A stretch of 64,000 bases of DNA, taken from contig JADNYV010000164.1 of assembly GCA_015501055.1 (NCBI GenBank), forward strand, positions 17,115 to 81,114, written 5' to 3'. The DNA comes from Mucidula mucida (taxonomy: Eukaryota; Basidiomycota; Agaricomycetes; Agaricales; Physalacriaceae). The translations under genes and the position numbers were made by a program. The notes below the pieces were generated by a model. The model saw only the letters and a program-made list of their open reading frames with translations, was not told the DNA's origin and searched no databases. This document shows positions 1 through 64,000 of this stretch, piece by piece (position 1 is the first letter of the stretch; each line of letters starts with the position of its first letter).

Positions 1-127
1 GGAACTATCAGACATCGAGGTGTGTCATGACACTTCTTCTTGCAAGAAGAAGTATATAAGCATGGCAAGCTTCTTCCGGGACCAGGCTTGGATCGATGCA
101 AGTCGCTTTTAGAACCTGGTCTATGCG

Positions 128-1233
128 TCAAAAGATGTATGGGTCGATGCACTTCATAGAGAGTGTTGTGAACACTTTAAACATGCACATCGAGAGGCCA
201 TAGGTAACCGGATTCGGCGGTAGCAGCAAGCTTTCGAGTACAGTACGGTTGAATGGTAGGTTCCGATCCGATTCGTTGAGTCCTAGATTGAGATAGGTCG
301 CACAAATACGGGGTATGTCCTCCAAGCTAGGAGGAGGATGACGAGCTAGGTAGCACAAGAGTTTGAGGACGGTAGTCATAGTTCCATGGTGAAATAACAC
401 CACGCGGAACATGGCAGGGGCAGAAGCCGTGATCACCAGAAATTGGAGTGTCGCCACAACTGTTGTCATATCCTTCCGACGAGCAGCGCGAAGGATAGAT
501 TTGACTCGATGAGAGCAGGACACGGCCATGTCTTCGGGATTAGACTGAAAAAGGGAAACATATTGTTTGCTGGAGCCCTCAGCCTTTTTGTCCATGTGCA
601 TTGGCGTCGCCAGACATTGGTTCATGCTGCAGTGTGCCCCGGCGCCGTATGATTCAACACGACTAAAGATCTTTATCCACGACTTCAGCATGGAATTGAG
701 CACGAGATCAGACATAAGTGTCTTGTAGAACCCTCCTTTCGAATCCATGACGGGGTTGGTCATGTCGCCAATGATCAAGGACAGCGGCTCGAGTATAGCG
801 GGGATGTATTCGGGAAGCGTGAGGTCGTTGAGATCAGACGAGAACTCGGAAAAGAATCTCGCAGCGTAGTCGACTATGACAGGCCATAGATCGGATACAC
901 GGCGGCGGACGGACAAGCCACCTTCTCGACTCATATACATGTAGTCCTTGAGTCCTCGAAGACAAGCTGCTTCAACGTTAAGCTCTGTAGGCTCGAGGGA
1001 TAGAAGTAGCACGTCTGGTGAAGCGGCACGGCGAAGCCAGAACGAGATGATCTCCGCAAGGTGCGAAAAGTAAGCTGTATGTCGAATCACAATGCCCGTT
1101 GCACGAGGTATAGCATCAAGCGCTTCAGAAGGAGAAGAAAGCGCAGCTCTCTTTGAATCATGAAGATACATACTCATGGAGAGTACCCCACACGTACCTT
1201 GAGCGCTTCGATGTTGAGGGAACCCGTCTGCAT
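128..1233 (-). CDS. Family X protein, copy 1 (unknown function)
   Basis: I do not recognise this family. The likely start is the ATG at 1233: exon 1 is 1198-1233 and encodes MQTGSLNIEALK, followed by a 47-base GTACGT...AAAG intron. Exon 2 is 128-1150 and stays open for about 340 codons. The product is helix-rich and leucine-rich, without signal peptide, clear membrane segment or zinc-finger motif. A TATA box lies at about 1310-1316 upstream. Compared with the copy at 16.8-17.7 kb, this one ends early: an arginine codon CGA there is TGA here, a C-to-T change at a CpG, and homology continues about 40 bases past the stop. The gene may therefore be truncated. It lies just downstream of a fam1 kinase-like gene on the same strand, and the pair occurs again at about 4.85-6.4 kb. 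Confidence 0.5.
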
Positions 1234-1309
1234 GGGAGGCTTTGGTTCGGGATGGAGGTCAGAAGGTGGTGCAAGGTGAGAGTGGCTCCATGAGGGTCGG
1301 CGATGAGCT

Positions 1310-1316
1310 CTATATA
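1310..1316 (-). promoter_or_regulatory. TATA box of family X copy 1
   Basis: The minus strand reads ATATATAGA about 75-80 bases upstream of the proposed ATG at 1233. The same element is kept in the copy at 17.8 kb. Confidence 0.35.
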
Positions 1317-1701
1317 TCCTGTCGTGATGCACAGCACCTTGTCCTCTAATAACAATTAGACACAATAAATACCTTTGTTCCTATTGTGATTGCGCTGGTT
1401 CGAAGGTGTTATTGCCGACGACCTTTGATGGGGCGGAGGTCGGCCCGAATGACCGAGCCTTGACTCTCTCTCCTCACGCTTGATTACTGCCCATTTCAGC
1501 TAAAGACATACAAGAAAGAAATGGGGCTTTGCTGCATTGTAAATGCAGGGCGCGTCGGCGGAGACGACGGGACGGTGAGCCGCAATGGAAGCTTCCTTCT
1601 GTTGATGCAGTATATCCTTTCCTAATGGGAACGATGCGTGTGAGATTGTTTCTTCATACTCCATTAGTATTCAGCGTTCTCCCTAAGTTGTTGAGTAAAA
1701 A

Positions 1702-2931
1702 TCAGTCTATATCTAAATATCTACGCGCCCTCAATGTCTTCATCGCCTCGTATTCGTTCCTTTCCGTCTCTGGACCCTCATCCGAGATATCGTAGTTGAA
1801 GAAAAACGCTGCCAGGACCATTTCCAGCATACCGCGCCCCCGCAACCATCTACCGACCATTCGTTTATGAGCGTCGCAACATTCGGTAACATGCCAAAGT
1901 AATCGACATGTGTCCCAGTCCGACAAGCCCTTCATTGATTCGCCCTCTCTGAGTGTATCTTCGGGAATTGCCGTTTGAAAATCAACAAAGACCACACCTG
2001 CACCAGAGTCCGTGAGGAGTACGTGATCTGGGTCATCGAGATCACGGTGAATAACACCGTTATCGTGAAGTATGGTGATCGCTTTCAGTAACCGTGGAAG
2101 CTAAGGGGTATAAGAATACATGACAAGTTCATCGTACGCTGGACTGACCATTGGTGCACGCTTTATGAAATAATCTGTCAGAACCGCAGATGGGATAGGT
2201 GGCTCAGGATGAGCGTTCTCCGACATCCATGCACCGAGTGTGCGACCTTCAATGTATTCAGTGATGAGGATGTATGCGTCCTCGTCGTTTGGCATCTTGA
2301 TCTGTTGTACCATGTGAGATTTTCATCTCTCTACCCAACGCACAACGACACACCTGATGAACCCATAACAGTAAGGAATGACTCCCCCTTGAAGGCGTTG
2401 AAGTTTTTCGGCCACGAGGTAGTCGTGGGCGACGAAAGTGATAGCATGGGAAAGGTGGACTTTAGAAATGTCCTGCTTAGGGTCAGAGGTATCTGGGATA
2501 AACATATTGGACTCTTGAGCAATCTTCAGCACGACGCGTCCCACAGAAGTCTGAGAGTCCGGGTCGCTGATCCCAACCACATCAGCAAGCCAGGTATGCG
2601 GCTTTACATGCTTCTCGTCTCCCAGAGGCCGCACAAGGACCAACATCCCGTCAAGCGTTCTCTCACTTCGATTGGCGTTTAATCGTAGAAGTGGGGGAGG
2701 CAGGCGAAACCCTGTAGCGACGTCCTCTGGAGAAGGGCACCCCTTCAAAGGCAACGTCACTACTGACTCGAGGCGCAATGACTCCTCCAGCGGACAAAAT
2801 AGGTCCTGGCGCTGCTGGTAATCCCGCCATTTCTGACAGTCGCGGAGCAAGTCCTGGTACGATTGATATACAATGTCCGGGGAACACATCATTTCATTGA
2901 TGGTGGCGGTAGAAAGTAAAGAGGAAGGCAT
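1702..2931 (-). pseudogene. Kinase-like gene, fam1 copy 1
   Basis: Exons are 2354-2931, 2149-2301 and 1702-2100, with introns of 52 and 48 bases. Exon 1 carries the fam1 N-terminus (MPSSLLSTAT), the beta-3 lysine in RVVLKIAQES and the LQGG turn. Exon 2 is the hinge segment (MPNDEDAYILITEYIEGRTL). Exon 3 holds the catalytic loop HRDLDDPDHVLL and a DFG-position DFQ. The catalytic HRD is kept, but the Lys and Asn of a canonical HRDLKPEN loop are missing and the glycine of DFG is glutamine. It is the best-preserved catalytic loop of fam1 here. The sum of the exons is not a multiple of three: relative to the paralogue at 27.7 kb, one C is missing in the codons just before the first donor, so the splice phase no longer matches exon 2. 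This is either a recent pseudogene or a sequencing error. Confidence 0.75.
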
Positions 2932-2983
2932 GGTGAGTCGTTCAGAACGAGGAGGATGAGGCTGGATTGGGTGTGGACGTAGT

Positions 2984-2990
2984 TTTTATA
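2984..2990 (-). promoter_or_regulatory. TATA box of fam1 copy 1
   Basis: TATAAAAA on the minus strand lies about 55 bases upstream of the ATG at 2931. The surrounding CTCGGG...TATAAAAA...GTCCACAC block is conserved upstream of fam1 genes at 6.4, 11.1 and 28.2 kb, which makes it a likely core promoter. Confidence 0.55.
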
Positions 2991-2999
2991 CTTCTCGGG

Positions 3000-4845
3000 T
3001 AGCGGAGCTTCAACCTGAAACAGAAGCTACGCGCTGCATCAGCCATCAGTCAAGAAACAAGGAGGCTGACTGTACAGTGTACACACGATGCACTCGAGGG
3101 CCGGCCAAGACACTCCCGAGGACTATAAAAGCAACAGGAATCTGAGGGCTTTCCCTCCCCTTCCAGGAGGCACATAATCATATCAACTTGCCTGGAGCAG
3201 ACACGGCGGAAGGAAGCGAAAGAAATTTTACCGCAAAAATCAGAGTGTGAGCCCCATTTTCATTTTTGGCTGTCGGACCTTGTAAAGACAGCCTCGGCGT
3301 GGCGCAGATCTGGAGACGCATCAGAGATTGTTGAGGGGTTCTGAATACGAACGGGGGTGCCACGGCCTCTGTGACCCATACGTTACCGCCACCTACAGGA
3401 CTGACTCGAAGTTGAGGTACGAGGTGGAGGGTCTCACCTGAGAATAGCATCGAATGGAGTGAGTAGACGCTATGAATGCAGGTCTGCTTGTGATCGCGAC
3501 ATGACTCCGACAACGCGTCGACACGATGCCACAGGTGGATGGCTTTCCAAAATGACCTTTGAAGGCTGCCTGGGTTTGATGTGCGCGCTTAAACACGAAT
3601 GCAAGAGCGCGATTCAGGGGATAATACGAGAACGTGTTTGAGTCATTTTTGTAATAGTACATACACGCGTACCATTCTCGATCTAACTCTGTCGGCACCA
3701 TAACGCACACTTTCGTCGCTTACATTCCAGGTAGATCAACGCCATTGTTGAGCCTCCAACATGCGTGTCAAGCTGTGCCATCGCTACAAGAGTAGAACAT
3801 CAGTTTCTTGCACGTCAATGAAGGCATACATGTATCAAACGTAGACATAGTGCGCGCACCGACAGCGCGCCTCGCGACATGGCTGTGCCGAGGAAGAAAG
3901 GGAGAAGTCTCACCCTCATACCGATAGGCAAAGAGACGAGAGCGCATTTCCCAACACCAAATCTATGGCATCCGTAGAGCGCGATTCGGTAGACGTCCAT
4001 AGAACTAGACAGGTAGTGGATTTTTGGAGAGAAGGGATGGATGCTAGGCCCCTTGCATCGGGCGTTGAACCTATTCCAGACGGGTTCGGAGACGGTAATG
4101 GGCCATGACGATGAGACGGTGCTGATAAACACGGACAGGCAGGACGTGTGAAGGGACAGTAGATCGCGTCTGGAACACTAGTCGTCCGAGTTTCGTAGAG
4201 TCCATAGCGCGTGTTTTTTGCCTGTATTAGCTGCAGTCAGAGAAAGGAATACAGCACGTAGCGAACGAACTGGAGTACGTTAATATGATACGTAGGCGCC
4301 CTTATCACGACAAGCACCTCCTGCAAGGATAAGGGCGGATATGGCCGTTAAATAGCAAGTGTAGTAGCATTTGGAATTTACTGTTCGGAGGACCTGCGCT
4401 GGATCGGTATAATGTGAATGCCGCTTGTTGACGGTCCAGCGAGAATGCGGAAAGAATGGCGACCGCGGTGGGTTTAAGCGCGGTCGTTTCAAATGAAGCA
4501 GTGAGCAGGCGCGCGCCTGTCGAAATTTTTATGAGAAGGGTACAAGCCTGCGGATGTGTAAACGCACGAGGCTACTGTCTTCGGCGGCAAGCATAGCGCT
4601 ACAATCCCTCGACGCAGTCTTGGTAGACGTCCTCAGCCGAATCTGGGGATCAGGAGGGTATAAGGCTATCAATCCAGAAACGCACCATTGGCCGAAAAAG
4701 TATTTCCGCGACTTCGCGCTATTAGTACAGTGCTGGTGGGATTGGTGTCCGGGGTGTTTCGCCATGAAATACCACTGAGGTAGTGGTAGAAGGGAACATG
4801 TCTCAAATCAACAGGCGCAAACAACCGCGCCTTTGTGGAGATAGA
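3000..4845. other. Stretch without a recognisable gene
   Basis: I see only short open frames on both strands. A TATAAAAGC box at about 3123-3131 has no convincing gene after it. Minus-strand frames around 3,180-3,710 look partly protein-like but match nothing I know and would need several introns to join. This may be a decayed gene. Confidence 0.4.
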
Positions 4846-4847
4846 AT

Positions 4848-5035
4848 GAAGAAGGGAAACATATTGTTCGCTGGTGCCCTCAGCCTTCTTGTCCATGTGC
4901 ATTGGCGTCGCCAGACATCGGTTCCTGCTGCAGTGTGCCCCGGCGCCGTATGATCAACACGACTAAAGATCTTGATCCACGACTTCAGCATGGCATTGAG
5001 CACGAGATCAGACATGAGTGTCTTGTAGAAGCGGC
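4848..5035 (-). pseudogene. Family X fragment (copy 3)
   Basis: This segment matches about 545-730 of the first X copy and then jumps straight to sequence matching 1,553 onward, the 3' flank of the fam1 gene. A piece corresponding to roughly 820 bases has therefore been deleted, removing the 5' half of X and the X-kinase spacer. The fragment lies downstream of the fam1 gene at 5.2-6.4 kb in the same orientation as the first pair, so X plus fam1 was duplicated as one unit. Confidence 0.7.
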
Positions 5036-5178
5036 GGACACGACGGGACGGTGAGCCGCAATGGAAGCTTCCCTCTGTTTATGCAAGTATATCCTTTCCT
5101 AGTGGGAACGATGCGTGTGAGATTGTTTCATCATACTCCATTAGTATTCAGCGTTCTCCCTAAGGTGTTGAGTACAAA

Positions 5179-6414
5179 TCAGTCTATATCTAGATATCCA
5201 CGCGCCCTCAATGTCTTCATCGCCTCGTATTCGTTCCTTTCCGTCTCTGGACCCTCGTCCGAGATATCATAATTTCGAAAAAAATCTTCCGCCGACATCA
5301 CTTTCAGCATGTCGTGCACCCTCATCCATCTACCAATCATCCGCATATGTGCGCAGCAACATGCGGGAACATGGTCAAGCAATTCTGTGATTTCCCATGC
5401 CATCAGGCCCTTCATTGTTTCGCCCTTTTGGAGTCTATCCTCGGTGACTGCCGAATGGAGATTAAGGAAGACCACACCAGCTCCGACCGAGTCCGTGAGG
5501 AGTACGTGATCCGGAACGTGGAGATCACAGTGTATAACATCGTTCTCGTGAAGCGTGGTGATCGCTTTCAGTAGCCGTGGAAGCTAAGGGGTATAAGGAT
5601 ATATGTGCAGTTAAGAACACGTAGACTGACCATTGGCGCACGCTTCATGAAATACTCTGTCAGAACCGCGGATGGGATAGGTAATTCCGCAGGATGAGCG
5701 TTCTCGGACATCCATTCAGTGAGTGTGCGACCTTCAATGTATTCCGTGATAAAGACGTATGCGTCCTCGTCGTTTGGCATCTGGATCTGTTGTACCATGT
5801 AAGCTTTTCATTTCGCCCGAATGCACAGCGACGTACCTGATGAAGCCCGTAAGAGTATGGAATAATCCCCCTTGAAGGTGTTCAAGTTTTTCAAACATGA
5901 GGAAGTCGTGTGCGACGAGAGTGATATAATGCGGAACGCGCAGTCGAGAAATGTTCCTGTTACGGTCAGAGGTATCTGGAATCACCATGCGGGACTGTTG
6001 AGCAATCTTCAGCACGACACGTCCCACAGAAGTCTTGGAGTCCTGGTCATCGACCGCCACCATGTCAGCAAGCCAGGTATGCGGCCTTGCAAGCTTCTCG
6101 TCCCGCAAAGGACGCGTAAGAACCAATTTCACGTCCAGCGTTCTCTCACTTCGGTCGGCGTCTAATCGTAGAAGTGGGGGAGGCATGCGAAAACCTGCAG
6201 CAACGTCCTCTGGAGACGGACACCCCTTCAAAGGCAATGTCACTACCGACTCGAAGCGCAATGACTCCTCCAGCGGATACACTTCCTGGTGGTTGTGGTA
6301 CACCCGCCACTTCTGACAGTCGAGGAGCAAGTCCTGGTACGATTGATATACCCTGTCCGGAGAACGCATCAGATCTTTGACAGTGGCAGTAGAAAGTAAG
6401 GAGGGAGGCATCAT
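5179..6414 (-). pseudogene. Kinase-like gene, fam1 copy 2
   Basis: Exon 1 runs from the ATG at 6414 (or 6411) to the donor CAG/GTACGT at 5837. Exon 2 is 5631-5786 and exon 3 is 5179-5583. Exon 1 keeps the fam1 N-terminus and the VLKI lysine. Just after LQGG it has five G where the 27.7 kb paralogue has six, which shifts the frame and loses the conserved IPYSYGLHQ end of exon 1. The hinge exon is intact. The catalytic loop is HCDLHVPDHVLL, and the DFG-position aspartate is replaced by asparagine (FLNLH). Even without the frameshift the product would lack a metal-binding residue and would be predicted to be a pseudokinase. The upstream box is TATGAAAAG, weaker than in other copies. Confidence 0.7.
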
Positions 6415-6737
6415 GAGTCGTTCAGAACGAGGAGGATGATGCTCGGTTGGGCGTGGACGCAGCTTTTCATACCTCTCGGGTAACGGAGCTTCGACTCCTT
6501 TCGGCCAATGGCATAATTCGCTAGGACCACTGCCTGTCCGCGTGGGCATCCCTGACCAACTGTTATGCAGGAGTCTGGCGACTATGACCATGTACAGATG
6601 AGAGCCGATGTTTCACGCAAACATCGCATGTCTTCCAGCTGGTCGTTCACCGAAAGCACGTAGCGTGGGTATAATATTAAAAGATTGCCTCGTGTTGTCC
6701 AATGAATTATAACTCCGCCAGCCCTACCCTACCTTCG

Positions 6738-7817
6738 ATGCCTCTGCAACTTGGCTGCAGAGAAAGTCAATATTTCCCCGTCGTCCTTTGGACTGGTCCC
6801 GGGTCCTACGTATACGCCGACGGACGCCAAAGGAGTCAACCAGTTGGCCGAGGAGATTCGTCCGCATCAGCAGGCAGACTCAGAACGCCCTCTTGCGGTG
6901 ACTAGAAATCCTATTCTGGACTTCACGGATACGATCCTTGTCCGCGGGCGCGAGAAGCCTTTCAATGGGAGAGGATTACCTGAATTCCTGCGCGGTGGTG
7001 GAGATTATGAACGTACGTTGAAGCTCGTTGAGCCCATTCCACATGCTTCCCAAGCGGTCTCATCGAACAGGATCCTTGACAAGGTTGAGGGCGGGCATTC
7101 AAGGATTTGGAAGGCTTGGCTCATTCCAGTCAATAACCCGACCGTTGGCGACATCGGCGTGCTGAAACTTTCCAGCAATCCGCAATGCCACTTCCAACGG
7201 CCCGCGAAAGACGTTTCCAGGACTTTTTTTTGGCGCACGAGGCGGCTGATCGTTATACAGCGTTTGTTTCGATGAAGACTGACGTAGCATTTTCAAGATG
7301 GTCATGCCTCATGAGGAGGAGGCGTACGTACTGATATTGGAGTACATCCAAGGCGAAACGATTGTCCAGTGGTTGTCTCCCCTCCCGAACGCCGATGACC
7401 TAAGCGAAGAATACACTGAACATCTCGAATCCTACGAGAGAGTCATGAGTGTAGATTGCACGAGCGATTCGCAGAAGATTACATCCCCTACAGATCAATT
7501 CTTGTTTGCAGATGATGGACGCCCTTCATTTGCATAATATCGCGCATGGCAGCCCACTGGGCCAGAATATTATGATCACGACATCTACGCCCGGAGCTGG
7601 ATCGTCAAGTCTTCCACTGAACATCGACGTCCAACGGTTCAGCGTGATATCCATCGATTTCGGAGATTGCAGGTTCCTTCAAGGGTGTGAAGAGAGAGAA
7701 AGAGCCGAGGCGAAGAAAAAGGATAAGGAGTGGCTGATGAATGATTTGCTGTGCTGCACCTCCCATGACACGATCGTTTACAAGATAGCCACGGAACAGG
7801 CGATTGAGATGTATTAG
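6738..7817 (+). pseudogene. Kinase-like gene, fam2 copy 1, decayed
   Basis: This is a close relative of the intact fam2 gene at 20.6 kb. Three lesions are visible against it. One base is lost about a dozen bases after the ATG, one base is lost near 7168 in the VLKIFQQS segment, and a deletion of about 85 bases near 7247 removes the end of exon 1 together with the first donor. The hinge exon (from about 7298, MPHEEEAYVLILEYIQGE) and the last exon (from about 7512) are still recognisable. The last exon keeps AHGSPLGQNIMI at the catalytic loop and IDFGDC at the DFG site. Confidence 0.75.
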
Positions 7818-7819
7818 GA

Positions 7820-8343
7820 GGAGTATTAGCCACGAGACTGGTCATTGAGATATGGTAGGAAATGTGTACTCAGTGTCATTCGCCAGTGGTCGGATTGACG
7901 CGACGGCAAACGGAGCACGCGCGACTGTGTTGGCGTTTCTGTCAGCAGAATACAAAGCCACAAGTTGTTGGACGCCCCAGACTTCTGTGATTTCGCCTGG
8001 GCGTCTAGGACATCCCACAGTGGTCGGGTAGCCTGATGAGTACGACAAAGTTAGCACTGTGATAATATAAGCAGTTCGTCAATACCATGCCTTTATTCTT
8101 TCTTTCCTCGTGAATTTCAAAGCGGGAGCTCGATGTATTCTGCGACAAAGATAGCGGGTACTAAACTCCCAGGACGCGCGTCCATGATGGGACACGGAAG
8201 GAAGCAAATTCAAACTCCGTCAACCATCGTGAGTCCAATCATAATATTGAGGCCACTCTGCGAAGTAACTTTAGTTCTTAGACGTTGTGAGGAAAGTTAC
8301 CCTCGGTTACCGGTACCCCTGCACTCTGGCCATACGTTCCTGA
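7820..8343. other. Intergenic, no gene seen
   Basis: Only short frames are present. The left edge of the 8.4 kb duplication lies at its right end, inside the TATA box of the next gene. Confidence 0.4.
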
Positions 8344-8344
8344 T

Positions 8345-8351
8345 TATAAAA
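8345..8351 (+). promoter_or_regulatory. TATA box of fam3 copy 1
   Basis: TATAAAA lies 58-64 bases before the ATG at 8409 and is identical to the box before the fam3 gene at 25.5 kb. Confidence 0.5.
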
Positions 8352-8408
8352 GCAGGCCGTTGCGGAGATGAACTTTCCATCAAGCACAACGACGTCCCTT
8401 GTAGCTTC

Positions 8409-9528
8409 ATGCCTGCGGCCTCCATAGCTCCTGAAGCTCGAGCTTCATCGCCTCAAGACAGCGAGGGCCCTTACACGGGTCCATTTGAACCCACGTTCAC
8501 TCCGCCTGCGGGCGTCGATATTACGAAACCTGCCTCCGTGGTCCAGTACTGCGAGAAACTTGCCGACGACGCGATCAAGGCCCGTCTTCAGCCTCTCCAT
8601 GTTGGATGGTCCTTTGAGGCTGAAATCAAGCCACATGCTCGCGCTCGCGCGCGACCACGTAATATCGTCGTGTGCCGCCTCTGCTGCAGCTCATGCAGAA
8701 AACGACATTCAGGTTTGAGCTACATCGCGCCCTGCAGCCATACAATCCTAGAGCCGGTGCTCAATGGTCCCAAGTATGGGTCGCTGCCCTTACGGATCGC
8801 GAAATCACAGACGCGGAACGTATCGGTGTCGTCCTCAAAATCATCCAGCCTTCCCTACTGCCCCATCCACGATATGACGACGAGACGCTCAAACATTATC
8901 GCTTTCCGGAGCACGTTGCGAAAGCCGAGGATGTCATTTACCAGAAAGCCTTGGCCAATGTTCAAGGGGGGCCCGTGCCTTATTACTTCGGCAAGACGAA
9001 GGTTCGTTCTTGATTTCTTTGCCTAGCCACGTCTTCAAATGCATATTCTAGGTCATCATGCCCAGCGGCGAAGAAGCTGACGTTCTAGTCTTCGAGGCCA
9101 TCGGTGGGGAGACTGTGCAATCTTGGGTGCAACGGTTTGAAGCTGCCTCAAAGAAGGACGCCGACTTGATGATTGCACAGCTTCCCAGACTCGTAAGTGG
9201 CCATCTGCTGCTTGTAGCAGCTATCCTTCTTGACTAATTCCACTCATAGACTCATGCCATTACTCACTCTTATCGCCGACTAGGGGAACGTCTTGTTCTT
9301 CATCGCGACGTCTGCCTGGAGAACATGATCTGGACAATCGTTGACTTTGGAGACAGCTGTCTCCGAGTTTCCGAATCGATCTTGGACGATGAGGACGAAG
9401 GTTGGAATGCTGGCGCGTTTGTCATTGGACACTGTCGCCTCGCTTATCCATCATTCAAGGTTTGGGCTGCGAATGAAGGAAAAGCCATGATTGCTGAGTT
9501 CCACATGGAAGGCTGGGATACCAAATAA
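8409..9528 (+). pseudogene. Kinase-like gene, fam3 copy 1, frameshifted
   Basis: Exons correspond to 8409-9001, 9052-9192 and 9250-9528, with the same splice sites as the intact copy at 25.5 kb. Near 8661 one A is missing (TAATATC against TAAATATC), which breaks the frame before the VVLKI lysine segment. In exon 3, 18 bases between the catalytic loop HRDVCLEN and the DFG site are deleted in frame, so MIWT joins directly to IVDFG. The loop and DFG residues themselves survive. The other copy shows the undamaged state, so these are lesions of this copy. Confidence 0.85.
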
Positions 9529-9959
9529 ATTTAGCACTTAGTACCAATTTACCTGTAATTTGTGAAGGGCATTGAGCATGCACTTAATCTTCTGCGACCT
9601 GTCTACTGTCTCCGCACCAACTTCCTAGTCGTCATGAGGTTGTTTCCAGCGTATTGGCACCCTTTCGTTGTTCAAACACAGCGCCGTGCATTCGGTTCCT
9701 TGGTTCTAAGCACCGAGTTCCCTTGAGTTTATCGGTCGTTACAGTTGTCGCTGCCAGTATGTCACCCAGGACGATGTCGACGAAGCACCCGATGCCGAGC
9801 GACCCATCACGCAAGCTGGATGAGCTCGGATGAGATGCTTGTTGCTGCCAATTCAGACGCCCATCAACAAACCGACATCATAGCCTTGTGAGCCCGTGGC
9901 TTAGCTGTCATATGCATTCGTGTCGACTGGTCTCCCTAAGGCGTAAAATAAAAAACAAA

Positions 9960-11141
9960 TCAATCTTTATCTAATTGTCCACTTGCCGCCAATGCCTTCA
10001 TTGCCTCGTATTCATTCCTTTCCGTCTCTGGACCCTCGTCCGAGAGATCGTAATTCAGAAAAAATGCTTCCGGGACCATTTTCAGCATGTCGCGCCCCCG
10101 CAACCATCTACCAATCATTCGTTTATGTGCGGCACAATATTCGGGAACATGCCAAAGTAATCGACTTGTGTCCCAGTCTGTCATGTCCTTCATTATTTCG
10201 TGCGGTCTGGGATCCTCCTCAGGGACTGCCGAATGGCAATTAATGAAGACCACACCCGCTCCCGAGTCCGTGAGCAGTATGTGATCCGGGATATGGAGAT
10301 CACAGTGAACAACGCCATTTCAGTAGCCGTGGAAGCTAAGGGGTATTAGAATTTGTGTGCAGTTCAGAATATGTAGACTGACCATTGGTGCACGCTTTAT
10401 GAAATATTCTGTCAAAACCGCGGATGGGTAGGTAATTTCGCAGGATGAGCATTCTCCGACATTCATGCACCGAGTGTGCGACCTTCAATGTATTCAGTAA
10501 TGAAGACGTATGCGTCCTCGTCGTTTGGCATCTTGATCTGTTGTATCATGTGAGATTTGGATTCGCCCGAATGTACAGCGACGTACCTGATGAAGCCCAT
10601 AAGAGTATGGAATAACCCCCCTTGAAGGCGGTGAAGTTTTTCAAAACGAGAAAGTCGTGAGCGACGAGAGTAATAGGACTCTCGAAATGTCCTGTGACGG
10701 TCAGAGGTATCTGGAATGTCATGCGGGACTGTTGAGCAATCTTCAGCACGACGCGTCCCACAGAAGTCTCGGAGTCCCGGTCATGATCCCACCACGTCGG
10801 CAAGCCAGTATGCGGCCGTGCATGCTTCTCGTCCCGCAGAGGCCGCGTAAGAACCAATTTCCCTTCCAGCGTTCTCTCACTTCGGTTGGCGTCTAAACGT
10901 AAAAGTGGGGAGGCATGCGAAGACCTGCAGCGACGTCCCCTGGAGAAGGGCACTCCTTAAAGGCAACGTCACTACTGAATCGAGGCGCAATGACTCCTCC
11001 AGCGGATACTTCCTGGTGGTTGTGGTACACCCGCCACTTCTGACAGTCGAGGAGCAAGTCTTGGTACGATTGTTATACCCGGTACGGAGAACGCATCAGA
11101 TCTTTGACAGTGGCAGTAGAAAGTAAGGAGGGAGGCATCAT
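9960..11141 (-). pseudogene. Kinase-like gene, fam1 copy 3, decayed
   Basis: This fam1 copy is convergent with the fam3 gene. Exon 1 starts at the ATG at 11141 or 11138 and contains several small deletions, including two bases in the GTGTATCC segment and one base after LQGG. The hinge exon has TGA where other copies have the tryptophan of GAW. The last exon lost about 25 bases just before the catalytic loop. The loop reads HCDLHIPDH, and the DFG position reads INC. The stop and the loop deletion are shared with the right-hand copy, so they predate the block duplication; the other indels are private. A TATAAAAA box is present upstream. Confidence 0.8.
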
Positions 11142-11478
11142 GAGTCGTTCAGAACGAGGAGGATGATGCTCGGTCGGGTGTGGACGCAGCTTTTTATACG
11201 TCTCGGGTAGCGGAGCTGACAGATAGACCACGGTATAGGATGGAGAGCCCGGCAATCTGACTAGAGCAGTGGCATGCCTGGCTCTGTTGCAGTCTTTGCC
11301 AGCCGTCTACAGCTCTGCGGAATCAAGAACACACCGCCTGCAGTTGTCCAACTTCCGGTGGTGGGCGTCATGTATGAGTCAGCCGAGGTTGGCTGAAAAT
11401 AACATGCGCAAGCAAGCTTGACATCGCTTTCAAAGACTACTTTCTTTCTCGTAGATTAAGCATCTTTCCCGCGTCAAC

Positions 11479-12721
11479 ATGCCCGCTACATCCTGCCCTG
11501 CCTACGAGATAGACGAGGACATTCCCGTCACTCTTATGGAGGAGTATGGCGACCGCGACTATCTACAGAGGAAATATGAGGATGCACGCAAACGTCGCAT
11601 CTCTTACAGGTGGTCGTTCACCGAAGTCATCGAGAAACTCCCAATTGCACCAACTCCCAATCAGCGTCCAATCCCGTCGTTTGCTTTAGATGGTGGCCAA
11701 TATTGTTTTCGACCGATTAGCGCTCCCAAGCCAGCGTCATTTGCGGAAGCGGAGAGCGCCCAGAGTTCCCAAGTCTGGGGTGCGAATGTCTTCAAAGCTG
11801 ACTCTTGCGGCCCCGCCGTCCAGCAGAGCCAGCCCGAGCGTGTCATCTTGAAGATTCTCCAGCCCTCCATGCGCCCGTTCCCGGATGACAGGGGGATTCG
11901 TCTGGGATCACCTGCGCATCAATTGGCTTACTCTGAAGAGATTCTGTATAAGCATCTGCGGCCATTACAGGGCTCTCATATTCCCTACTACTTCGGCACG
12001 TTCCTGGTAACTTAGTATTGCAGTGCACTCTTCGTCGACTGACTCCTCGACTAAGGTGACTCTTCCAAACGGAGAAGATGCCTACGTTCTCATCCTGGAA
12101 TACATTGAGGGCGAGGTGCTCCAAGAATGGGTCACGGAGTATGACACGAACGAAACCCGCGCACGCGAAGTACTTCCCGTTATGGTACGTTCCCTCACGA
12201 CTTACACACAGTCGTTGAATGTTTTCTAGATTCACTCCCTCATTGATACCTTTCGCGCCATTCATGGAGCCTACGTAGCGCACACCGATATGCACATGGA
12301 CTTGACCAACATTATTGTTCGTCCCGACGGGACAGTCGTTATCATTGATTTTGCAGACTGCGCGATATTGGAAACTCCCCAGGATACAGAAAGACTTGTT
12401 CGTACATTGGCGTGCGGCAGTGACAACCAAGGCTACTATTGTGCTCACAGGCTCTTGAACTACTGTCTATACAATGCGGGAGGACCGGCTAGAGCTAGGC
12501 TGCAGGATTGGGCGAGGACTCCAGGAAATATACCCGCTGAGGTCATGTATCCAGACGGACCACCCAGGCCCGTTGACAGCGACCAAGAGAGCGATGGCGA
12601 CGATTCTTCGTTTTACAAAAGCGACGCGACGGACTCTGATGATGCATTTTACGAAAGCGATGCGACGGCCTCTGATGTTTCGTTGCACGAAAGCGATGCG
12701 ACGGACTCTGATGAAGATTGA
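11479..12721 (+). CDS. Kinase-like protein with acidic repeat tail, fam4 copy 1
   Basis: Exons 11479-12006, 12056-12184 and 12230-12721 join in frame into 382 residues through two phase-0 introns of 49 and 45 bases. The order of parts is an N-terminal helical region, a beta-3 lysine in ERVILKILQPS, an alpha-C-like glutamate (SEEILY), LQGSHIPYYFG, the hinge NGEDAYVLILEYIEGE, the loop HTDMHMDLTNIIV and VVIIDFADC at the DFG site. The loop keeps the aspartate, but the asparagine is two positions further on than in canonical kinases. The tail is rich in Asp, Ser and Glu and contains three 12-residue repeats. The right-hand copy is nearly identical and also open, which suggests selection. It may be an active atypical kinase, an aminoglycoside-phosphotransferase-like enzyme or a pseudokinase; its substrate is unknown. 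Confidence 0.8.
12611..12718 (+). repeat. Coding 36-base tandem repeat, three units
   Basis: Units 12611-12646, 12647-12682 and 12683-12718 encode variants of FYESDATxSDxx directly before the stop codon of the fam4 gene. The unit count is the same in the copy at 29,687-29,794. Confidence 0.8.
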
Positions 12722-13850
12722 AGCTTCGGCGCATTGTTTGATACCTGTACGGTACTGTACTACTTTTCAGTAAAGGAAAGCAGTTTACAACAATTGTCAT
12801 ACTTCATTGTTCGGAAATTTCATTGAACGTCTCTAGGGACGATGCTATCGCAAATGGACTGAGAGTAAACTTTCGGCGTCGGCGGAAAGCAAGTGAGATG
12901 GTATTTCTGTCACTTCTTAGCGCTAACCCGTCTAGGCGAGCTTGGGTAACGAGGCTCCGGCAGTATCAAGTGACACGAATGCTCCCACTGATGGCTTGAT
13001 CGAATCCCCTGCAACTCTGTCAGTAGCTGCCTCTTAGGCAGTCGGTCTGGTATATTCCTAGGACCGTCAGCTAACATATACATGTGTTGAGCGTCCAGCA
13101 CCGGTGAGTACTACGGCGCGTTTTGTTATTCCTCGTGAAAGGACAAGCGACGACAGCCCTCTCCCTCATCAAACATTTCATGTCCATCAATGACACTTTG
13201 CATGCAGAACCCGAGACCCCCTACCCCATACGCATCTACCGAGAAGCGGTAAACTCCAAAGCATTGTTATCCTTCCTTTAAATAAAACTTCTGGAAGGGT
13301 TCACGTAAATCCCTCTGCGTCTCTCATCCCCGTCCCCGCGTTAATGCCAACCTGTGTCCTGGCGAAGCCTCATCGCTACCCGACTGGGCTTAACGAAAAA
13401 GTATACGTCAGCATGCACGGATACCCTTCCTACAAGTCATGGCATTTACAGCCTCATACCCTCTTCACGCGCATCAGACTGCGCCACCTCGGATTCTGTC
13501 GAGGTTGATGCGATTCCTGGAATCATTACTGGGCAGCGCAGCCGCCGAATATTCTTCATTGTCCTAGCCCAGCAGAGAGCCGTTGAAGGCACAAGTCAAC
13601 CGAGCTGCACAGGAGAAGTTCCATGGAGAGCATCAGGCGGTGGGACAGAATTCGGGGATGTAACGAGAGGCCGAGGTAGTGGCACAGGCATAAGCTGTAG
13701 ATGGAGCCAATCGATATAAAGGCTACTAGTATCCCTCTTCCTTCTTCGTTCGGGTCGCCTCACTTTAGTTAAGATCACATTGTTTTCGTATCGTACATAG
13801 AAATAACTGGATAGGTAACTGCATAGCAAGACATAGTAAGGTAGAGAGTA
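12722..13850. other. Spacer with possible small exons
   Basis: A short frame starting ATGTCCATCAATGAC near 13,180 encodes MSINDTLHAEPETPYP and reaches a GTAAAC, or GTAAGA in the other copy, that could be a donor. A second frame from about 13,344 (MPTCVLAKPHRYPTG) follows an AT-rich TTTAAATAAAAC box. It is open for 74 codons in the right copy but broken here by one missing T. Whether these are genes is uncertain. Confidence 0.3.
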
Positions 13851-13904
13851 AAATACAAAGCATTAATCACAACATGAGAGCGTGTCAGAGCGGCGGCTCC
13901 GGGG

Positions 13905-14850
13905 AGATCAACGTCAAGGACAATATTTCCTTCGATGTCCTTCAATCGTTAAAGGGAGGGCTCTCTGCCTCCGATCAAACAACTCAATCCACAGCCGCAT
14001 CATCTTTTTCCATAAGCCACCGTTCCTCCTCCACTCTCCCTCAAGGCCACTGACAATGACATCCGCGAGGTAGATGTCCTTTCCCAAATCAGCTCCTGAC
14101 AATGAAACATCTTGTCCCCCTCCGGCGCGTTGAGGTCGTACTTCGCGTTAGGTAGCGGAAATCCTTCACGGAACCACTATACAAGCCCAATTGCTCGCGT
14201 GAAACGACCGTGATAAACGGTTCAATGAGGATACCCTGTAGCGTAGGAGAGGAAAGGAACGCTATGAGGAGTTCGGCAAGCGCTCTGTACATGTCGTGTT
14301 TTTCATTGACTACCGTGAGGTCGTGGAGGAGTATGTGGACAAGAAGCGGGAGGAATGAGCGCCGGATAAGAAATGGAACGGATTCGTGAATGTCGTACCG
14401 ACGATCAGAGAGCGATCTAGGAGATACCGCACAATCGTGTTGACTGGGGCGACCGTATCATCGCTGATCATGGAAATGTTCAGCGGGATGACTTCTCGTC
14501 ATATCCACCGTCCGTACCAGGAGCCCGAGAAAATCCATGATGCTCAAGTCCTGTTGAACAACCCGATCCAGGTCGTCGAGGAACTGGAGCAGTTCCCAGC
14601 GCGCGTAATGTTGCTACTGCCCAAAGCAGCTCCGGAAGAGCTCGTGATGCTTTGCACCTTCACTCCGGAACTCCTCGAGAGCCGCCATATAATCCGGAGG
14701 CGATGAAGCAGGCGCTTTCGACGCGCGAGTGGCGTCGGTGAGACTGGAATCGCTGTTACTTCTCGTCCGTCGGGGGTAATGTTCGTGAAATTCCTCCAAT
14801 CCCGATGGAGGGAGAATCGCAGGCATTTCATCACTGTAATCATCGTCCCA
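13905..14850 (-). pseudogene. Gene Y, left copy, decayed
   Basis: This is the counterpart of the open frame at 30,997-31,920. Several one- and two-base deletions and insertions break the frame. Examples are GCTCCTGAC against GAGCTCCTGAC near 14,092 and missing bases near 14,390 and 14,610. The remaining pieces encode the same helix-rich, leucine-rich protein of unknown function. Confidence 0.75.
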
Positions 14851-14969
14851 TAAGTCCGAGTAGTGAGCTGCTAGAAAGAACGATATATTAGTACGTGTCA
14901 AGCCATTGTGGAAGCGCGTGTACATGACTCGGGATCTCTGAAACTTGTCGGAAAAACTTCGTCGTCATG

Positions 14970-15550
14970 GCTCCAGGCTACCGAAAGAAGAAGAAGGAGG
15001 ATCAATAGGAGACGGTGCATAGGGAGTTAGACGCACAAGAAGATTCTTCGGACGCGGACGAAGTCGACCTCGTAGTCGACGTCCATTCAGGACCGAAGTC
15101 AGCAGAAGCTGTAAAGTATTAAAACGTTCCGCTGATGCTGGTCAGCTAGAATTACATACAGCGAGACGATTTCTCGGAGCTCGCGCGTTCTAAAGAGCCT
15201 CGTCAACAAAGCTTACAGGTTCCGAAGGAGAACGGGGTCATACCGTAGCGAAGCGTGCCCGAGTGCCGCTGAAACTTTGCCTGTTCAATGCTACCGCCAT
15301 ACGGCGGCGGCTTAGGGACTGGCATGATGATAGCAGAAAGACAACAGCAGCTTGCACTGGAGGGTATTTAAATACGGTGCCGGCTGTGCGCGACACAGCG
15401 ACTCATATCAGAGCACCTGGGGTATAGCTGTGAAGTGCCACGCCCTGACTCATACCGCCCTTCGTCGTGTGAATAGATACGAACATGACAATGTACATGT
15501 GCTACGACTGATGCAGAGATCATGATGGACACACATTCGGCGTGATGGGC
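14970..15550. other. Spacer, no firm gene
   Basis: It holds a short frame starting ATGGCTCCAGG and a palindromic TATTTAAATA box at about 15,366. Both are conserved in the right copy, but no convincing coding sequence follows. Confidence 0.35.
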
Positions 15551-15552
15551 GC

Positions 15553-16100
15553 TTAAGGTTCAAGGTATTCAAAACCTTGGTATGTCGTACATTGTCTAAT
15601 CGAAAACGTTAGTTGAGCGGGTACCCAATATAGAACGTGCCTGAATGTATACATACCTACACAGGCGCCCCGGCGATAGTCAAAGCGGTAGTCCACGATG
15701 CACGTTCTGAGAAAAGAAACGATAGACGTGTAGATTTTATGTAGCGGTCCGGAAAAGGGCGGTCCGTCCTTCAACCGAACATTGATAGAAACATTACAAA
15801 GCGCATACACGTCCGTACGTTTGTAACGCAACATGAGATGATGAGCATCGGTCCTGTAAAATGTCAGGGGATGAACAAGGCATCTAGTTTAGAAAGTCTC
15901 TGACCTTCGCAAGTACTTGTGGGGTATCTCAATGATGGTATACCGCTGCAAGAGAATCATCTACAACGAGTCACTTGGTGGAGATAGAGGCAGCCGTACC
16001 CACAAACACGCCACAGTGAGTGTCATGACTTGTTCATGACCGTTCGAGAAGAAAAGGTGTGATCGGTGGCTGTGCCGATGCGATTGTGATCAACTAAGTA
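15553..16100 (-). pseudogene. Gene Z, left copy (unknown function)
   Basis: Minus-strand frames at about 15,553-15,834 encode a segment with LRYKRTDVYALCNVS and RTCIVDYRFDYRRGA, which reads like real protein. The upstream part, matching the right copy at 32,953-33,195, is broken here by a missing T in the FFFLNGHEQ segment and by a stop. In the right copy the situation is reversed. I do not recognise the family. Confidence 0.45.
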
Positions 16101-16336
16101 CATGCACGTCGTCTTTTATTTCCAATGCTTCGACTAACTCGTGAATACTCGGTTTCCCTCCCTCCGCCCCACTATCCCTGATCTCCATCGTTGCAATGCG
16201 GTTGTACATTTCTCTAAGCGCACTCCATCAAGTTGGAGATGGTTCAGAATAAGCAACCGCTCGACCTTTCGGAGTTGGAGAGAAGATACTATTGGTTATA
16301 GTTCAATGACATTTACATTTATATTTACTCTATTGT

Positions 16337-16780
16337 TCAAGCATACACCTTCTCTTTGAAGCCGGGTAAGATGATCGCCGTCTTATCCGCCACACTCTCC
16401 CTATACCCCGCGTGCCTCTGCCATTTTTGCTTCGCGAACGTCCATTCTACGTCCGCGACATTAGCACCAAGTCATGATTCCAAGGGAATACAAACGTACC
16501 CTCCATAGTTGGGACAGGATTGCCCCTCTTCTCAAAGCCATCCTCTGGGTACTCTTCGCGCTGAAGGACAGGCGACTCTTTTATCGTGGCAAGAACGACA
16601 TCGTTGTGCGGTCTTGAGAAATACAGGAGACCTAGTCGATCGACGTGTTGATGGTCTTTCGGTGGGATAGTCACCCTGCGTTGAAGCCCGTTCAGCTTCA
16701 GATACACCTGGTTAGATAGACACTCACCGATGAATAGTACTCTTCACATAGCCACCAGTCAGAAACTGCAGCGCATCGCA
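16337..16780 (-). pseudogene. 2-oxoglutarate/Fe(II) dioxygenase, 3' fragment
   Basis: This fragment contains the last two exons and part of the exon with the second iron-binding histidine of the dioxygenase found whole at 33.3-34.9 kb. It includes VTIPPKD, LGLLYFSRPHNDVV and the C-terminal exon, and ends in TGA. It stops abruptly at the right edge of the block, where sequence of a family X gene begins. No promoter, N-terminal domain or HxD motif remains. Confidence 0.85.
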
Positions 16781-16785
16781 AGCGG

Positions 16786-17764
16786 GATCAAGCTTGGATC
16801 GATGAAAGTCGTTTTAAAAACCTGGTCTACGCGTCGAAAGATATACGGGTCGATGCACTTCATAGAGAGCGTTGTGAACTCTTTGAACATGGACATCGAG
16901 AGGCCATAGGTAACCGGATTCGGCGGTCGCAGCAAGCTATCGAGTGCCGTACGATTGAATGTTAGGTTCCGATCCGATTCGTTGAGTCCTAGATTGAGAT
17001 AGGTCGCACAAATATGGGGTATGTCCTCCAAAAAGAAGGAGAATGACGAGCTAGGTAGCACAAGAGTTTGAGGACGGTAGTCATAGTTCCATGGTAAAAT
17101 AACACCCACGCGGAACGTGGCTGGGGCAGAAGCCGTGATCACCAGAAATTGGAGTGTCGCCACAACGGTTGTGATATCCTTCCGACGAGCAGCGCGAAGG
17201 ATACATTTGACTCGATGAGAGCAGGACACGGCCATGTCTTAGGGATTAGACTGAAAAAGGGAAACATATTGTTCGCTGGAGCCCTCAGCCTTTTTGTCCA
17301 TGTGCATTGGCGTCGCCAGACATCGGTTCATGCTGCAGTGTGCCCCGGCGCCGTATGATTCAACACGACTAAAGATCTTGATCCACGACTTCAGCATGGA
17401 CTTCCTTGCGAATCGACGACGGGGTTGGTCATGTCGCCAATGATCACGGACAGCGGCTCAAGAATAGCGGGGATATATTCGGGAAGCGTGAGGTCGTTGA
17501 GATTAGACGAGAATTCGGAAAAAAATTTCGCAGCTAGTCGACTATGACAGGCCATAGACCGCCGAACGGATAAGCCGCCTTCTCGCCTCGAATACATGTA
17601 GTCCTTGAGTCCTCAAAGACAAGCTGCTTCAACGTTGAGCTCTGTAGGTTCGAGGGACAACAGCACCACGTCTGGTGATCTGTGAATGATGAAGATACAT
17701 ATTCATGGAGAGTACCCCACACGTACCTTGAGCGCTTCGATGTCGAGGGATCCCGTCTTCATTG
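16786..17764 (-). pseudogene. Family X, copy 2, decayed
   Basis: Homology to the first copy starts immediately after the dioxygenase fragment. Lesions include GAA to TAA at the NPEDMAVS segment, an extra G near 17,106, a deletion of about 50 bases around 17,400 and another of about 100 bases around 17,680. At its 3' end it keeps arginine where copy 1 has a stop, then runs into the block edge, so the true C-terminus is missing in both copies. Confidence 0.75.
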
Positions 17765-18457
17765 GAGGCTTCGGTTCGGGATGGAGGTCAGAAGGTGGTG
17801 CCAGGTGAGAGTGGCTCCATGAGGGTCGGCGATGCGCTCTATATATCCTGTCGTGATGCACAGAAGCTTGACCTCTAATAACAATAAGACACAAAAAATA
17901 CCTTTGTTCCTACTACCCCCTTGAAGGTGTTCAAGTTTTTCAAACATGAGGAAGTCGTGGGCGACGAGAGTGATATGATGCGGAACGCGCAGTCGAGAAA
18001 TGTTCCTGTTACGGTCAGAGGTATCTGGAATTATCATGCGGGACTGTTGAGCAATCATCAGCACGACGCGTCCCACTGAAGTCTCGGAGTCCCGGTCGTT
18101 GATTCCCACCACGTCGACAAGCCAAGTATGCGGCCTTGCATGCTTCTCGTCCCGCAGAGGACGCGTAACAACCAATATCCCATCAAGCGTTCTCTCACTG
18201 CGGTTAGCGTCTAAACGTAAAAGTGGGGGAGGCATGCGAAAACCTGTAGCGACGTCCCCTGGAGACGGACACCCCGTCAGAGGCAATGTCACTACCGCCT
18301 CGAGGCGCAATGACTCCTCCAGCGGATACACTTCCTGGGTGTGGTACACCCGCCACTTCTGACAGTCGCGGAGCAATTCCTGGTACGATTGATATACCCT
18401 GTTCGGAGAACGCATCAGATCTTTGACGGTGGCAGTAGAAAGTAAGGAGGGAGGCAT
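17759..18457 (-). pseudogene. Chimera: fam1 exon 1 joined to the family X 5' end
   Basis: An open frame starts at the fam1 ATG (18457, MPPSLLSTATVKDL), runs through the whole fam1 first exon to LQGG, and at about 17,913 continues without a stop into the 5' region of family X (CITTGYIERIADPHG). The fused frame is about 230 residues from that ATG. The beta-3 lysine is methionine (RVVLMIAQQS), and there is no hinge or catalytic exon. Near-identical segments of about 35 bases, containing ACAATAAG and CCTTTGTTCCTA, flank the kinase piece. The kinase exon therefore looks inserted into the X 5' region. Expression is unknown; a promoter for this fusion is not evident. Confidence 0.7.
17875..17913 (+). 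repeat. Direct repeat, left flank of inserted kinase exon
   Basis: This segment contains ACAATAAGACACAAAAAATA then CCTTTGTTCCTA. It is matched at 18,479-18,512 on the other side of the inserted fam1 exon. A single such segment is present at the equivalent site of X copy 1, near 1,345-1,380. Confidence 0.65.
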
Positions 18458-18478
18458 TGTGACGCGTTTTTGGTCGTC

Positions 18479-18512
18479 TAAAAACAATAAGCAATCAAAC
18501 CTTTGTTCCTAT
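18479..18512 (+). repeat. Direct repeat, right flank of inserted kinase exon
   Basis: This segment contains CTAAAAACAATAAGCAATCA then CCTTTGTTCCTA, matching 17,875-17,913 with a few differences. Sequence resembling the X upstream region (GGTTCGAAGG, GGTCGGCCCG) continues after it. Confidence 0.65.
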
Positions 18513-19014
18513 TGTGGTTCGAAGGCGGACCTTCGGGATGTCGGCCCGTAACACCGAATTCCCCATGCCTGCTTAAGACTTCTCGTCTCACGACTTCCAC
18601 CTCTCGCCGCCAGTTCAGCTATAGACACAAGCGCATCAAGCCTGGTATATAAAAATCAATGTGGGCAAGAAACTACGGGCGACTGTTAACAAGAGCAAAG
18701 CGAATCCAGCCGAAATGCGCGAAGACGAAGGTTATTCTCCCCGGACCTGGCCTCTCAGCTATCTAATTCTTATCTTTGCTATAGTAGATGCATTTACGTC
18801 CTTACATTCCCACCGCCCTTATTCACACTCTGCACTGCGTGCTGTTTGGCTCGTGGTCTTCCAGGATGTGCGTATAACTGAGGGAACTCCATGAAGCAGA
18901 ATGATGCCGACTCTAACCTAGTGGACACTGTGTTCTCACACGAGACCTGGTCTTATACATTATGTATCTACTGGGACTACTCTCACTTACACACTGCCTC
19001 CCAAAGCTCCTCGT

Positions 19015-20274
19015 TCATATCACGGAAGCACTGACATGCTGAGAAGAATAGCATGGCGCGGGGGTCGGAGTGACCATCAAGACTGTGATTCGGTTGATAC
19101 CAAATCTCCCGGCACGTCGTCCCGGATCTGTAACGAAGTCGACGCTCACCAATCCGATTGATTGCTGGACAGCTGACTTTCGTCAAGACGTTGTTGTTGA
19201 AATCCGATAATATAAAATATGGACAGTTTGTAAGTTCAGAGTACCTGAAGGAAGTCAGTCTTCGCGAGGTCAGAGATGGGAGGAACAAACTTTGCAATTT
19301 GGGCGCTCATGATGCGCACGTTGCGCAGCGCCGTCTCGTGCCTCTTGACCCTTTCTCCTACCCGCGAGGCTGCCACATCCCACGCTGAGGTATCTATTGT
19401 TCCTGGTTTCTTTGCACAACGTCAGCCCGGCGACTCGTAATGCCTAAAATACTGTAGGCGTACCTTGAGCTCAATCACATTGAGAACCATCCTCGGAAAC
19501 TTCTTCTGGTCTGTGTTTTTGAACCGGTTGTTGATCTGGCCGTCGGGCTTACCGCCTAAGATGTTGGTAGCCAATTCCGAAATCGTCTCGCAGAACCGAG
19601 CAGGGCTCAGCCAATCTGGGTTGCTCTCTGGTAGGGCTGTACCCTCGAAGAATGGTTCCAACGTGGTCATGATATCGATTCGATATTCGTCCGCACCTAC
19701 GGTTGTGATCGTCAACAAACGAAGGCGAAGGTCAAAGTCTACTTACTATCTCCCAGAGTGACTTCTGTGCGGCGGTCCACTCTATAGTTAGCCATCTTCA
19801 TAATTTGTGCGATTTGTGTATGTCTCAAAGGTTTTGGAGAGTCCTTGTAGATATTCTCGAGGCGGTTTATAATCAGAGAGTTGAGCGCAGTGCCACTCTC
19901 CTCCCACACAATTGTTGAGAACATTTCCCTGGTAGTTGAATAATTAGCTCCGCTATTCGGCAGGAATTGAGAAGCACGTACATTGCGGCTTGTTCATTCT
20001 CCAGCATCTCCCTAAAATCAACCGAGGGCAGCAGTTTCTGTTTCACGTGTTGGCGGCGGACGGATCGGATCAGCTTCTTAAGAACCATCGTGTGGTCAAC
20101 AACCGGAAGTGCAATATACGTTGTCGTGGGATCGTAGAATCGGATAGTCGCTCCCCGATGTGTAGAGAAAATTCTGCCTGCAGCGGTGGTTGGACATTTT
20201 ACAATATTGGGTTCTGACAGAAACTGCCACCACTTGAATATCTTTGTAGAGTCAGCTTCGATCGAGTAGCTCAT
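19015..20274 (-). CDS. Uncharacterised 344-residue protein
   Basis: Five exons (19982-20274, 19747-19928, 19464-19696, 19245-19409 and 19015-19176) join in frame through introns with good donors (GTACGT, GTAAGT, GTACGC, GTACTC) and AG acceptors. I do not recognise the family. A hydrophobic strand VLNVIELKKPG is preceded by a helical segment and followed by a helical region rich in Arg and Val. The spacing around E-L-K is compatible with a PD-(D/E)xK nuclease fold, but the upstream aspartate cannot be assigned with confidence, so this is only a hint. There is no signal peptide. The last exon is the least certain, since another frame there is also open. The gene stands between the chimera and the intact fam2 gene, diverging from the latter. 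Confidence 0.65.
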
Positions 20275-20519
20275 GGTCAAGGTAGGGGGTGAATAAAGAT
20301 GGGACTTGTAGAGTGACAGTCATGATCCTTTTATATCGCACCGAAAATCGATTATCGAGAATATTCTCGATTCCTACACGTAGTGATTAGCCTCGAGGCA
20401 GACACGTTGTAGACGCACCTTGTCCACCGTGGGTACAATGCAGTGCGTGCTGCGCTTAAAGTTAGACGCCCAGGACGCGCGTTGATGCGACACGGAACCA
20501 AATTCAAACTCCGCCAACC

Positions 20520-20526
20520 TATAAAA
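20520..20526 (+). promoter_or_regulatory. TATA box of fam2 copy 2
   Basis: TATAAAA lies 41-47 bases before the ATG at 20567. The upstream CTCCGCCAAC sequence resembles that before the fam2 gene at 6.7 kb. Confidence 0.5.
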
Positions 20527-20566
20527 CGCGGGTTTCACAGGTAGTGCACTCACAATCCTCCCTTCA

Positions 20567-21718
20567 ATGCCACTCCGCGATTTGACTTCCGAGATAGTCG
20601 AAATTCCTCCTTCGTCCTTTGGACTGGTCCTGGGTCCTACTCCTACGGACCCCACAGAAATCAGCCAGTTGACTGAGAAGATTCGTCGGCATCGGCACGC
20701 AGAACTAGAACGCCCTCTGGCAGTGACCAGAAAGCCTTTTTCGGACTTCGAGGACACGCTCCTTGTCCCCAGACGCGAGATGCCTTCCGGTGGGAGAGAG
20801 TTACCTGCATTCCTGCGTGGTGGCGGAGATCACGAGTGTACGTTGAAGCTCATCGAGCCCATTCGACATGCTTCGCAAGCGGTCTCATCGCACAAGATCC
20901 TCGACAAGGTTGAGGGGGAGTATTCAAGGATTTGGAAGGCTCGGCTTATTCCAGTCGATAACTCGACTGGTGGCGAGGTCGTTGTGCTGAAGATTTTCCA
21001 GCAATCCGCAATGCCACTCCCAGCTGCCGACAAAAATCCTTTTCAGGACTTTTTGTTTGCAAACGAGGCGGCCGACGTAGAATGCCGTGCCTATCACAAA
21101 CTGCTCGATTTGCAAGGCCTGATCATTCCCTACAACTTTGGGACGTACAAGGTAATTCCTTATACAGCGCTCGTGATGTAAACTAATGTATCGTTTTCAA
21201 GATGATCATGCCTCATAATGAGGAGGCGTACGTACTGATGTTGGAGTACATCCAAGGGGAAACGCTTGTCCAGTGGTTGTCTCGCCTCCCGAACGCCGAT
21301 GAACTAGGCGAAGAATTCACTGAACACCTTGAATCATACGAGAGAGTCGTAAGTATAGGTCTAAATGAGATATTCGGATGAACTCACATCTTCACAGGTA
21401 ACGTCATGCTTGCAGACAATGAACGCCCTTCATTGGCATAATGTCGCGCATGGCAGCCCACTGGGCCAGAATATTATGATCACGACATCTACGCCCGGAT
21501 CTGGATCGTCAATTCTTCCATTGAACATCGATGACCAACGTTTCAGTGTTATATTCATCGATTTTGGAGACTGTAGGTTCCTTGAATGTTTCGAAGCGAA
21601 AGAAAGAGCCCAAGTGAAGAAAAGGGATAAGGATTGGCTGGCGAATGATTTGCTGTGCTGTACCTCCCATGACAGAATCCTTTGCAAGATAGCCACGGAG
21701 CAGGGCATTGAGATGTAG
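20567..21718 (+). CDS. Kinase-like protein, fam2 copy 2 (predicted pseudokinase)
   Basis: Exons 20567-21151, 21202-21348 and 21416-21718 join in frame into 344 residues. Parts in order are a proline-rich N-terminus, SRIWKARLIPVD at the position of a glycine-rich loop, the lysine in VVVLKIFQQSA, LQGLIIPYNFGTYK at the end of exon 1, the hinge HNEEAYVLMLEYIQGE, the loop HGSPLGQNIMI and FIDFGDC. The catalytic aspartate of HRD is serine, while the asparagine and the DFG aspartate are kept. By family knowledge such a protein could bind nucleotide and metal but should be poor at transferring phosphate. It is the only intact fam2 gene of the three here. Its function and partner are unknown. Confidence 0.8.
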
Positions 21719-21939
21719 TAGCCATGTAATCAAAGAGCTTCTGTTAGAAAACGTACCCGTTGGTGTTGTTTATACCATGATGCTTAGGAAAATTCAGCGC
21801 TGAGGTCTGAGACTCATCGGTCATGTAGCGTGAGCTTGGCATATCGGTCTTGATCTCGTTCCCTCAACGTGCTTACGGAAGGATTTGCCGGAACGTGGGA
21901 ATGCTAATTGAAACTCCGCGCACTTCTCTGCCGCCTCTT

Positions 21940-22448
21940 CCCCCTCTGCCGCCGTTAGTCACCTGGGACTCGCCGCTTATCGGGTGGCGTTCACGAAACT
22001 GATGTTTTCCGATTATCCTTTGGCGTTTGAGGTGCTGCGGCGAAGGACACGATACCGGCCGGATGGCGTTCCAAGAGCGTGGCGGCTTTGTCGCTTCTGT
22101 GAAGAGGAGGTCGAAACCGTGGATCACGTCTGTTTCGGATGTGAGTATGATGATAGGTTGATGGTCTTGAGGGAGAAATTGTTGGAGGACGTTTGGGCGT
22201 TCCATCCCGCTCTGCGCGAGCGAATCCTGTCTCGGTGTCATGGACAAAGACCTACTCGTGACACTGGCGCTCGAACCGTCTTTCGCTCGGCGTTTCGAAC
22301 GTATTTTGTCGGACATCTTTCACTTACGTTGAAGAGTATCATATGTACGGTCCCCCGTCTGATGTATAGTTTGCATGCTGATGGTAAAAAGAAAACACTC
22401 CTGGATTGGTTGCCCTGGCTTGCTTCGTGGTGGGGGTACACGAAGTAG
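21940..22448 (+). mobile_element. 3' remnant of a LINE-like retrotransposon
   Basis: The frame ending at 22448 encodes about 160 residues, including the zinc-knuckle CRFCEEEVETVDHVCFGC (C-x2-C-x8-H-x4-C). That spacing is typical of the C-terminus of ORF2 in non-LTR retrotransposons, downstream of reverse transcriptase. No reverse transcriptase, endonuclease or poly-A tail is visible, and homologous frame upstream is lost near 21,940. This is consistent with a 5'-truncated or decayed copy. Confidence 0.6.
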
Positions 22449-23795
22449 GTAATGCCGATTGGTGTCCTAGCATGAGGTTGATTTCTCTATGGGATCAGTG
22501 CACAGCGCAGGATAGCGATCGGCCTGGACGCGTGTGAGATGGGCACACACGTGGTCCGAAAACCTGTCGTCTTAACCATAAGGCGAGGTTTATCCTTCCA
22601 CCACCACCACCTCGACCAAAATCTAGAGCGAAGGATGACAAAGCTTCGGCAGACCTGCAGCCTGTTGCCGATCTGGTCTGCAAGAACATGGTACTTATCC
22701 CTTGACTTCGCCTACCGACGCCGTCCGAAACGGCTGCCGGTGCATCAAGACTTAAATGCCGCCACAATACTCTGCGCCCCAATACTCTGAAAGGAGACCG
22801 TCTTGGTCTACCACCGCAGCCACAATTTAGTACGCCGATACAGCATATTTCTGGGTGGCCAGGACTGAATTTGCTCTCCAGATCAGACACGATCATAAGT
22901 ACACGACTCGCTCGCCAAATGAAACCGACAAATTGTCTTAATCCAATTCGAGTCCTTTGCGCGAACAGCGCAGTGGTGTCTGCTGTACGCGCACAGGCTC
23001 TGGAAAGCTCCCCTAGGACCGGCGGACCACCTCAAATCCGCCACACATCGCGGAGGATGTCACGCCACGCCAACTCGCGTTTCTTGGCTTCTTTTGGGTC
23101 CCCCGCTTTTCCACAACTCATTTTTACATTCACAGTCATCCCACCAGCCATTTCCGCACTTTCTGAGAGCAGTAGTCGGCTCCGGGGCAAATTTTACCCT
23201 CAGCCGCCTTGTGACCTGTGAAATCCGCCAAATCCGCCGGCATTTCCTTCATTTTGGCCTCGAATACGCAACTTTTCGCCGTCAAAATGCATTTTTAGGA
23301 CTCCCAAATCCGCCACAATTGCCGCAGTCCGCCAACGCGCACCTCATGATCTACCTCGGCGCCTACTGTGCAGTGTATGCCGTATAGTGTGGCGCCAATG
23401 CTAGCACCGTAATAGCATTTCCTCGATCCAGATGTAGTTTCGAGATATGTAGAACATTCTGATACTACCATGTCGTGGTCTCACTTTTCGAATCGAGACA
23501 AATGATGTTGTGGCGTGATCCGGGTTCGTTCTATCGACGGGATCTGGGAGCGTGCCGCACTATGCAAGGAGGATGGCTTTGTCTGCTATCGCCAACAAAC
23601 GGGTCAATGTTACCGATGATTGATCAATCGTTGTCACTGCTTGTCAATTCATCAATGGTGGAGTTCTGCATGTAACATCGCCGCAATATATTCTACATTC
23701 TCGCTTTTAGGTGATAGCCAACTCCATTCACGTATTCATGAGTTAACTAGAGTATGTATCTGCTTACTGGAGTCTCTGTACCGAAATACATGCTT
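22449..23795. other. No gene recognised
   Basis: Open frames are short and overlapping. The stretch 23,030-23,340 is rich in AAATCCGCCA-like words on the plus strand and looks like decayed repeat rather than coding sequence. Confidence 0.4.
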
Positions 23796-23799
23796 ATAT

Positions 23800-25155
23800 T
23801 CATCCCAGGCTACTGTAACCTTCATCGTCGGAATATTCATCATCGGAATCTGTGGCACTCCGATAACTTGTTATGCCGTCCTGAGGCTCATCATCGTTAA
23901 TGCTCTCCGAAAGACTTGATGCAACCTGTGTGATTGCTCCCATCAAACTTAGTTGCTTGATTCCAATTGCAAAAAGGAAAAATCGAGGCATTGAGCTGTC
24001 AGTTAGACTATCCACAGAGATTTTTGCTCGTGATCCCTGTAATGTCCTGGTGCAGGCCTTATCAATCCGTAGAAGTAAAGTCGTCACATAGTCAAACAAG
24101 ACAACAATGTTGCAATGGATGTCTTCCGAGTAACTAGGTAGCAGTTAGCTTCCCTCTCAGGGAGTGCGGAATGAATGTGCACCCTTTAATCTGAGGAAGA
24201 ATTCGTTCAACGGCAATAGCACCCATGTCTCCCTCTTGAATGCGAAGCTTGTATCCAGGTCGCCATGCAGACTTCACAAGAGCCCCGGCAGACTGTGTGT
24301 TCACCTCAATGAGTACTGCATGTCACGCATGCCATAGGTGATAGCCGAGCGTACCTTTTCCTCCACAATAAAGAGCGCAATCTTTGGCAGATCGAGGCGA
24401 ACATTCTTTACAGAGCCATCCGCTTCACTGTCTTGTGAGTCCGTCGTAGCTTCACCCTCGTCTTCACTTTCGTTATCAATCTCAATGACAGCATGACGAA
24501 ATTCCTCCATAGTGCAACACCACTGTTGGATTTTCTTATCCGACTTCGATGCTGCCAGACCAATGACATGATCTATCCGGGAAGCACCTAGTACCGCATG
24601 GTCAGAACACTGTTCATCCAGAGCGGTGTTAGAGACAAACCTTTGTCGACAGAATCCTTGTAGTAATGCTGATAAAATATCTGCACTGTATAATCATGTT
24701 TTCGCAAGGCTTTGCGAAAGTCGTTGTCCGTCGAGGAGGGAGTCGAGAGATTATCACCGTCGAGTTCGTCTTGTAGATGCATATTGAGATGGTTGACCAC
24801 AGGAACAAGGAGCTTTGAGTGACAATTGAGGCTGGTAGCGATTATTAGAGCTACTGCTATCACTGCATGAGAGAAGAACACACGCTACCGATGCCTCGTT
24901 GTGTAAAGTAACAGGCCCACTAGGAATGCACTCCCGAACGTCGGGCATTTCTTTCAGTACGTCATGACATCGACTGGCTAGGTCGTCATCAATTATGGCT
25001 ACCTCTGGCACTATGTCGGTTATCCGACTCAGCGTTGCCTTTGCACTGGGATGAGTGGCTTTTTTATCCTCGAACGCCGGCTGAAGACTCAGAGGCAACT
25101 GAGAGGAGAAAAACTCGTCCGGGGTAATAGGCACAGTATTTTCGAGTGCAACCAT
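23800..25155 (-). CDS. Uncharacterised multi-exon protein
   Basis: The probable start is the ATG at 25155 (MVALENTVPITPDEFF). Coding segments on the minus strand are about 24,890-25,155, 24,600-24,865, 24,360-24,590, 24,190-24,300 and 23,800-24,130, separated by short introns. One of these, GTACGC...TGAG, is clear near 24,302-24,353. The product would be about 400 residues. A middle segment reads like HSKLLVPVVNHLNMHLQDE, then an acidic stretch (ESEDEGEATTDSQDSEAD), and the C-terminus is acidic (SATDSDDEYSDDEGY). I do not recognise the family. The exact splice sites are uncertain, but the joined frame stays open over most of its length. Confidence 0.5.
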
Positions 25156-25396
25156 GAGTATGAGTTGGATAGTGTACCAAAGGCAGAGAAACAAGTGTGT
25201 GTGTGTAAAATGCAGGCAAAAAGTGCGACTATTTATACTTGGGTCGGAGTGGGGTGAGCTGTCAGGCGCTAGCATTTTTCCCACTGCGGAAGGGTGTACT
25301 GCCTTGAGAAGGCGTGTAAGCATCATGGATTGGGCGCTTACTGGGCGCTTAATGCCAACGTGTGCATGAGGTGCATGCTAGGCACGTGATCTAGGT

Positions 25397-25403
25397 TATA
25401 AAA
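25397..25403 (+). promoter_or_regulatory. TATA box of fam3 copy 2
   Basis: TATAAAA lies 58-64 bases before the ATG at 25461. The edge of the duplicated block coincides with this box. Confidence 0.5.
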
Positions 25404-25460
25404 GCAGGCCGTTGCGGAGATGAACTTTCCATCAACCACAACGACGTTCCTTGTAGCTTC

Positions 25461-26587
25461 ATGCCTGCTGCCTCCATAGCTCCTGAAGCTCGATCTCCCT
25501 CGCCCCAAGCCAGCGATGGACCATATGAACCCACTTTCCCTCCGCCCGCGGGCATCGATATTACGAACCCTGCCTCCGTGGTCCAGTACTGCGAGAAACT
25601 TGCCGACGACGCGATCAAGGCCCGTCTTCAGCCTCTCCATGTTGGATGGTCCTTTGAGGCTGAAATCAAGCCACATGCTCGCGCTCGCGCGCGACCACCT
25701 AAATATCGTCGTGTGCCGCCTCTGCTGCAGCTCATGCAGAAAACGACATTCAGCTTTGAGCTACATCGCGCCCTGCAGCCATACAATCCTAGAGCCGGTG
25801 CTCAATGGTCCCAAGTATGGGTCGCTGCCCTTACGGATCGCGAAATCACAGACGCGGAACGTATCGGTGTCGTCCTCAAAATCATCCAGCCTTCCCTACT
25901 GCCCCATCCACGATATGACGACGAGACGCTCAAACATTATCGCTTTCCGGAGCACGTTGCGAAAGCCGAGGATGTCATTTACCAGAAAGCCTTGGCCAAT
26001 GTTCAAGGGGGGCCCGTGCCTTATTACTTCGGCAAGACGAAGGTTCGTTCTTGATTTCCTTGCCTAGCCACGTCTTCAAATGCCTATTCTAGGTCATCAT
26101 GCCCAGCGGCGAAGAAGCTGACGTTCTAGTCTTCGAGGCCATCGGTGGGGAGACTGTGCAATCTTGGGTGCAACGGTTTGAAGCTGCCTCAAAGAAGGAC
26201 GCCGACTTGATGATTGCACAGCTTCCCAGACTCGTAAGTGGCCAACTGCTGCTTGTAGCAGCTATCCTTCTTGACTAATTCCACTCGTAGACTCATGCCA
26301 TTACTCACTCTTATCGCCGACTAGGGGAACATCTTGTTCTTCATCGCGACGTCTGCCTGGAGAACATGATCTGGACAGCGAAGGGAAATGTTATAATCGT
26401 TGACTTTGGAGACAGCTGTCTCCGAGTTTCCGAATCGATCTTGGACGATGAGGACGAAGGTTGGAATGCTGGCGCGTTTGTCATTGGACACTGTCGCCTC
26501 GCTTATCCATCATTCAAGGTTTGGGCTGCGAATGAAGGAAAAGCCATGATTGCTGAGTTCCACATGGAAGGCTGGGATACCAAATAA
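25461..26587 (+). CDS. Kinase-like protein, fam3 copy 2 (catalytic motifs intact)
   Basis: Exons 25461-26042, 26093-26233 and 26291-26587 join in frame into 339 residues. The N-terminal 100 residues are proline- and arginine-rich. The N-lobe has SQVWVAALTD and the lysine in GVVLKIIQPS. Exon 1 ends with VQGGPVPYYFGKTK, and exon 2 carries SGEEADVLVFEAIGGE. Exon 3 has HRDVCLENMIW and VIIVDFGDSC, so the HRD aspartate, the loop asparagine and the complete DFG are all present. Of all kinase-like genes in the window this one has the best case for real phosphotransfer. The C-lobe after DFG is short, about 55 residues, as in other fungal kinase-like families. Its substrate is unknown. Confidence 0.85.
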
Positions 26588-27007
26588 ATTTAGCACTTAG
26601 TACCAATTTACCTGTAATTTGTGAAGGGCATTGAGCATGCACTTAATCTTCTGCGACCTGTCTACTGTCTCCGCACCAACTTCCTAGCCGTCATGAGGTT
26701 GTTTCCAGCGCATTGGCACCCTTTTGTCATTCAAACACAGCGCCGTGCATTCGGTTCCTTGGTTCTAAGCACCGAGGTCCCTTGAGTTTATCGGTCGTTA
26801 CAGTTGTCGCTGCCAGTATGTCACCCAGGACGATGTCGACGAAGCACCCGATGCCGAGCTACCCATCACGCAAGGTGGATGAGCTCGGATGAGACGCTTG
26901 TTGATGCCAATTGAGACGCCCATCATCATAGCCTTGTGAGCCCGTGGCTTAGCTATCATATGCATTCGTGTCGACTGGTCTCCCTACGGCGTAAAATAAA
27001 AAACAAA

Positions 27008-28207
27008 TCAATCTTTATCTAATTGTCCACTTGCCGCCAATGCCTTCATTGCCTCGTATTCATTCCTTTCCGTCTCTGGACCCTCGTCCGAGAGATCGTA
27101 ATTCAGAAAAAATGCTTCCGGGACCATTTTCAGCATGTCGCGCCCCCGCAACCATCTACCGATCATTCGTTTATGTGCGGCACAATATTCGGGAACATGC
27201 CAAAGTAATCGACTTGTGTCCCAGTCTGTCATGTCCTTCATTATTTCGTGCGGTCTGAGATCCTCCTCAGGGACTGCCGAATGGCAATTAACGAAGACCA
27301 CACCCGCTCCCGAGTCCGTGAGCAGTATGTGATCCGGGATATGGAGATCACAGTGAACAACGCCATTTCAGTAGCCGTGGAAGCTAAGGGGTATTAGAAT
27401 TTGTGTGCAGTTCAGAATATGTAGACTGACCATTGGTGCACGCTTTATGAAATATTCTGTCAGAACCGCGGATGGGATAGGTAATTTCGCAGGATGAGCA
27501 TTCTCTGACATTCATGCACCGAGTGTGCGACCTTCAATGTATTCAGTAATGAAGACGTATGCGTCCTCGTCGTTTGGCATCTTGATCTGTTGTATCATGT
27601 GAGATTTGGATTCGCCCGAATGTACAGTGACGTACCTGATGAAGCCCGTAAGAGTATGGAATAATCCCCCCTTGAAGGTGTTCAAGTTTTTCAAACATGA
27701 GGAAGTCGTGGGCGACGAGAGTGATATGATGCCAAACGCGCAGTCGAGAAATGTTCCTGTTACGGTCAGAGGTATCTGGAATCACCATGCGGGACTGTTG
27801 AGCAATCTTCAGCACGACCCGTCCCACAGAAGGCTTGGAGTCCTGGTCATCGACCGCCACCATGTCAGCAAGCCAGGTATGCGGCCTTGCAAGCTTCTCG
27901 TCCCGCAGAGGCCGCGTAAGAACCAATTTCACGTCCAGCGTTCTCTCTCTTCGGTTGGCGTCTAAACGTAAAAGTGGGGGAGGCATGCGAAGACCTGCAG
28001 CGACGTCCCCTGGAGAAGGGCACTCCTTAAAAGGCAACGTCACTACTGAATCGAGGCGCAATGACTCCTCCAGCGGATCTGGTGGTTGTGGTACACCCAC
28101 CACTTCTGACAGTCGAGGAGCAAGTCTTGGTACGATTGATATACCCGGTACGGAGAACGCATCAGATCTTTGACAGTGGCAGTAGAAAGTAAGGAGGGAG
28201 GCATCAT
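27008..28207 (-). pseudogene. Kinase-like gene, fam1 copy 4, decayed
   Basis: The start is the ATG at 28207 or 28204. Near 28,078 seven bases (GAAGTGT in other copies) are missing, which breaks exon 1. The rest of exon 1 is otherwise well kept through VLKIAQQS to LQGGIIPYSYGLHQ and the donor GTACGT, and it serves as the reference for lesions in other copies. The hinge exon has TGA in place of tryptophan after GRTLGA. Exon 3 has lost about 25 bases before HCDLHIPDH, and the DFG position is INC. A TATAAAAA box lies at 28,257-28,264. Confidence 0.8.
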
Positions 28208-28256
28208 GAGTCGTTCAGAACGAGGAGGATGATGCTCGGTCGGGTGTGGACGCAGC

Positions 28257-28264
28257 TTTTTATA
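28257..28264 (-). promoter_or_regulatory. TATA box of fam1 copy 4
   Basis: TATAAAAA on the minus strand lies about 50 bases upstream of the decayed gene's ATG and is conserved with the other fam1 copies. Confidence 0.5.
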
Positions 28265-28554
28265 CGTCTCGGGTAGCGGCGCTGACAGATATACCACGGT
28301 ATAGGATGGAGAGCCCGGCAACCTGACTAGAGCAGTGGCATGCCTGGCTCTGTTGCAGTCTTTACCAGCCGTCTACAGCTCTGCGGAATCAAGAACACAC
28401 CGCCTGCAGTTGTCCAACTTCCGGTGGTGGGCGTCATGTATGAGTCAGCCGAGGTTGGCTGAAAATAACATGCGCAAGCAAGCTTGACATCGCTTTCAAA
28501 GACTACTTTCTTTCTCGTAGATTTCCGTTCCAAAAGCAGCTTTCCCGCGTCAAC

Positions 28555-29797
28555 ATGCCCGCTACATCCTGCCCTGCCTACGAGATAGACGAGGACATTC
28601 CCGTCACTCTTATGGAGGAGTATGGCGACCGCGACTATCTACAGAGGAAATATGAGGATGCACGCAAACGTCGCATCTCTTACAGGTGGTCGTTCACCGA
28701 AGTCATCGAGAAACTCCCAATTGCACCAACTCCCAATCAGCGTCCAATCCCGTCGTTTGCTTTAGATGGTGGCCAATATTGTTTTCGACCGATTAGCGCT
28801 CCCAAGCCAGCGTCATTTGCGGAAGCGGAGAGCGCCCACAGTTCCCAAGTCTGGGGTGCGAATGTCTTCAAAGCTGACTCTTGCGGCCCCGCCGTCCAGC
28901 AGAGCCAGCCCGAGCGTGTCATCTTGAAGATTCTCCAGCCCTCCATGCGCCCGTTCCCGGATGACAGGGGGATTCGTCTGGGATCACCTGCGCATCAATT
29001 GGCTTACTCTGAAGAGATTCTGTATAAGCATATGCGGCCATTACAGGGCTCTCAAATCCCCTACTACTTTGGCACGTTCCTGGTAACTTATTATTGCAGT
29101 GCACTCTTTGTCGACTGACTCCTCGACTAAGGTGACTCTTCCAAACGGAGAAGATGCCTACGTTCTCATCCTGGAATACATTGAGGGCGAGGTGCTTGAA
29201 GAATGGGTCACGGAGTATGACACGAACGAAACCCGCGCACGCGAAGTACTTCCCGTTATGGCACGTTCCCTCACGACTTACACACAGTCGTTGAATGTTT
29301 TCTAGATTCACTCCCTCATTGATACCTTTCGCGCCATTCATGGAGCCTACGTAGCGCACACCGATATGCACATGGACTTGACCAACATTATTGTTCGTCC
29401 CGACGGGACAGTCGTTATCATTGATTTTGCAGACTGCGCGATATTGGACACTCCCGAGGATACAAAAAGACTTGTTCGTACATTGGCGTGCGGCAGTGAC
29501 AACCAAGGCTACTATTGTGTTCACAGGCTTTTGAACTACTGTCTATACAATGCGGGAGGACCGGCTAGAGCTAGGCTGGAGGATTGGGCGAGGACTCCAG
29601 GAAATGTACCCGCTGAGGTCATGTATCCAGACGGACCACCCAGGCCCGTTGACAGCGACCAAGAGAGCGATGGCGACGATTCTTCTTTTTACAAAAGCGA
29701 CGCGACGGACTCTGATGATGCATTTTACGAAAGCGATGCGACGGCCTCTGATGTTTCGTTGCACGAAAGCGATGCGACGGATTCTGATGAAGATTGA
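28555..29797 (+). CDS. Kinase-like protein with acidic repeat tail, fam4 copy 2
   Basis: Exons 28555-29082, 29132-29260 and 29306-29797 give 382 residues, nearly identical to the gene at 11.5 kb. The beta-3 lysine, the LQGSQIPYYFG turn, the HTDMHMDLTNIIV loop, IDFADC and the three-unit acidic tail are all present. The second intron begins GCACGT instead of GTACGT. GC-AG introns exist in fungi but are spliced less efficiently. If it were retained, frames downstream would be lost or translation would enter the intron, so output of this copy may be reduced. Confidence 0.8.
29687..29794 (+). repeat. Coding 36-base tandem repeat, three units
   Basis: This is the same three-unit repeat as at 12,611-12,718, encoding the Ser/Asp-rich C-terminal tail of the fam4 protein. 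Confidence 0.8.
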
Positions 29798-30990
29798 AGC
29801 TTCGGCGCATTGTTTGATACCTGTACGGTACTGTACTACTTTTCAGTAAAGGAAAGCAGTTTACAACAATTGTCATACTTCATTGTTCGGAAATTTCATT
29901 GAACGTCTCTAGGGACGATGCTATCGCAAATGGACTGAGAGTGAACTTTCGGCGTCGGCGGAAAGCAAGTGAGATGGTATTTCTGTCACTTCTTAGCGCT
30001 AACCCGTCTAGGCGAGCTTGGGTAACGAGGCTCCGGCAGTATCAAGTGACACGAATGCTCCCACTGATGGCTTGATCGAATCCCCTGCAACTCTGTCAGT
30101 AGCTGCCTCTCAGGCAGTCGGTCTGGTATATTCCTAGGACCGTCAGCTAACATCTACATGTGTTGAGCGTCCAGCACCGGTGAGTACTACGGCGCGTTTT
30201 GTTATTCCTCGTGAAAGGACAAGCGGCGACAGCCCTCTCCCTCATCAAACATTTCATGTCCATCAATGACACTTTGCATGCAGAACCCGAGACCCCCTAC
30301 CCCATACGCATCTACCGAGAAGCGGTAAGACTCCAAAGCGATTGTTATCCTTCCTTTAAATAAAACTTCTGGGAAGGGTTCACGTAAATCCCTCTGCGTC
30401 TCTCATCCCCGTCCCCGCGTTAATGCCAACCTGTGTCCTGGCGAAGCCTCATCGCTACCCGACTGGGCTTAACAAAAAAGTATACGTCAGCATGCACGGA
30501 TACCCTTCCTACAAGTCATGGCATTTTACAGCCTCATACCCTCTTCACGAGCATCAGACTGCGCCACCTCGGATTCTGTCGAGGTTGATGCGATTCCTGG
30601 AATCATTATTGGGCAGCGCAGCCGCCGAATATTCTTCATTGTCCTAGCCCAGCAGAGAGCCGTTGAAGGGCACAAGTCAACCGAGCTGCACAGGAGAAGT
30701 TCCACGGAGAGCATCAGGCGGTGGGACAGAATTCGGGGATGAAACGAGAGGCCGAGGCAGTGGCACAGGCATAAGCTGTAGATGGAGCTAGTCGATATAA
30801 AGGCTACTAGTATCCCTCTTCCTTCTTCGTTCGGGTCGCCTCACTATTAGTTAAGATCACATTGTTTTCGTATTAGTACATAGAAATAACTGGATAGGTA
30901 ACTGCATAGCAAGACATAGTAAGGTAGAGAGCAAAATATAAAGCATTAATCACAACATGAGAGCGTGTCAGAGCGGCGACTCTGGGGAGA
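29798..30990. other. Spacer with possible small gene
   Basis: It contains the MSINDTLHAEPETPYP frame near 30,258 and a 74-codon frame at 30,423-30,647 (MPTCVLAKPHRYPTG) after a TTTAAATAAAAC box. Both are conserved with the left block, but the second is broken there. The evidence for a real gene is weak. Confidence 0.3.
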
Positions 30991-30996
30991 TCAACG

Positions 30997-31990
30997 TCAA
31001 GAATAATATTTCCTTCGATGTCCTTCAATCGTTAAAGGGAGGGCTCTCTGCCTCCGATCAAACAACTCAATCCACAGCCGCATCATCTTCTTCCATAAGC
31101 CGACCGTTTCCTCCGCCACCTCTCCCTCAAGGCCACTGACTATGACATCCGCGAGGTAGATGTCCTTTCCCAAATCGAGCTCCTGACAATGAAACATCTT
31201 GTCCCCCTCCGGCGCGTTGAGGTCGTACTTCGCGTTAGGTAGCGGAAATCCTTCACGGAACCACTTATACAAGCCCAATTGCTCGCGTGAAACGACCGTG
31301 ATAAACGGTTCAATGAGGATACCCTGTAGCGTAGGAGAGGAAAGGAACGCTATGAGGAGTTCGGCAAGCGCTCTGTACATGTCGTGTTTTTCATTGACTA
31401 CCGTGAGGTCGTGGAGGAGTATGTGGACAAGAAGCGGGAGGAATGAGCGCCGGATAAGAAATGGAACGGATTCGTGAATGTCGGTACCGACGATCAGAGA
31501 GCGATCTGTGAGATACCGCACTATCGTGTTGACTGGGGCGACCGTATCATCGCTGATCATGGAAATGTTCAGCGGGATGACTTCACTCGTCATATCCACC
31601 GTCCGTACCAGGAGCCCGAGAAAATCCATGATGCTCAAGTCCTGTTGAACAACCCGATCCAGGTCGTCGAGGAACTGGAGCAGTTCCACAGCGCGCGTAA
31701 TGTTGCTACTGCCCAAAGGCAGCTCCCGGAAGAGCTCGTGATGCTTTACACCTTCACTCCGGAACTCCTCGAGAGCCGCCATATAATCCGGAGGCGATGA
31801 AGCAGGCGCTTTCGACGCGCGAGTGGCGTCGGTGAGACTGGAATCGCTGTTACTTCTCGTCCGTTGGGGGTAATGTTCGTGAAATTCCTCCAATCCAGAA
31901 GGAGAGAGAATCGCAGGCATTTCATCACTGTAATCATCGTCCCATAAGTCCGAGTAGTGAGCTGCTAGAAAGAACGATATATTAGTACGG
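30997..31990 (-). CDS. Gene Y, right copy (unknown function)
   Basis: One long open frame (30,997-31,920, 307 residues from MPAILSPSG) continues upstream through SDLWDDDYSDE to an acceptor TTTCTAG near 31,973. An additional 5' exon near 32,000-32,060 is likely, but its phase does not fit cleanly. The N-terminal 60 residues are Ser/Thr/Pro-rich and look disordered. The rest is helical and leucine-rich (MDFLGLLVRTVD, LIRRSFLPLLVHILLHDL). I do not recognise the family, though its composition resembles family X. The left copy of this gene is frameshifted. Confidence 0.6.
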
Positions 31991-31999
31991 TGTCAAGCC

Positions 32000-32640
32000 A
32001 TTGTGGAAGCGCGCGTACATGACTCGGGATCTCTGAAACTTGTCGGAAAAACTTCGTCGTCATGGCTCCAGGCTACCGAAAGAAGACGAAGGAGGATCAA
32101 TAGGAGACGGTGCATAGGGAGTTAGACGCACAAGAAGATTCTTCGGACGCGCACGAAGTCGACCTCGTAGTCAACGTCCATTCAGGACCGAAGTCAGCAG
32201 AAGCTGTAAAGTATTAAACGTTCCGCTGATGCTGGTCAGCTAGAATTACATACAGCGAGACGATTTCTCGGAGCTCGCGCGTTCTAAAGAGCCTCGTCAA
32301 CAAAGCTTACAGGTTCCGAAGGAGAACGGGGTCATACCGTAGCGAAGCGTGCCCGAGTGCCGCTGAAACTTTGCCTGTTCAATGCTACCGCCATACGGCG
32401 GCGCTTAGGGACTGGCATGATGATAGCAGAAAGACAACAGCAGCTTGCACTGGAGGGTATTTAAATACGGTGCCGGCTGTGCGCGACACAGCGACTCATA
32501 TCAGAGCACCTGGGGTATAGCTGTGAAGTGCCACGCCCTGACTCATACCGCCCTTCGTCGTGTGAATAGATACGAACATGACAATGTACATGTGCTACGA
32601 CTGATGCAGAGATCATGATGGACACACATTCGGCGTGATG
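32000..32640. other. Spacer, no firm gene
   Basis: This is the counterpart of 14,970-15,550. It holds short frames only, with a conserved TATTTAAATA box near 32,460. Confidence 0.35.
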
Positions 32641-32699
32641 GGCGCTTAAGGTTCAAGGTATTCAAAACCTTGGTATGTCGTACATTGTCTAATCGAAAA

Positions 32700-33195
32700 C
32701 GTTAGTTGAGCGGGTACCCATATAGAACGTGCCTGAATGTATACATACCTACACAGGCGCCCCGGCGATAGTCAAAGCGGTAGTCCACGATGCACGTTCT
32801 GAGAAAAGAAACGATAGACGTGTAGATTTTTTTAGCGGTCCGGAAAAGGCGGGTCGTCCTTCAACCGAAATTGATAAGACATTACTTCGAAACGCATACA
32901 TGTCCAACATTTGTAACGCAACATGAGATGATGAGCATCGGTCCTGTATATGTCAGACGGGGATGAACAAGGCATTTAGTCTAGAAAGTCTCTGACCTTC
33001 CAAGTACTTGTCGGGTATCTCAATGATGGTAGACCGCTGCAAGAGAATCATCTCCAACGAGTCACTTGGTGGAGATAGAGGCAGCCGTACCCACAAACAC
33101 GCCACAGTGAGTGTCATGACTTGTTCATGACCGTTCAAGAAGAAAAAGGTGTGATCGGTGGCTGTGCTGATGCGATTGTGATCAACTACACGCAT
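32700..33195 (-). pseudogene. Gene Z, right copy (unknown function)
   Basis: The 5' part (32,953-33,195, with ATDHTFFFLNGHEQVMTL and LLQRSTIIEIPDKYLEGQ) is open for 80 codons. The downstream part, open in the left copy, is broken here by several short deletions around 32,830-32,900. The two copies together suggest a real ancestral gene that is now damaged in both. Confidence 0.45.
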
Positions 33196-33335
33196 TATCC
33201 CGAAACCTACCCAAAACTTAGCGTGATAGCAGGTGCAGGTCTACCAGACGTGGCATGCGCCCAACGACCGAGAGCTTATCGAGTGAAGAGACATTGCAAG
33301 AAAATGAGTAATGACATTTACATTTACATTGTTGT

Positions 33336-34853
33336 TTAAGCATAGACCTTCTCCTTAAATCCGGGCAAAATGGTCGCCGTCTTGTCCTCCACACTCTCCC
33401 TATACCCCGCCTTCCTCTGCCACTTTTGCTTCGCAAATGTCCATTCTACATCCGCGTCTTTAGCATCAAGTCCATAATTTCAAGGGAATAAAGACGTACC
33501 CTCCATAGTCGGGACGGGATTGCCACTCTTCTCAAAGTCGTTCTCTGTGTACCCTTCGCGCTGAAGGACAGGCGACTCTTTCACCGTGGCAAGAACGACA
33601 TCGTTATGCGGTCTCGAGAAATACAGGAGACCTAGTCGATCGACGTGTTGCTGGTCTTTCGGTGGGATAGTCACCCTGCGTTGAAGCCCGTTCAGCTTCA
33701 GATTCGCCTGGTTAGATAGACACTCACCGATGAATAGTACTCTTCACATAGCCACCAGTCAGAAACTGCAGCGCATCACAGGCATTCACCGTCAACGTCG
33801 CGTCTTGAGGCTGCACCCACTTCCACTGGTCAGTGTCGTGGTACCGGATCTGTAGGCCAGCGACAGGTTGCCGGAAGAGCAGCGTGAAGCTCCCGAGATC
33901 GGTATGTCCTGGAACCCAGGATTTGAGAAGGGCAGTTTCCGCTTCCGTATATTTGCTGTATTTCATGTAGCGAAGATGATCCTAGCAGGCATATTTACGA
34001 TGGCGAAGACAGAGCAAGGAAGGGGCACATACCTCGCTCTTAACTTGATATTGATGTAATTTAGTGAAGTAATCTTCGGGAAGTTCCAGCGCGATAGCGA
34101 GAAGAACTAGGAGCGGGTCGAGGACTTCGGAATGGAGGGCCTGATGAATGTGTAGGTGTATGAAATGTACGATTGCTCTTGAAGAGACGTACGCGAGCAA
34201 ATTCTTCAACCTCACCGATATTTTCTTGGATAACGGTGGGATGGTTCTGCGAAAAGTCTCCGTTGAACTCTGCGGGTACCGTTAGGACGCCGGGACGGAA
34301 TGGGATAAACACGCACTGGGAATGTTGTATACCTCAACGCGATCGCGAAGCCCAGTCTCTGGATCCAGACTATCGTCGACATCAACTTGGTTCCTACGTA
34401 CAAACCGAGGAAGTCACCCACATTCTCCGTCCAGCAGGAACGTATCCGTTGAACTTTCCCTGGTCTGAGTTCATCGTCAACTCAACTCCTAAGAATGTGT
34501 GAAGTTTAACGCACCAAGCCCCTCCGGCACATATTTCAACTTCTCCTCCAAGGGAAGTTCATAGAACCGTTTCCCCAAGTGAAACTGCCTATCCACGCGT
34601 GCTTGAGAGATATTGAAGTTTTTGACGTAGAAGAAGCCTTTCTCGCGGACGGCATTAATGAGCGTTTTCGCGAGGTCCTTGCGTCCTTCTGGGGTGGAAT
34701 AGAGGCTTAGGTCGATAGTGATGAGGTCCGCCCAATCGAGGGGCTCCTACGCATGCGGACCAGAAGTCAGTAACCACAGGAGACCAGAAGAGAATATGAA
34801 AGACGAACTTTGGTCTCGCGGACATAATCGAACGATCCAAATTGGGCTACCAT
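33336..34853 (-). CDS. 2-oxoglutarate/Fe(II)-dependent dioxygenase, isopenicillin-N-synthase-like
   Basis: Nine exons (34809-34853, 34515-34746, 34422-34464, 34317-34369, 34193-34269, 34033-34140, 33728-33981, 33500-33675 and 33336-33445) join in frame into 365 residues. The N-terminal domain (IDLSLY, EKGFFYVKNFNIS, ELPLEEKLKY) is typical of the DIOX_N part of this superfamily. The C-terminal jelly roll has GHTDLGSFTLLF, giving the iron-binding His and Asp, then TIHRVTIPP with the distal His, and RLGLLYFSRP, whose Arg and Ser usually bind 2-oxoglutarate. It oxidises an unknown small molecule in the cytosol, coupled to decarboxylation of 2-oxoglutarate. A TATA box lies 46-52 bases upstream. 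The gene straddles the edge of the duplicated block. Confidence 0.9.
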
Positions 34854-34898
34854 AATCAAAAGTTGGGGAAGGAGGAGGGGTCAATAAAGATGGGAGAG

Positions 34899-34905
34899 TT
34901 ATATA
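34899..34905 (-). promoter_or_regulatory. TATA box of the dioxygenase gene
   Basis: TATATAA on the minus strand lies about 46-52 bases upstream of the ATG at 34853, followed by a pyrimidine-rich leader. Confidence 0.5.
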
Positions 34906-34967
34906 CTTGTGAGACGCGTCGGTGATGATAATGATAAGCACGAGGATCGATAATGCGATGAGGTCAT

Positions 34968-35037
34968 CCGAGTACCGTTGCCGAGACGTTCATGGTCTGT
35001 GTTCGGCGACATTACCTGGGCCTGCCGTCCGGAGACC
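34968..35037 (+). repeat. Inverted repeat, left arm
   Basis: The segment containing CCGTTGCCGAGACGTTCATG and GACATTACCTGGGCCT recurs as its reverse complement at 35,980-36,050 with only a few mismatches over about 65 bases. It spans about 1.08 kb with the other arm. Confidence 0.75.
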
Positions 35038-35979
35038 CAGCTGTCCCGCCAACCCCAGTGCCAACCCAACGCCAACCTCAGTATAATCGGGCGCCAGTCC
35101 AATGAACGCAGGGCGCGCCGAGGTGTTTCAAACGTGTTGAGATCTCCTACCACTGGGTGACCTTGATGCTCAACCTATTCCAGTCAGTGCCCACGGCGCG
35201 TCCTGTCCTCTCATGAGTGGCGTTTTCTAATTTCCACGCTCTCTTCATTCCACATCCTCAACGCGTATCGGCATTGTACTATTTTGTGGCTATGTGTTCT
35301 TAACCTTTTTCTAGCACTTCACATATATGTACTATAGCTTAACCTCCTTATTGTTTGACTGAGAGTTTCTCTGATTGTTGAGTTTATGCAAGGATGACTG
35401 TTAAGTGAGTGCATATAATCCTCTTACTAAACATACTGGCAGCACTCACACATCTCCACCTTACTGAGGTTAGAAATAACATGTTGTGTCAAGGACTCGA
35501 GGCTAATCCTCTTCGAGTGGCTTTAATCATGTGAGTGTTTCTCTCTTGCATTCACGATATCGCGTGCGCGCGTCTTTGGCGCTCATCTTACCTGTCTTTG
35601 GCGCTTTCTCATTCCGTGGACGCGACACGGATCTTCCTGGAGTGTCCTCGGCGTGTTTGCTATGCATACTCAGCATACTCCGTTGCTGTATGTTCTTCCA
35701 GTGCTGCCCCAAACTTGAGACAACTCACAAGCACGTTGTCAAGACCCGCCCATCGTAGTACTTACTTCGTCTCACCTTGTCTCTCTAGAAGATGCTCTCC
35801 TTTCCTTTGTTCAATTTCTTCATCCACCCTTGCGAAACAAGTCTGTCACAATGTATTGGTATGGAGGATGTATGGAGGAGAGCTTGTTTTTGTCCTGCTC
35901 TGAATGCAAGACATTCATTTCTTGATGTTCAGTCGTGCGGGATGGCGGGGCTTGGGCGGGGGCCATGCGCATTACCTAG

Positions 35980-36050
35980 GGTCCGGACGGTAGGCCTAGG
36001 TAATGTCGCCGAAAACAGACCATGAACGTCTCGGCAACGGTATCCGAGGT
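35980..36050 (-). repeat. Inverted repeat, right arm
   Basis: This is the reverse complement of 34,968-35,037. No target-site duplication was recognised outside the arms, so whether this is a transposon or a fold-back duplication is open. Confidence 0.75.
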
Positions 36051-37480
36051 CGGTATGGTGTTAGATGTTTTTCGTTCGAAGAAGCGTCTATGGCGTGCGT
36101 GTTCATATGACTGCAGATAATGTTTATGAATTTGTCTGGAACTGGACGAACGAAGATAGCACGACCGTGTCCGAGATCTCCGCATGATTGATAGGCAAAG
36201 AAAGTGGGCATTGGAAAGTCGAGAGATATATCGTGGAAAATAGCGGTATGTCGAGCTGTACGAAGACCAGTTCGCGTTCGTTTTGAAGACAGCCGCGGCA
36301 GATCATAGTGGTCGCAAACGAACGCGTCCATCACGTGCAGAACACGCACAAACAGTACGCGCCTGGACCTGCTTGGTTAATCAGGTCGCCGTTTCTTTGC
36401 GATACTCGAAAGACTAGAAAGTCATGATCACATCATAAGTCTTTGTGCGGTCGCCATTCCCAGCGTTGATGACGCCACAGGGTCAAAGGGACTGCTGAAT
36501 CAGAGCAAGCCGAGGAATCGGTGATACCTAAGAGTGCGAGTACGCGGTCTTTCGCACATAGTCACTGTCAATTGCACGCCCTGCACGAGACGGATATCAG
36601 GCGGAGATATCGCTGCATTTCTGTTATTATGACGCGTTGCACTCGTGTAGCACCGTCAACGGTCAGAATGAGACGGCAGACGTGGGTATCGTCAAGTACG
36701 TCTGGAAGACCATCGTTGAACTAAAGGTCACTCTCTACCATGGCCTAATTCGCGTTCTTCGTTTCGTTTTCGCACGCTCCGATTTCCATTTAACGATGAT
36801 ATATTTTTAGTCACTTCTACACAGGCACCTTCAGCTCTTGCGCATGCCATCGATAAATCTCTAAAATCGAGGCGCCCCGTCTATCTACCTTCCCAAGCTG
36901 GTTGTCCAAAATATTAAGAACAGCGGGGATATCGGCCTCCATGTTGTTGCCGTTTACTGCTGGTAGAAGGAGGTTCGCATACACCTGCCCAAGAATCGAG
37001 GCCTCCTCCCAGAACATGAGAGACGTGAAGGTCTTTGGCATCATCTCAAGAACGAGTGTATCCCTCCCTGCCCTGCGTAGGTACCGTGGGTTCAGTAAAC
37101 TGAGAGGCGGGCAGGCGAAGAAGACTCACCAACGATGATTGAAGAGCGCCCCGCCGTGAGGACCGATAATTGCACGAACGTTTTCGTGGAACCAATGAAT
37201 CAAGGCTTGCTGGGACTGGAATGTCTTCTCATGGAAAAGGACGAGTTCTTCGCCTTGTCCACGCTCCTCCAGCTTCGCTTCAATGGCGACAAGAAGCTCG
37301 TCTTCGTCGATGACACGTCGGCCACCGTTGGAGACGCCGCCGTGAGAGCGACTAGCGTAAACAATCTACACAAAGTATGTCAATCGGGCCTCCGGCGAGA
37401 GCAGTGTTCTCACTTTTTTACGCTGATCAAGTGGTATTGACTGCCCCAATCCAAACGTCTCGAGTGCGGCCCCGCAATTT

Positions 37481-37870
37481 GGCCGTGGCCGCTACCGTGC
37501 ATGCACGGTAGCGGCTCACGGCCGCACGGTAGCACAGCCACAGCCCAAGTTGCGCCACCTTCCACGTCCCCAGGAGCATCTATTTTCAAGCGGATGAGTT
37601 ATGCGTCGGCTATAAAATGTATCAATGAACACATCTTGGTAGCAAAACTTTGTGTGGTCAGACCAAAAATCACCAAGAATGAGCAAAGTTTTTCTGGTGG
37701 CCGCTACCGTGCGCACGGTAGACCCTGCACGGCCCACGGTTGCACGGTACTCACGGCAGCGGCCACGGTCGTCTGCACGGTAGCGGCCACGGTACTCTTA
37801 CGTCACGCACGGTAGCGGCAGTAATGCGAACACGGTAGCACGGTAGCACGGTACTCGCACGGTAGTGCTC
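37481..37870 (+). repeat. GC-rich palindromic repeat, left
   Basis: Many copies of CACGGTAGCGGCC and its reverse complement occur here, including the perfect palindrome CCGTGCATGCACGG at about 37,496. They form strong potential hairpins. An interruption of about 160 bases lies at 37,535-37,695. Confidence 0.8.
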
Positions 37871-38149
37871 ACGGGCGTGACAAGCGCGTGACAGCATGTT
37901 ACACCTGCGTTACCGTTTGACTTTTGGATCTTCCTAGAATTACTCGTTGATGGTCCTACATCAATGAATATATGTCCAGGGATATGTATACCGCTGTTTG
38001 ATACTCCGAATGTCACGAAGAAATCTCCGCTATTCCCTCCGGAGTTCTAATGTCCTTTTAATCGTTGGGAATGCTCCTGGCAGACTGGTTAGATCCAATC
38101 CGGACCCTCCGTATGCCTTAATCATTCCTGATACTACGGATTCCACTCA

Positions 38150-39060
38150 CATGTCGCCCCCCGCTTCCATTTGCCAACCCGCTGCCGGTGGCACCAATTG
38201 CACGTACTTACTGAAGGAATCAGAGCCTGACACATGTGTCCGATGATCCATGCTTTTTGGCCAGCTTCTTCGGCAGCTTGGAGTTTTTGGACTGCAAAGG
38301 CCATTATGCCATTGGGGTCAGGACTGGTAGTGACGTTGAGAACAGCGTAAATTGATACAGGCATGCAACAAGGTACTGCTGCTCGTCCGAGTCGTATATC
38401 CAGAGACTAAGGATGAGGCATCAACGGCCAGGACAAGGGAATACGAGGGAAAGCTGGCTTTAGATTGTACCAGTACACGGTATTCAGCGAAATTATACTT
38501 TATCGCAACTCAGTCAGACGATGACGAGAAGAGGAACTAAAGATATACCCTAAATTTGTTCCTGGTGCGACCACAGAGTAGCTTCCAGAGTGATACTTCA
38601 GCTGCTTGGCGGCCGTGGCGTTGATCCAAGGCGCCCACTCGGAACTCGCTGCCTCAAAAACATATTGTGCATCGTAACCCGTCGCATCAGCAGCTGGGGT
38701 GTCACTTGTTGAGAAGTTGTTTGCTGGAGCAGCCTCACTGGTAGTCAAATAAGTAGCCACAAATGAAACAATCACTGTCACTTACCGTAGTAACAAGTTG
38801 TCTCAAAGGACAAGAAATATAATAATCGGGAGACAAGGGATCACAAGCTACAGACTCAGTTTTGGCAACTAACACGTGAAAAGCATAACCAGGATATGAG
38901 ACACCCCGACCGGCGACAAGCGCTCTCCAGTCCGTGGTGTCCCGCCTCATATCGGCGAGCCATTGATGCCAACCATGCGCGACCCAGGCATAGCCTGCAC
39001 ATGGATCCGTCTGTATCCCGCTTGTATGTACTTCCGCACCTTGATTTCTGATCGCCCACC
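38150..39060 (-). pseudogene. Sphingomyelinase-like phosphoesterase fragment
   Basis: Minus-strand exon-like pieces are at about 38,780-38,950 (MRRDTTDWRALVAGRG), 38,545-38,735 (YDAQYVFEAASSEWAPWINA, then KYHSGSYSVVAPGTNL), about 38,480 (IISLNTVYWYNL) and 38,230-38,345 (TSPDPNGIMAFAVQKLQAA, then GQKAWIIGHM). They follow the order of secreted acid-sphingomyelinase-like calcineurin-type phosphoesterases between the metal-binding GNHD and the GHM motif. Introns of about 48-50 bases are still present, so the capture was from DNA and not from mRNA. The N-terminal metal-binding part and the final GHTH part are missing, and a one-base shift lies after GHM. A product would not be expected to be active. 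Confidence 0.7.
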
Positions 39061-39605
39061 CGGGGATCGCGCTTGCTCTTGCGCTCGCGACTTATGCTGC
39101 AGGCTGTGGAATATCAGGATCAGCATTGGCGTGGTGGAGTCTCACCCACAGCAGCAGGAGAGAGGGTACGTGAAGGCTCCCATGATCGGTGGAGCAGAGC
39201 AGGACCAAGTTGATGGAAAGGAGACCTTTCATCTCTGTCTGGTGCGTGTGAGGGCGGCGGCAGATAGAAACTTGGTCCTGCTGGAGCGCCGAGAGCATTT
39301 AACGAGTTCGTATTTTACGAGGGTGACCTTGCGGCAGTGCGTTACATCGCCGAGAACAGTAGAAGACGTGCTTGCAATGGTACGGGTGGAACCGAGGGGA
39401 CTTGCAATGGAAAATACCATATTAAAATTAGAGAAGAAAGCTATGCTGTATGCACCACAGGCTAGTAAAGAAGGAAACGAGATATATCCAAGGTGTTAAT
39501 AGACGTGTCGTGATAGATGCTGGCGAGTGAGAGTCAAGACGGGATCGCCCCATAACAGTGTTACGCCTTCAAGTCACAGTGTGACCACATCTTCGTAACG
39601 CTGCG

Positions 39606-39722
39606 TGCCACGGTAACAGGGTCCATCACGGCAGTGATGCACGGTAATGATGCACGGTAGCGGCCACGGTAACGGTAGCGGCCACGGTAGCGTGCACGGT
39701 AGCACGGTAGCGGCCACGGCAC
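39606..39722 (+). repeat. GC-rich palindromic repeat, right
   Basis: This array has the same CACGGTAGCGGCC words as at 37,481-37,870 and lies just inside the right end of the inserted element. Confidence 0.8.
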
Positions 39723-40872
39723 TTTTGTGGTGCCCTCTCGAGTGTCTTCAGAGATAGCCAGGGATGAACAAGCGGCGCCCGACAAGAGAAAATGACCATC
39801 TGAGCTCCAAGGTCGTGTTGATTGTGATGCATCCGCTCGGCCTCGTAGCCCAGCATCTTCCACATCTCCAATATGGGGCCGCTAGGCTTCCTACCCGTAA
39901 CAACATCGCCATGAGACCCTAGTAAAAGATGCGAACCTTGACCGACGATATGCCTGATTTGATTTGAATATCAGACGCAAGGAAATTGTTGCATACACAC
40001 GTGACACGGTCGAGGAAGTGCTGAAACGACCAAGAATCCGGGGAAGTCGCGATGAGCAGTGTGTCAATGGGATACGCCGTTTCGTACTCCTCGTGAGTGA
40101 GCTCTGTGCGGTTTGACAGAATCTCCAAGCCAGACGTGGATACACCGTCGCTCATGCATGCTAGGTCGTTCCAGGAATCGGCTGGAGGATCACCTCTATA
40201 CGTGGCATTGCCGATGATCTGATATCATAATGAATAGAAGCAGCCGGCAAGTTGGAAAGAGAAGGTACTACGTACGATATTCTGGCCCGTTTGGCCGCGA
40301 TAGCAGACGAAGTCTTCCTCTTCGCATAGTGCGGCGCGTTCGCGGATCCCGTCGACAAGGCGAACCCACTGTTTGGCGTCGCTAGCTCGCAAAGGCGAAA
40401 AGATGGGCATACGGAGGCGGAAGTCTGGGTAGAGCAGTTCCTCGCCATAAAGAGCTCCGTAGGTGCGTTGAGCGACGCAAGGTGCATAGTATTGAGGCGT
40501 AGTTGGATGGCATTCGGTGATCGCAGAAGGAGTCCATCGTGGTGACTCTGCCGCTTCGCGCGACGGGCTCATTACCCATATGAGATCCCGAAGAGCATCC
40601 ACCGATGTCGGTTGCGTTTCAAAGTACTGATAATGCAGGTCATGGATCCGCTGTCGTGTCGCCCGGTCGAGTCCAGCTCTGAGGGAAAGTGTAAACAGAA
40701 CGACGATGATGAAGGCAGAAATAAAGTAGATTGAGAGGCGCCGTCTGCCACTCCGCAATTGGAGATTGGACCGAATAGCAGCCTCTGAGGCTGATTCGCT
40801 GAAGTAGATAGATTTGTATGCGTGCACCGTTCGAATCCATGGCCAGGGAGTAGTGGACCGAGAAAGCATCAT

Positions 40873-41735
40873 GATAGTGTGTATGAGAAGTGAGGCGGTC
40901 AGCACTGAACGCACTTTTTGTCGTTATCGTGAAGCCCGGCATCAGACTACGCCATCATACGCGTCCACAACGATAATCCCCGTTTTCTTGCACTGCCTGG
41001 CGTAGAATGAAAACATCAAGGGACCTCAGACCTGACCATCTAAACGGTTTCAAGACACCGAAGGTGCAGTCAGTCAAATTAGTTCAAGTTCGCGTTCGAG
41101 GTGGTTGCTTTCTTCGGTGTACGAGTATCCGCCAAGGAGCGGGAGGTTCGTACCGTCGGATAGCACAGGAAGCGCGAGCCTCGGAGAACTTAATGCAAAG
41201 GGAAGACGCGGTCACGAATAACCGCAGGCATCGCAAAGTGCATAGGATTCATCACCGACGAGATGATGGAAGTAGTTACTTCCAGGTAGCAACTCGTCTG
41301 GACATCTTCTGGTAGTCATCAAGTTTCCCTCACGCCGTAGATGGCCGGGAGGGCGATCCCCTAGATCCAAGGCCTGGAGCTAGCAGAAGAGAATGTAGTC
41401 GCATCTTATCGAAGCGTAGTCGTATGTTGCGACGTCTCATGATGAAGCATAGAAAGAGAAAGAGTGGATCTGCATAATAGTGGGAACGTGCGAAAGAAAT
41501 ATCTATTTGCTCGTGTTATTTTTGGTTGCCTAATCTCCTTATCTTCAGCGTCTGTGTATGCTGGCTTGCCACCTGACTGTCCAAAGGTACAATTACTTTA
41601 TGATGGTCCATGGCGGTGCCATTGGGGAAGCTACATCTTATAATTAAAGAGTCGGGCGCTGAGGGCTAAATGTTTTATTGAACGCGCATATGCGTACGTG
41701 AGTGGCGACTACATCGTCTAGCTCCCTGCTCTTGA
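40873..41735. other. No gene recognised
   Basis: A plus-strand frame of 102 codons at 41,007-41,315 starts with an ATG, but its composition is not convincing and nothing is recognised. The rest has short frames only. Confidence 0.35.
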
Positions 41736-42499
41736 CTACGTGGGGATATTTTGACTGAGAAATGTCCTAAGTGAATCTGGAACCGTATCGCACGTTTGTT
41801 CGCCATGCGCGTCCCAGACCAAGTCTTGATGAAGATTAAGTTCGAGATGCTCAGACAGGCTGTTTCCCAACTCATGAAACGACAACTTCACCTCCGGCGA
41901 ATTCTCCGGCGTCGCGACCAATCTAACTTCGTGACCCTCGAAACATAAAGTTGATAGCGCAGTGCCGCAAAGATGACCGCAGAACATGGCCATCTCAGTC
42001 TACCATCAAGTGTCCCAAGAAGTTCAAAAGAGACTCTCACATCAGCGGCTAAGAATTCTTAGTGAGTTCGGTTGCAGACATACTTATGGAAAGAGAATGA
42101 CAGACCCGGTTGAAATGGAGGCTCCTTCTTGTGACGTTCAATCGATAGCTGCATTAGCTGTCCGGAGGTAGGCTCGGCTTTCATTGTCAGCCAGCTAACA
42201 CTAACACCAGGCCCCACAAGAGCGGTGTCTCGGATTTTGAGGGCAATCATTGACACGACACTCGACTGGCCTGTTTCGACTAATTCTGTACATATTGTCT
42301 TCATTGCATCGGAGAATTCTCGCCCATAGTCACCCAGACCAACTGGAACGTTCCCCACCAAGGGCTGAGTAGTCTGATGCTTCGTTCTATGAGCCAGATT
42401 GGCTGACGATCCGGTGCCAGTAGCATTGTACTGTAGACTACCAGATCCAGTTTCATCCATGGCCGGCGATTCGAGTAGAGGATAAGTTGATTGTTCCAT
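41736..42499 (-). CDS. Uncharacterised two-exon gene model
   Basis: A frame from the ATG at 42499 (MEQSTYPLLESPAMDETG) is open for 146 codons to 42,059. It contains LVGNVPVGLGDYGREF and SSVVSMIALKIRDTA. A second frame at 41,736-41,993 holds CFEGHEVRLVATPENSPEV. They could be exons of one gene, but no clean splice pair joins them. I do not recognise the product. Confidence 0.3.
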
Positions 42500-43484
42500 G
42501 GTCAGAGCAATAGCGGATGTGGAAGGTGCTTTCTTCGTTGAACCGGGATCCTTTCATAGTTTGGACGCATAACCGCGCGCCTCTTTCCTGCATTCTACAG
42601 CAGTCGTCGCATTCTATCTACATAACCTCTCATCACAATAAGCCTCGAGGCCAGTAAGCGCTTGTCCATCAAAACGACAAGGCAGTGGCGTAACGGCTAC
42701 GCATCACTGTCTCAATGGTCTGCGTTCTGAGAAACGGTAGGAATGAGAATAATTTTGACTCGCTTGTGGTAACTGATGTCACAGTGTTTTACATGGAATT
42801 GAGGTGTTGTACGAACAGAAATACATCTGCAGTGGAGAAACACCATTACGATGATCTTGGATGGCGCCACACTGTCTGGCATAGGATCCAGGATGGCATA
42901 AGAGACGTCTTAGTAGCCACGAAAGACCTTCACCATCGAAAAAATGAAGACCACCGGCGTCCGCGAAAATCACTGTTCCTCACGCGCCGCCTGAAGTAAG
43001 TGATTCCATTATTGAAGGATTCTATTCAAATAGGGGCATCAGGGCCCTGTATAACCGCGGTCAACGTCGAAGAACGAACAACAAAAATTGCACATACTGC
43101 TCTTCGCCTATGAGCTGCGTAGCGCGATCAGTAGTGGCCGCCAGAAAGATGAGTTAATGGCGTATGAATGGCTGCAGTGGTCATCCTCTGTGTAATGTGT
43201 CCGACCCGTAAAGGCATCCGGTAAAGGTGATACAGGCCCAGCAACAGCCGTTTCGCGGGACGGTGTCCTGAGTACGAACAGGCGAACGGTTTCCTACGGC
43301 GCTACCGTCTGGGTATCCACGTTCCTGCGTAGCCTAGCTGAGTCTAACTCCAGAAAGGAAAGCCTGATGACAATGAGTGGTCGTGGTGCACCACGTCCAC
43401 TATCGATCTCGAGGTCCGGGTTTTCGTCGAGGTGGCTCAGAGAAGCGTAAGTAGGTGTGTTGTGATTGCGATGGCGGAGTTCTA
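42500..43484. other. No gene recognised
   Basis: Short frames on both strands; the longest is 94 codons at 42,715-42,999, without a recognisable feature. Confidence 0.35.
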
Positions 43485-44702
43485 ATGAACATTCCCACGT
43501 TCCGGCGGATCGTTCCGTGCCTCTGCCATAACCAACCAATGCATGGCCCCGAAAGTCTCGCCGCTAGCTCCCTACTATCTCCCGAGACTATCACTCAACT
43601 CGTGCAGCAGTCGAAGACTGTTTACACGTCCCACGCCGATGTGAAAAATGATTATCAGAAATGGCTCAAGGGCAGAAAACTGCAGAACAGGTATCCGCTA
43701 GGCAAAGGAATCACGTTAAAAGCTCCATTCGACATTCCCTTCAAGAAAAGCCCTTCACCACAGGCGCTTTCCTCTGGTTTCCGTCAACCATTACGCCCTG
43801 CCGTAGATCAGAGCGTAGGAACTTTTGTTGGATACCTGACCTTGGGCCCGCGCTTGAGAGTCAACCGAAGCGGAAGGTCGGACATGTGGCTTGCCAATCT
43901 CGTCGACGAAGAAGGCTCTGCACAACGTCTCGTGTTGAAAATCGCCCAGGAGTCCTCCCAGAGCTTTCCGCAGCGCTATCTGGAACGCAATGCCGATCTA
44001 TCGAACGCGAAAATCGGGCACCCTATCGATCTTGTTGCTCCAGAGTTCTTCATTTATGAACGACTTCAACATCTACAAGGGTGGCTTCTGCCTTACTCAT
44101 ATGGGATTCACAAGGTCAGCGACAGGTTCCTGGATGATCTATGCGTTCTCACACCGTATTCCAGATCAAGATGCTAAACGACGAAGATGTGTATGTCTTT
44201 ATCACAGAGTTCATCGAAGGCCGAAACCTTCGTAAATGGAAAGCGGAAATTTCCACCCGGAAGACCCCGCACCTGTACCTCCAGCTCTCACGAACTATTT
44301 TGAGAAAGGTATAAAATGGTAAGATCCGAAAGGCGCATAAGAACGTTTACTGAAGTCTTCCAGATCCCACTCTTTATGGATGGTCTCGCGCTCCTCCATG
44401 CCAGTGGCCAAGGCATTGTTTGCATGCAGCTCCTTCACTGTCCAGACCATGTCATCCTTGTCGAGGACTCCAACTCGGAGGTGACGGGGGCTGTATTCGT
44501 CGAATTCCAGACATCAATCATGCTGAACGATCTTGTCGATGAGACCAGGCTCATGGAATTCGAAACGATGTGCCTGCTTTCTCATGTCGTACGTTGCTGC
44601 CCTATGCATGGACGGATGTTTGCCAAGTGGATGCAGGCGGAGAGAATCGTTGTGCCGGAGCATCTGTTTGTGGGCGTGGACCTCTCAGATCAAGACGTAT
44701 AA
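43485..44702 (+). pseudogene. Kinase-like gene, divergent fam1 member
   Basis: Exon 1 is 43485-44114, with an alternative start at the internal ATG MHGPESL. Exon 2 starts at 44165 after a 50-base intron, and exon 3 is 44364-44702. Exon 1 aligns with fam1 throughout: YQKWLKGRKLQNRYPL, the lysine in RLVLKIAQESS, LQGWLLPYSYGIHK. The catalytic loop is VCMQLLHCPDHVIL, so HRD is gone, and the DFG site is VEFQ, so the metal-binding aspartate is gone too. The hinge exon has a one-base loss near 44,246 (GAAATTT where GAAAATTT would keep frame), after which the conserved HPEDPAPVPPALTNYF is read out of frame. It is either a pseudogene of a pseudokinase or a pseudokinase with a sequencing slip. It is the only fam1 copy on the plus strand. 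Confidence 0.7.
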
Positions 44703-44981
44703 TGCTGGTGTTGTACTTCGTAGTCGCGCGTGATGTGTGCGAAAGAAACCTTAGTTGCTTGTCTTACTTTTCGTTACAATGTTACAAAATGGTTGCCCTG
44801 ACACTGGAATCGCTGATGGAGCAAGGCCGAGGTCTATGAGTTGCCAATCCAAATATACAGGCAAGACGTACAAGAGGCGCTAATTTGTCTAACATTCCTT
44901 TGGATGTCGCGTCTTGACGCCTTAAGCCTCCACAAATGTCGACGTGTGGCAGCGGCTCCATTCCATTCGTGGTCAAGACTA

Positions 44982-45624
44982 CTGTAGCGTTTTGACCGTA
45001 ACTTCACAGCCTGTGACCCATTATGGTCTGAAGTTACAGCAAACAGCTTCACAGACCCTTAAATTGCCTTTTTTGGACAGTCCCGCCTATAGTGGGACCT
45101 GAAATTTCCTTATTTGGAGGCTTGTGCCTGACCAAAGTGGTCCGTGACCCGTTATGATGTATATACTATCCGTACCGGTGGAGCGGATAATCACCTAGAA
45201 GCGGTTAATTCGAGTGTAGCTCTTGAACAAGGAAACCTTTTGGCCTCAAACTCTTGAGAAAATCAATTATGCATACTTGAACTACATTTGTACCAATTTT
45301 CAGAAAGGAGGCGTCAATAAATGGCTTTGCGTAGACAGCATTCGAGTGGGTGATGAGAATGATGTCATCGTCTTGTTTCCCACACCTCTCGAGTTGTCTT
45401 TCCCGCATACCAACATTGTTCTGCCCAAGGAGCTGTCAGAAGGTGTATTCTATATGTACAATTCATGTTCTCAACAAGTTGGGAGGTAGAAATAACAGGA
45501 GAAATCATTCACCGTCATTTTAACCGCTTCTAAGTGATTATCCGCTTCACCGGTACGGATAGTATAGCTTCACTTCAAAGACCCCCGTGACCCTTTATGT
45601 GAATTTGCGGTCGAAACGCTACAG
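44982..45624. mobile_element. Miniature inverted-repeat element, TA-flanked
   Basis: The ends CTGTAGCGTTTTGACCG (left) and, reverse-complemented, CTGTAGCGTTTCGACCG (right) form outer inverted repeats of about 30 bases, flanked on both sides by TA. A second inverted pair, ACTATCCGTACCGG then AGCGGATAATCAC, lies at about 45,163-45,215 and 45,515-45,575. The TA target and short length fit a Tc1/mariner-type miniature element with a nested second element. The internal frame at 45,223-45,489 (88 codons) shows no transposase motif. Confidence 0.7.
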
Positions 45625-47346
45625 TAGATAGCAAAATCCGTGTCTTGATAGTCTCTTCAGACAGCACCACGTCAGCGGACATCACGGCTGGATATTGCAT
45701 AGAAGAATTCTTTAAGACAGTGCTGCGTAACATGTTCTACGGACGAACTGTACGTGCTATGTCACCCAATGTTGAATGACCCGTAACTCGGAGCACATCA
45801 GTAAATTCCCATCCATATGGTGGTGCATGGCGCAGTATGGCGTATGGCGCGGCATGGTGCTAGACATGCCATATGGAGCCAGACCCTGCAGCCATACATC
45901 GGCAGAGTTGCCATACTTACTTCTTGAAAGATAACCAAAGAGTCATTCAAAACACAATGTTTCCGCTCCAGTGTTATAGTGCTGAAGTTGTCAGTGGCCA
46001 TTGCTCTCTCGTCGTTGAAGTCGGGATGATGGATCCGGTTATAGACCGGTCCGAGGTGCATGGTCTGTGCGTGAGCACGCAATCGATCATGTGCATGTTG
46101 GTTTTAGTTTTTTGTTAAGTCTTTTCTTACCTTCCCCCATCACCCCCAATGCCATCTCACTAGATGATGCTTATATGCCTTCGCTCACGCTAGTTTCTCC
46201 ATTGCATGCATTGTCACCTACGGATCCCGTGCCCCATTGCGCGCAATTCTACTACTGGACAAATATAAATCGAGAACGGGCTGCAAGAACAATGATAGCG
46301 ACGACTCCGAGGCGATGGGAGCACGGCAATCAAGATCCTATAAGGTGGCGATGATTTTAGCGAGGCGGACATGACCATTTTGAGGCGCGATAATACTACT
46401 GTTCTGACTACGATTCTGATGCAACATGGACAAACAAGCTGTGGCTACGAGGACCACAATGGTGACGCCTACGAGTACCACAATGTCGACAAGGACAATG
46501 GTTGTGACGATGGCAATGACACTGGATACTGAGACCAGGACGCGGATGAGGACCATACACAGCATCAACGAGAATTGAGGACCGTAAGGCGACCCAGGAC
46601 GATAGGCACAGGACAATGGTACAACCAACTCGGAGGACAAGAATGACTTGCAGGAGGTCAGCAGTGAGGCAAAGGTCCCGAGTGCAAGTATGCAGTCAAG
46701 GTAAGGCCTCCCAGTTGCTGTTCCCCCGCTCTTATCTATCTGCAGGTACTTTCATGACCACCACTGGCGATGGGACACCCAGAGCAAGATTTTCCGCAAG
46801 CATGCGCCACCCACCCGCCATCCGCTTGAGCACCGCCGCACCCTCCCTGTGCATACTCTACCAGTTTACCAGTATGGCGCGTCACATTCGTATTTCTGGT
46901 AGATCCTGTGTGTGGTTTATGTAGTCAATGACAATACACATTATTTTATTTTATTCTATCTGTGTCATGAGTCAATTGAGCGATGAAGCCTGAAATATGT
47001 AGATTTGAGTATTGTATGGATAGTATGGTGCTGTATGGTTGGCATGTATGGCCTCGTATGGCTGGTGTTGGCGGCATGTATGGTGTGATGCAGGTCACTT
47101 TATGTTGCCATACACGAACATGGCTCTATGGTTTGCATGGTTCGTATGGAAACATACCAACCATACAGGCGGGTACTTACTGATGCAGTTATATTCCTGG
47201 CGCCCGGAAAAGAGTAAATGAATCCCATTTATTCTTACTACACACTCGTGTCCGGCTCCCAATCAATCTTCATCGCCCTGACTTTCCCCTTCACTCGAAT
47301 CATCATCCAGGAAACGCGTTAGGTATCGATTTGATCTAAGGCACGG
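45625..47346. mobile_element. Possible element with TATGG-rich ends
   Basis: Both 45,809-45,890 and 47,008-47,170 are dense in TATGGC/CATGGT words. The outer edges, CATCAGTAAATTCCC near 45,796 and CATCAGTAAGTACCC read from the minus strand near 47,188, are similar over about 25 bases in inverted orientation. Together they could be subterminal repeats and inverted ends of a DNA element of about 1.4 kb. No target duplication and no transposase were found, and the internal frames are short. Confidence 0.35.
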
Positions 47347-47359
47347 TTAGAGATACTTA

Positions 47360-47525
47360 CAAGTCTGGGAGACATGTACCACAGCTCGAAGGACAGCGAG
47401 TTTCTCGTCGTCAAAGTCCGTCACCCGTGCATCTAATGTCTCGCCATCAATGTATTCAAGCATCAACACATAAGCCTCTTCTCCGCAAGGAAGGATAACG
47501 TTGTAGTAGTGCACCTTAGTGCGCT
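47360..47525 (-). pseudogene. Kinase-like hinge-exon fragment
   Basis: The minus-strand frame contains VILPCGEEAYVLMLEYIDGE then TLDARVTDF, the hinge-exon signature shared by all four kinase-like subfamilies. It is followed by what looks like a donor. No matching first or third exon is adjacent in frame, so this is an isolated piece. It may belong with the fragment at 48.0-48.25 kb as remains of a fifth subfamily. Confidence 0.55.
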
Positions 47526-48004
47526 CGTCGCAGAGTCGGATTGGGTTCATTCACCGGTGCGAGTTCATCGACTTAGGATTTCACAGTCTACATTTGGACA
47601 TGTTTATTTACTTATCTTTAGTCATACATCAGCCCACCTCAGTCTCCATTTCTCTGGTTCATTCTAGCCTTATACCAGACCTCTTACTAATTCTCTAGGA
47701 TCACACCACTTTTTACTCTCTAGACCATGGGCCTAGTTACTGAAGGCGGAGACCCATTCCTACCTTACCTTCTGACCACCACAGTCAGAATCTCATTCTC
47801 TTACGCCTTGATTTCGCTTGACGCTCAGAGCACAGAGTGCAAGAAGGAGCAGAGCATATCCATTCGAGACGTACTCTACATTTCACATCTGATCACTCGA
47901 CTTACGGCTTCGACCAGCTCCTATCGCAACTGACTATACCTCGCACATACATATTCGACGCACAGACAGACGTCAACGTCTACAACGTACAGAAACATGG
48001 TAAG

Positions 48005-49099
48005 TCAAAGAAGACACTTGGGACATGTAGTACACTCAGCTACAACAGCTCCAGGGATCCCACAATCCCTGCTTCTTTGGCATGTTCGAGGTCGATAAAT
48101 TGCCTCTTCGGAGAAAGCCAGTACAAATGCCGGCCCTGATACGTATCGGTATCCGACGATGGGAGACGGGAGTCGGAGCATGGAGGGCTGAACGATTTTC
48201 AGGACTACACGCTCTGGTTGCCCAACGGCCTCTAAAGGGTATCCATCATCTGCAAACAAGAATTTGCCTGTGGGGAATGTAAGTTCTTGCCAATCGCTCG
48301 TGCAAACTATACTCACGACTCTCTCGTAGGATTCGAGATGTTCAGTGTATTCTTTGCCTAGGTCATCGGCGTTCGCGAGGGGAGACAGCCACTGTACAAT
48401 CGTTTCGCCTTGGATGTAGTCCTATACCAGTATGTACGCCTCCTCCTTATGAGGCAGGACCATCTTGAAAACGATACGTTAGTCTTCATCACGAAAACGC
48501 TGTGTAACGATCTACCTTGTACGTCCCAAAATTGTAGGGAATGATCCGTCCTGGCAAATCACGCAGTCTGTGATATGCACGGCATTCTACATCGGCAGCC
48601 TCGTGCGCAAACAAGAAATCCTGGAGAGGTCTTTCTCCGGCAGTCGGCAGTGTCATTGCGGATTGCTGGAAAATCTTCAGCACGACGATCTCGCCAGCGG
48701 TCGAGTTATCGACTGGGATGAGCCGAGCCTTCCAAATCCTTGAGTGTTCGCCCTCGACCTTGTCCAGGATCCTGTGCGATGAGACCGCTTGGGAACTATG
48801 TCGAATGGGCTCAACGAGCTTCAACGTACACTCCGGATCTCCACCACCGCGCAGGAATGCAGGTAGTTCTCTACCATCGAAAGGCTTCTCGCGCCCCCGG
48901 ACAAGGATCGTATGCATGAAGTCTGAAAGAGGATTTCTAGTCACCGCCAGAGGACGTTCTCGTTCTGCCTGCTGATGCCGACAAATCTCCTCCGCCAACT
49001 GGTCGGTTTCTTCGGCGTCCGTAGGCGTAGGACCCAGTACCAGCCCAAGGCCGCAGGGGAAATACTAGCTATCTCTGAAGTCAAGTCGACGAGTGGCAT
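48005..49099 (-). pseudogene. Kinase-like gene, fam2 copy 3, fused to another kinase-like fragment
   Basis: Exon 1 is 48516-49099, 584 bases against 585 in the intact gene at 20.6 kb: one base is missing near 49,045, shifting the first 18 codons. The rest of exon 1 is well kept (SRIWKARLIPVDNS, VVLKIFQQSA, IIPYNFGTYK). The hinge exon has TAG in place of leucine (ILV*DYIQGE). At the start of the last exon, only about a dozen fam2 bases remain. At about 48,250 the sequence switches to a first-exon fragment of a different kinase-like gene (ERVVLKIVQPSMLRLP, SEEAIY). So this is a decayed gene ending in a foreign piece. Confidence 0.75.
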
Positions 49100-49528
49100 C
49101 GAAGGGAGGATTCGGATTGTAATCACAATACACGCATGTTATTCATTTGGGGTTCGCGGAGTTTAAATTCGGTGTCGTCTCAAGCCTTCTTCATTCACCT
49201 TCTGATTGCCTCCCAACGTTTGACTTGCTTAGGACAGCGTGTTATGAACTCTTGAGCAGTACACCAAGCATTATGGATTGCTTTCCTTATTGAAAAGTAG
49301 TACGATACACAACAGCTAACAAATAATGCACCGAATCCTCAATCTTCATCAGGTTCAGTCACGTCGCTTTTGTAAGAAGAAGAATCATCGCCGCTCTCTT
49401 CGTCGTTGCTCTGTTTGTTGTTGTTCTCTTCGTCGCTGTCAACGGGCCTGGGGTGGTCCGTTCGGATACATGACCTCAGAGGGTACATTTCCTGGAGTAT
49501 TCACCCAATCCTCCAGCCTAGCTCTAAC

Positions 49529-50537
49529 CTATCCCCCCGCATAGGCCAGGCAGCAGCGCAAGAGCGTGCGGACGCAAGGGGAACCTTGGTTGTCACTGCC
49601 GCACGCCACTTCACCAACAAGTGTTTCTGTCTCTGCACGAGTTTTCAAGAGCGCGCATTGTGCGAAATCAATGATAACGACTGTTCCGTCGGGACGAACA
49701 ATGATGTTGGTCAAATTCAGATCCATATCTGTATGCACTACGTAGGCTTCATGGATGGCGCGAAAGGTATCAATGATGGAGTGGATCTAGAATACTTTCA
49801 ACGATTGCGTGTAAGTCGTGTAGTAACGTACCATAACGGGAAGTAGTCCTTCGCGTGCGTGGGTTTCGTTTGTGTCATGATTCCCCACCCACTCGTGAAG
49901 CACCTCACCCTCAATATATTCAAGGATGAGGATATAAGCATCTTCTCCGTTTGGAAGAGTCACCTTAGTGGTGGAGTCAGTCGACGAAGGGTGCACTGCA
50001 GTGAAAACTTACCAGGAAGGTGCCGAAGTAGTAGGGTATTTGAGAGCCCTGTAATGGCCGCAGACGTCTGTACAGAATCTCTTCAAAGTACGCCAATTGA
50101 TGCGCAGGTGATCCCAGACGAATCCCCCTGACATCCGGGAACGGGCGCATGGAGGGCTGAAGGATTTTCAAGATGACACGCTCGGGCTGGCGCTCTTGGA
50201 CGGTGGCGCCACCATTGACTTTGAAGACATTCGCTACCCAGACTTGGGACATCTGGGCGCTCTCCGGTTCCGCAAATGACGCTGGCTTGGGAGCGCTAAT
50301 CGGTCGAAAACAATATTCGCCACCATCTAGAGCAAAAGACGGAATGGGGCGCTTATCGGGAGTCGGCTCTATTCGGAGTTTCTTGATGACTTCGGTGAAC
50401 GACCACCTGGCAGATATGCGATGTTTGCGTGCATCATTATATTTCCTCTCTAGATAGTCGCGGTCGCGAGACTCCTTCATGCACGTCATAGGAATGTGCG
50501 AGCATAGCTTGTATCCAGGGCAGAATGTAGCGGGCAT
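49529..50537 (-). CDS. Kinase-like protein, fam4 copy 3, tail lost
   Basis: Exons 50013-50537, 49832-49963 and 49529-49786 join in frame into 304 residues, with splice sites at the same places as in the other fam4 genes. The lysine in ERVILKILQPS, LQGSQIPYYFG, NGEDAYILILEYIEGE, the loop HTDMDLNLTNIIV and IDFAQC are all present. Where the other copies continue with GGPARARL, this one has GG followed by TAG. Downstream DNA still matches the acidic tail as far as about 49,340 but also contains an extra C. The kinase-like core may therefore still be made without its Ser/Asp tail. The sequence is clearly diverged from the 11.5 and 28.6 kb copies. Confidence 0.65.
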
Positions 50538-51400
50538 GTCGACGTGGGGAAAGATATTTCGGAACGGAAATGTACGCGAAAATAAGTAGCCGTCAACAGT
50601 GCCTGCGCATGTTTATTTCAGCCGATCTCGGCTTGAGCTATTCCATGACCAAATTCATGATGCTAGCTAAACGACGTGCGCCCATTGCGCCTGTATGACT
50701 ACCGCCATAGTGCTATTCCTGCTGCTTGCCAATGATCATTGTCTGTCGGATATATCTGCTGTATGGATTCTCGCAATTTGCAAGCGGCATTCTTTACCAC
50801 GAGGAGAACATTTGTATCGATTTGGGACACAAGAAAGTTGGGGCAGTTACGCAGTAATGCATAACTGCGAGCGGGAATCGGAGCTGAACGCACTGTGAGG
50901 GTGAAGAATATGGTACTACCCTTGGATCTATGCTGTAATCTTCTCTCGTTCCCTTCAGCCGTATCCGCCTTCGATTTCGCAATGTGATTATGCGCCTCCT
51001 GCCAAGCATTGCGGCTCAGAGTTCCAGGTTTCTGCTGACAGTTAGCAACTTCCCTTTGTTACGCTTAGTCCCGGATTACTCACCTTTCTTTCTATATTGT
51101 CATGGCTAAACGGAGGAGGCTCTGCACATCAATCGCCTCCTCCTTCTGAAAAGCCAGCATGAACTCTTTCATTATCTCGAGCGTGACCAATGGAGCCGAC
51201 AATCTTATCAAGTTTGTTGTTAAACTCGTCGTCAGTATAGAAGTATCCCAATGCGCCGGCAGGTCCAATGATTGTTTTGTTGATATCTGCATTCAGCCGC
51301 TCCGGTTCAACAGTTAGGATGTGATCCTGCCTCGACGGAACTAGATCTATGGTGACATGGTCAAACTGAATGCAATACTTATCAGACCGAAAGAATAGCG
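50538..51400. other. No firm gene
   Basis: A minus-strand frame near 51,200-51,350 reads NADINKTIIGPAGALGYF, then YTDDEFNNKLDKI, and looks like decayed coding sequence of a type I do not recognise. The rest holds nothing I can support. Confidence 0.35.
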
Positions 51401-51404
51401 ACGG

Positions 51405-51630
51405 AAAGATCTCCTAACATCAATTGAACAGCGCATCACCGTGGGGCCTGATGACAGCACGGCCAACCATACCATAAGGGCTTTCTGCCAGTCGCTTTGC
51501 GAGTCTAACAAGAAAACGCGCCTAGTCGAGACGAGCATCTCTCAAATCGTCCAAGAACCTTGTCTTTGTCAAGTGGCACTCGTCGACTATCGCCATAAAC
51601 GCCACCGAGTGAACGGCTAGCGGGAACAAT
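51405..51630 (-). pseudogene. GT61-like glycosyltransferase fragment
   Basis: After an acceptor GTAG the minus strand reads IVPASRSLGGVYGDSRRV, matching IVYASRSHGGVSNGGRRV of the GT61-like gene at 37.2 kb. About 130 bases later it reads VIRPHGDALFN, matching AIIGPHGGALFN, with stops and frame changes in between. It corresponds to the fourth exon of that gene only. It was probably produced by duplication and is now decayed. Confidence 0.65.
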
Positions 51631-51639
51631 CTACGAACA

Positions 51640-52110
51640 ACACGTTAGTAAGACGTCGTTCTTGTGAATTGGCTTTGAACAATGCGAAACAAACGTCACC
51701 AGTGTCTGGCGAGACAGCCATGGATAAACAACCACAGGCGAACACGATATCACGTGAAGGAGGAGAGTATCAATGTTTGTCGGTGTGAAGGTCTATTGTG
51801 CACAAAGGCTATACTCTGCCCACCATCATCGAATGAGGCTCGACACTCTCAGACTTTCATTCGCTTCATGTCTTATCATAGGACTACCACGAAAGCCTGG
51901 TCTTTGCACAACTACGACGTTCCACGATGCACTCATGAGCCCGACGCATTCATTGAAAACGCGAGTACGAGTCCGTTACAGATAGATGTTACATTTCCAT
52001 CTCAAACGAAGGGCCCTTCGGTCTCGATGGGATACTGGGGCAGAAATAGCTTGAGAGCTTAATGTTCCTTTCCTACGTCAGACATAAACTCTCAACATCA
52101 ACCACATTCT
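51640..52110. other. No gene recognised
   Basis: A plus-strand frame of 126 codons at 51,682-52,062 lacks recognisable features. Confidence 0.3.
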
Positions 52111-52112
52111 AC

Positions 52113-54135
52113 GTATAGGAAAGACGCACGGTGTAAGGAGGGTATCGAATCCCCAGAACCACATCAAGCCTGCCGATATCACATAAGTAGCATTTCCCTA
52201 GTCACACGGAACGTACCAATTCGGCGGATCCATCGATGCCCTGAAATGAGTGAAGGTGTCAAAGCCGTACTGTCCACGTACTCGTCAATGCACTTGCCAC
52301 TCTTGGAAGCAGACATAACTGACCTTGCCATACAACGCTCCGCCTGTAAGTGAATGATATAAGCATCTTTCGCAGAAACGCCTTGAGACTTACTTCCACT
52401 TGCCCCGACGCCCGAGAGAGGAAGCTCGTGCGATGCTGCATGCAGAACGACATCGTTCATGGATATAGCGCCGCTCTGAGTTTGGCTAAGAACTGTAGCA
52501 TGTGCGCATTAGGAGGGAACTCAATGTCCAATGAATTCAAAAGTACCCTGCTTCTTGAACTGCTCGTCCTTCCCAAACACATATATGGCAAGGGGATGCT
52601 CTCCATTGTTGACAAAATCGATTCCTTCATCAATGCTGGCAACGGTTACGATAGGCAGTACGGGCCCAAAGATTTCTCTATCGGTCATGGTCACTCGCAA
52701 TCAGATTAAGAAGAAACAATTCGACGTACTCGGACATCAGAGCGTCGTTGAATGGTACGTCAACAACGACCGTCGGTGCAATCGCCTTTGTAGCTTCGTC
52801 GACATCGCCGCCAAAAGCTATAGTCCCTTGAGTGGCCTTGAGCAGTCCGGTGACGCGCTTGAACGCTTCAGCTGTAACCATCTTTCCCATCACACCCGCA
52901 GCAAAAGGTCCATCTGGATAGAATTCATCGTGTCTGAGAGAAGTAAATTCAGTACGTGTTCCACAGAGATTGCTTGTCAACCTACGCTTTCTTGAGAGCA
53001 TCAACCAACTCGGCTTCTAGTTCCTTGGGAACAAGGACGTAGTCTGGGGCGATACACGTCTGCCCGGCGTTAACAACCTTTCCCCAGAGAATACGTCGAG
53101 CGGCGATCTGCATGTCACAAGAAGGGTGTATGAATACGGGCGACTTCCCTAGGAAGATGATATCAGGGCTCTCATTCTAAGGCCAATCGTCGTAATTACC
53201 TCCAAGCTCCATGGTGACAGGCGTCAATGTCTTCGCTGCCGCGATGGAGACAATCCGACCCACACGGGTGCTGCCCGTAAACACAACTAGCGGACGCGCT
53301 TGTCAGTATACCCGCAATCCCAAGATCATTGCACTCACGGTGCGCCCATCGCATATCAAGAAGCTGGTTTTGAAAGGGCATCAAAAATCACGATAGTGTA
53401 CATCTGAGAAACGGGCTTACTTTCTCCATAACCTCGATGCCTCCATTGACTACACGCAGGACACCAGGATTCACGTACTTTGGGAACATTTCCGCAAACA
53501 ACGCCGACATAGCCGGAGTTGATTCGGATGGCTTGAACACGACAGTGTTGCCAGCGGCGATCGCGGATACCTGTAGAACACAAATCAACGACAGGATTAT
53601 CGTGCTCTGAACGACTAAACGTACTATGGGACGAACACAGACAGCCATGGGGTAGTTGAAGGGTCCTACAATGAGACAAACACCTTTTCCTTGCTTGTAT
53701 ACGACGCGTCTAGTTGCGCTCCAGACTAACGAGAACGCTGGCTTTTCCGGCGCCGTCCATTTAGAAAGATTCTTAGGATAATGACGATCTCCGCTATGAC
53801 TAGGTCGATTTCCAGCCTAGACAAGAGGAAATAAACGTCAATCGAGGATGTCATGCTCAGGAAGAAGACGTTACAAACATATGCACTTCGAACTTGGGTT
53901 TCCCCAGGTCCGTAAACAAGGCGTCCTCGATGGCGACGGTATTGTCGCGGAGCATGTACGCTATCTGGGTAAGCAGATACTTGCGATAGTCGATAGAGCT
54001 AAGGCATCTCCGACCGAAATGTGGCATCGAGATCACCCCGAATCTGACGATGATAAGTCAGTCATCGTAAGAGCAGGGGATTAGACCGTACAGAGGCGAT
54101 CTGTTCAAGAGGTGTGTATACCAGAGGGGAGACAT
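52113..54135 (-). pseudogene. Aldehyde dehydrogenase, ALDH3-type, with frame slips
   Basis: Many short exons spell an ALDH3-like enzyme, which oxidises fatty or aromatic aldehydes to acids with NAD(P). The pieces are, in order: [102 protein letters not shown] with the catalytic Glu; NAGQTCIAPDY with the catalytic Cys; EIFGPVLPIVTV; NDVVLHAASHELPLSGVG; FRASMDPPNW; LDVVLGIRYPPYT. The probable start is the ATG at 54135. Three single-base slips break the frame, near 54,115, 54,010 and 53,775; the rest, including the active-site residues, is intact. Such a pattern can be a young pseudogene or assembly error. Confidence 0.8.
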
Positions 54136-55515
54136 GGAAGAGTAAGGATAGTCCACAAACTCCAGGTTTAAAGGGATCGTCAGGATACGGCGTTATGAGC
54201 TATCACACCAAATAGTACCGGTTTAGAAGCTGATGGGGTTGAGTCGTAGAGCTTCAGGCGCATGAAAGATCCGGAAGGAGAATATGGCGATGAACATAGC
54301 TCAATATGTGGTCCAGTGCGAGGCAGAGCATACGATGGCCTACAGTGCGGCAAGTCACATTAATGCATGGTGAAAATAACGAACGGTGGAAATATATAAT
54401 AAGCTATGAATAGCGAGGAAGGCGCTAAGGACCTTCGGAGCCAAACACGACCGGTGATAGATGGACGCGTGCCGCTCGAAGTTGGGAATGGATTCAACGG
54501 TTGGCGAGAATCAGCTTCTGAATGCAGTACAGGACGTTGTAGGATCCGCATAACGACGTACTTGTCAGGAGGAAGGATGGCGAAGCCGGAAGGACGGCAT
54601 CAATGTTCTCACGATGAGACGCACGGACCACCCGGCTTGAATCTTCTCTCTCGTCCTCACTGACGCATATCCTGGGCGGAAAAAGTCACACAGATTCCTG
54701 TCTCTTCTGCACAATAGAACTCAGGCGGCTTCGATTCTTCTGCTTTGCCATCGTGATTGTTGGTGGGAATCCATCGCGTTTGACTTCGTCAGATGGACTC
54801 ATTGTTGCCGGTTTGTGGTCACCCCTTCCATTTTCGTGAATTCTACTTTCTCAAGAATAACGGCGCTTCTAGAAATGTTCGTTTCGGAGATTGTTGCAGC
54901 GCACTTCCTCTCAATTTATCTCTTCAATATAAGCGCCCTCGGCTCGGCGTCCCCGAACCTGTATCACACTGGCTACTTCTCTGTAGGAGATCCAGAGACA
55001 GCTCTGAAAATCTTGTTCCTCCGCCTCGTTGCCAAACCTGCGCCGACTGCTCACTCTTCAGGAACGGCTGAAACCGGAGACAACAATCGAGATATGGAAT
55101 CAGCGGACGAGCAGAGGAAAGAAAGGACCTCTCGCAGTCATTTGCGCGCTGCAAGATCACGACGATCATCGGGATGGATACAACACACGTATTCCGATTC
55201 TATGTGAATGGAATATCTGTGCCATACATTGTCAGGGTAAGTATTACATACTTATAATTTCTGAAGCGATCTCCTCTACAGAAATGGTCGGGCGAGGATT
55301 GGTCGACGAGGATCATTTCTGTGTCAAAGGACCACACATCGCGGTTGAAATCTACATCAATCATCGAATTCATGTAAACGACAGTAATAAATTAGCTAAA
55401 AGACGTCCGTAAGTCTTCGTTTTTGCATATGCGCATAATGTAAATGGTTAGAGAGGTATCATTAGTAAATCTATAGAACACGACACAAGAACCCAAGATA
55501 AAATACAAGAGAGCG
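54136..55515. other. No gene recognised
   Basis: A plus-strand frame of 130 codons at 54,815-55,207 has a hydrophobic stretch (FVSEIVAAHFLSIYLFNI), but no family is recognised and the start is uncertain. Confidence 0.35.
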
Positions 55516-55519
55516 TGAT

Positions 55520-58500
55520 TTAGTAAGAAAATATCATGAGCCAAGGATTCAAGACGATCGGGAACAGTATATGACTCGCGGTGACGACACTGTAGCGTAC
55601 TCGTCAGTACAAGGAGAAGGGAACGACAGAGAAAAGTACTCACGCAAGCGGGAAAATAACACCCCAGTACGCCCCGGGAATCCTCCAGGCATCGGGCACC
55701 AAAGGCAGGCTCAGCACTACCATCCCCACGATGAGGAGCATACACAATAACAGCACTGGCCAATACCGCTTCCAGATCTTGGGCACTTCCAAAAAGAAGT
55801 TGGACCTCTCAACCTCCTTTGCTGTTGCACCCCATGTGATGTTATACGAAAACAAATGCGCCAACAGCGCGACCGATAAATGGAGCGATAACCCGCCGAA
55901 GAAGAAGAAGCTTTAACAGAACCTTAGTCTACGAAAGTGAGAATGGGACAAGAAACTCACAAGAATGGTATCCATGTCACGTTCTCGATTAAGGAGCTGA
56001 GGATGCTTCGCCTTCCTAGTCGGTATTCGAGCAACGTATATCCCAAATTACCCGCACCAGGGAAGACGACGGTGCAAGCGAGCCAGATCTCAAAGGAGTG
56101 CATGTAGAAGCCGTCCACTTCGAGGGCCCATCCGAGCAAAAGATAGTTGAGGAGAGAGAGCATCGCCGCTCCAGCGATACCGTAGTAGGAGAACATGTAC
56201 GACATCATCGAGATCTTGTAATGCACTGGGGCGGCGGACCACGCGAACGTACGTAGCTGCTTGGTGATTGGACCGAGACGCCACCACGTGCTGAGCGGAT
56301 TGAATATAAGTTCGTTGCAGCCTAAAATCATCGTCAGGAAAGACTTGTGGAGATGACAATATCCTCACCATACGAATACTTCTGCCACCGATTCAACTCG
56401 TCGTCCACTGTGAGACTCACGCCCTCCTTGAAGCCACCATTCGAATACGTCGCCCAGCGGATAATATAACCCTTCAGCTGAAGTCGCAGCGCCATGTCAA
56501 AGTCCTCGCTGACATTGCTCTCGCTCCAAATCTTCTTGACACCGTCCGCTTCGTCGATGAAAGCCGCATCCTGGATCGCACTCCACCGCAGGAAGGCGTT
56601 GTGCCCGACGAAGGGAGCCACCTCGCCATTCGCGCACGCCATGGATATACACTTGTTGATACGGCGCGTAAAGTGAGTGATGCCGTTTTCGAAATAGTGA
56701 TGGGCGACCTGCATGACGTCCGACTCGTGTTGTATGATGGCGACTTCGGGACATTCGGCGAGCTCGCGAGCAGCGTCACGGAAGCAGTCCTAGGAACGTG
56801 GTCCTGATCAACAATGAAGACATCAATGAGAACAAGCCGACATACCTCAGGAACAACCGTGTCCGAATCAACGATCAAGATGAGCTCTCCAACGCGTATA
56901 CTCTTCCCACCAGCGGCCCAAGGTCTCCACTTCTGACCATTCTCCTCGTAGACCTCCTCGCACGCCATCTGCAGCGCACGCTCTTCGAGATCCGCATCAT
57001 CTCCACCTTCTCCACGCCTCTCGCGTTCCTCCAGTCCGCTTAAAATCCTCTCCATCCGCAAGCTAAGTGCCAACCCGTAGTTCATATTGCTGGCCTTCTT
57101 GAAACGACCCGCACGTTTAAACCCATCCGGTTCGTTTGAATGAGGTGGGCGAGCGACCCATCCGAGGTTGTGGTCGGCGTAGAAATTGATCCGTTTCTCG
57201 CGCTCTGCCTCAGGAAGCAGCTGTAGTCCATCGTCGTGTACAAAGATGGCGGAAGTGCCCCCCTGCCGGGCGTACGTCTGCATCGCCTTCTTGAGAGATA
57301 TTACCGAAGGCGCGCTGTCAAGCTTATGAGCCATATCTTCAAAATATGCGATCGGGGTACGTACATGGTCTCTTCGAGACTTTCCTTGTACACAGGCAAT
57401 TCGACGGTGACGTGTGGAAGGCGCGCATCGAGTTCGGGAATCGGTGCAGCGGGGATGGCGGAGTAGTAACGCGAGTTCTCGTGATACTGCGCGACTGGAC
57501 CGAGGCTGTAGATGGATCAGCATCAGAAAAGATAAAATGATGGAGCTTAAAAGCTAGACAACGGAACAGAGAATCCAAACGAGAATAGTAGGGGAAGAAG
57601 GACTGATGGGAACGTCGGAACGATTGAATGAAAAGAAGAGGACCGGTGGGAAGGAAGGAAGAATAGAATGCCACTTACACGAAAGAGACGTTGGTGATAA
57701 TCTGCAGTGCGAAGAACTATGGTGTCATCAGTAAAAGTTCCGTACCGGGGGACGAAGAGACATACCAGTGAGACGCAAATCAAAAAAGGAGCGGTAGCAA
57801 GAAGCGCAAACCGGGTGTAATCGTTGTCCAGACGCCATTCCGAAAGCAATGTTGATATTCCGCTCCCGATGAAAACTGTAGAAAAGTTAGCGCAAGAGCA
57901 GACGTCGGGGCTGAGATTCTCACACAACGACAGTGCACCTCCCAGGCCACCATACACAGGCGCAAACATTCGAATGGGCCGTTGTTCGCCTCCCTGCTTC
58001 TCTGGGTCGCGCTCGCTGCCCTGTTTCGCCTTGCTAGAAAGCTTCCAACTGAACCCCCACCCATCGCTTGCCTTGGGCGCCGTCTTCTCTCGTTCGGCAA
58101 GGACCGCGGCAGCAGCAGCATCGGCAGCAGCGAGAGCAACTTCCTTGTCCTTTTCATTGAGATTGACGTCGGAGGCTGTAGTGGATGGGGCCGTGGTGTG
58201 TGTCGAAGTGATGACCGAGGCGGCGGCGGATGCGGACTTGATGCGAACGCGCCACACGAGTTTCATGAGTTTCTCCTCAAAGTCGGCGCATAGCGGAATA
58301 ATGGTGTCCAGATCATCTGACCACGCTACGAGGACGCGTTCGTCTCGCTAATGAAAAGATTAGATGAAGAGATGACAGATCAATCTATCAACGTACAAGA
58401 AAAGCACCGCACTGTTCCTTGTCGGCACGAACGAGATGGGACATGGTGTCCAATATTTGAATGCGCGTGTCAGCGTCAATGTAGATGGCAGTAGCATCCT

Positions 58501-58861
58501 CGGTGCTGATAGATCGGTGGTAAGTGAAACGCTTGTATGGACCTGAAAGGTACGTACACGGTGGCAAGAGCAGCATGGACGGCTGCACTGCGTATCTTGA
58601 CGGCGACGAGAGGGTTCAAAGACCGTACTGCCGCCTCGAACGGGGCGAGGTACGGGTTCTCGTAAGGAAAGACGCGGAACTGGGCGGGAGCAACGCGCAG
58701 ACAGACGCCTGCAGCAATGTTTTCCTCAGAGGGCTTGAACCACGCATCGCCCTGCGTCTATTCGAAGCGATGGTTAGCCTTCTCAAGCAAGCGAATAAGT
58801 GAACAAACTATACCTTTCCCCAGACATAATGTAGCACAGCGTCGTAGTTGTCATAGTCCAT
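55520..58861 (-). CDS. Membrane glycosyltransferase, family 2 (basidiomycete group)
   Basis: The start is the ATG at 58861 (MDYDNYDAVLHYVWGK). The gene has about ten exons with short introns and ends at the TAA at 55,520, encoding roughly 850-900 residues. The N-terminal third is cytosolic, with a long Ala/Lys/Glu-rich segment. Two membrane segments follow (FALLATAPFLICVSL, FFALQIITNVSF). The catalytic region has LPHVTVELPVYKESLEET, ASNMNYGLALSLR, GELILIVDSDTVVPE and NVSEDFDMALRLQLKGY, the last containing the acidic catalytic residue, and then RWQKYSYG at the site of the processive (Q/R)xxRW motif. At least five more membrane helices follow. It would make an extracellular or cell-wall polysaccharide from a nucleotide sugar at the plasma membrane or Golgi. 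All frames are intact. Confidence 0.85.
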
Positions 58862-61800
58862 CGTTCAAAGACGGGGGTAATGAACGTGAAGGACTGGCTG
58901 GGGGGAGCAGATTATGTGGTGGGCGGGTGAGAAGACGATAGCAGGCGGGTAACAGGAGAGGTATAAGTAAATAAAAAGACCGCGCAAGGCACGCGCGAAG
59001 CGTGTTTACTTAGCTTCCGTAGGCGATTCCGAATTCGGCGTGAACAAAGGTTCGTGTCCGGCCTGCCACCGGGCGATCGCGCCATGACTGCCTGCATGCA
59101 CCCGGCCCAGTGTCATCGGAGCCTCACTCATCTCCAGATATGATGCGAGTCTTCGACTGATTGAATGTTGGATGGAGACCTTTCTGCCCGGTCCCCATCT
59201 GTTTGTATTTATTTGTTGTCCTGTACCTTGCTTCAACAAGGACAACCCTTGGAGCTGGTTAGCGCTGCAATGACGGTGGCGTGGCGGATACACCGTCGAC
59301 TCGGAATTAACGGTGTGCTTTACCTATATCCGGCTGGACGTACTGAATCTCCGACCGACTTGTTTGATCACGATCGAGGCTTCATTTTGCGTTACAATCA
59401 ATCTGATTGTGTTCATCCATATCCGTACACGCTCTGTCCATCGTTAGCGACCAGTCTCCGCTGCCCGCTCAACTGGCGTTGCTCTACCATGCTGCACCAT
59501 CATCTCAACAACGTTGCTAGGCGCACCACTCCCGCTCATTCACTACTCTCGTCACTCTGTCTTATCTGTCTGCTCTAGTCTCAGTCTGCGGCGAACACGG
59601 ACAACATAACTTGCTTACTCCACCCCTACGCCTTCGCATCATCATATCACCAATCGCAATCCCCCGCTCCCTGGTTTTCTGGAGCATAAGTTCAAGCTGT
59701 CGGGTGCATTGTCCCTGTTGTACCTGTTTGGAGCTGCGATATCGAAACGGGCTCTATATCCAGGGATCGCCCATGCGCTCCCACAGGTGTGTACATGTAC
59801 GAGATCGACGTAGTCTCACTCATCCCGTACCAGGGTTGAAGGCCGGTCTACGAAAAGTCGCGGGGGCGCTCGTATCTGTATGACTGTACGAGACGACGTT
59901 ATCGAGTGATAAAATGAACGAACGCTCTAGTCTCATTCTCACCTCCGAGCATTCCCACACGAGACCAATCGCTATGCGAATTATATTCTCAGCTCGGTCT
60001 CTATAGCTCTTCTAGGCTTCGCGGAATTCTTACCACACCCTGGAGGCTTTGGCTCTTCACGCTTTTGTTCCTTAGTTCCTCAAACTTCCCTCGGCACTCG
60101 GCTGCGAAGGATACTTTTCCACCTCAATATTCGCACGAACCTATCGTTGTCTCTTTGGCCTGACTGAATGCTTGTCCCTCGACTCTCAGCGTCGGTGATA
60201 ACAAGATCTTTCCTTCGACTATCCAACTATATCGGACACATACATTCTCGGAGATACCGATCCAATCTTCTACCCCGTTCAACCTATTTCAGTCCAACCA
60301 TGGCAAGGCGATAAATGCGATGGTTGACTACCGCGCCAATCGAATTGCTGTTATTGACATTCACGTAGGCACTCGTATCTCATCATTATCCAAGGCTCTC
60401 GCGTAACAGTGGCTAGCGCATTGAAGATAGCAATACGACTTTCCACATCTTCGACGTATTATTAGCTACCTGACAATGTTCCAGCATCGGTGTTCAAACG
60501 GGTCGGCAATCCCTTGTTCCTTTCCTGAACTCACTCGTCTGACTTGTTTCCATCGACGTTCTCTGATACGCGTGCATCGTGTAACGACCACAGATACGGG
60601 AATGTCGCTCTCTACAGCCTGCACGTATGACGCCTAAATGACGCAGCCTACATCCACGCTTTTTTCATTCCAATACCGCGACCTGACGCGATGAACGTGG
60701 AAGCCAGCGCGCCTTAACTATAACTCTGCGTTAACGAGGCTAAGACTCTGTAAGATTGGCTTGTCGGGGAATGAGAATACCGACGGAGATATCGAAGCCA
60801 GAGAGCATATGGGTCGCGTAACTTCGATATGCCGAGTCTGTGGAGAGATGCTTTCGATCCAGACGGATTGGAGGGGTGCGATGAAGCCCAGGAAGCCTGT
60901 TGAACTGGCACAGCCAGAAGAACTTGACGCCACTATCGCCCGCCTCTCTTACCACGATGCCAAGATTGTGGGTACGGGGGATTCAGCGAGCCGTTCATCA
61001 AAGATGATAGGATCGGTATCGAAGTCTGTTCCGGTTTGACTGAAAGTCGTGCTATGAACTCTCGAGATCATATCAGACTGATACCTAGGATACGTCTGGA
61101 TTGTATCTCATAACATAGAACATCTTTATCCGTCACCTCGTGTTATTGAGCGATTTGAACGGTTCTTGAAGAGTATCAATGGAACATCCAACCAAGACGC
61201 GCCAGCCTTATCTTTCCTTCAAGTCGCAATCACTGCTCTATCTCGTCTCCCGCTCGCACGCCTGATGAAATCTTTGCCACGCCGGACTATCTGTGGCGGT
61301 TGCTGTAGGAACCGAGATACTCGAACGACCGCTCTTCTCCCTCCTTATCTCAATTGAAAGGCGAACGACCTATTGAACCGTGCCCTAGAAATTTGAAAAA
61401 ACTCGCACTAGTAGTACTTAGCTGCAGTTTCCACTGTTAACACGCCACGCATATGAAATGAAACTCGGAGCAGAGCGTCTGCAGTCTAAATTAGGCGTAT
61501 ACGTAGGCGCAAGAACGTGAATATCTTCTCGTGCACTCCATCGCGTAGTGTGGCGGTTCGGAATTTGCTGCCAGAACGTCCTGCGGGCAACCACCCCACG
61601 TTCGAATTTATCTCGGACCGCAACGAACTCGTAGTAACCCAGCGCAAAAAGAAGCCTCCCAGGCCGTCTGAAATTTGATGCCAGCTTCGGAGAAACCTAT
61701 GTAACGGGCCACTGAGAAAAAGGAACAGATGAGGCGGTACGGCTTCCGCATCTACTCACCTCTGCTTCCCCTCGTTCTGTGGCGGATCTGTGCGAAGGAG

Positions 61801-62734
61801 GGATGCGCGCATCGTTTGAAAAAATGCCCCTAATCGCGCGGATACTGCCGGGCAATTTTTGATACACCGCCTTCCTGCCAATGTAGTTTACCCGCTCCGT
61901 TCCATCTTTCATGCTGAAATCCGTTTTTTTCGTCAGAGTGACGAAGCAAAGGTCTAGAACAGATTGTGGAAACCTGGGAGTCCTCTGGCGAAATGGGGCT
62001 GGTCTTGTTCCGTACCGATTTCATTGTTGATTGTTGGGCATATGTCCGGCCGACAGTGGGAAAGTGTGTATTGTCAGGAATCGGGATGCGCCAGCTATAC
62101 TTACCGGGCCTGGTCCTGGTTCCTCGTCAGCATCCTCTGCGCTGAACTACGAGGAGTCGTAAGGCGAACAACGTCGGGGATTGGGAGCGCGATTATAGCG
62201 GGCGCGACGCCTGGCTGTTTCGCTGAGATAGAGCCGCCCTACGCCATCGCTGACAGATACAGATAACGGTATCGCCTATACATCCTAAATGGTGATCGAC
62301 GTATTCTATACAGGCAGGGCCTTCGGCGTTGGTATCTCCTTCTGTGCTTGATGCCGGCGCAGCGATCCCTCGGCGATTCCCCTCGTCGAGGAGCACTACC
62401 TTGTCGAGAGAATCCTGCCACTTCGCGATGCTGAGGTGCGCCATTTGGGCGTTCGGTCGCAGGATCGAGGGAGCAGAAGACCACGAAGGCGATGCGCATG
62501 GGCAGGTCATGTCCAAACAAGGACTAGAATAGCGTGTACGTACAAGCGATCTGGTCCTCGAGGAACAGATCAACACGGAGTTGACAGCGTTTAGGTACAC
62601 ACACCAGAGACTGCCACCAATTCGGCAAAGTCGTAGAAGCGACAACTCAATGCGCATACCTTTTAAAAACCATCGCCGGGCGAGAATCCCCTTTCCCAGG
62701 ATTCCACTGTCGGGTACTCGACTTGACCTCACTC
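58862..62734. other. Long stretch without a recognisable gene
   Basis: Frames are short and overlapping. A cysteine-containing segment near 60,830 (TSICRVCGEMLSIQTDW) resembles zinc-binding tails of some basidiomycete proteins, but no gene can be built around it. Pyrimidine-rich tracts at 59,400-59,740 and 60,000-60,300 could be promoter or leader sequence of neighbouring genes. Confidence 0.4.
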
Positions 62735-63951
62735 ATGCCTTCGCCTATTGCTGAGCATCCTTCCACCGAGGACCTCTCTCCACCTCAACCAAAGTTCCAC
62801 AACGACTATGATCCCGAGTCTGATGTCTCTCATATTCCTGGACATCGCTCTGGACTGTCGCGGACGTCTGTCGACTTTCCCTCGCCTACGCCGCGCTCAC
62901 TCTCCTTCACGCCTTCCATGAATCCATTCTCTCCACCGGCCAGCGTACGCAGCTTCAGTACACCCACCGACTCCCCACTAGCGACTCCGGCATTTTTACC
63001 GGCTACTTCTCACTACCCGTTCCCTGACACGCCTCGGAGCGGAATTACTTCGGTCGCTAGCTTTGGCGAGCTCAGTGGCCGAGCGTCTCAATACACAGCT
63101 AGTCGTCCTCACACTGCTGAGACTACCACGGGTCGAGGGTCCTCAGTTCGCGCGCGCGAGCCGTTCATGTCACCGCCGCCCCGCCCTATGACCATATACA
63201 ATGCGCCGACGGATACCAAAGTCACGCGTGAGCGTCCCAAGTCGACCATGCTTGTTGACGCGACGGCGCTGCATAAACCGTGGCTGGAGAAAAAGGACAG
63301 GCGCGCGCGCGTCGCGTATCTGCTCACATATTCCTTCGCCTTCCTTGGCATCGCTGCTGCTGCCATCAAGTGCTACTTTGATTGGCAGTCCGTGTCAATG
63401 ATGTCCGGCAACCTATGCCGCGTTCTGGAAGAGAACTTTGACACTGACGAGGGCATCTTTGGCGACGACGGAATATTCTTTCGCGAAGTGGACATGAGCG
63501 GCTTTGGGTAAGCTGTCTGTTATCCTGCTCACATTCGTTCTCACGCTTCATCATTCAGTAACGGCGAATTCGAGATGACCACCAGTTCACCCAATAACTC
63601 GTTCGTGCACAACGGAGCGCTCTATATTCTTCCTACTCTCACCGAGGATAGCATCGGCCGCGACGCTATCCTCGACGGGCACGTTTACAACATTACGGAC
63701 TGTACCTTTAACATCACGCGCGGGATATCCTATACGCAGTCCTCGACGCATGACCCCTTCACACTTAATACCACCGCCATCGGGTCAGATACTGAATTCG
63801 ACGCAAAGGACTATTATAGAGCGTGCTCTGCCGTCAGCAACTCGTCAGTGAACAGCATCATCAACCCCGTGCAGAGCGCACGTCTCAGCACCCGGAAGAC
63901 AGCGAGTATACGATACGGCAAGGTCGAGGTCAGGGCAAAGCTGCCAACTGG
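62735..63951 (+). CDS. KRE6: Kre6/Skn1-type beta-1,6-glucan synthesis protein (partial)
   Basis: Exon 1 is 62735-63507 and exon 2 is 63559-63951, joined by a 51-base intron; a GTATGT donor at 63,952 shows that the gene continues beyond the window. The start is the first ATG (MPSPIAEHPSTEDLSPPQP). The first 190 residues are Ser/Pro/Thr-rich and cytosolic. A single membrane anchor (VAYLLTYSFAFLGIAAAAIK) makes it a type II membrane protein. After it come the luminal segments GEFEMTTSSPNNSFVHNGAL and ASIRYGKVEVRAKLPTG, the beginning of the GH16-like domain typical of Kre6/Skn1. The family acts in the secretory pathway in building beta-1,6-glucan of the cell wall. The catalytic part lies outside the window. 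Confidence 0.9.
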
Positions 63952-64000
63952 GTATGTCGATCAAGGTCTACTTAGTCTTTTACTGATGTCGGTCTATTTT

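What the first reader, a model, noticed from the sequence alone, without database searches (positions are those of the whole stretch)
37458..39744. Gene-capturing DNA element inserted in an exon of a GT61-like gene
The insertion is defined at base level. It has a 9-base direct repeat TCTCGAGTG on both sides, inverted ends with an identical inner half, and a host frame that is restored to exactly 523 codons when the insertion and one repeat are left out. Inside lie intron-containing fragments of a sphingomyelinase-like gene between GC-rich palindromic arrays, with no transposase. This is the behaviour of Pack-MULE elements, which are well described in plants; a basidiomycete example with captured introns would be notable.
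Basis: partly seen in the sequence, partly recalled or inferred. Interest (0 to 1): 0.88.

Follow-up and report, generated by a model that had tools for sequence, protein, structure and literature searches.

The report
Gene-stealing jumping DNA in mushroom
A 2.3-kb jumping DNA element carrying a stolen piece of another gene, introns included, has landed in an exon of a sugar-transferase gene of a mushroom-type fungus, and the same genome holds sister copies, the gene it copied from and a likely source of the enzyme that moves it.

Summary
Confirmed and extended. Window 37467-39735 is a 2269-bp DNA transposon between perfect 9-bp repeats. It splits a GT61 exon; the joined frame is 522 codons plus stop in one of two tied best intron models, and 73 of 77 GT61 homologues cross the site without a large gap. 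Its ends recur: 15 two-ended copies at 13 sites, 9 of 13 with perfect 9-bp duplications. C960 carries the same cargo at 99.3%. The 6.8-kb C156 copy is a candidate autonomous partner: GCM zinc finger, DDE transposase, peptidase-like and PHD regions. The donor is an acid-sphingomyelinase-like gene (C937/C499): 534 bp, 95.1%, gap-free through intron sequence. So it works like a Pack-MULE. Mutator membership is likely but not proven: target-site length and the CxxH/W motifs fit, no Pfam MULE model matches, and the predicted fold supports a DDE enzyme without deciding the superfamily. Limits: only 534 bp of the interior is the sphingomyelinase piece; no host donor was found for the other copies' cargo searched. 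Ten searches of one open-access library showed no fungal Pack-MULE.

The parts
36817..40872 (-). Split GT61 glycosyltransferase gene. Modelled introns 40275-40219, 40000-39954, 37413-37366, 37129-37073; exon 3 is cut by the element.
   Evidence: PF04577 E 2.4e-7 on the fourth-exon frame; model; 77 homologues
37458..37466 (.). Target-site duplication, left copy, TCTCGAGTG
37467..39735 (+). Whole element, 2269 bp, Pack-type transposon
   Evidence: ends recur in the genome
37467..37500 (+). Left terminal inverted repeat; outer half CGGCCCCGCAATTTG differs from the right end, inner 19 nt identical
37467..38145 (+). Left terminal and subterminal region shared with sister copies, with CACGGTA repeat arrays (37485-37874)
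38146..38232 (+). Interior stretch of unknown origin
   Evidence: no match listed
38233..38766 (-). Captured 534-bp piece of an acid-sphingomyelinase-like gene (gene sense on the minus strand), exon and intron sequence; one 5' splice site changed GT to CT
38767..39270 (+). Interior stretch of unknown origin; 38945-39198 about 70% like C22/C206, 39149-39279 about 69% like C302
39271..39735 (+). Right subterminal and terminal region shared with sister copies, with CACGGTA repeats
39702..39735 (-). Right terminal inverted repeat
39736..39744 (.). Target-site duplication, right copy, TCTCGAGTG

Best explanation
A non-autonomous, gene-carrying cut-and-paste transposon of the Mutator/foldback type: a Pack-MULE in an agaricomycete fungus. 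SHOWN: it belongs to a family with fixed ends, subterminal repeat arrays and mostly 9-bp target-site duplications; it carries 534 bp of DNA-level copy of an acid-sphingomyelinase-like gene; the loaded element sits at two unrelated sites; here it splits a GT61 exon. INFERRED: a C156-type transposase binds the arrays through its GCM zinc finger, cuts at the ends with its DDE domain and inserts with a 9-bp stagger. The host piece was picked up during repair or replication across an older element (template switch or gap filling); the loaded element then moved at least once, giving C121 and C960. This GT61 allele is expected to be a loss of function.
For: Ends recur: 30 and 24 matches to left and right end; 15 two-ended copies at 13 sites, 9 of 13 with perfect 9-bp duplications, one with 8 bp. 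C960: 16 differences in 2269 bp, own duplication GATGTTACC, no flank similarity on either side. Donor C937/C499: 534 bp, 95.1%, no gaps, through about 228 bp between two exon motifs. C960 shares 22 of the 26 C121-donor differences, so capture preceded the split. C156: same ends, own duplication, 759-codon open frame with GCM (E 4.6e-8) and downstream frames 25-35% identical to peptidase-like/PHD relatives. In 74 aligned proteins, among rows with a residue: D 72 of 72, D 66 of 70, E 59 of 61, CxxH 66 of 66, W 57-58 of 58. GT61 homologues cross the site.
Confidence: 0.8

Rival explanations
1. Same Pack-type behaviour, but the transposase belongs to another or a new DDE superfamily (hAT-like, P-like, or unnamed) rather than Mutator.
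Against: 9-bp duplications at 9 of 13 sites, in the 8-11 bp range given for MULEs (PMC6446971 passage); hAT elements in the fungal paper have 8 bp. GCM/WRKY-type finger is a MULE habit (recalled; papers listed).
Confidence: 0.15
2. The sphingomyelinase piece was not captured by the transposon; a pre-existing gene duplicate only came to lie between element ends.
For: Unassigned DNA separates the piece from the family skeleton on both sides.
Against: The whole 2269 bp, piece included, occurs at two sites with unrelated flanks and separate 9-bp duplications, so it moved as a unit.
Confidence: 0.02
3. The repeats and inverted ends are coincidence and the GT61 gene simply has a long extra intron or is mis-modelled.
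For: Intron choice in the gene model is not unique.
Against: Fixed ends at 13 sites; 73 of 77 homologues are continuous at the site; one such 9-mer pair in the window.
Confidence: 0.01

Closest known systems
Pack-MULEs of plants (recalled; described in passages of PMC6446971, PMC8647823)
   Same: Non-autonomous element without transposase that carries host-gene fragments between inverted ends; 9-bp duplications; DNA-level copy with introns
   Different: Fungal host; short, partly unmatched ends with subterminal arrays instead of long inverted repeats; only two loaded copies and one identified donor
Tm1, Mutator/Foldback elements of Meloidogyne (PMC3169594, passages)
   Same: Asymmetric outer end motifs, variable numbers of a short subterminal repeat, 9-bp duplications mostly, MITE-like short copies, MULE-like transposase copy
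   Different: Nematode; 496-aa transposase; the copies called histone-hairpin motif elements are not described in the passages seen as captured intron-bearing gene pieces
Muta1 of Aedes aegypti (PMC5225508, passages)
   Same: Type 2 foldback ends with subterminal tandem repeats, 8 or 9 bp duplications, DDE with CxxH and W
   Different: 504-aa transposase, shown active in yeast; no peptidase-like or PHD region mentioned in the passages seen
Pack-TIRs of animals, incl. Ssk-FB4 (PMC8277862, abstract and passages)
   Same: TIR transposons with captured host DNA; models of gap filling and template switching before transposition
   Different: Animals; capture junctions known there, not here
Transduplicating hAT elements of Pyrenophora and Pseudocercospora (PMC3538342, PMC6710886, passages)
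   Same: DNA transposons of fungi carrying a host gene
   Different: hAT with 8-bp duplications; the Pseudocercospora histone H3 copy is intronless, here introns are kept; ascomycetes
Gene-carrying Helitrons of Pleurotus ostreatus (PMC4289320, abstract and passages)
   Same: Basidiomycete transposon with gene-like cargo
   Different: Rolling-circle mechanism; captured genes stated to be of unknown origin

Membership tests
Mutator superfamily (MULE) | 8-11 bp target-site duplication | tested here: met
   9 bp at 9 of 13 sites, 8 bp at one, none at three; range from PMC6446971 passage
Mutator superfamily (MULE) | Terminal inverted repeats | tested here: met
   33 nt, 82% complementary, identical inner 19 nt; short compared with the hundreds of bp called common in PMC6446971
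Mutator superfamily (MULE) | Transposase with zinc finger, DDE triad, CxxH and W between second D and E | tested here: met
   GCM finger E 4.6e-8; D 72/72, D 66/70, E 59/61, CxxH 66/66, W 57-58/58 among rows present, 74 aligned; CxxH and W are shared with hAT
Mutator superfamily (MULE) | Transposase sequence falls in the MULE family | tested here: inconclusive
   No Pfam MULE model among matches; fold search ties ISCth4, Hermes, integrases, P element; ISCth4 as IS256 family is recalled
Pack-MULE | No transposase of its own, host-gene fragment between the ends | tested here: met
   534 bp from an acid-sphingomyelinase-like gene; no transposase-like frame seen
Pack-MULE | Loaded element has transposed | tested here: met
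   C121 and C960, different flanks, different 9-bp duplications
Pack-MULE | Mobilised by an autonomous MULE with the same ends | not testable with these tools
   C156 has the ends and an open transposase frame; activity needs an assay
Foldback / Mutator-foldback (Tm1 type) | Composite ends: outer motifs plus variable numbers of a short subterminal repeat | tested here: met
   CACGGTA motif counts and positions in sister copies; asymmetric outer halves
hAT superfamily | 8-bp target-site duplication | tested here: not met
   9 bp at 9 of 13 sites, 8 bp at one
KDZ elements of basidiomycetes | KDZ-type transposase | tested here: inconclusive
   No such Pfam family among matches of 13 proteins at E up to 10; HMMER filters drop weak matches

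The most novel reading that the evidence does not exclude
The window element exposes an unnamed agaricomycete-wide lineage of Mutator/foldback-type transposons whose transposase is fused to a cysteine-peptidase-like region and a PHD finger. The lineage lands in exons, captures host genes with their introns, and its extra domains (deubiquitinase-like enzyme and chromatin reader, both inferred) help it choose open chromatin or escape silencing.
Probability: 0.25. Interest if true: 0.78.

Novelty: new variant of a known kind. Interest (0 to 1): 0.65.

Why it matters
Pack-type gene capture by Mutator elements is best known from plants; other TIR elements do it in animals. Here one fungal genome shows nearly the whole chain: donor gene, loaded element at two sites, a 70-bp minimal copy, a candidate autonomous partner and a split host exon. 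That makes the question of how transposons pick up host DNA testable in a small eukaryotic genome, and it suggests what a widespread set of 'hypothetical' GCM/PHD proteins of Agaricomycetes may be.

Tried and rejected
Other host-gene cargo: interior stretches of seven further copies were searched in the genome (C71, C196, C180, C926, C505, C838, C190). C71 holds nested high-copy repeats and C926 a repeat seen at ten other places; the 530-bp C196 and 410-bp C180 stretches matched only themselves; C838/C793 (97%) and C190/C926 (93%) are sister pairs. Matches I could not assign: C838 to C71:105430 and C71:80564 (80%), C505 to C549:77791 (85% over 323 bp), C190 to C72, C639, C604, C293 (68-73%). 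A 531-bp stretch of C72 was fetched and not analysed. So repeated capture by this family is not shown, nor excluded.

Second haplotype of the GT61 locus: the search with 39745-40870 found only the window itself.

Peptidase-like and PHD regions: the model of relative P0001 had mean pLDDT 47 and was not searched. The peptidase reading rests on a conserved Cys (28 of 28 rows present), His (44 of 44), Asp (37 of 42) and recalled likeness to ubiquitin peptidases; no Pfam peptidase matched. PHD passes Pfam's cut-off in 2 of 6 long relatives scanned; in the C156 frame itself no PHD match appeared at E 0.01.

Seven relatives (P0004, P0005, P0007-P0011) were left out of the alignment as shorter.

Selection on the captured piece: 8 non-synonymous and 6 synonymous differences (pN 0.037, pS 0.096) are too few for a claim, and lean towards constraint of donor or piece rather than free decay.

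Exon preference: across 10 joined sites the longest frame beat all 100 mononucleotide shuffles at 5 (C960, C156, C505, C223, C667) and not at C121, C196, C71, C180, C926. C121 is backed by homology instead; the five are not. A lead, not a result.

Absence from print: ten searches of one open-access library. No fungal Pack-MULE was described in the listings or in the passages I opened; subscription papers are mostly missing there.

Full report
What is there. Window 37467-39735 is a 2269-bp insertion between perfect 9-bp repeats TCTCGAGTG; identical 9-mers at that spacing occur once in the window. Its ends are inverted repeats, 82% complementary over 33 nt: the inner 19 nt are identical, the outer parts differ. 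Next to both ends lie arrays of CACGGTA-type repeats; 21 of the window's 26 such motifs are inside the element.

The host gene. The insertion splits exon 3 of a minus-strand GT61 gene (PF04577). It is the longest of 96 combinations above 480 codons and ties on my simple splice score with a 501-codon one. Of 77 GT61 homologues, 76 alignments span the site and 73 of 77 cross it with gaps of at most 8 residues. The best match is a Trametes protein, 62% identical over 79% of the query, so the host is probably an agaricomycete; the species is not known to me. A search with the neighbouring GT61 sequence found no second haplotype.

The family. The left and right ends were searched in the 59.9-Mb genome (30 and 24 matches, some of them the arrays in inverse orientation). 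Fifteen copies have both ends. C667/C549 are the same site on near-identical contigs, and the two C736 copies lie in one inverted duplication, leaving 13 sites: 9 with perfect 9-bp duplications, C505 with 8 bp, and C660, C838 and C736 without. Copies seen with one good end only (C190, C793, C287, C860) were left out of this count. Lengths run from 70 bp (C667, only the two ends, predicted to fold into one hairpin) to 7.6 kb (C660, a 2-kb copy interrupted by a copia-like element, named by eye, with 346-bp repeats).

The loaded element. C960 carries the same element, cargo included: 16 differences in 2269 bp, no flank similarity on either side, its own duplication GATGTTACC. The piece 38233-38766 is 95.1% identical, without gaps over 534 bp, to a gene on C937 and C499, whose compared stretches are 99.6% identical. 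Two exons of that gene, joined by me, match solved sphingomyelin phosphodiesterases (E 9.4e-18); the single frames had no Pfam match. In the DNA 228 bp separate the two exon motifs, where the best solved protein has about 18 residues, though its first aligned part is weak. So intron sequence was captured, and the copy came from DNA, not a spliced transcript. C960 shares 22 of the 26 C121-donor differences, so capture preceded the split of the two copies. One 5' splice site in the piece is changed, GT to CT. The rest of the interior is not this gene: 38945-39198 is about 70% like an unclassified stretch on C22/C206 and part of the right side about 69% like C302; the remainder matched nothing outside the family.

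How it works. Shown: a family of elements with fixed ends, mostly with 9-bp duplications, one lineage of which carries host-gene DNA and has moved with it. Inferred: mobilisation in trans by a C156-type enzyme that reads the subterminal arrays with its GCM domain; capture by template switching or gap filling, as modelled for animal Pack-TIRs (PMC8277862, abstract and passages); loss of function of this GT61 allele.

Place among known things. It works like a Pack-MULE. For membership, duplication length, ends and catalytic motifs fit MULEs; no Pfam MULE model recognises the enzyme and the fold result is only suggestive. In architecture it is nearest to the Mutator/foldback elements Tm1 and Muta1 (passages), which have repeated subterminal motifs and, in Tm1, asymmetric outer motifs. 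Gene carriage by fungal hAT elements and Helitrons is published (passages); gene-family expansion next to MULEs is reported for Rhizophagus (one section read). Ten library searches showed no fungal Pack-MULE. I call it a new variant of a known kind.

Interest went from 0.66 to 0.65 for the fold result; other odds stand.

Noticed in passing
C667:15024-15093 and C549:110908-110977 (L011, L012): A 70-bp copy made of the two ends only, with a perfect 9-bp duplication, on two near-identical contigs; possibly the smallest mobile unit of the family.
   Followed up: partly
Joined insertion sites of C960, C156, C505, C223, C667: Each lies in an open frame of 204-323 codons, longer than in any of 100 simple shuffles, hinting at insertion into coding exons; homology was not checked.
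   Followed up: partly
C660:135269-142829 (L065): A copia-like element with 346-bp repeats, 98.8% alike, is nested in a 2-kb copy of the family; the frames were read by eye only.
   Followed up: no
C71:60386-61095 (L005): Nested in the C71 copy is a stretch of about 250 bp listed at 29 other places with 98-100% identity (40 of 290 candidates scored), with inverted ends: a young high-copy MITE-like repeat.
   Followed up: no
C736:1-9457: Two copies of the family sit in an inverted duplication of about 4.15 kb, 99.4% alike: real palindrome or assembly fault.
   Followed up: no
C147:19732-21520, C110:6-428, C791, C773, C938: Further relatives of the C156 transposase in the same genome, 35-49% identical, some with stops.
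   Followed up: no
C549:77791-78120: An 85% match over 323 bp to the interior of the C505-type copies, outside any copy I listed: perhaps a donor or a remnant.
   Followed up: no
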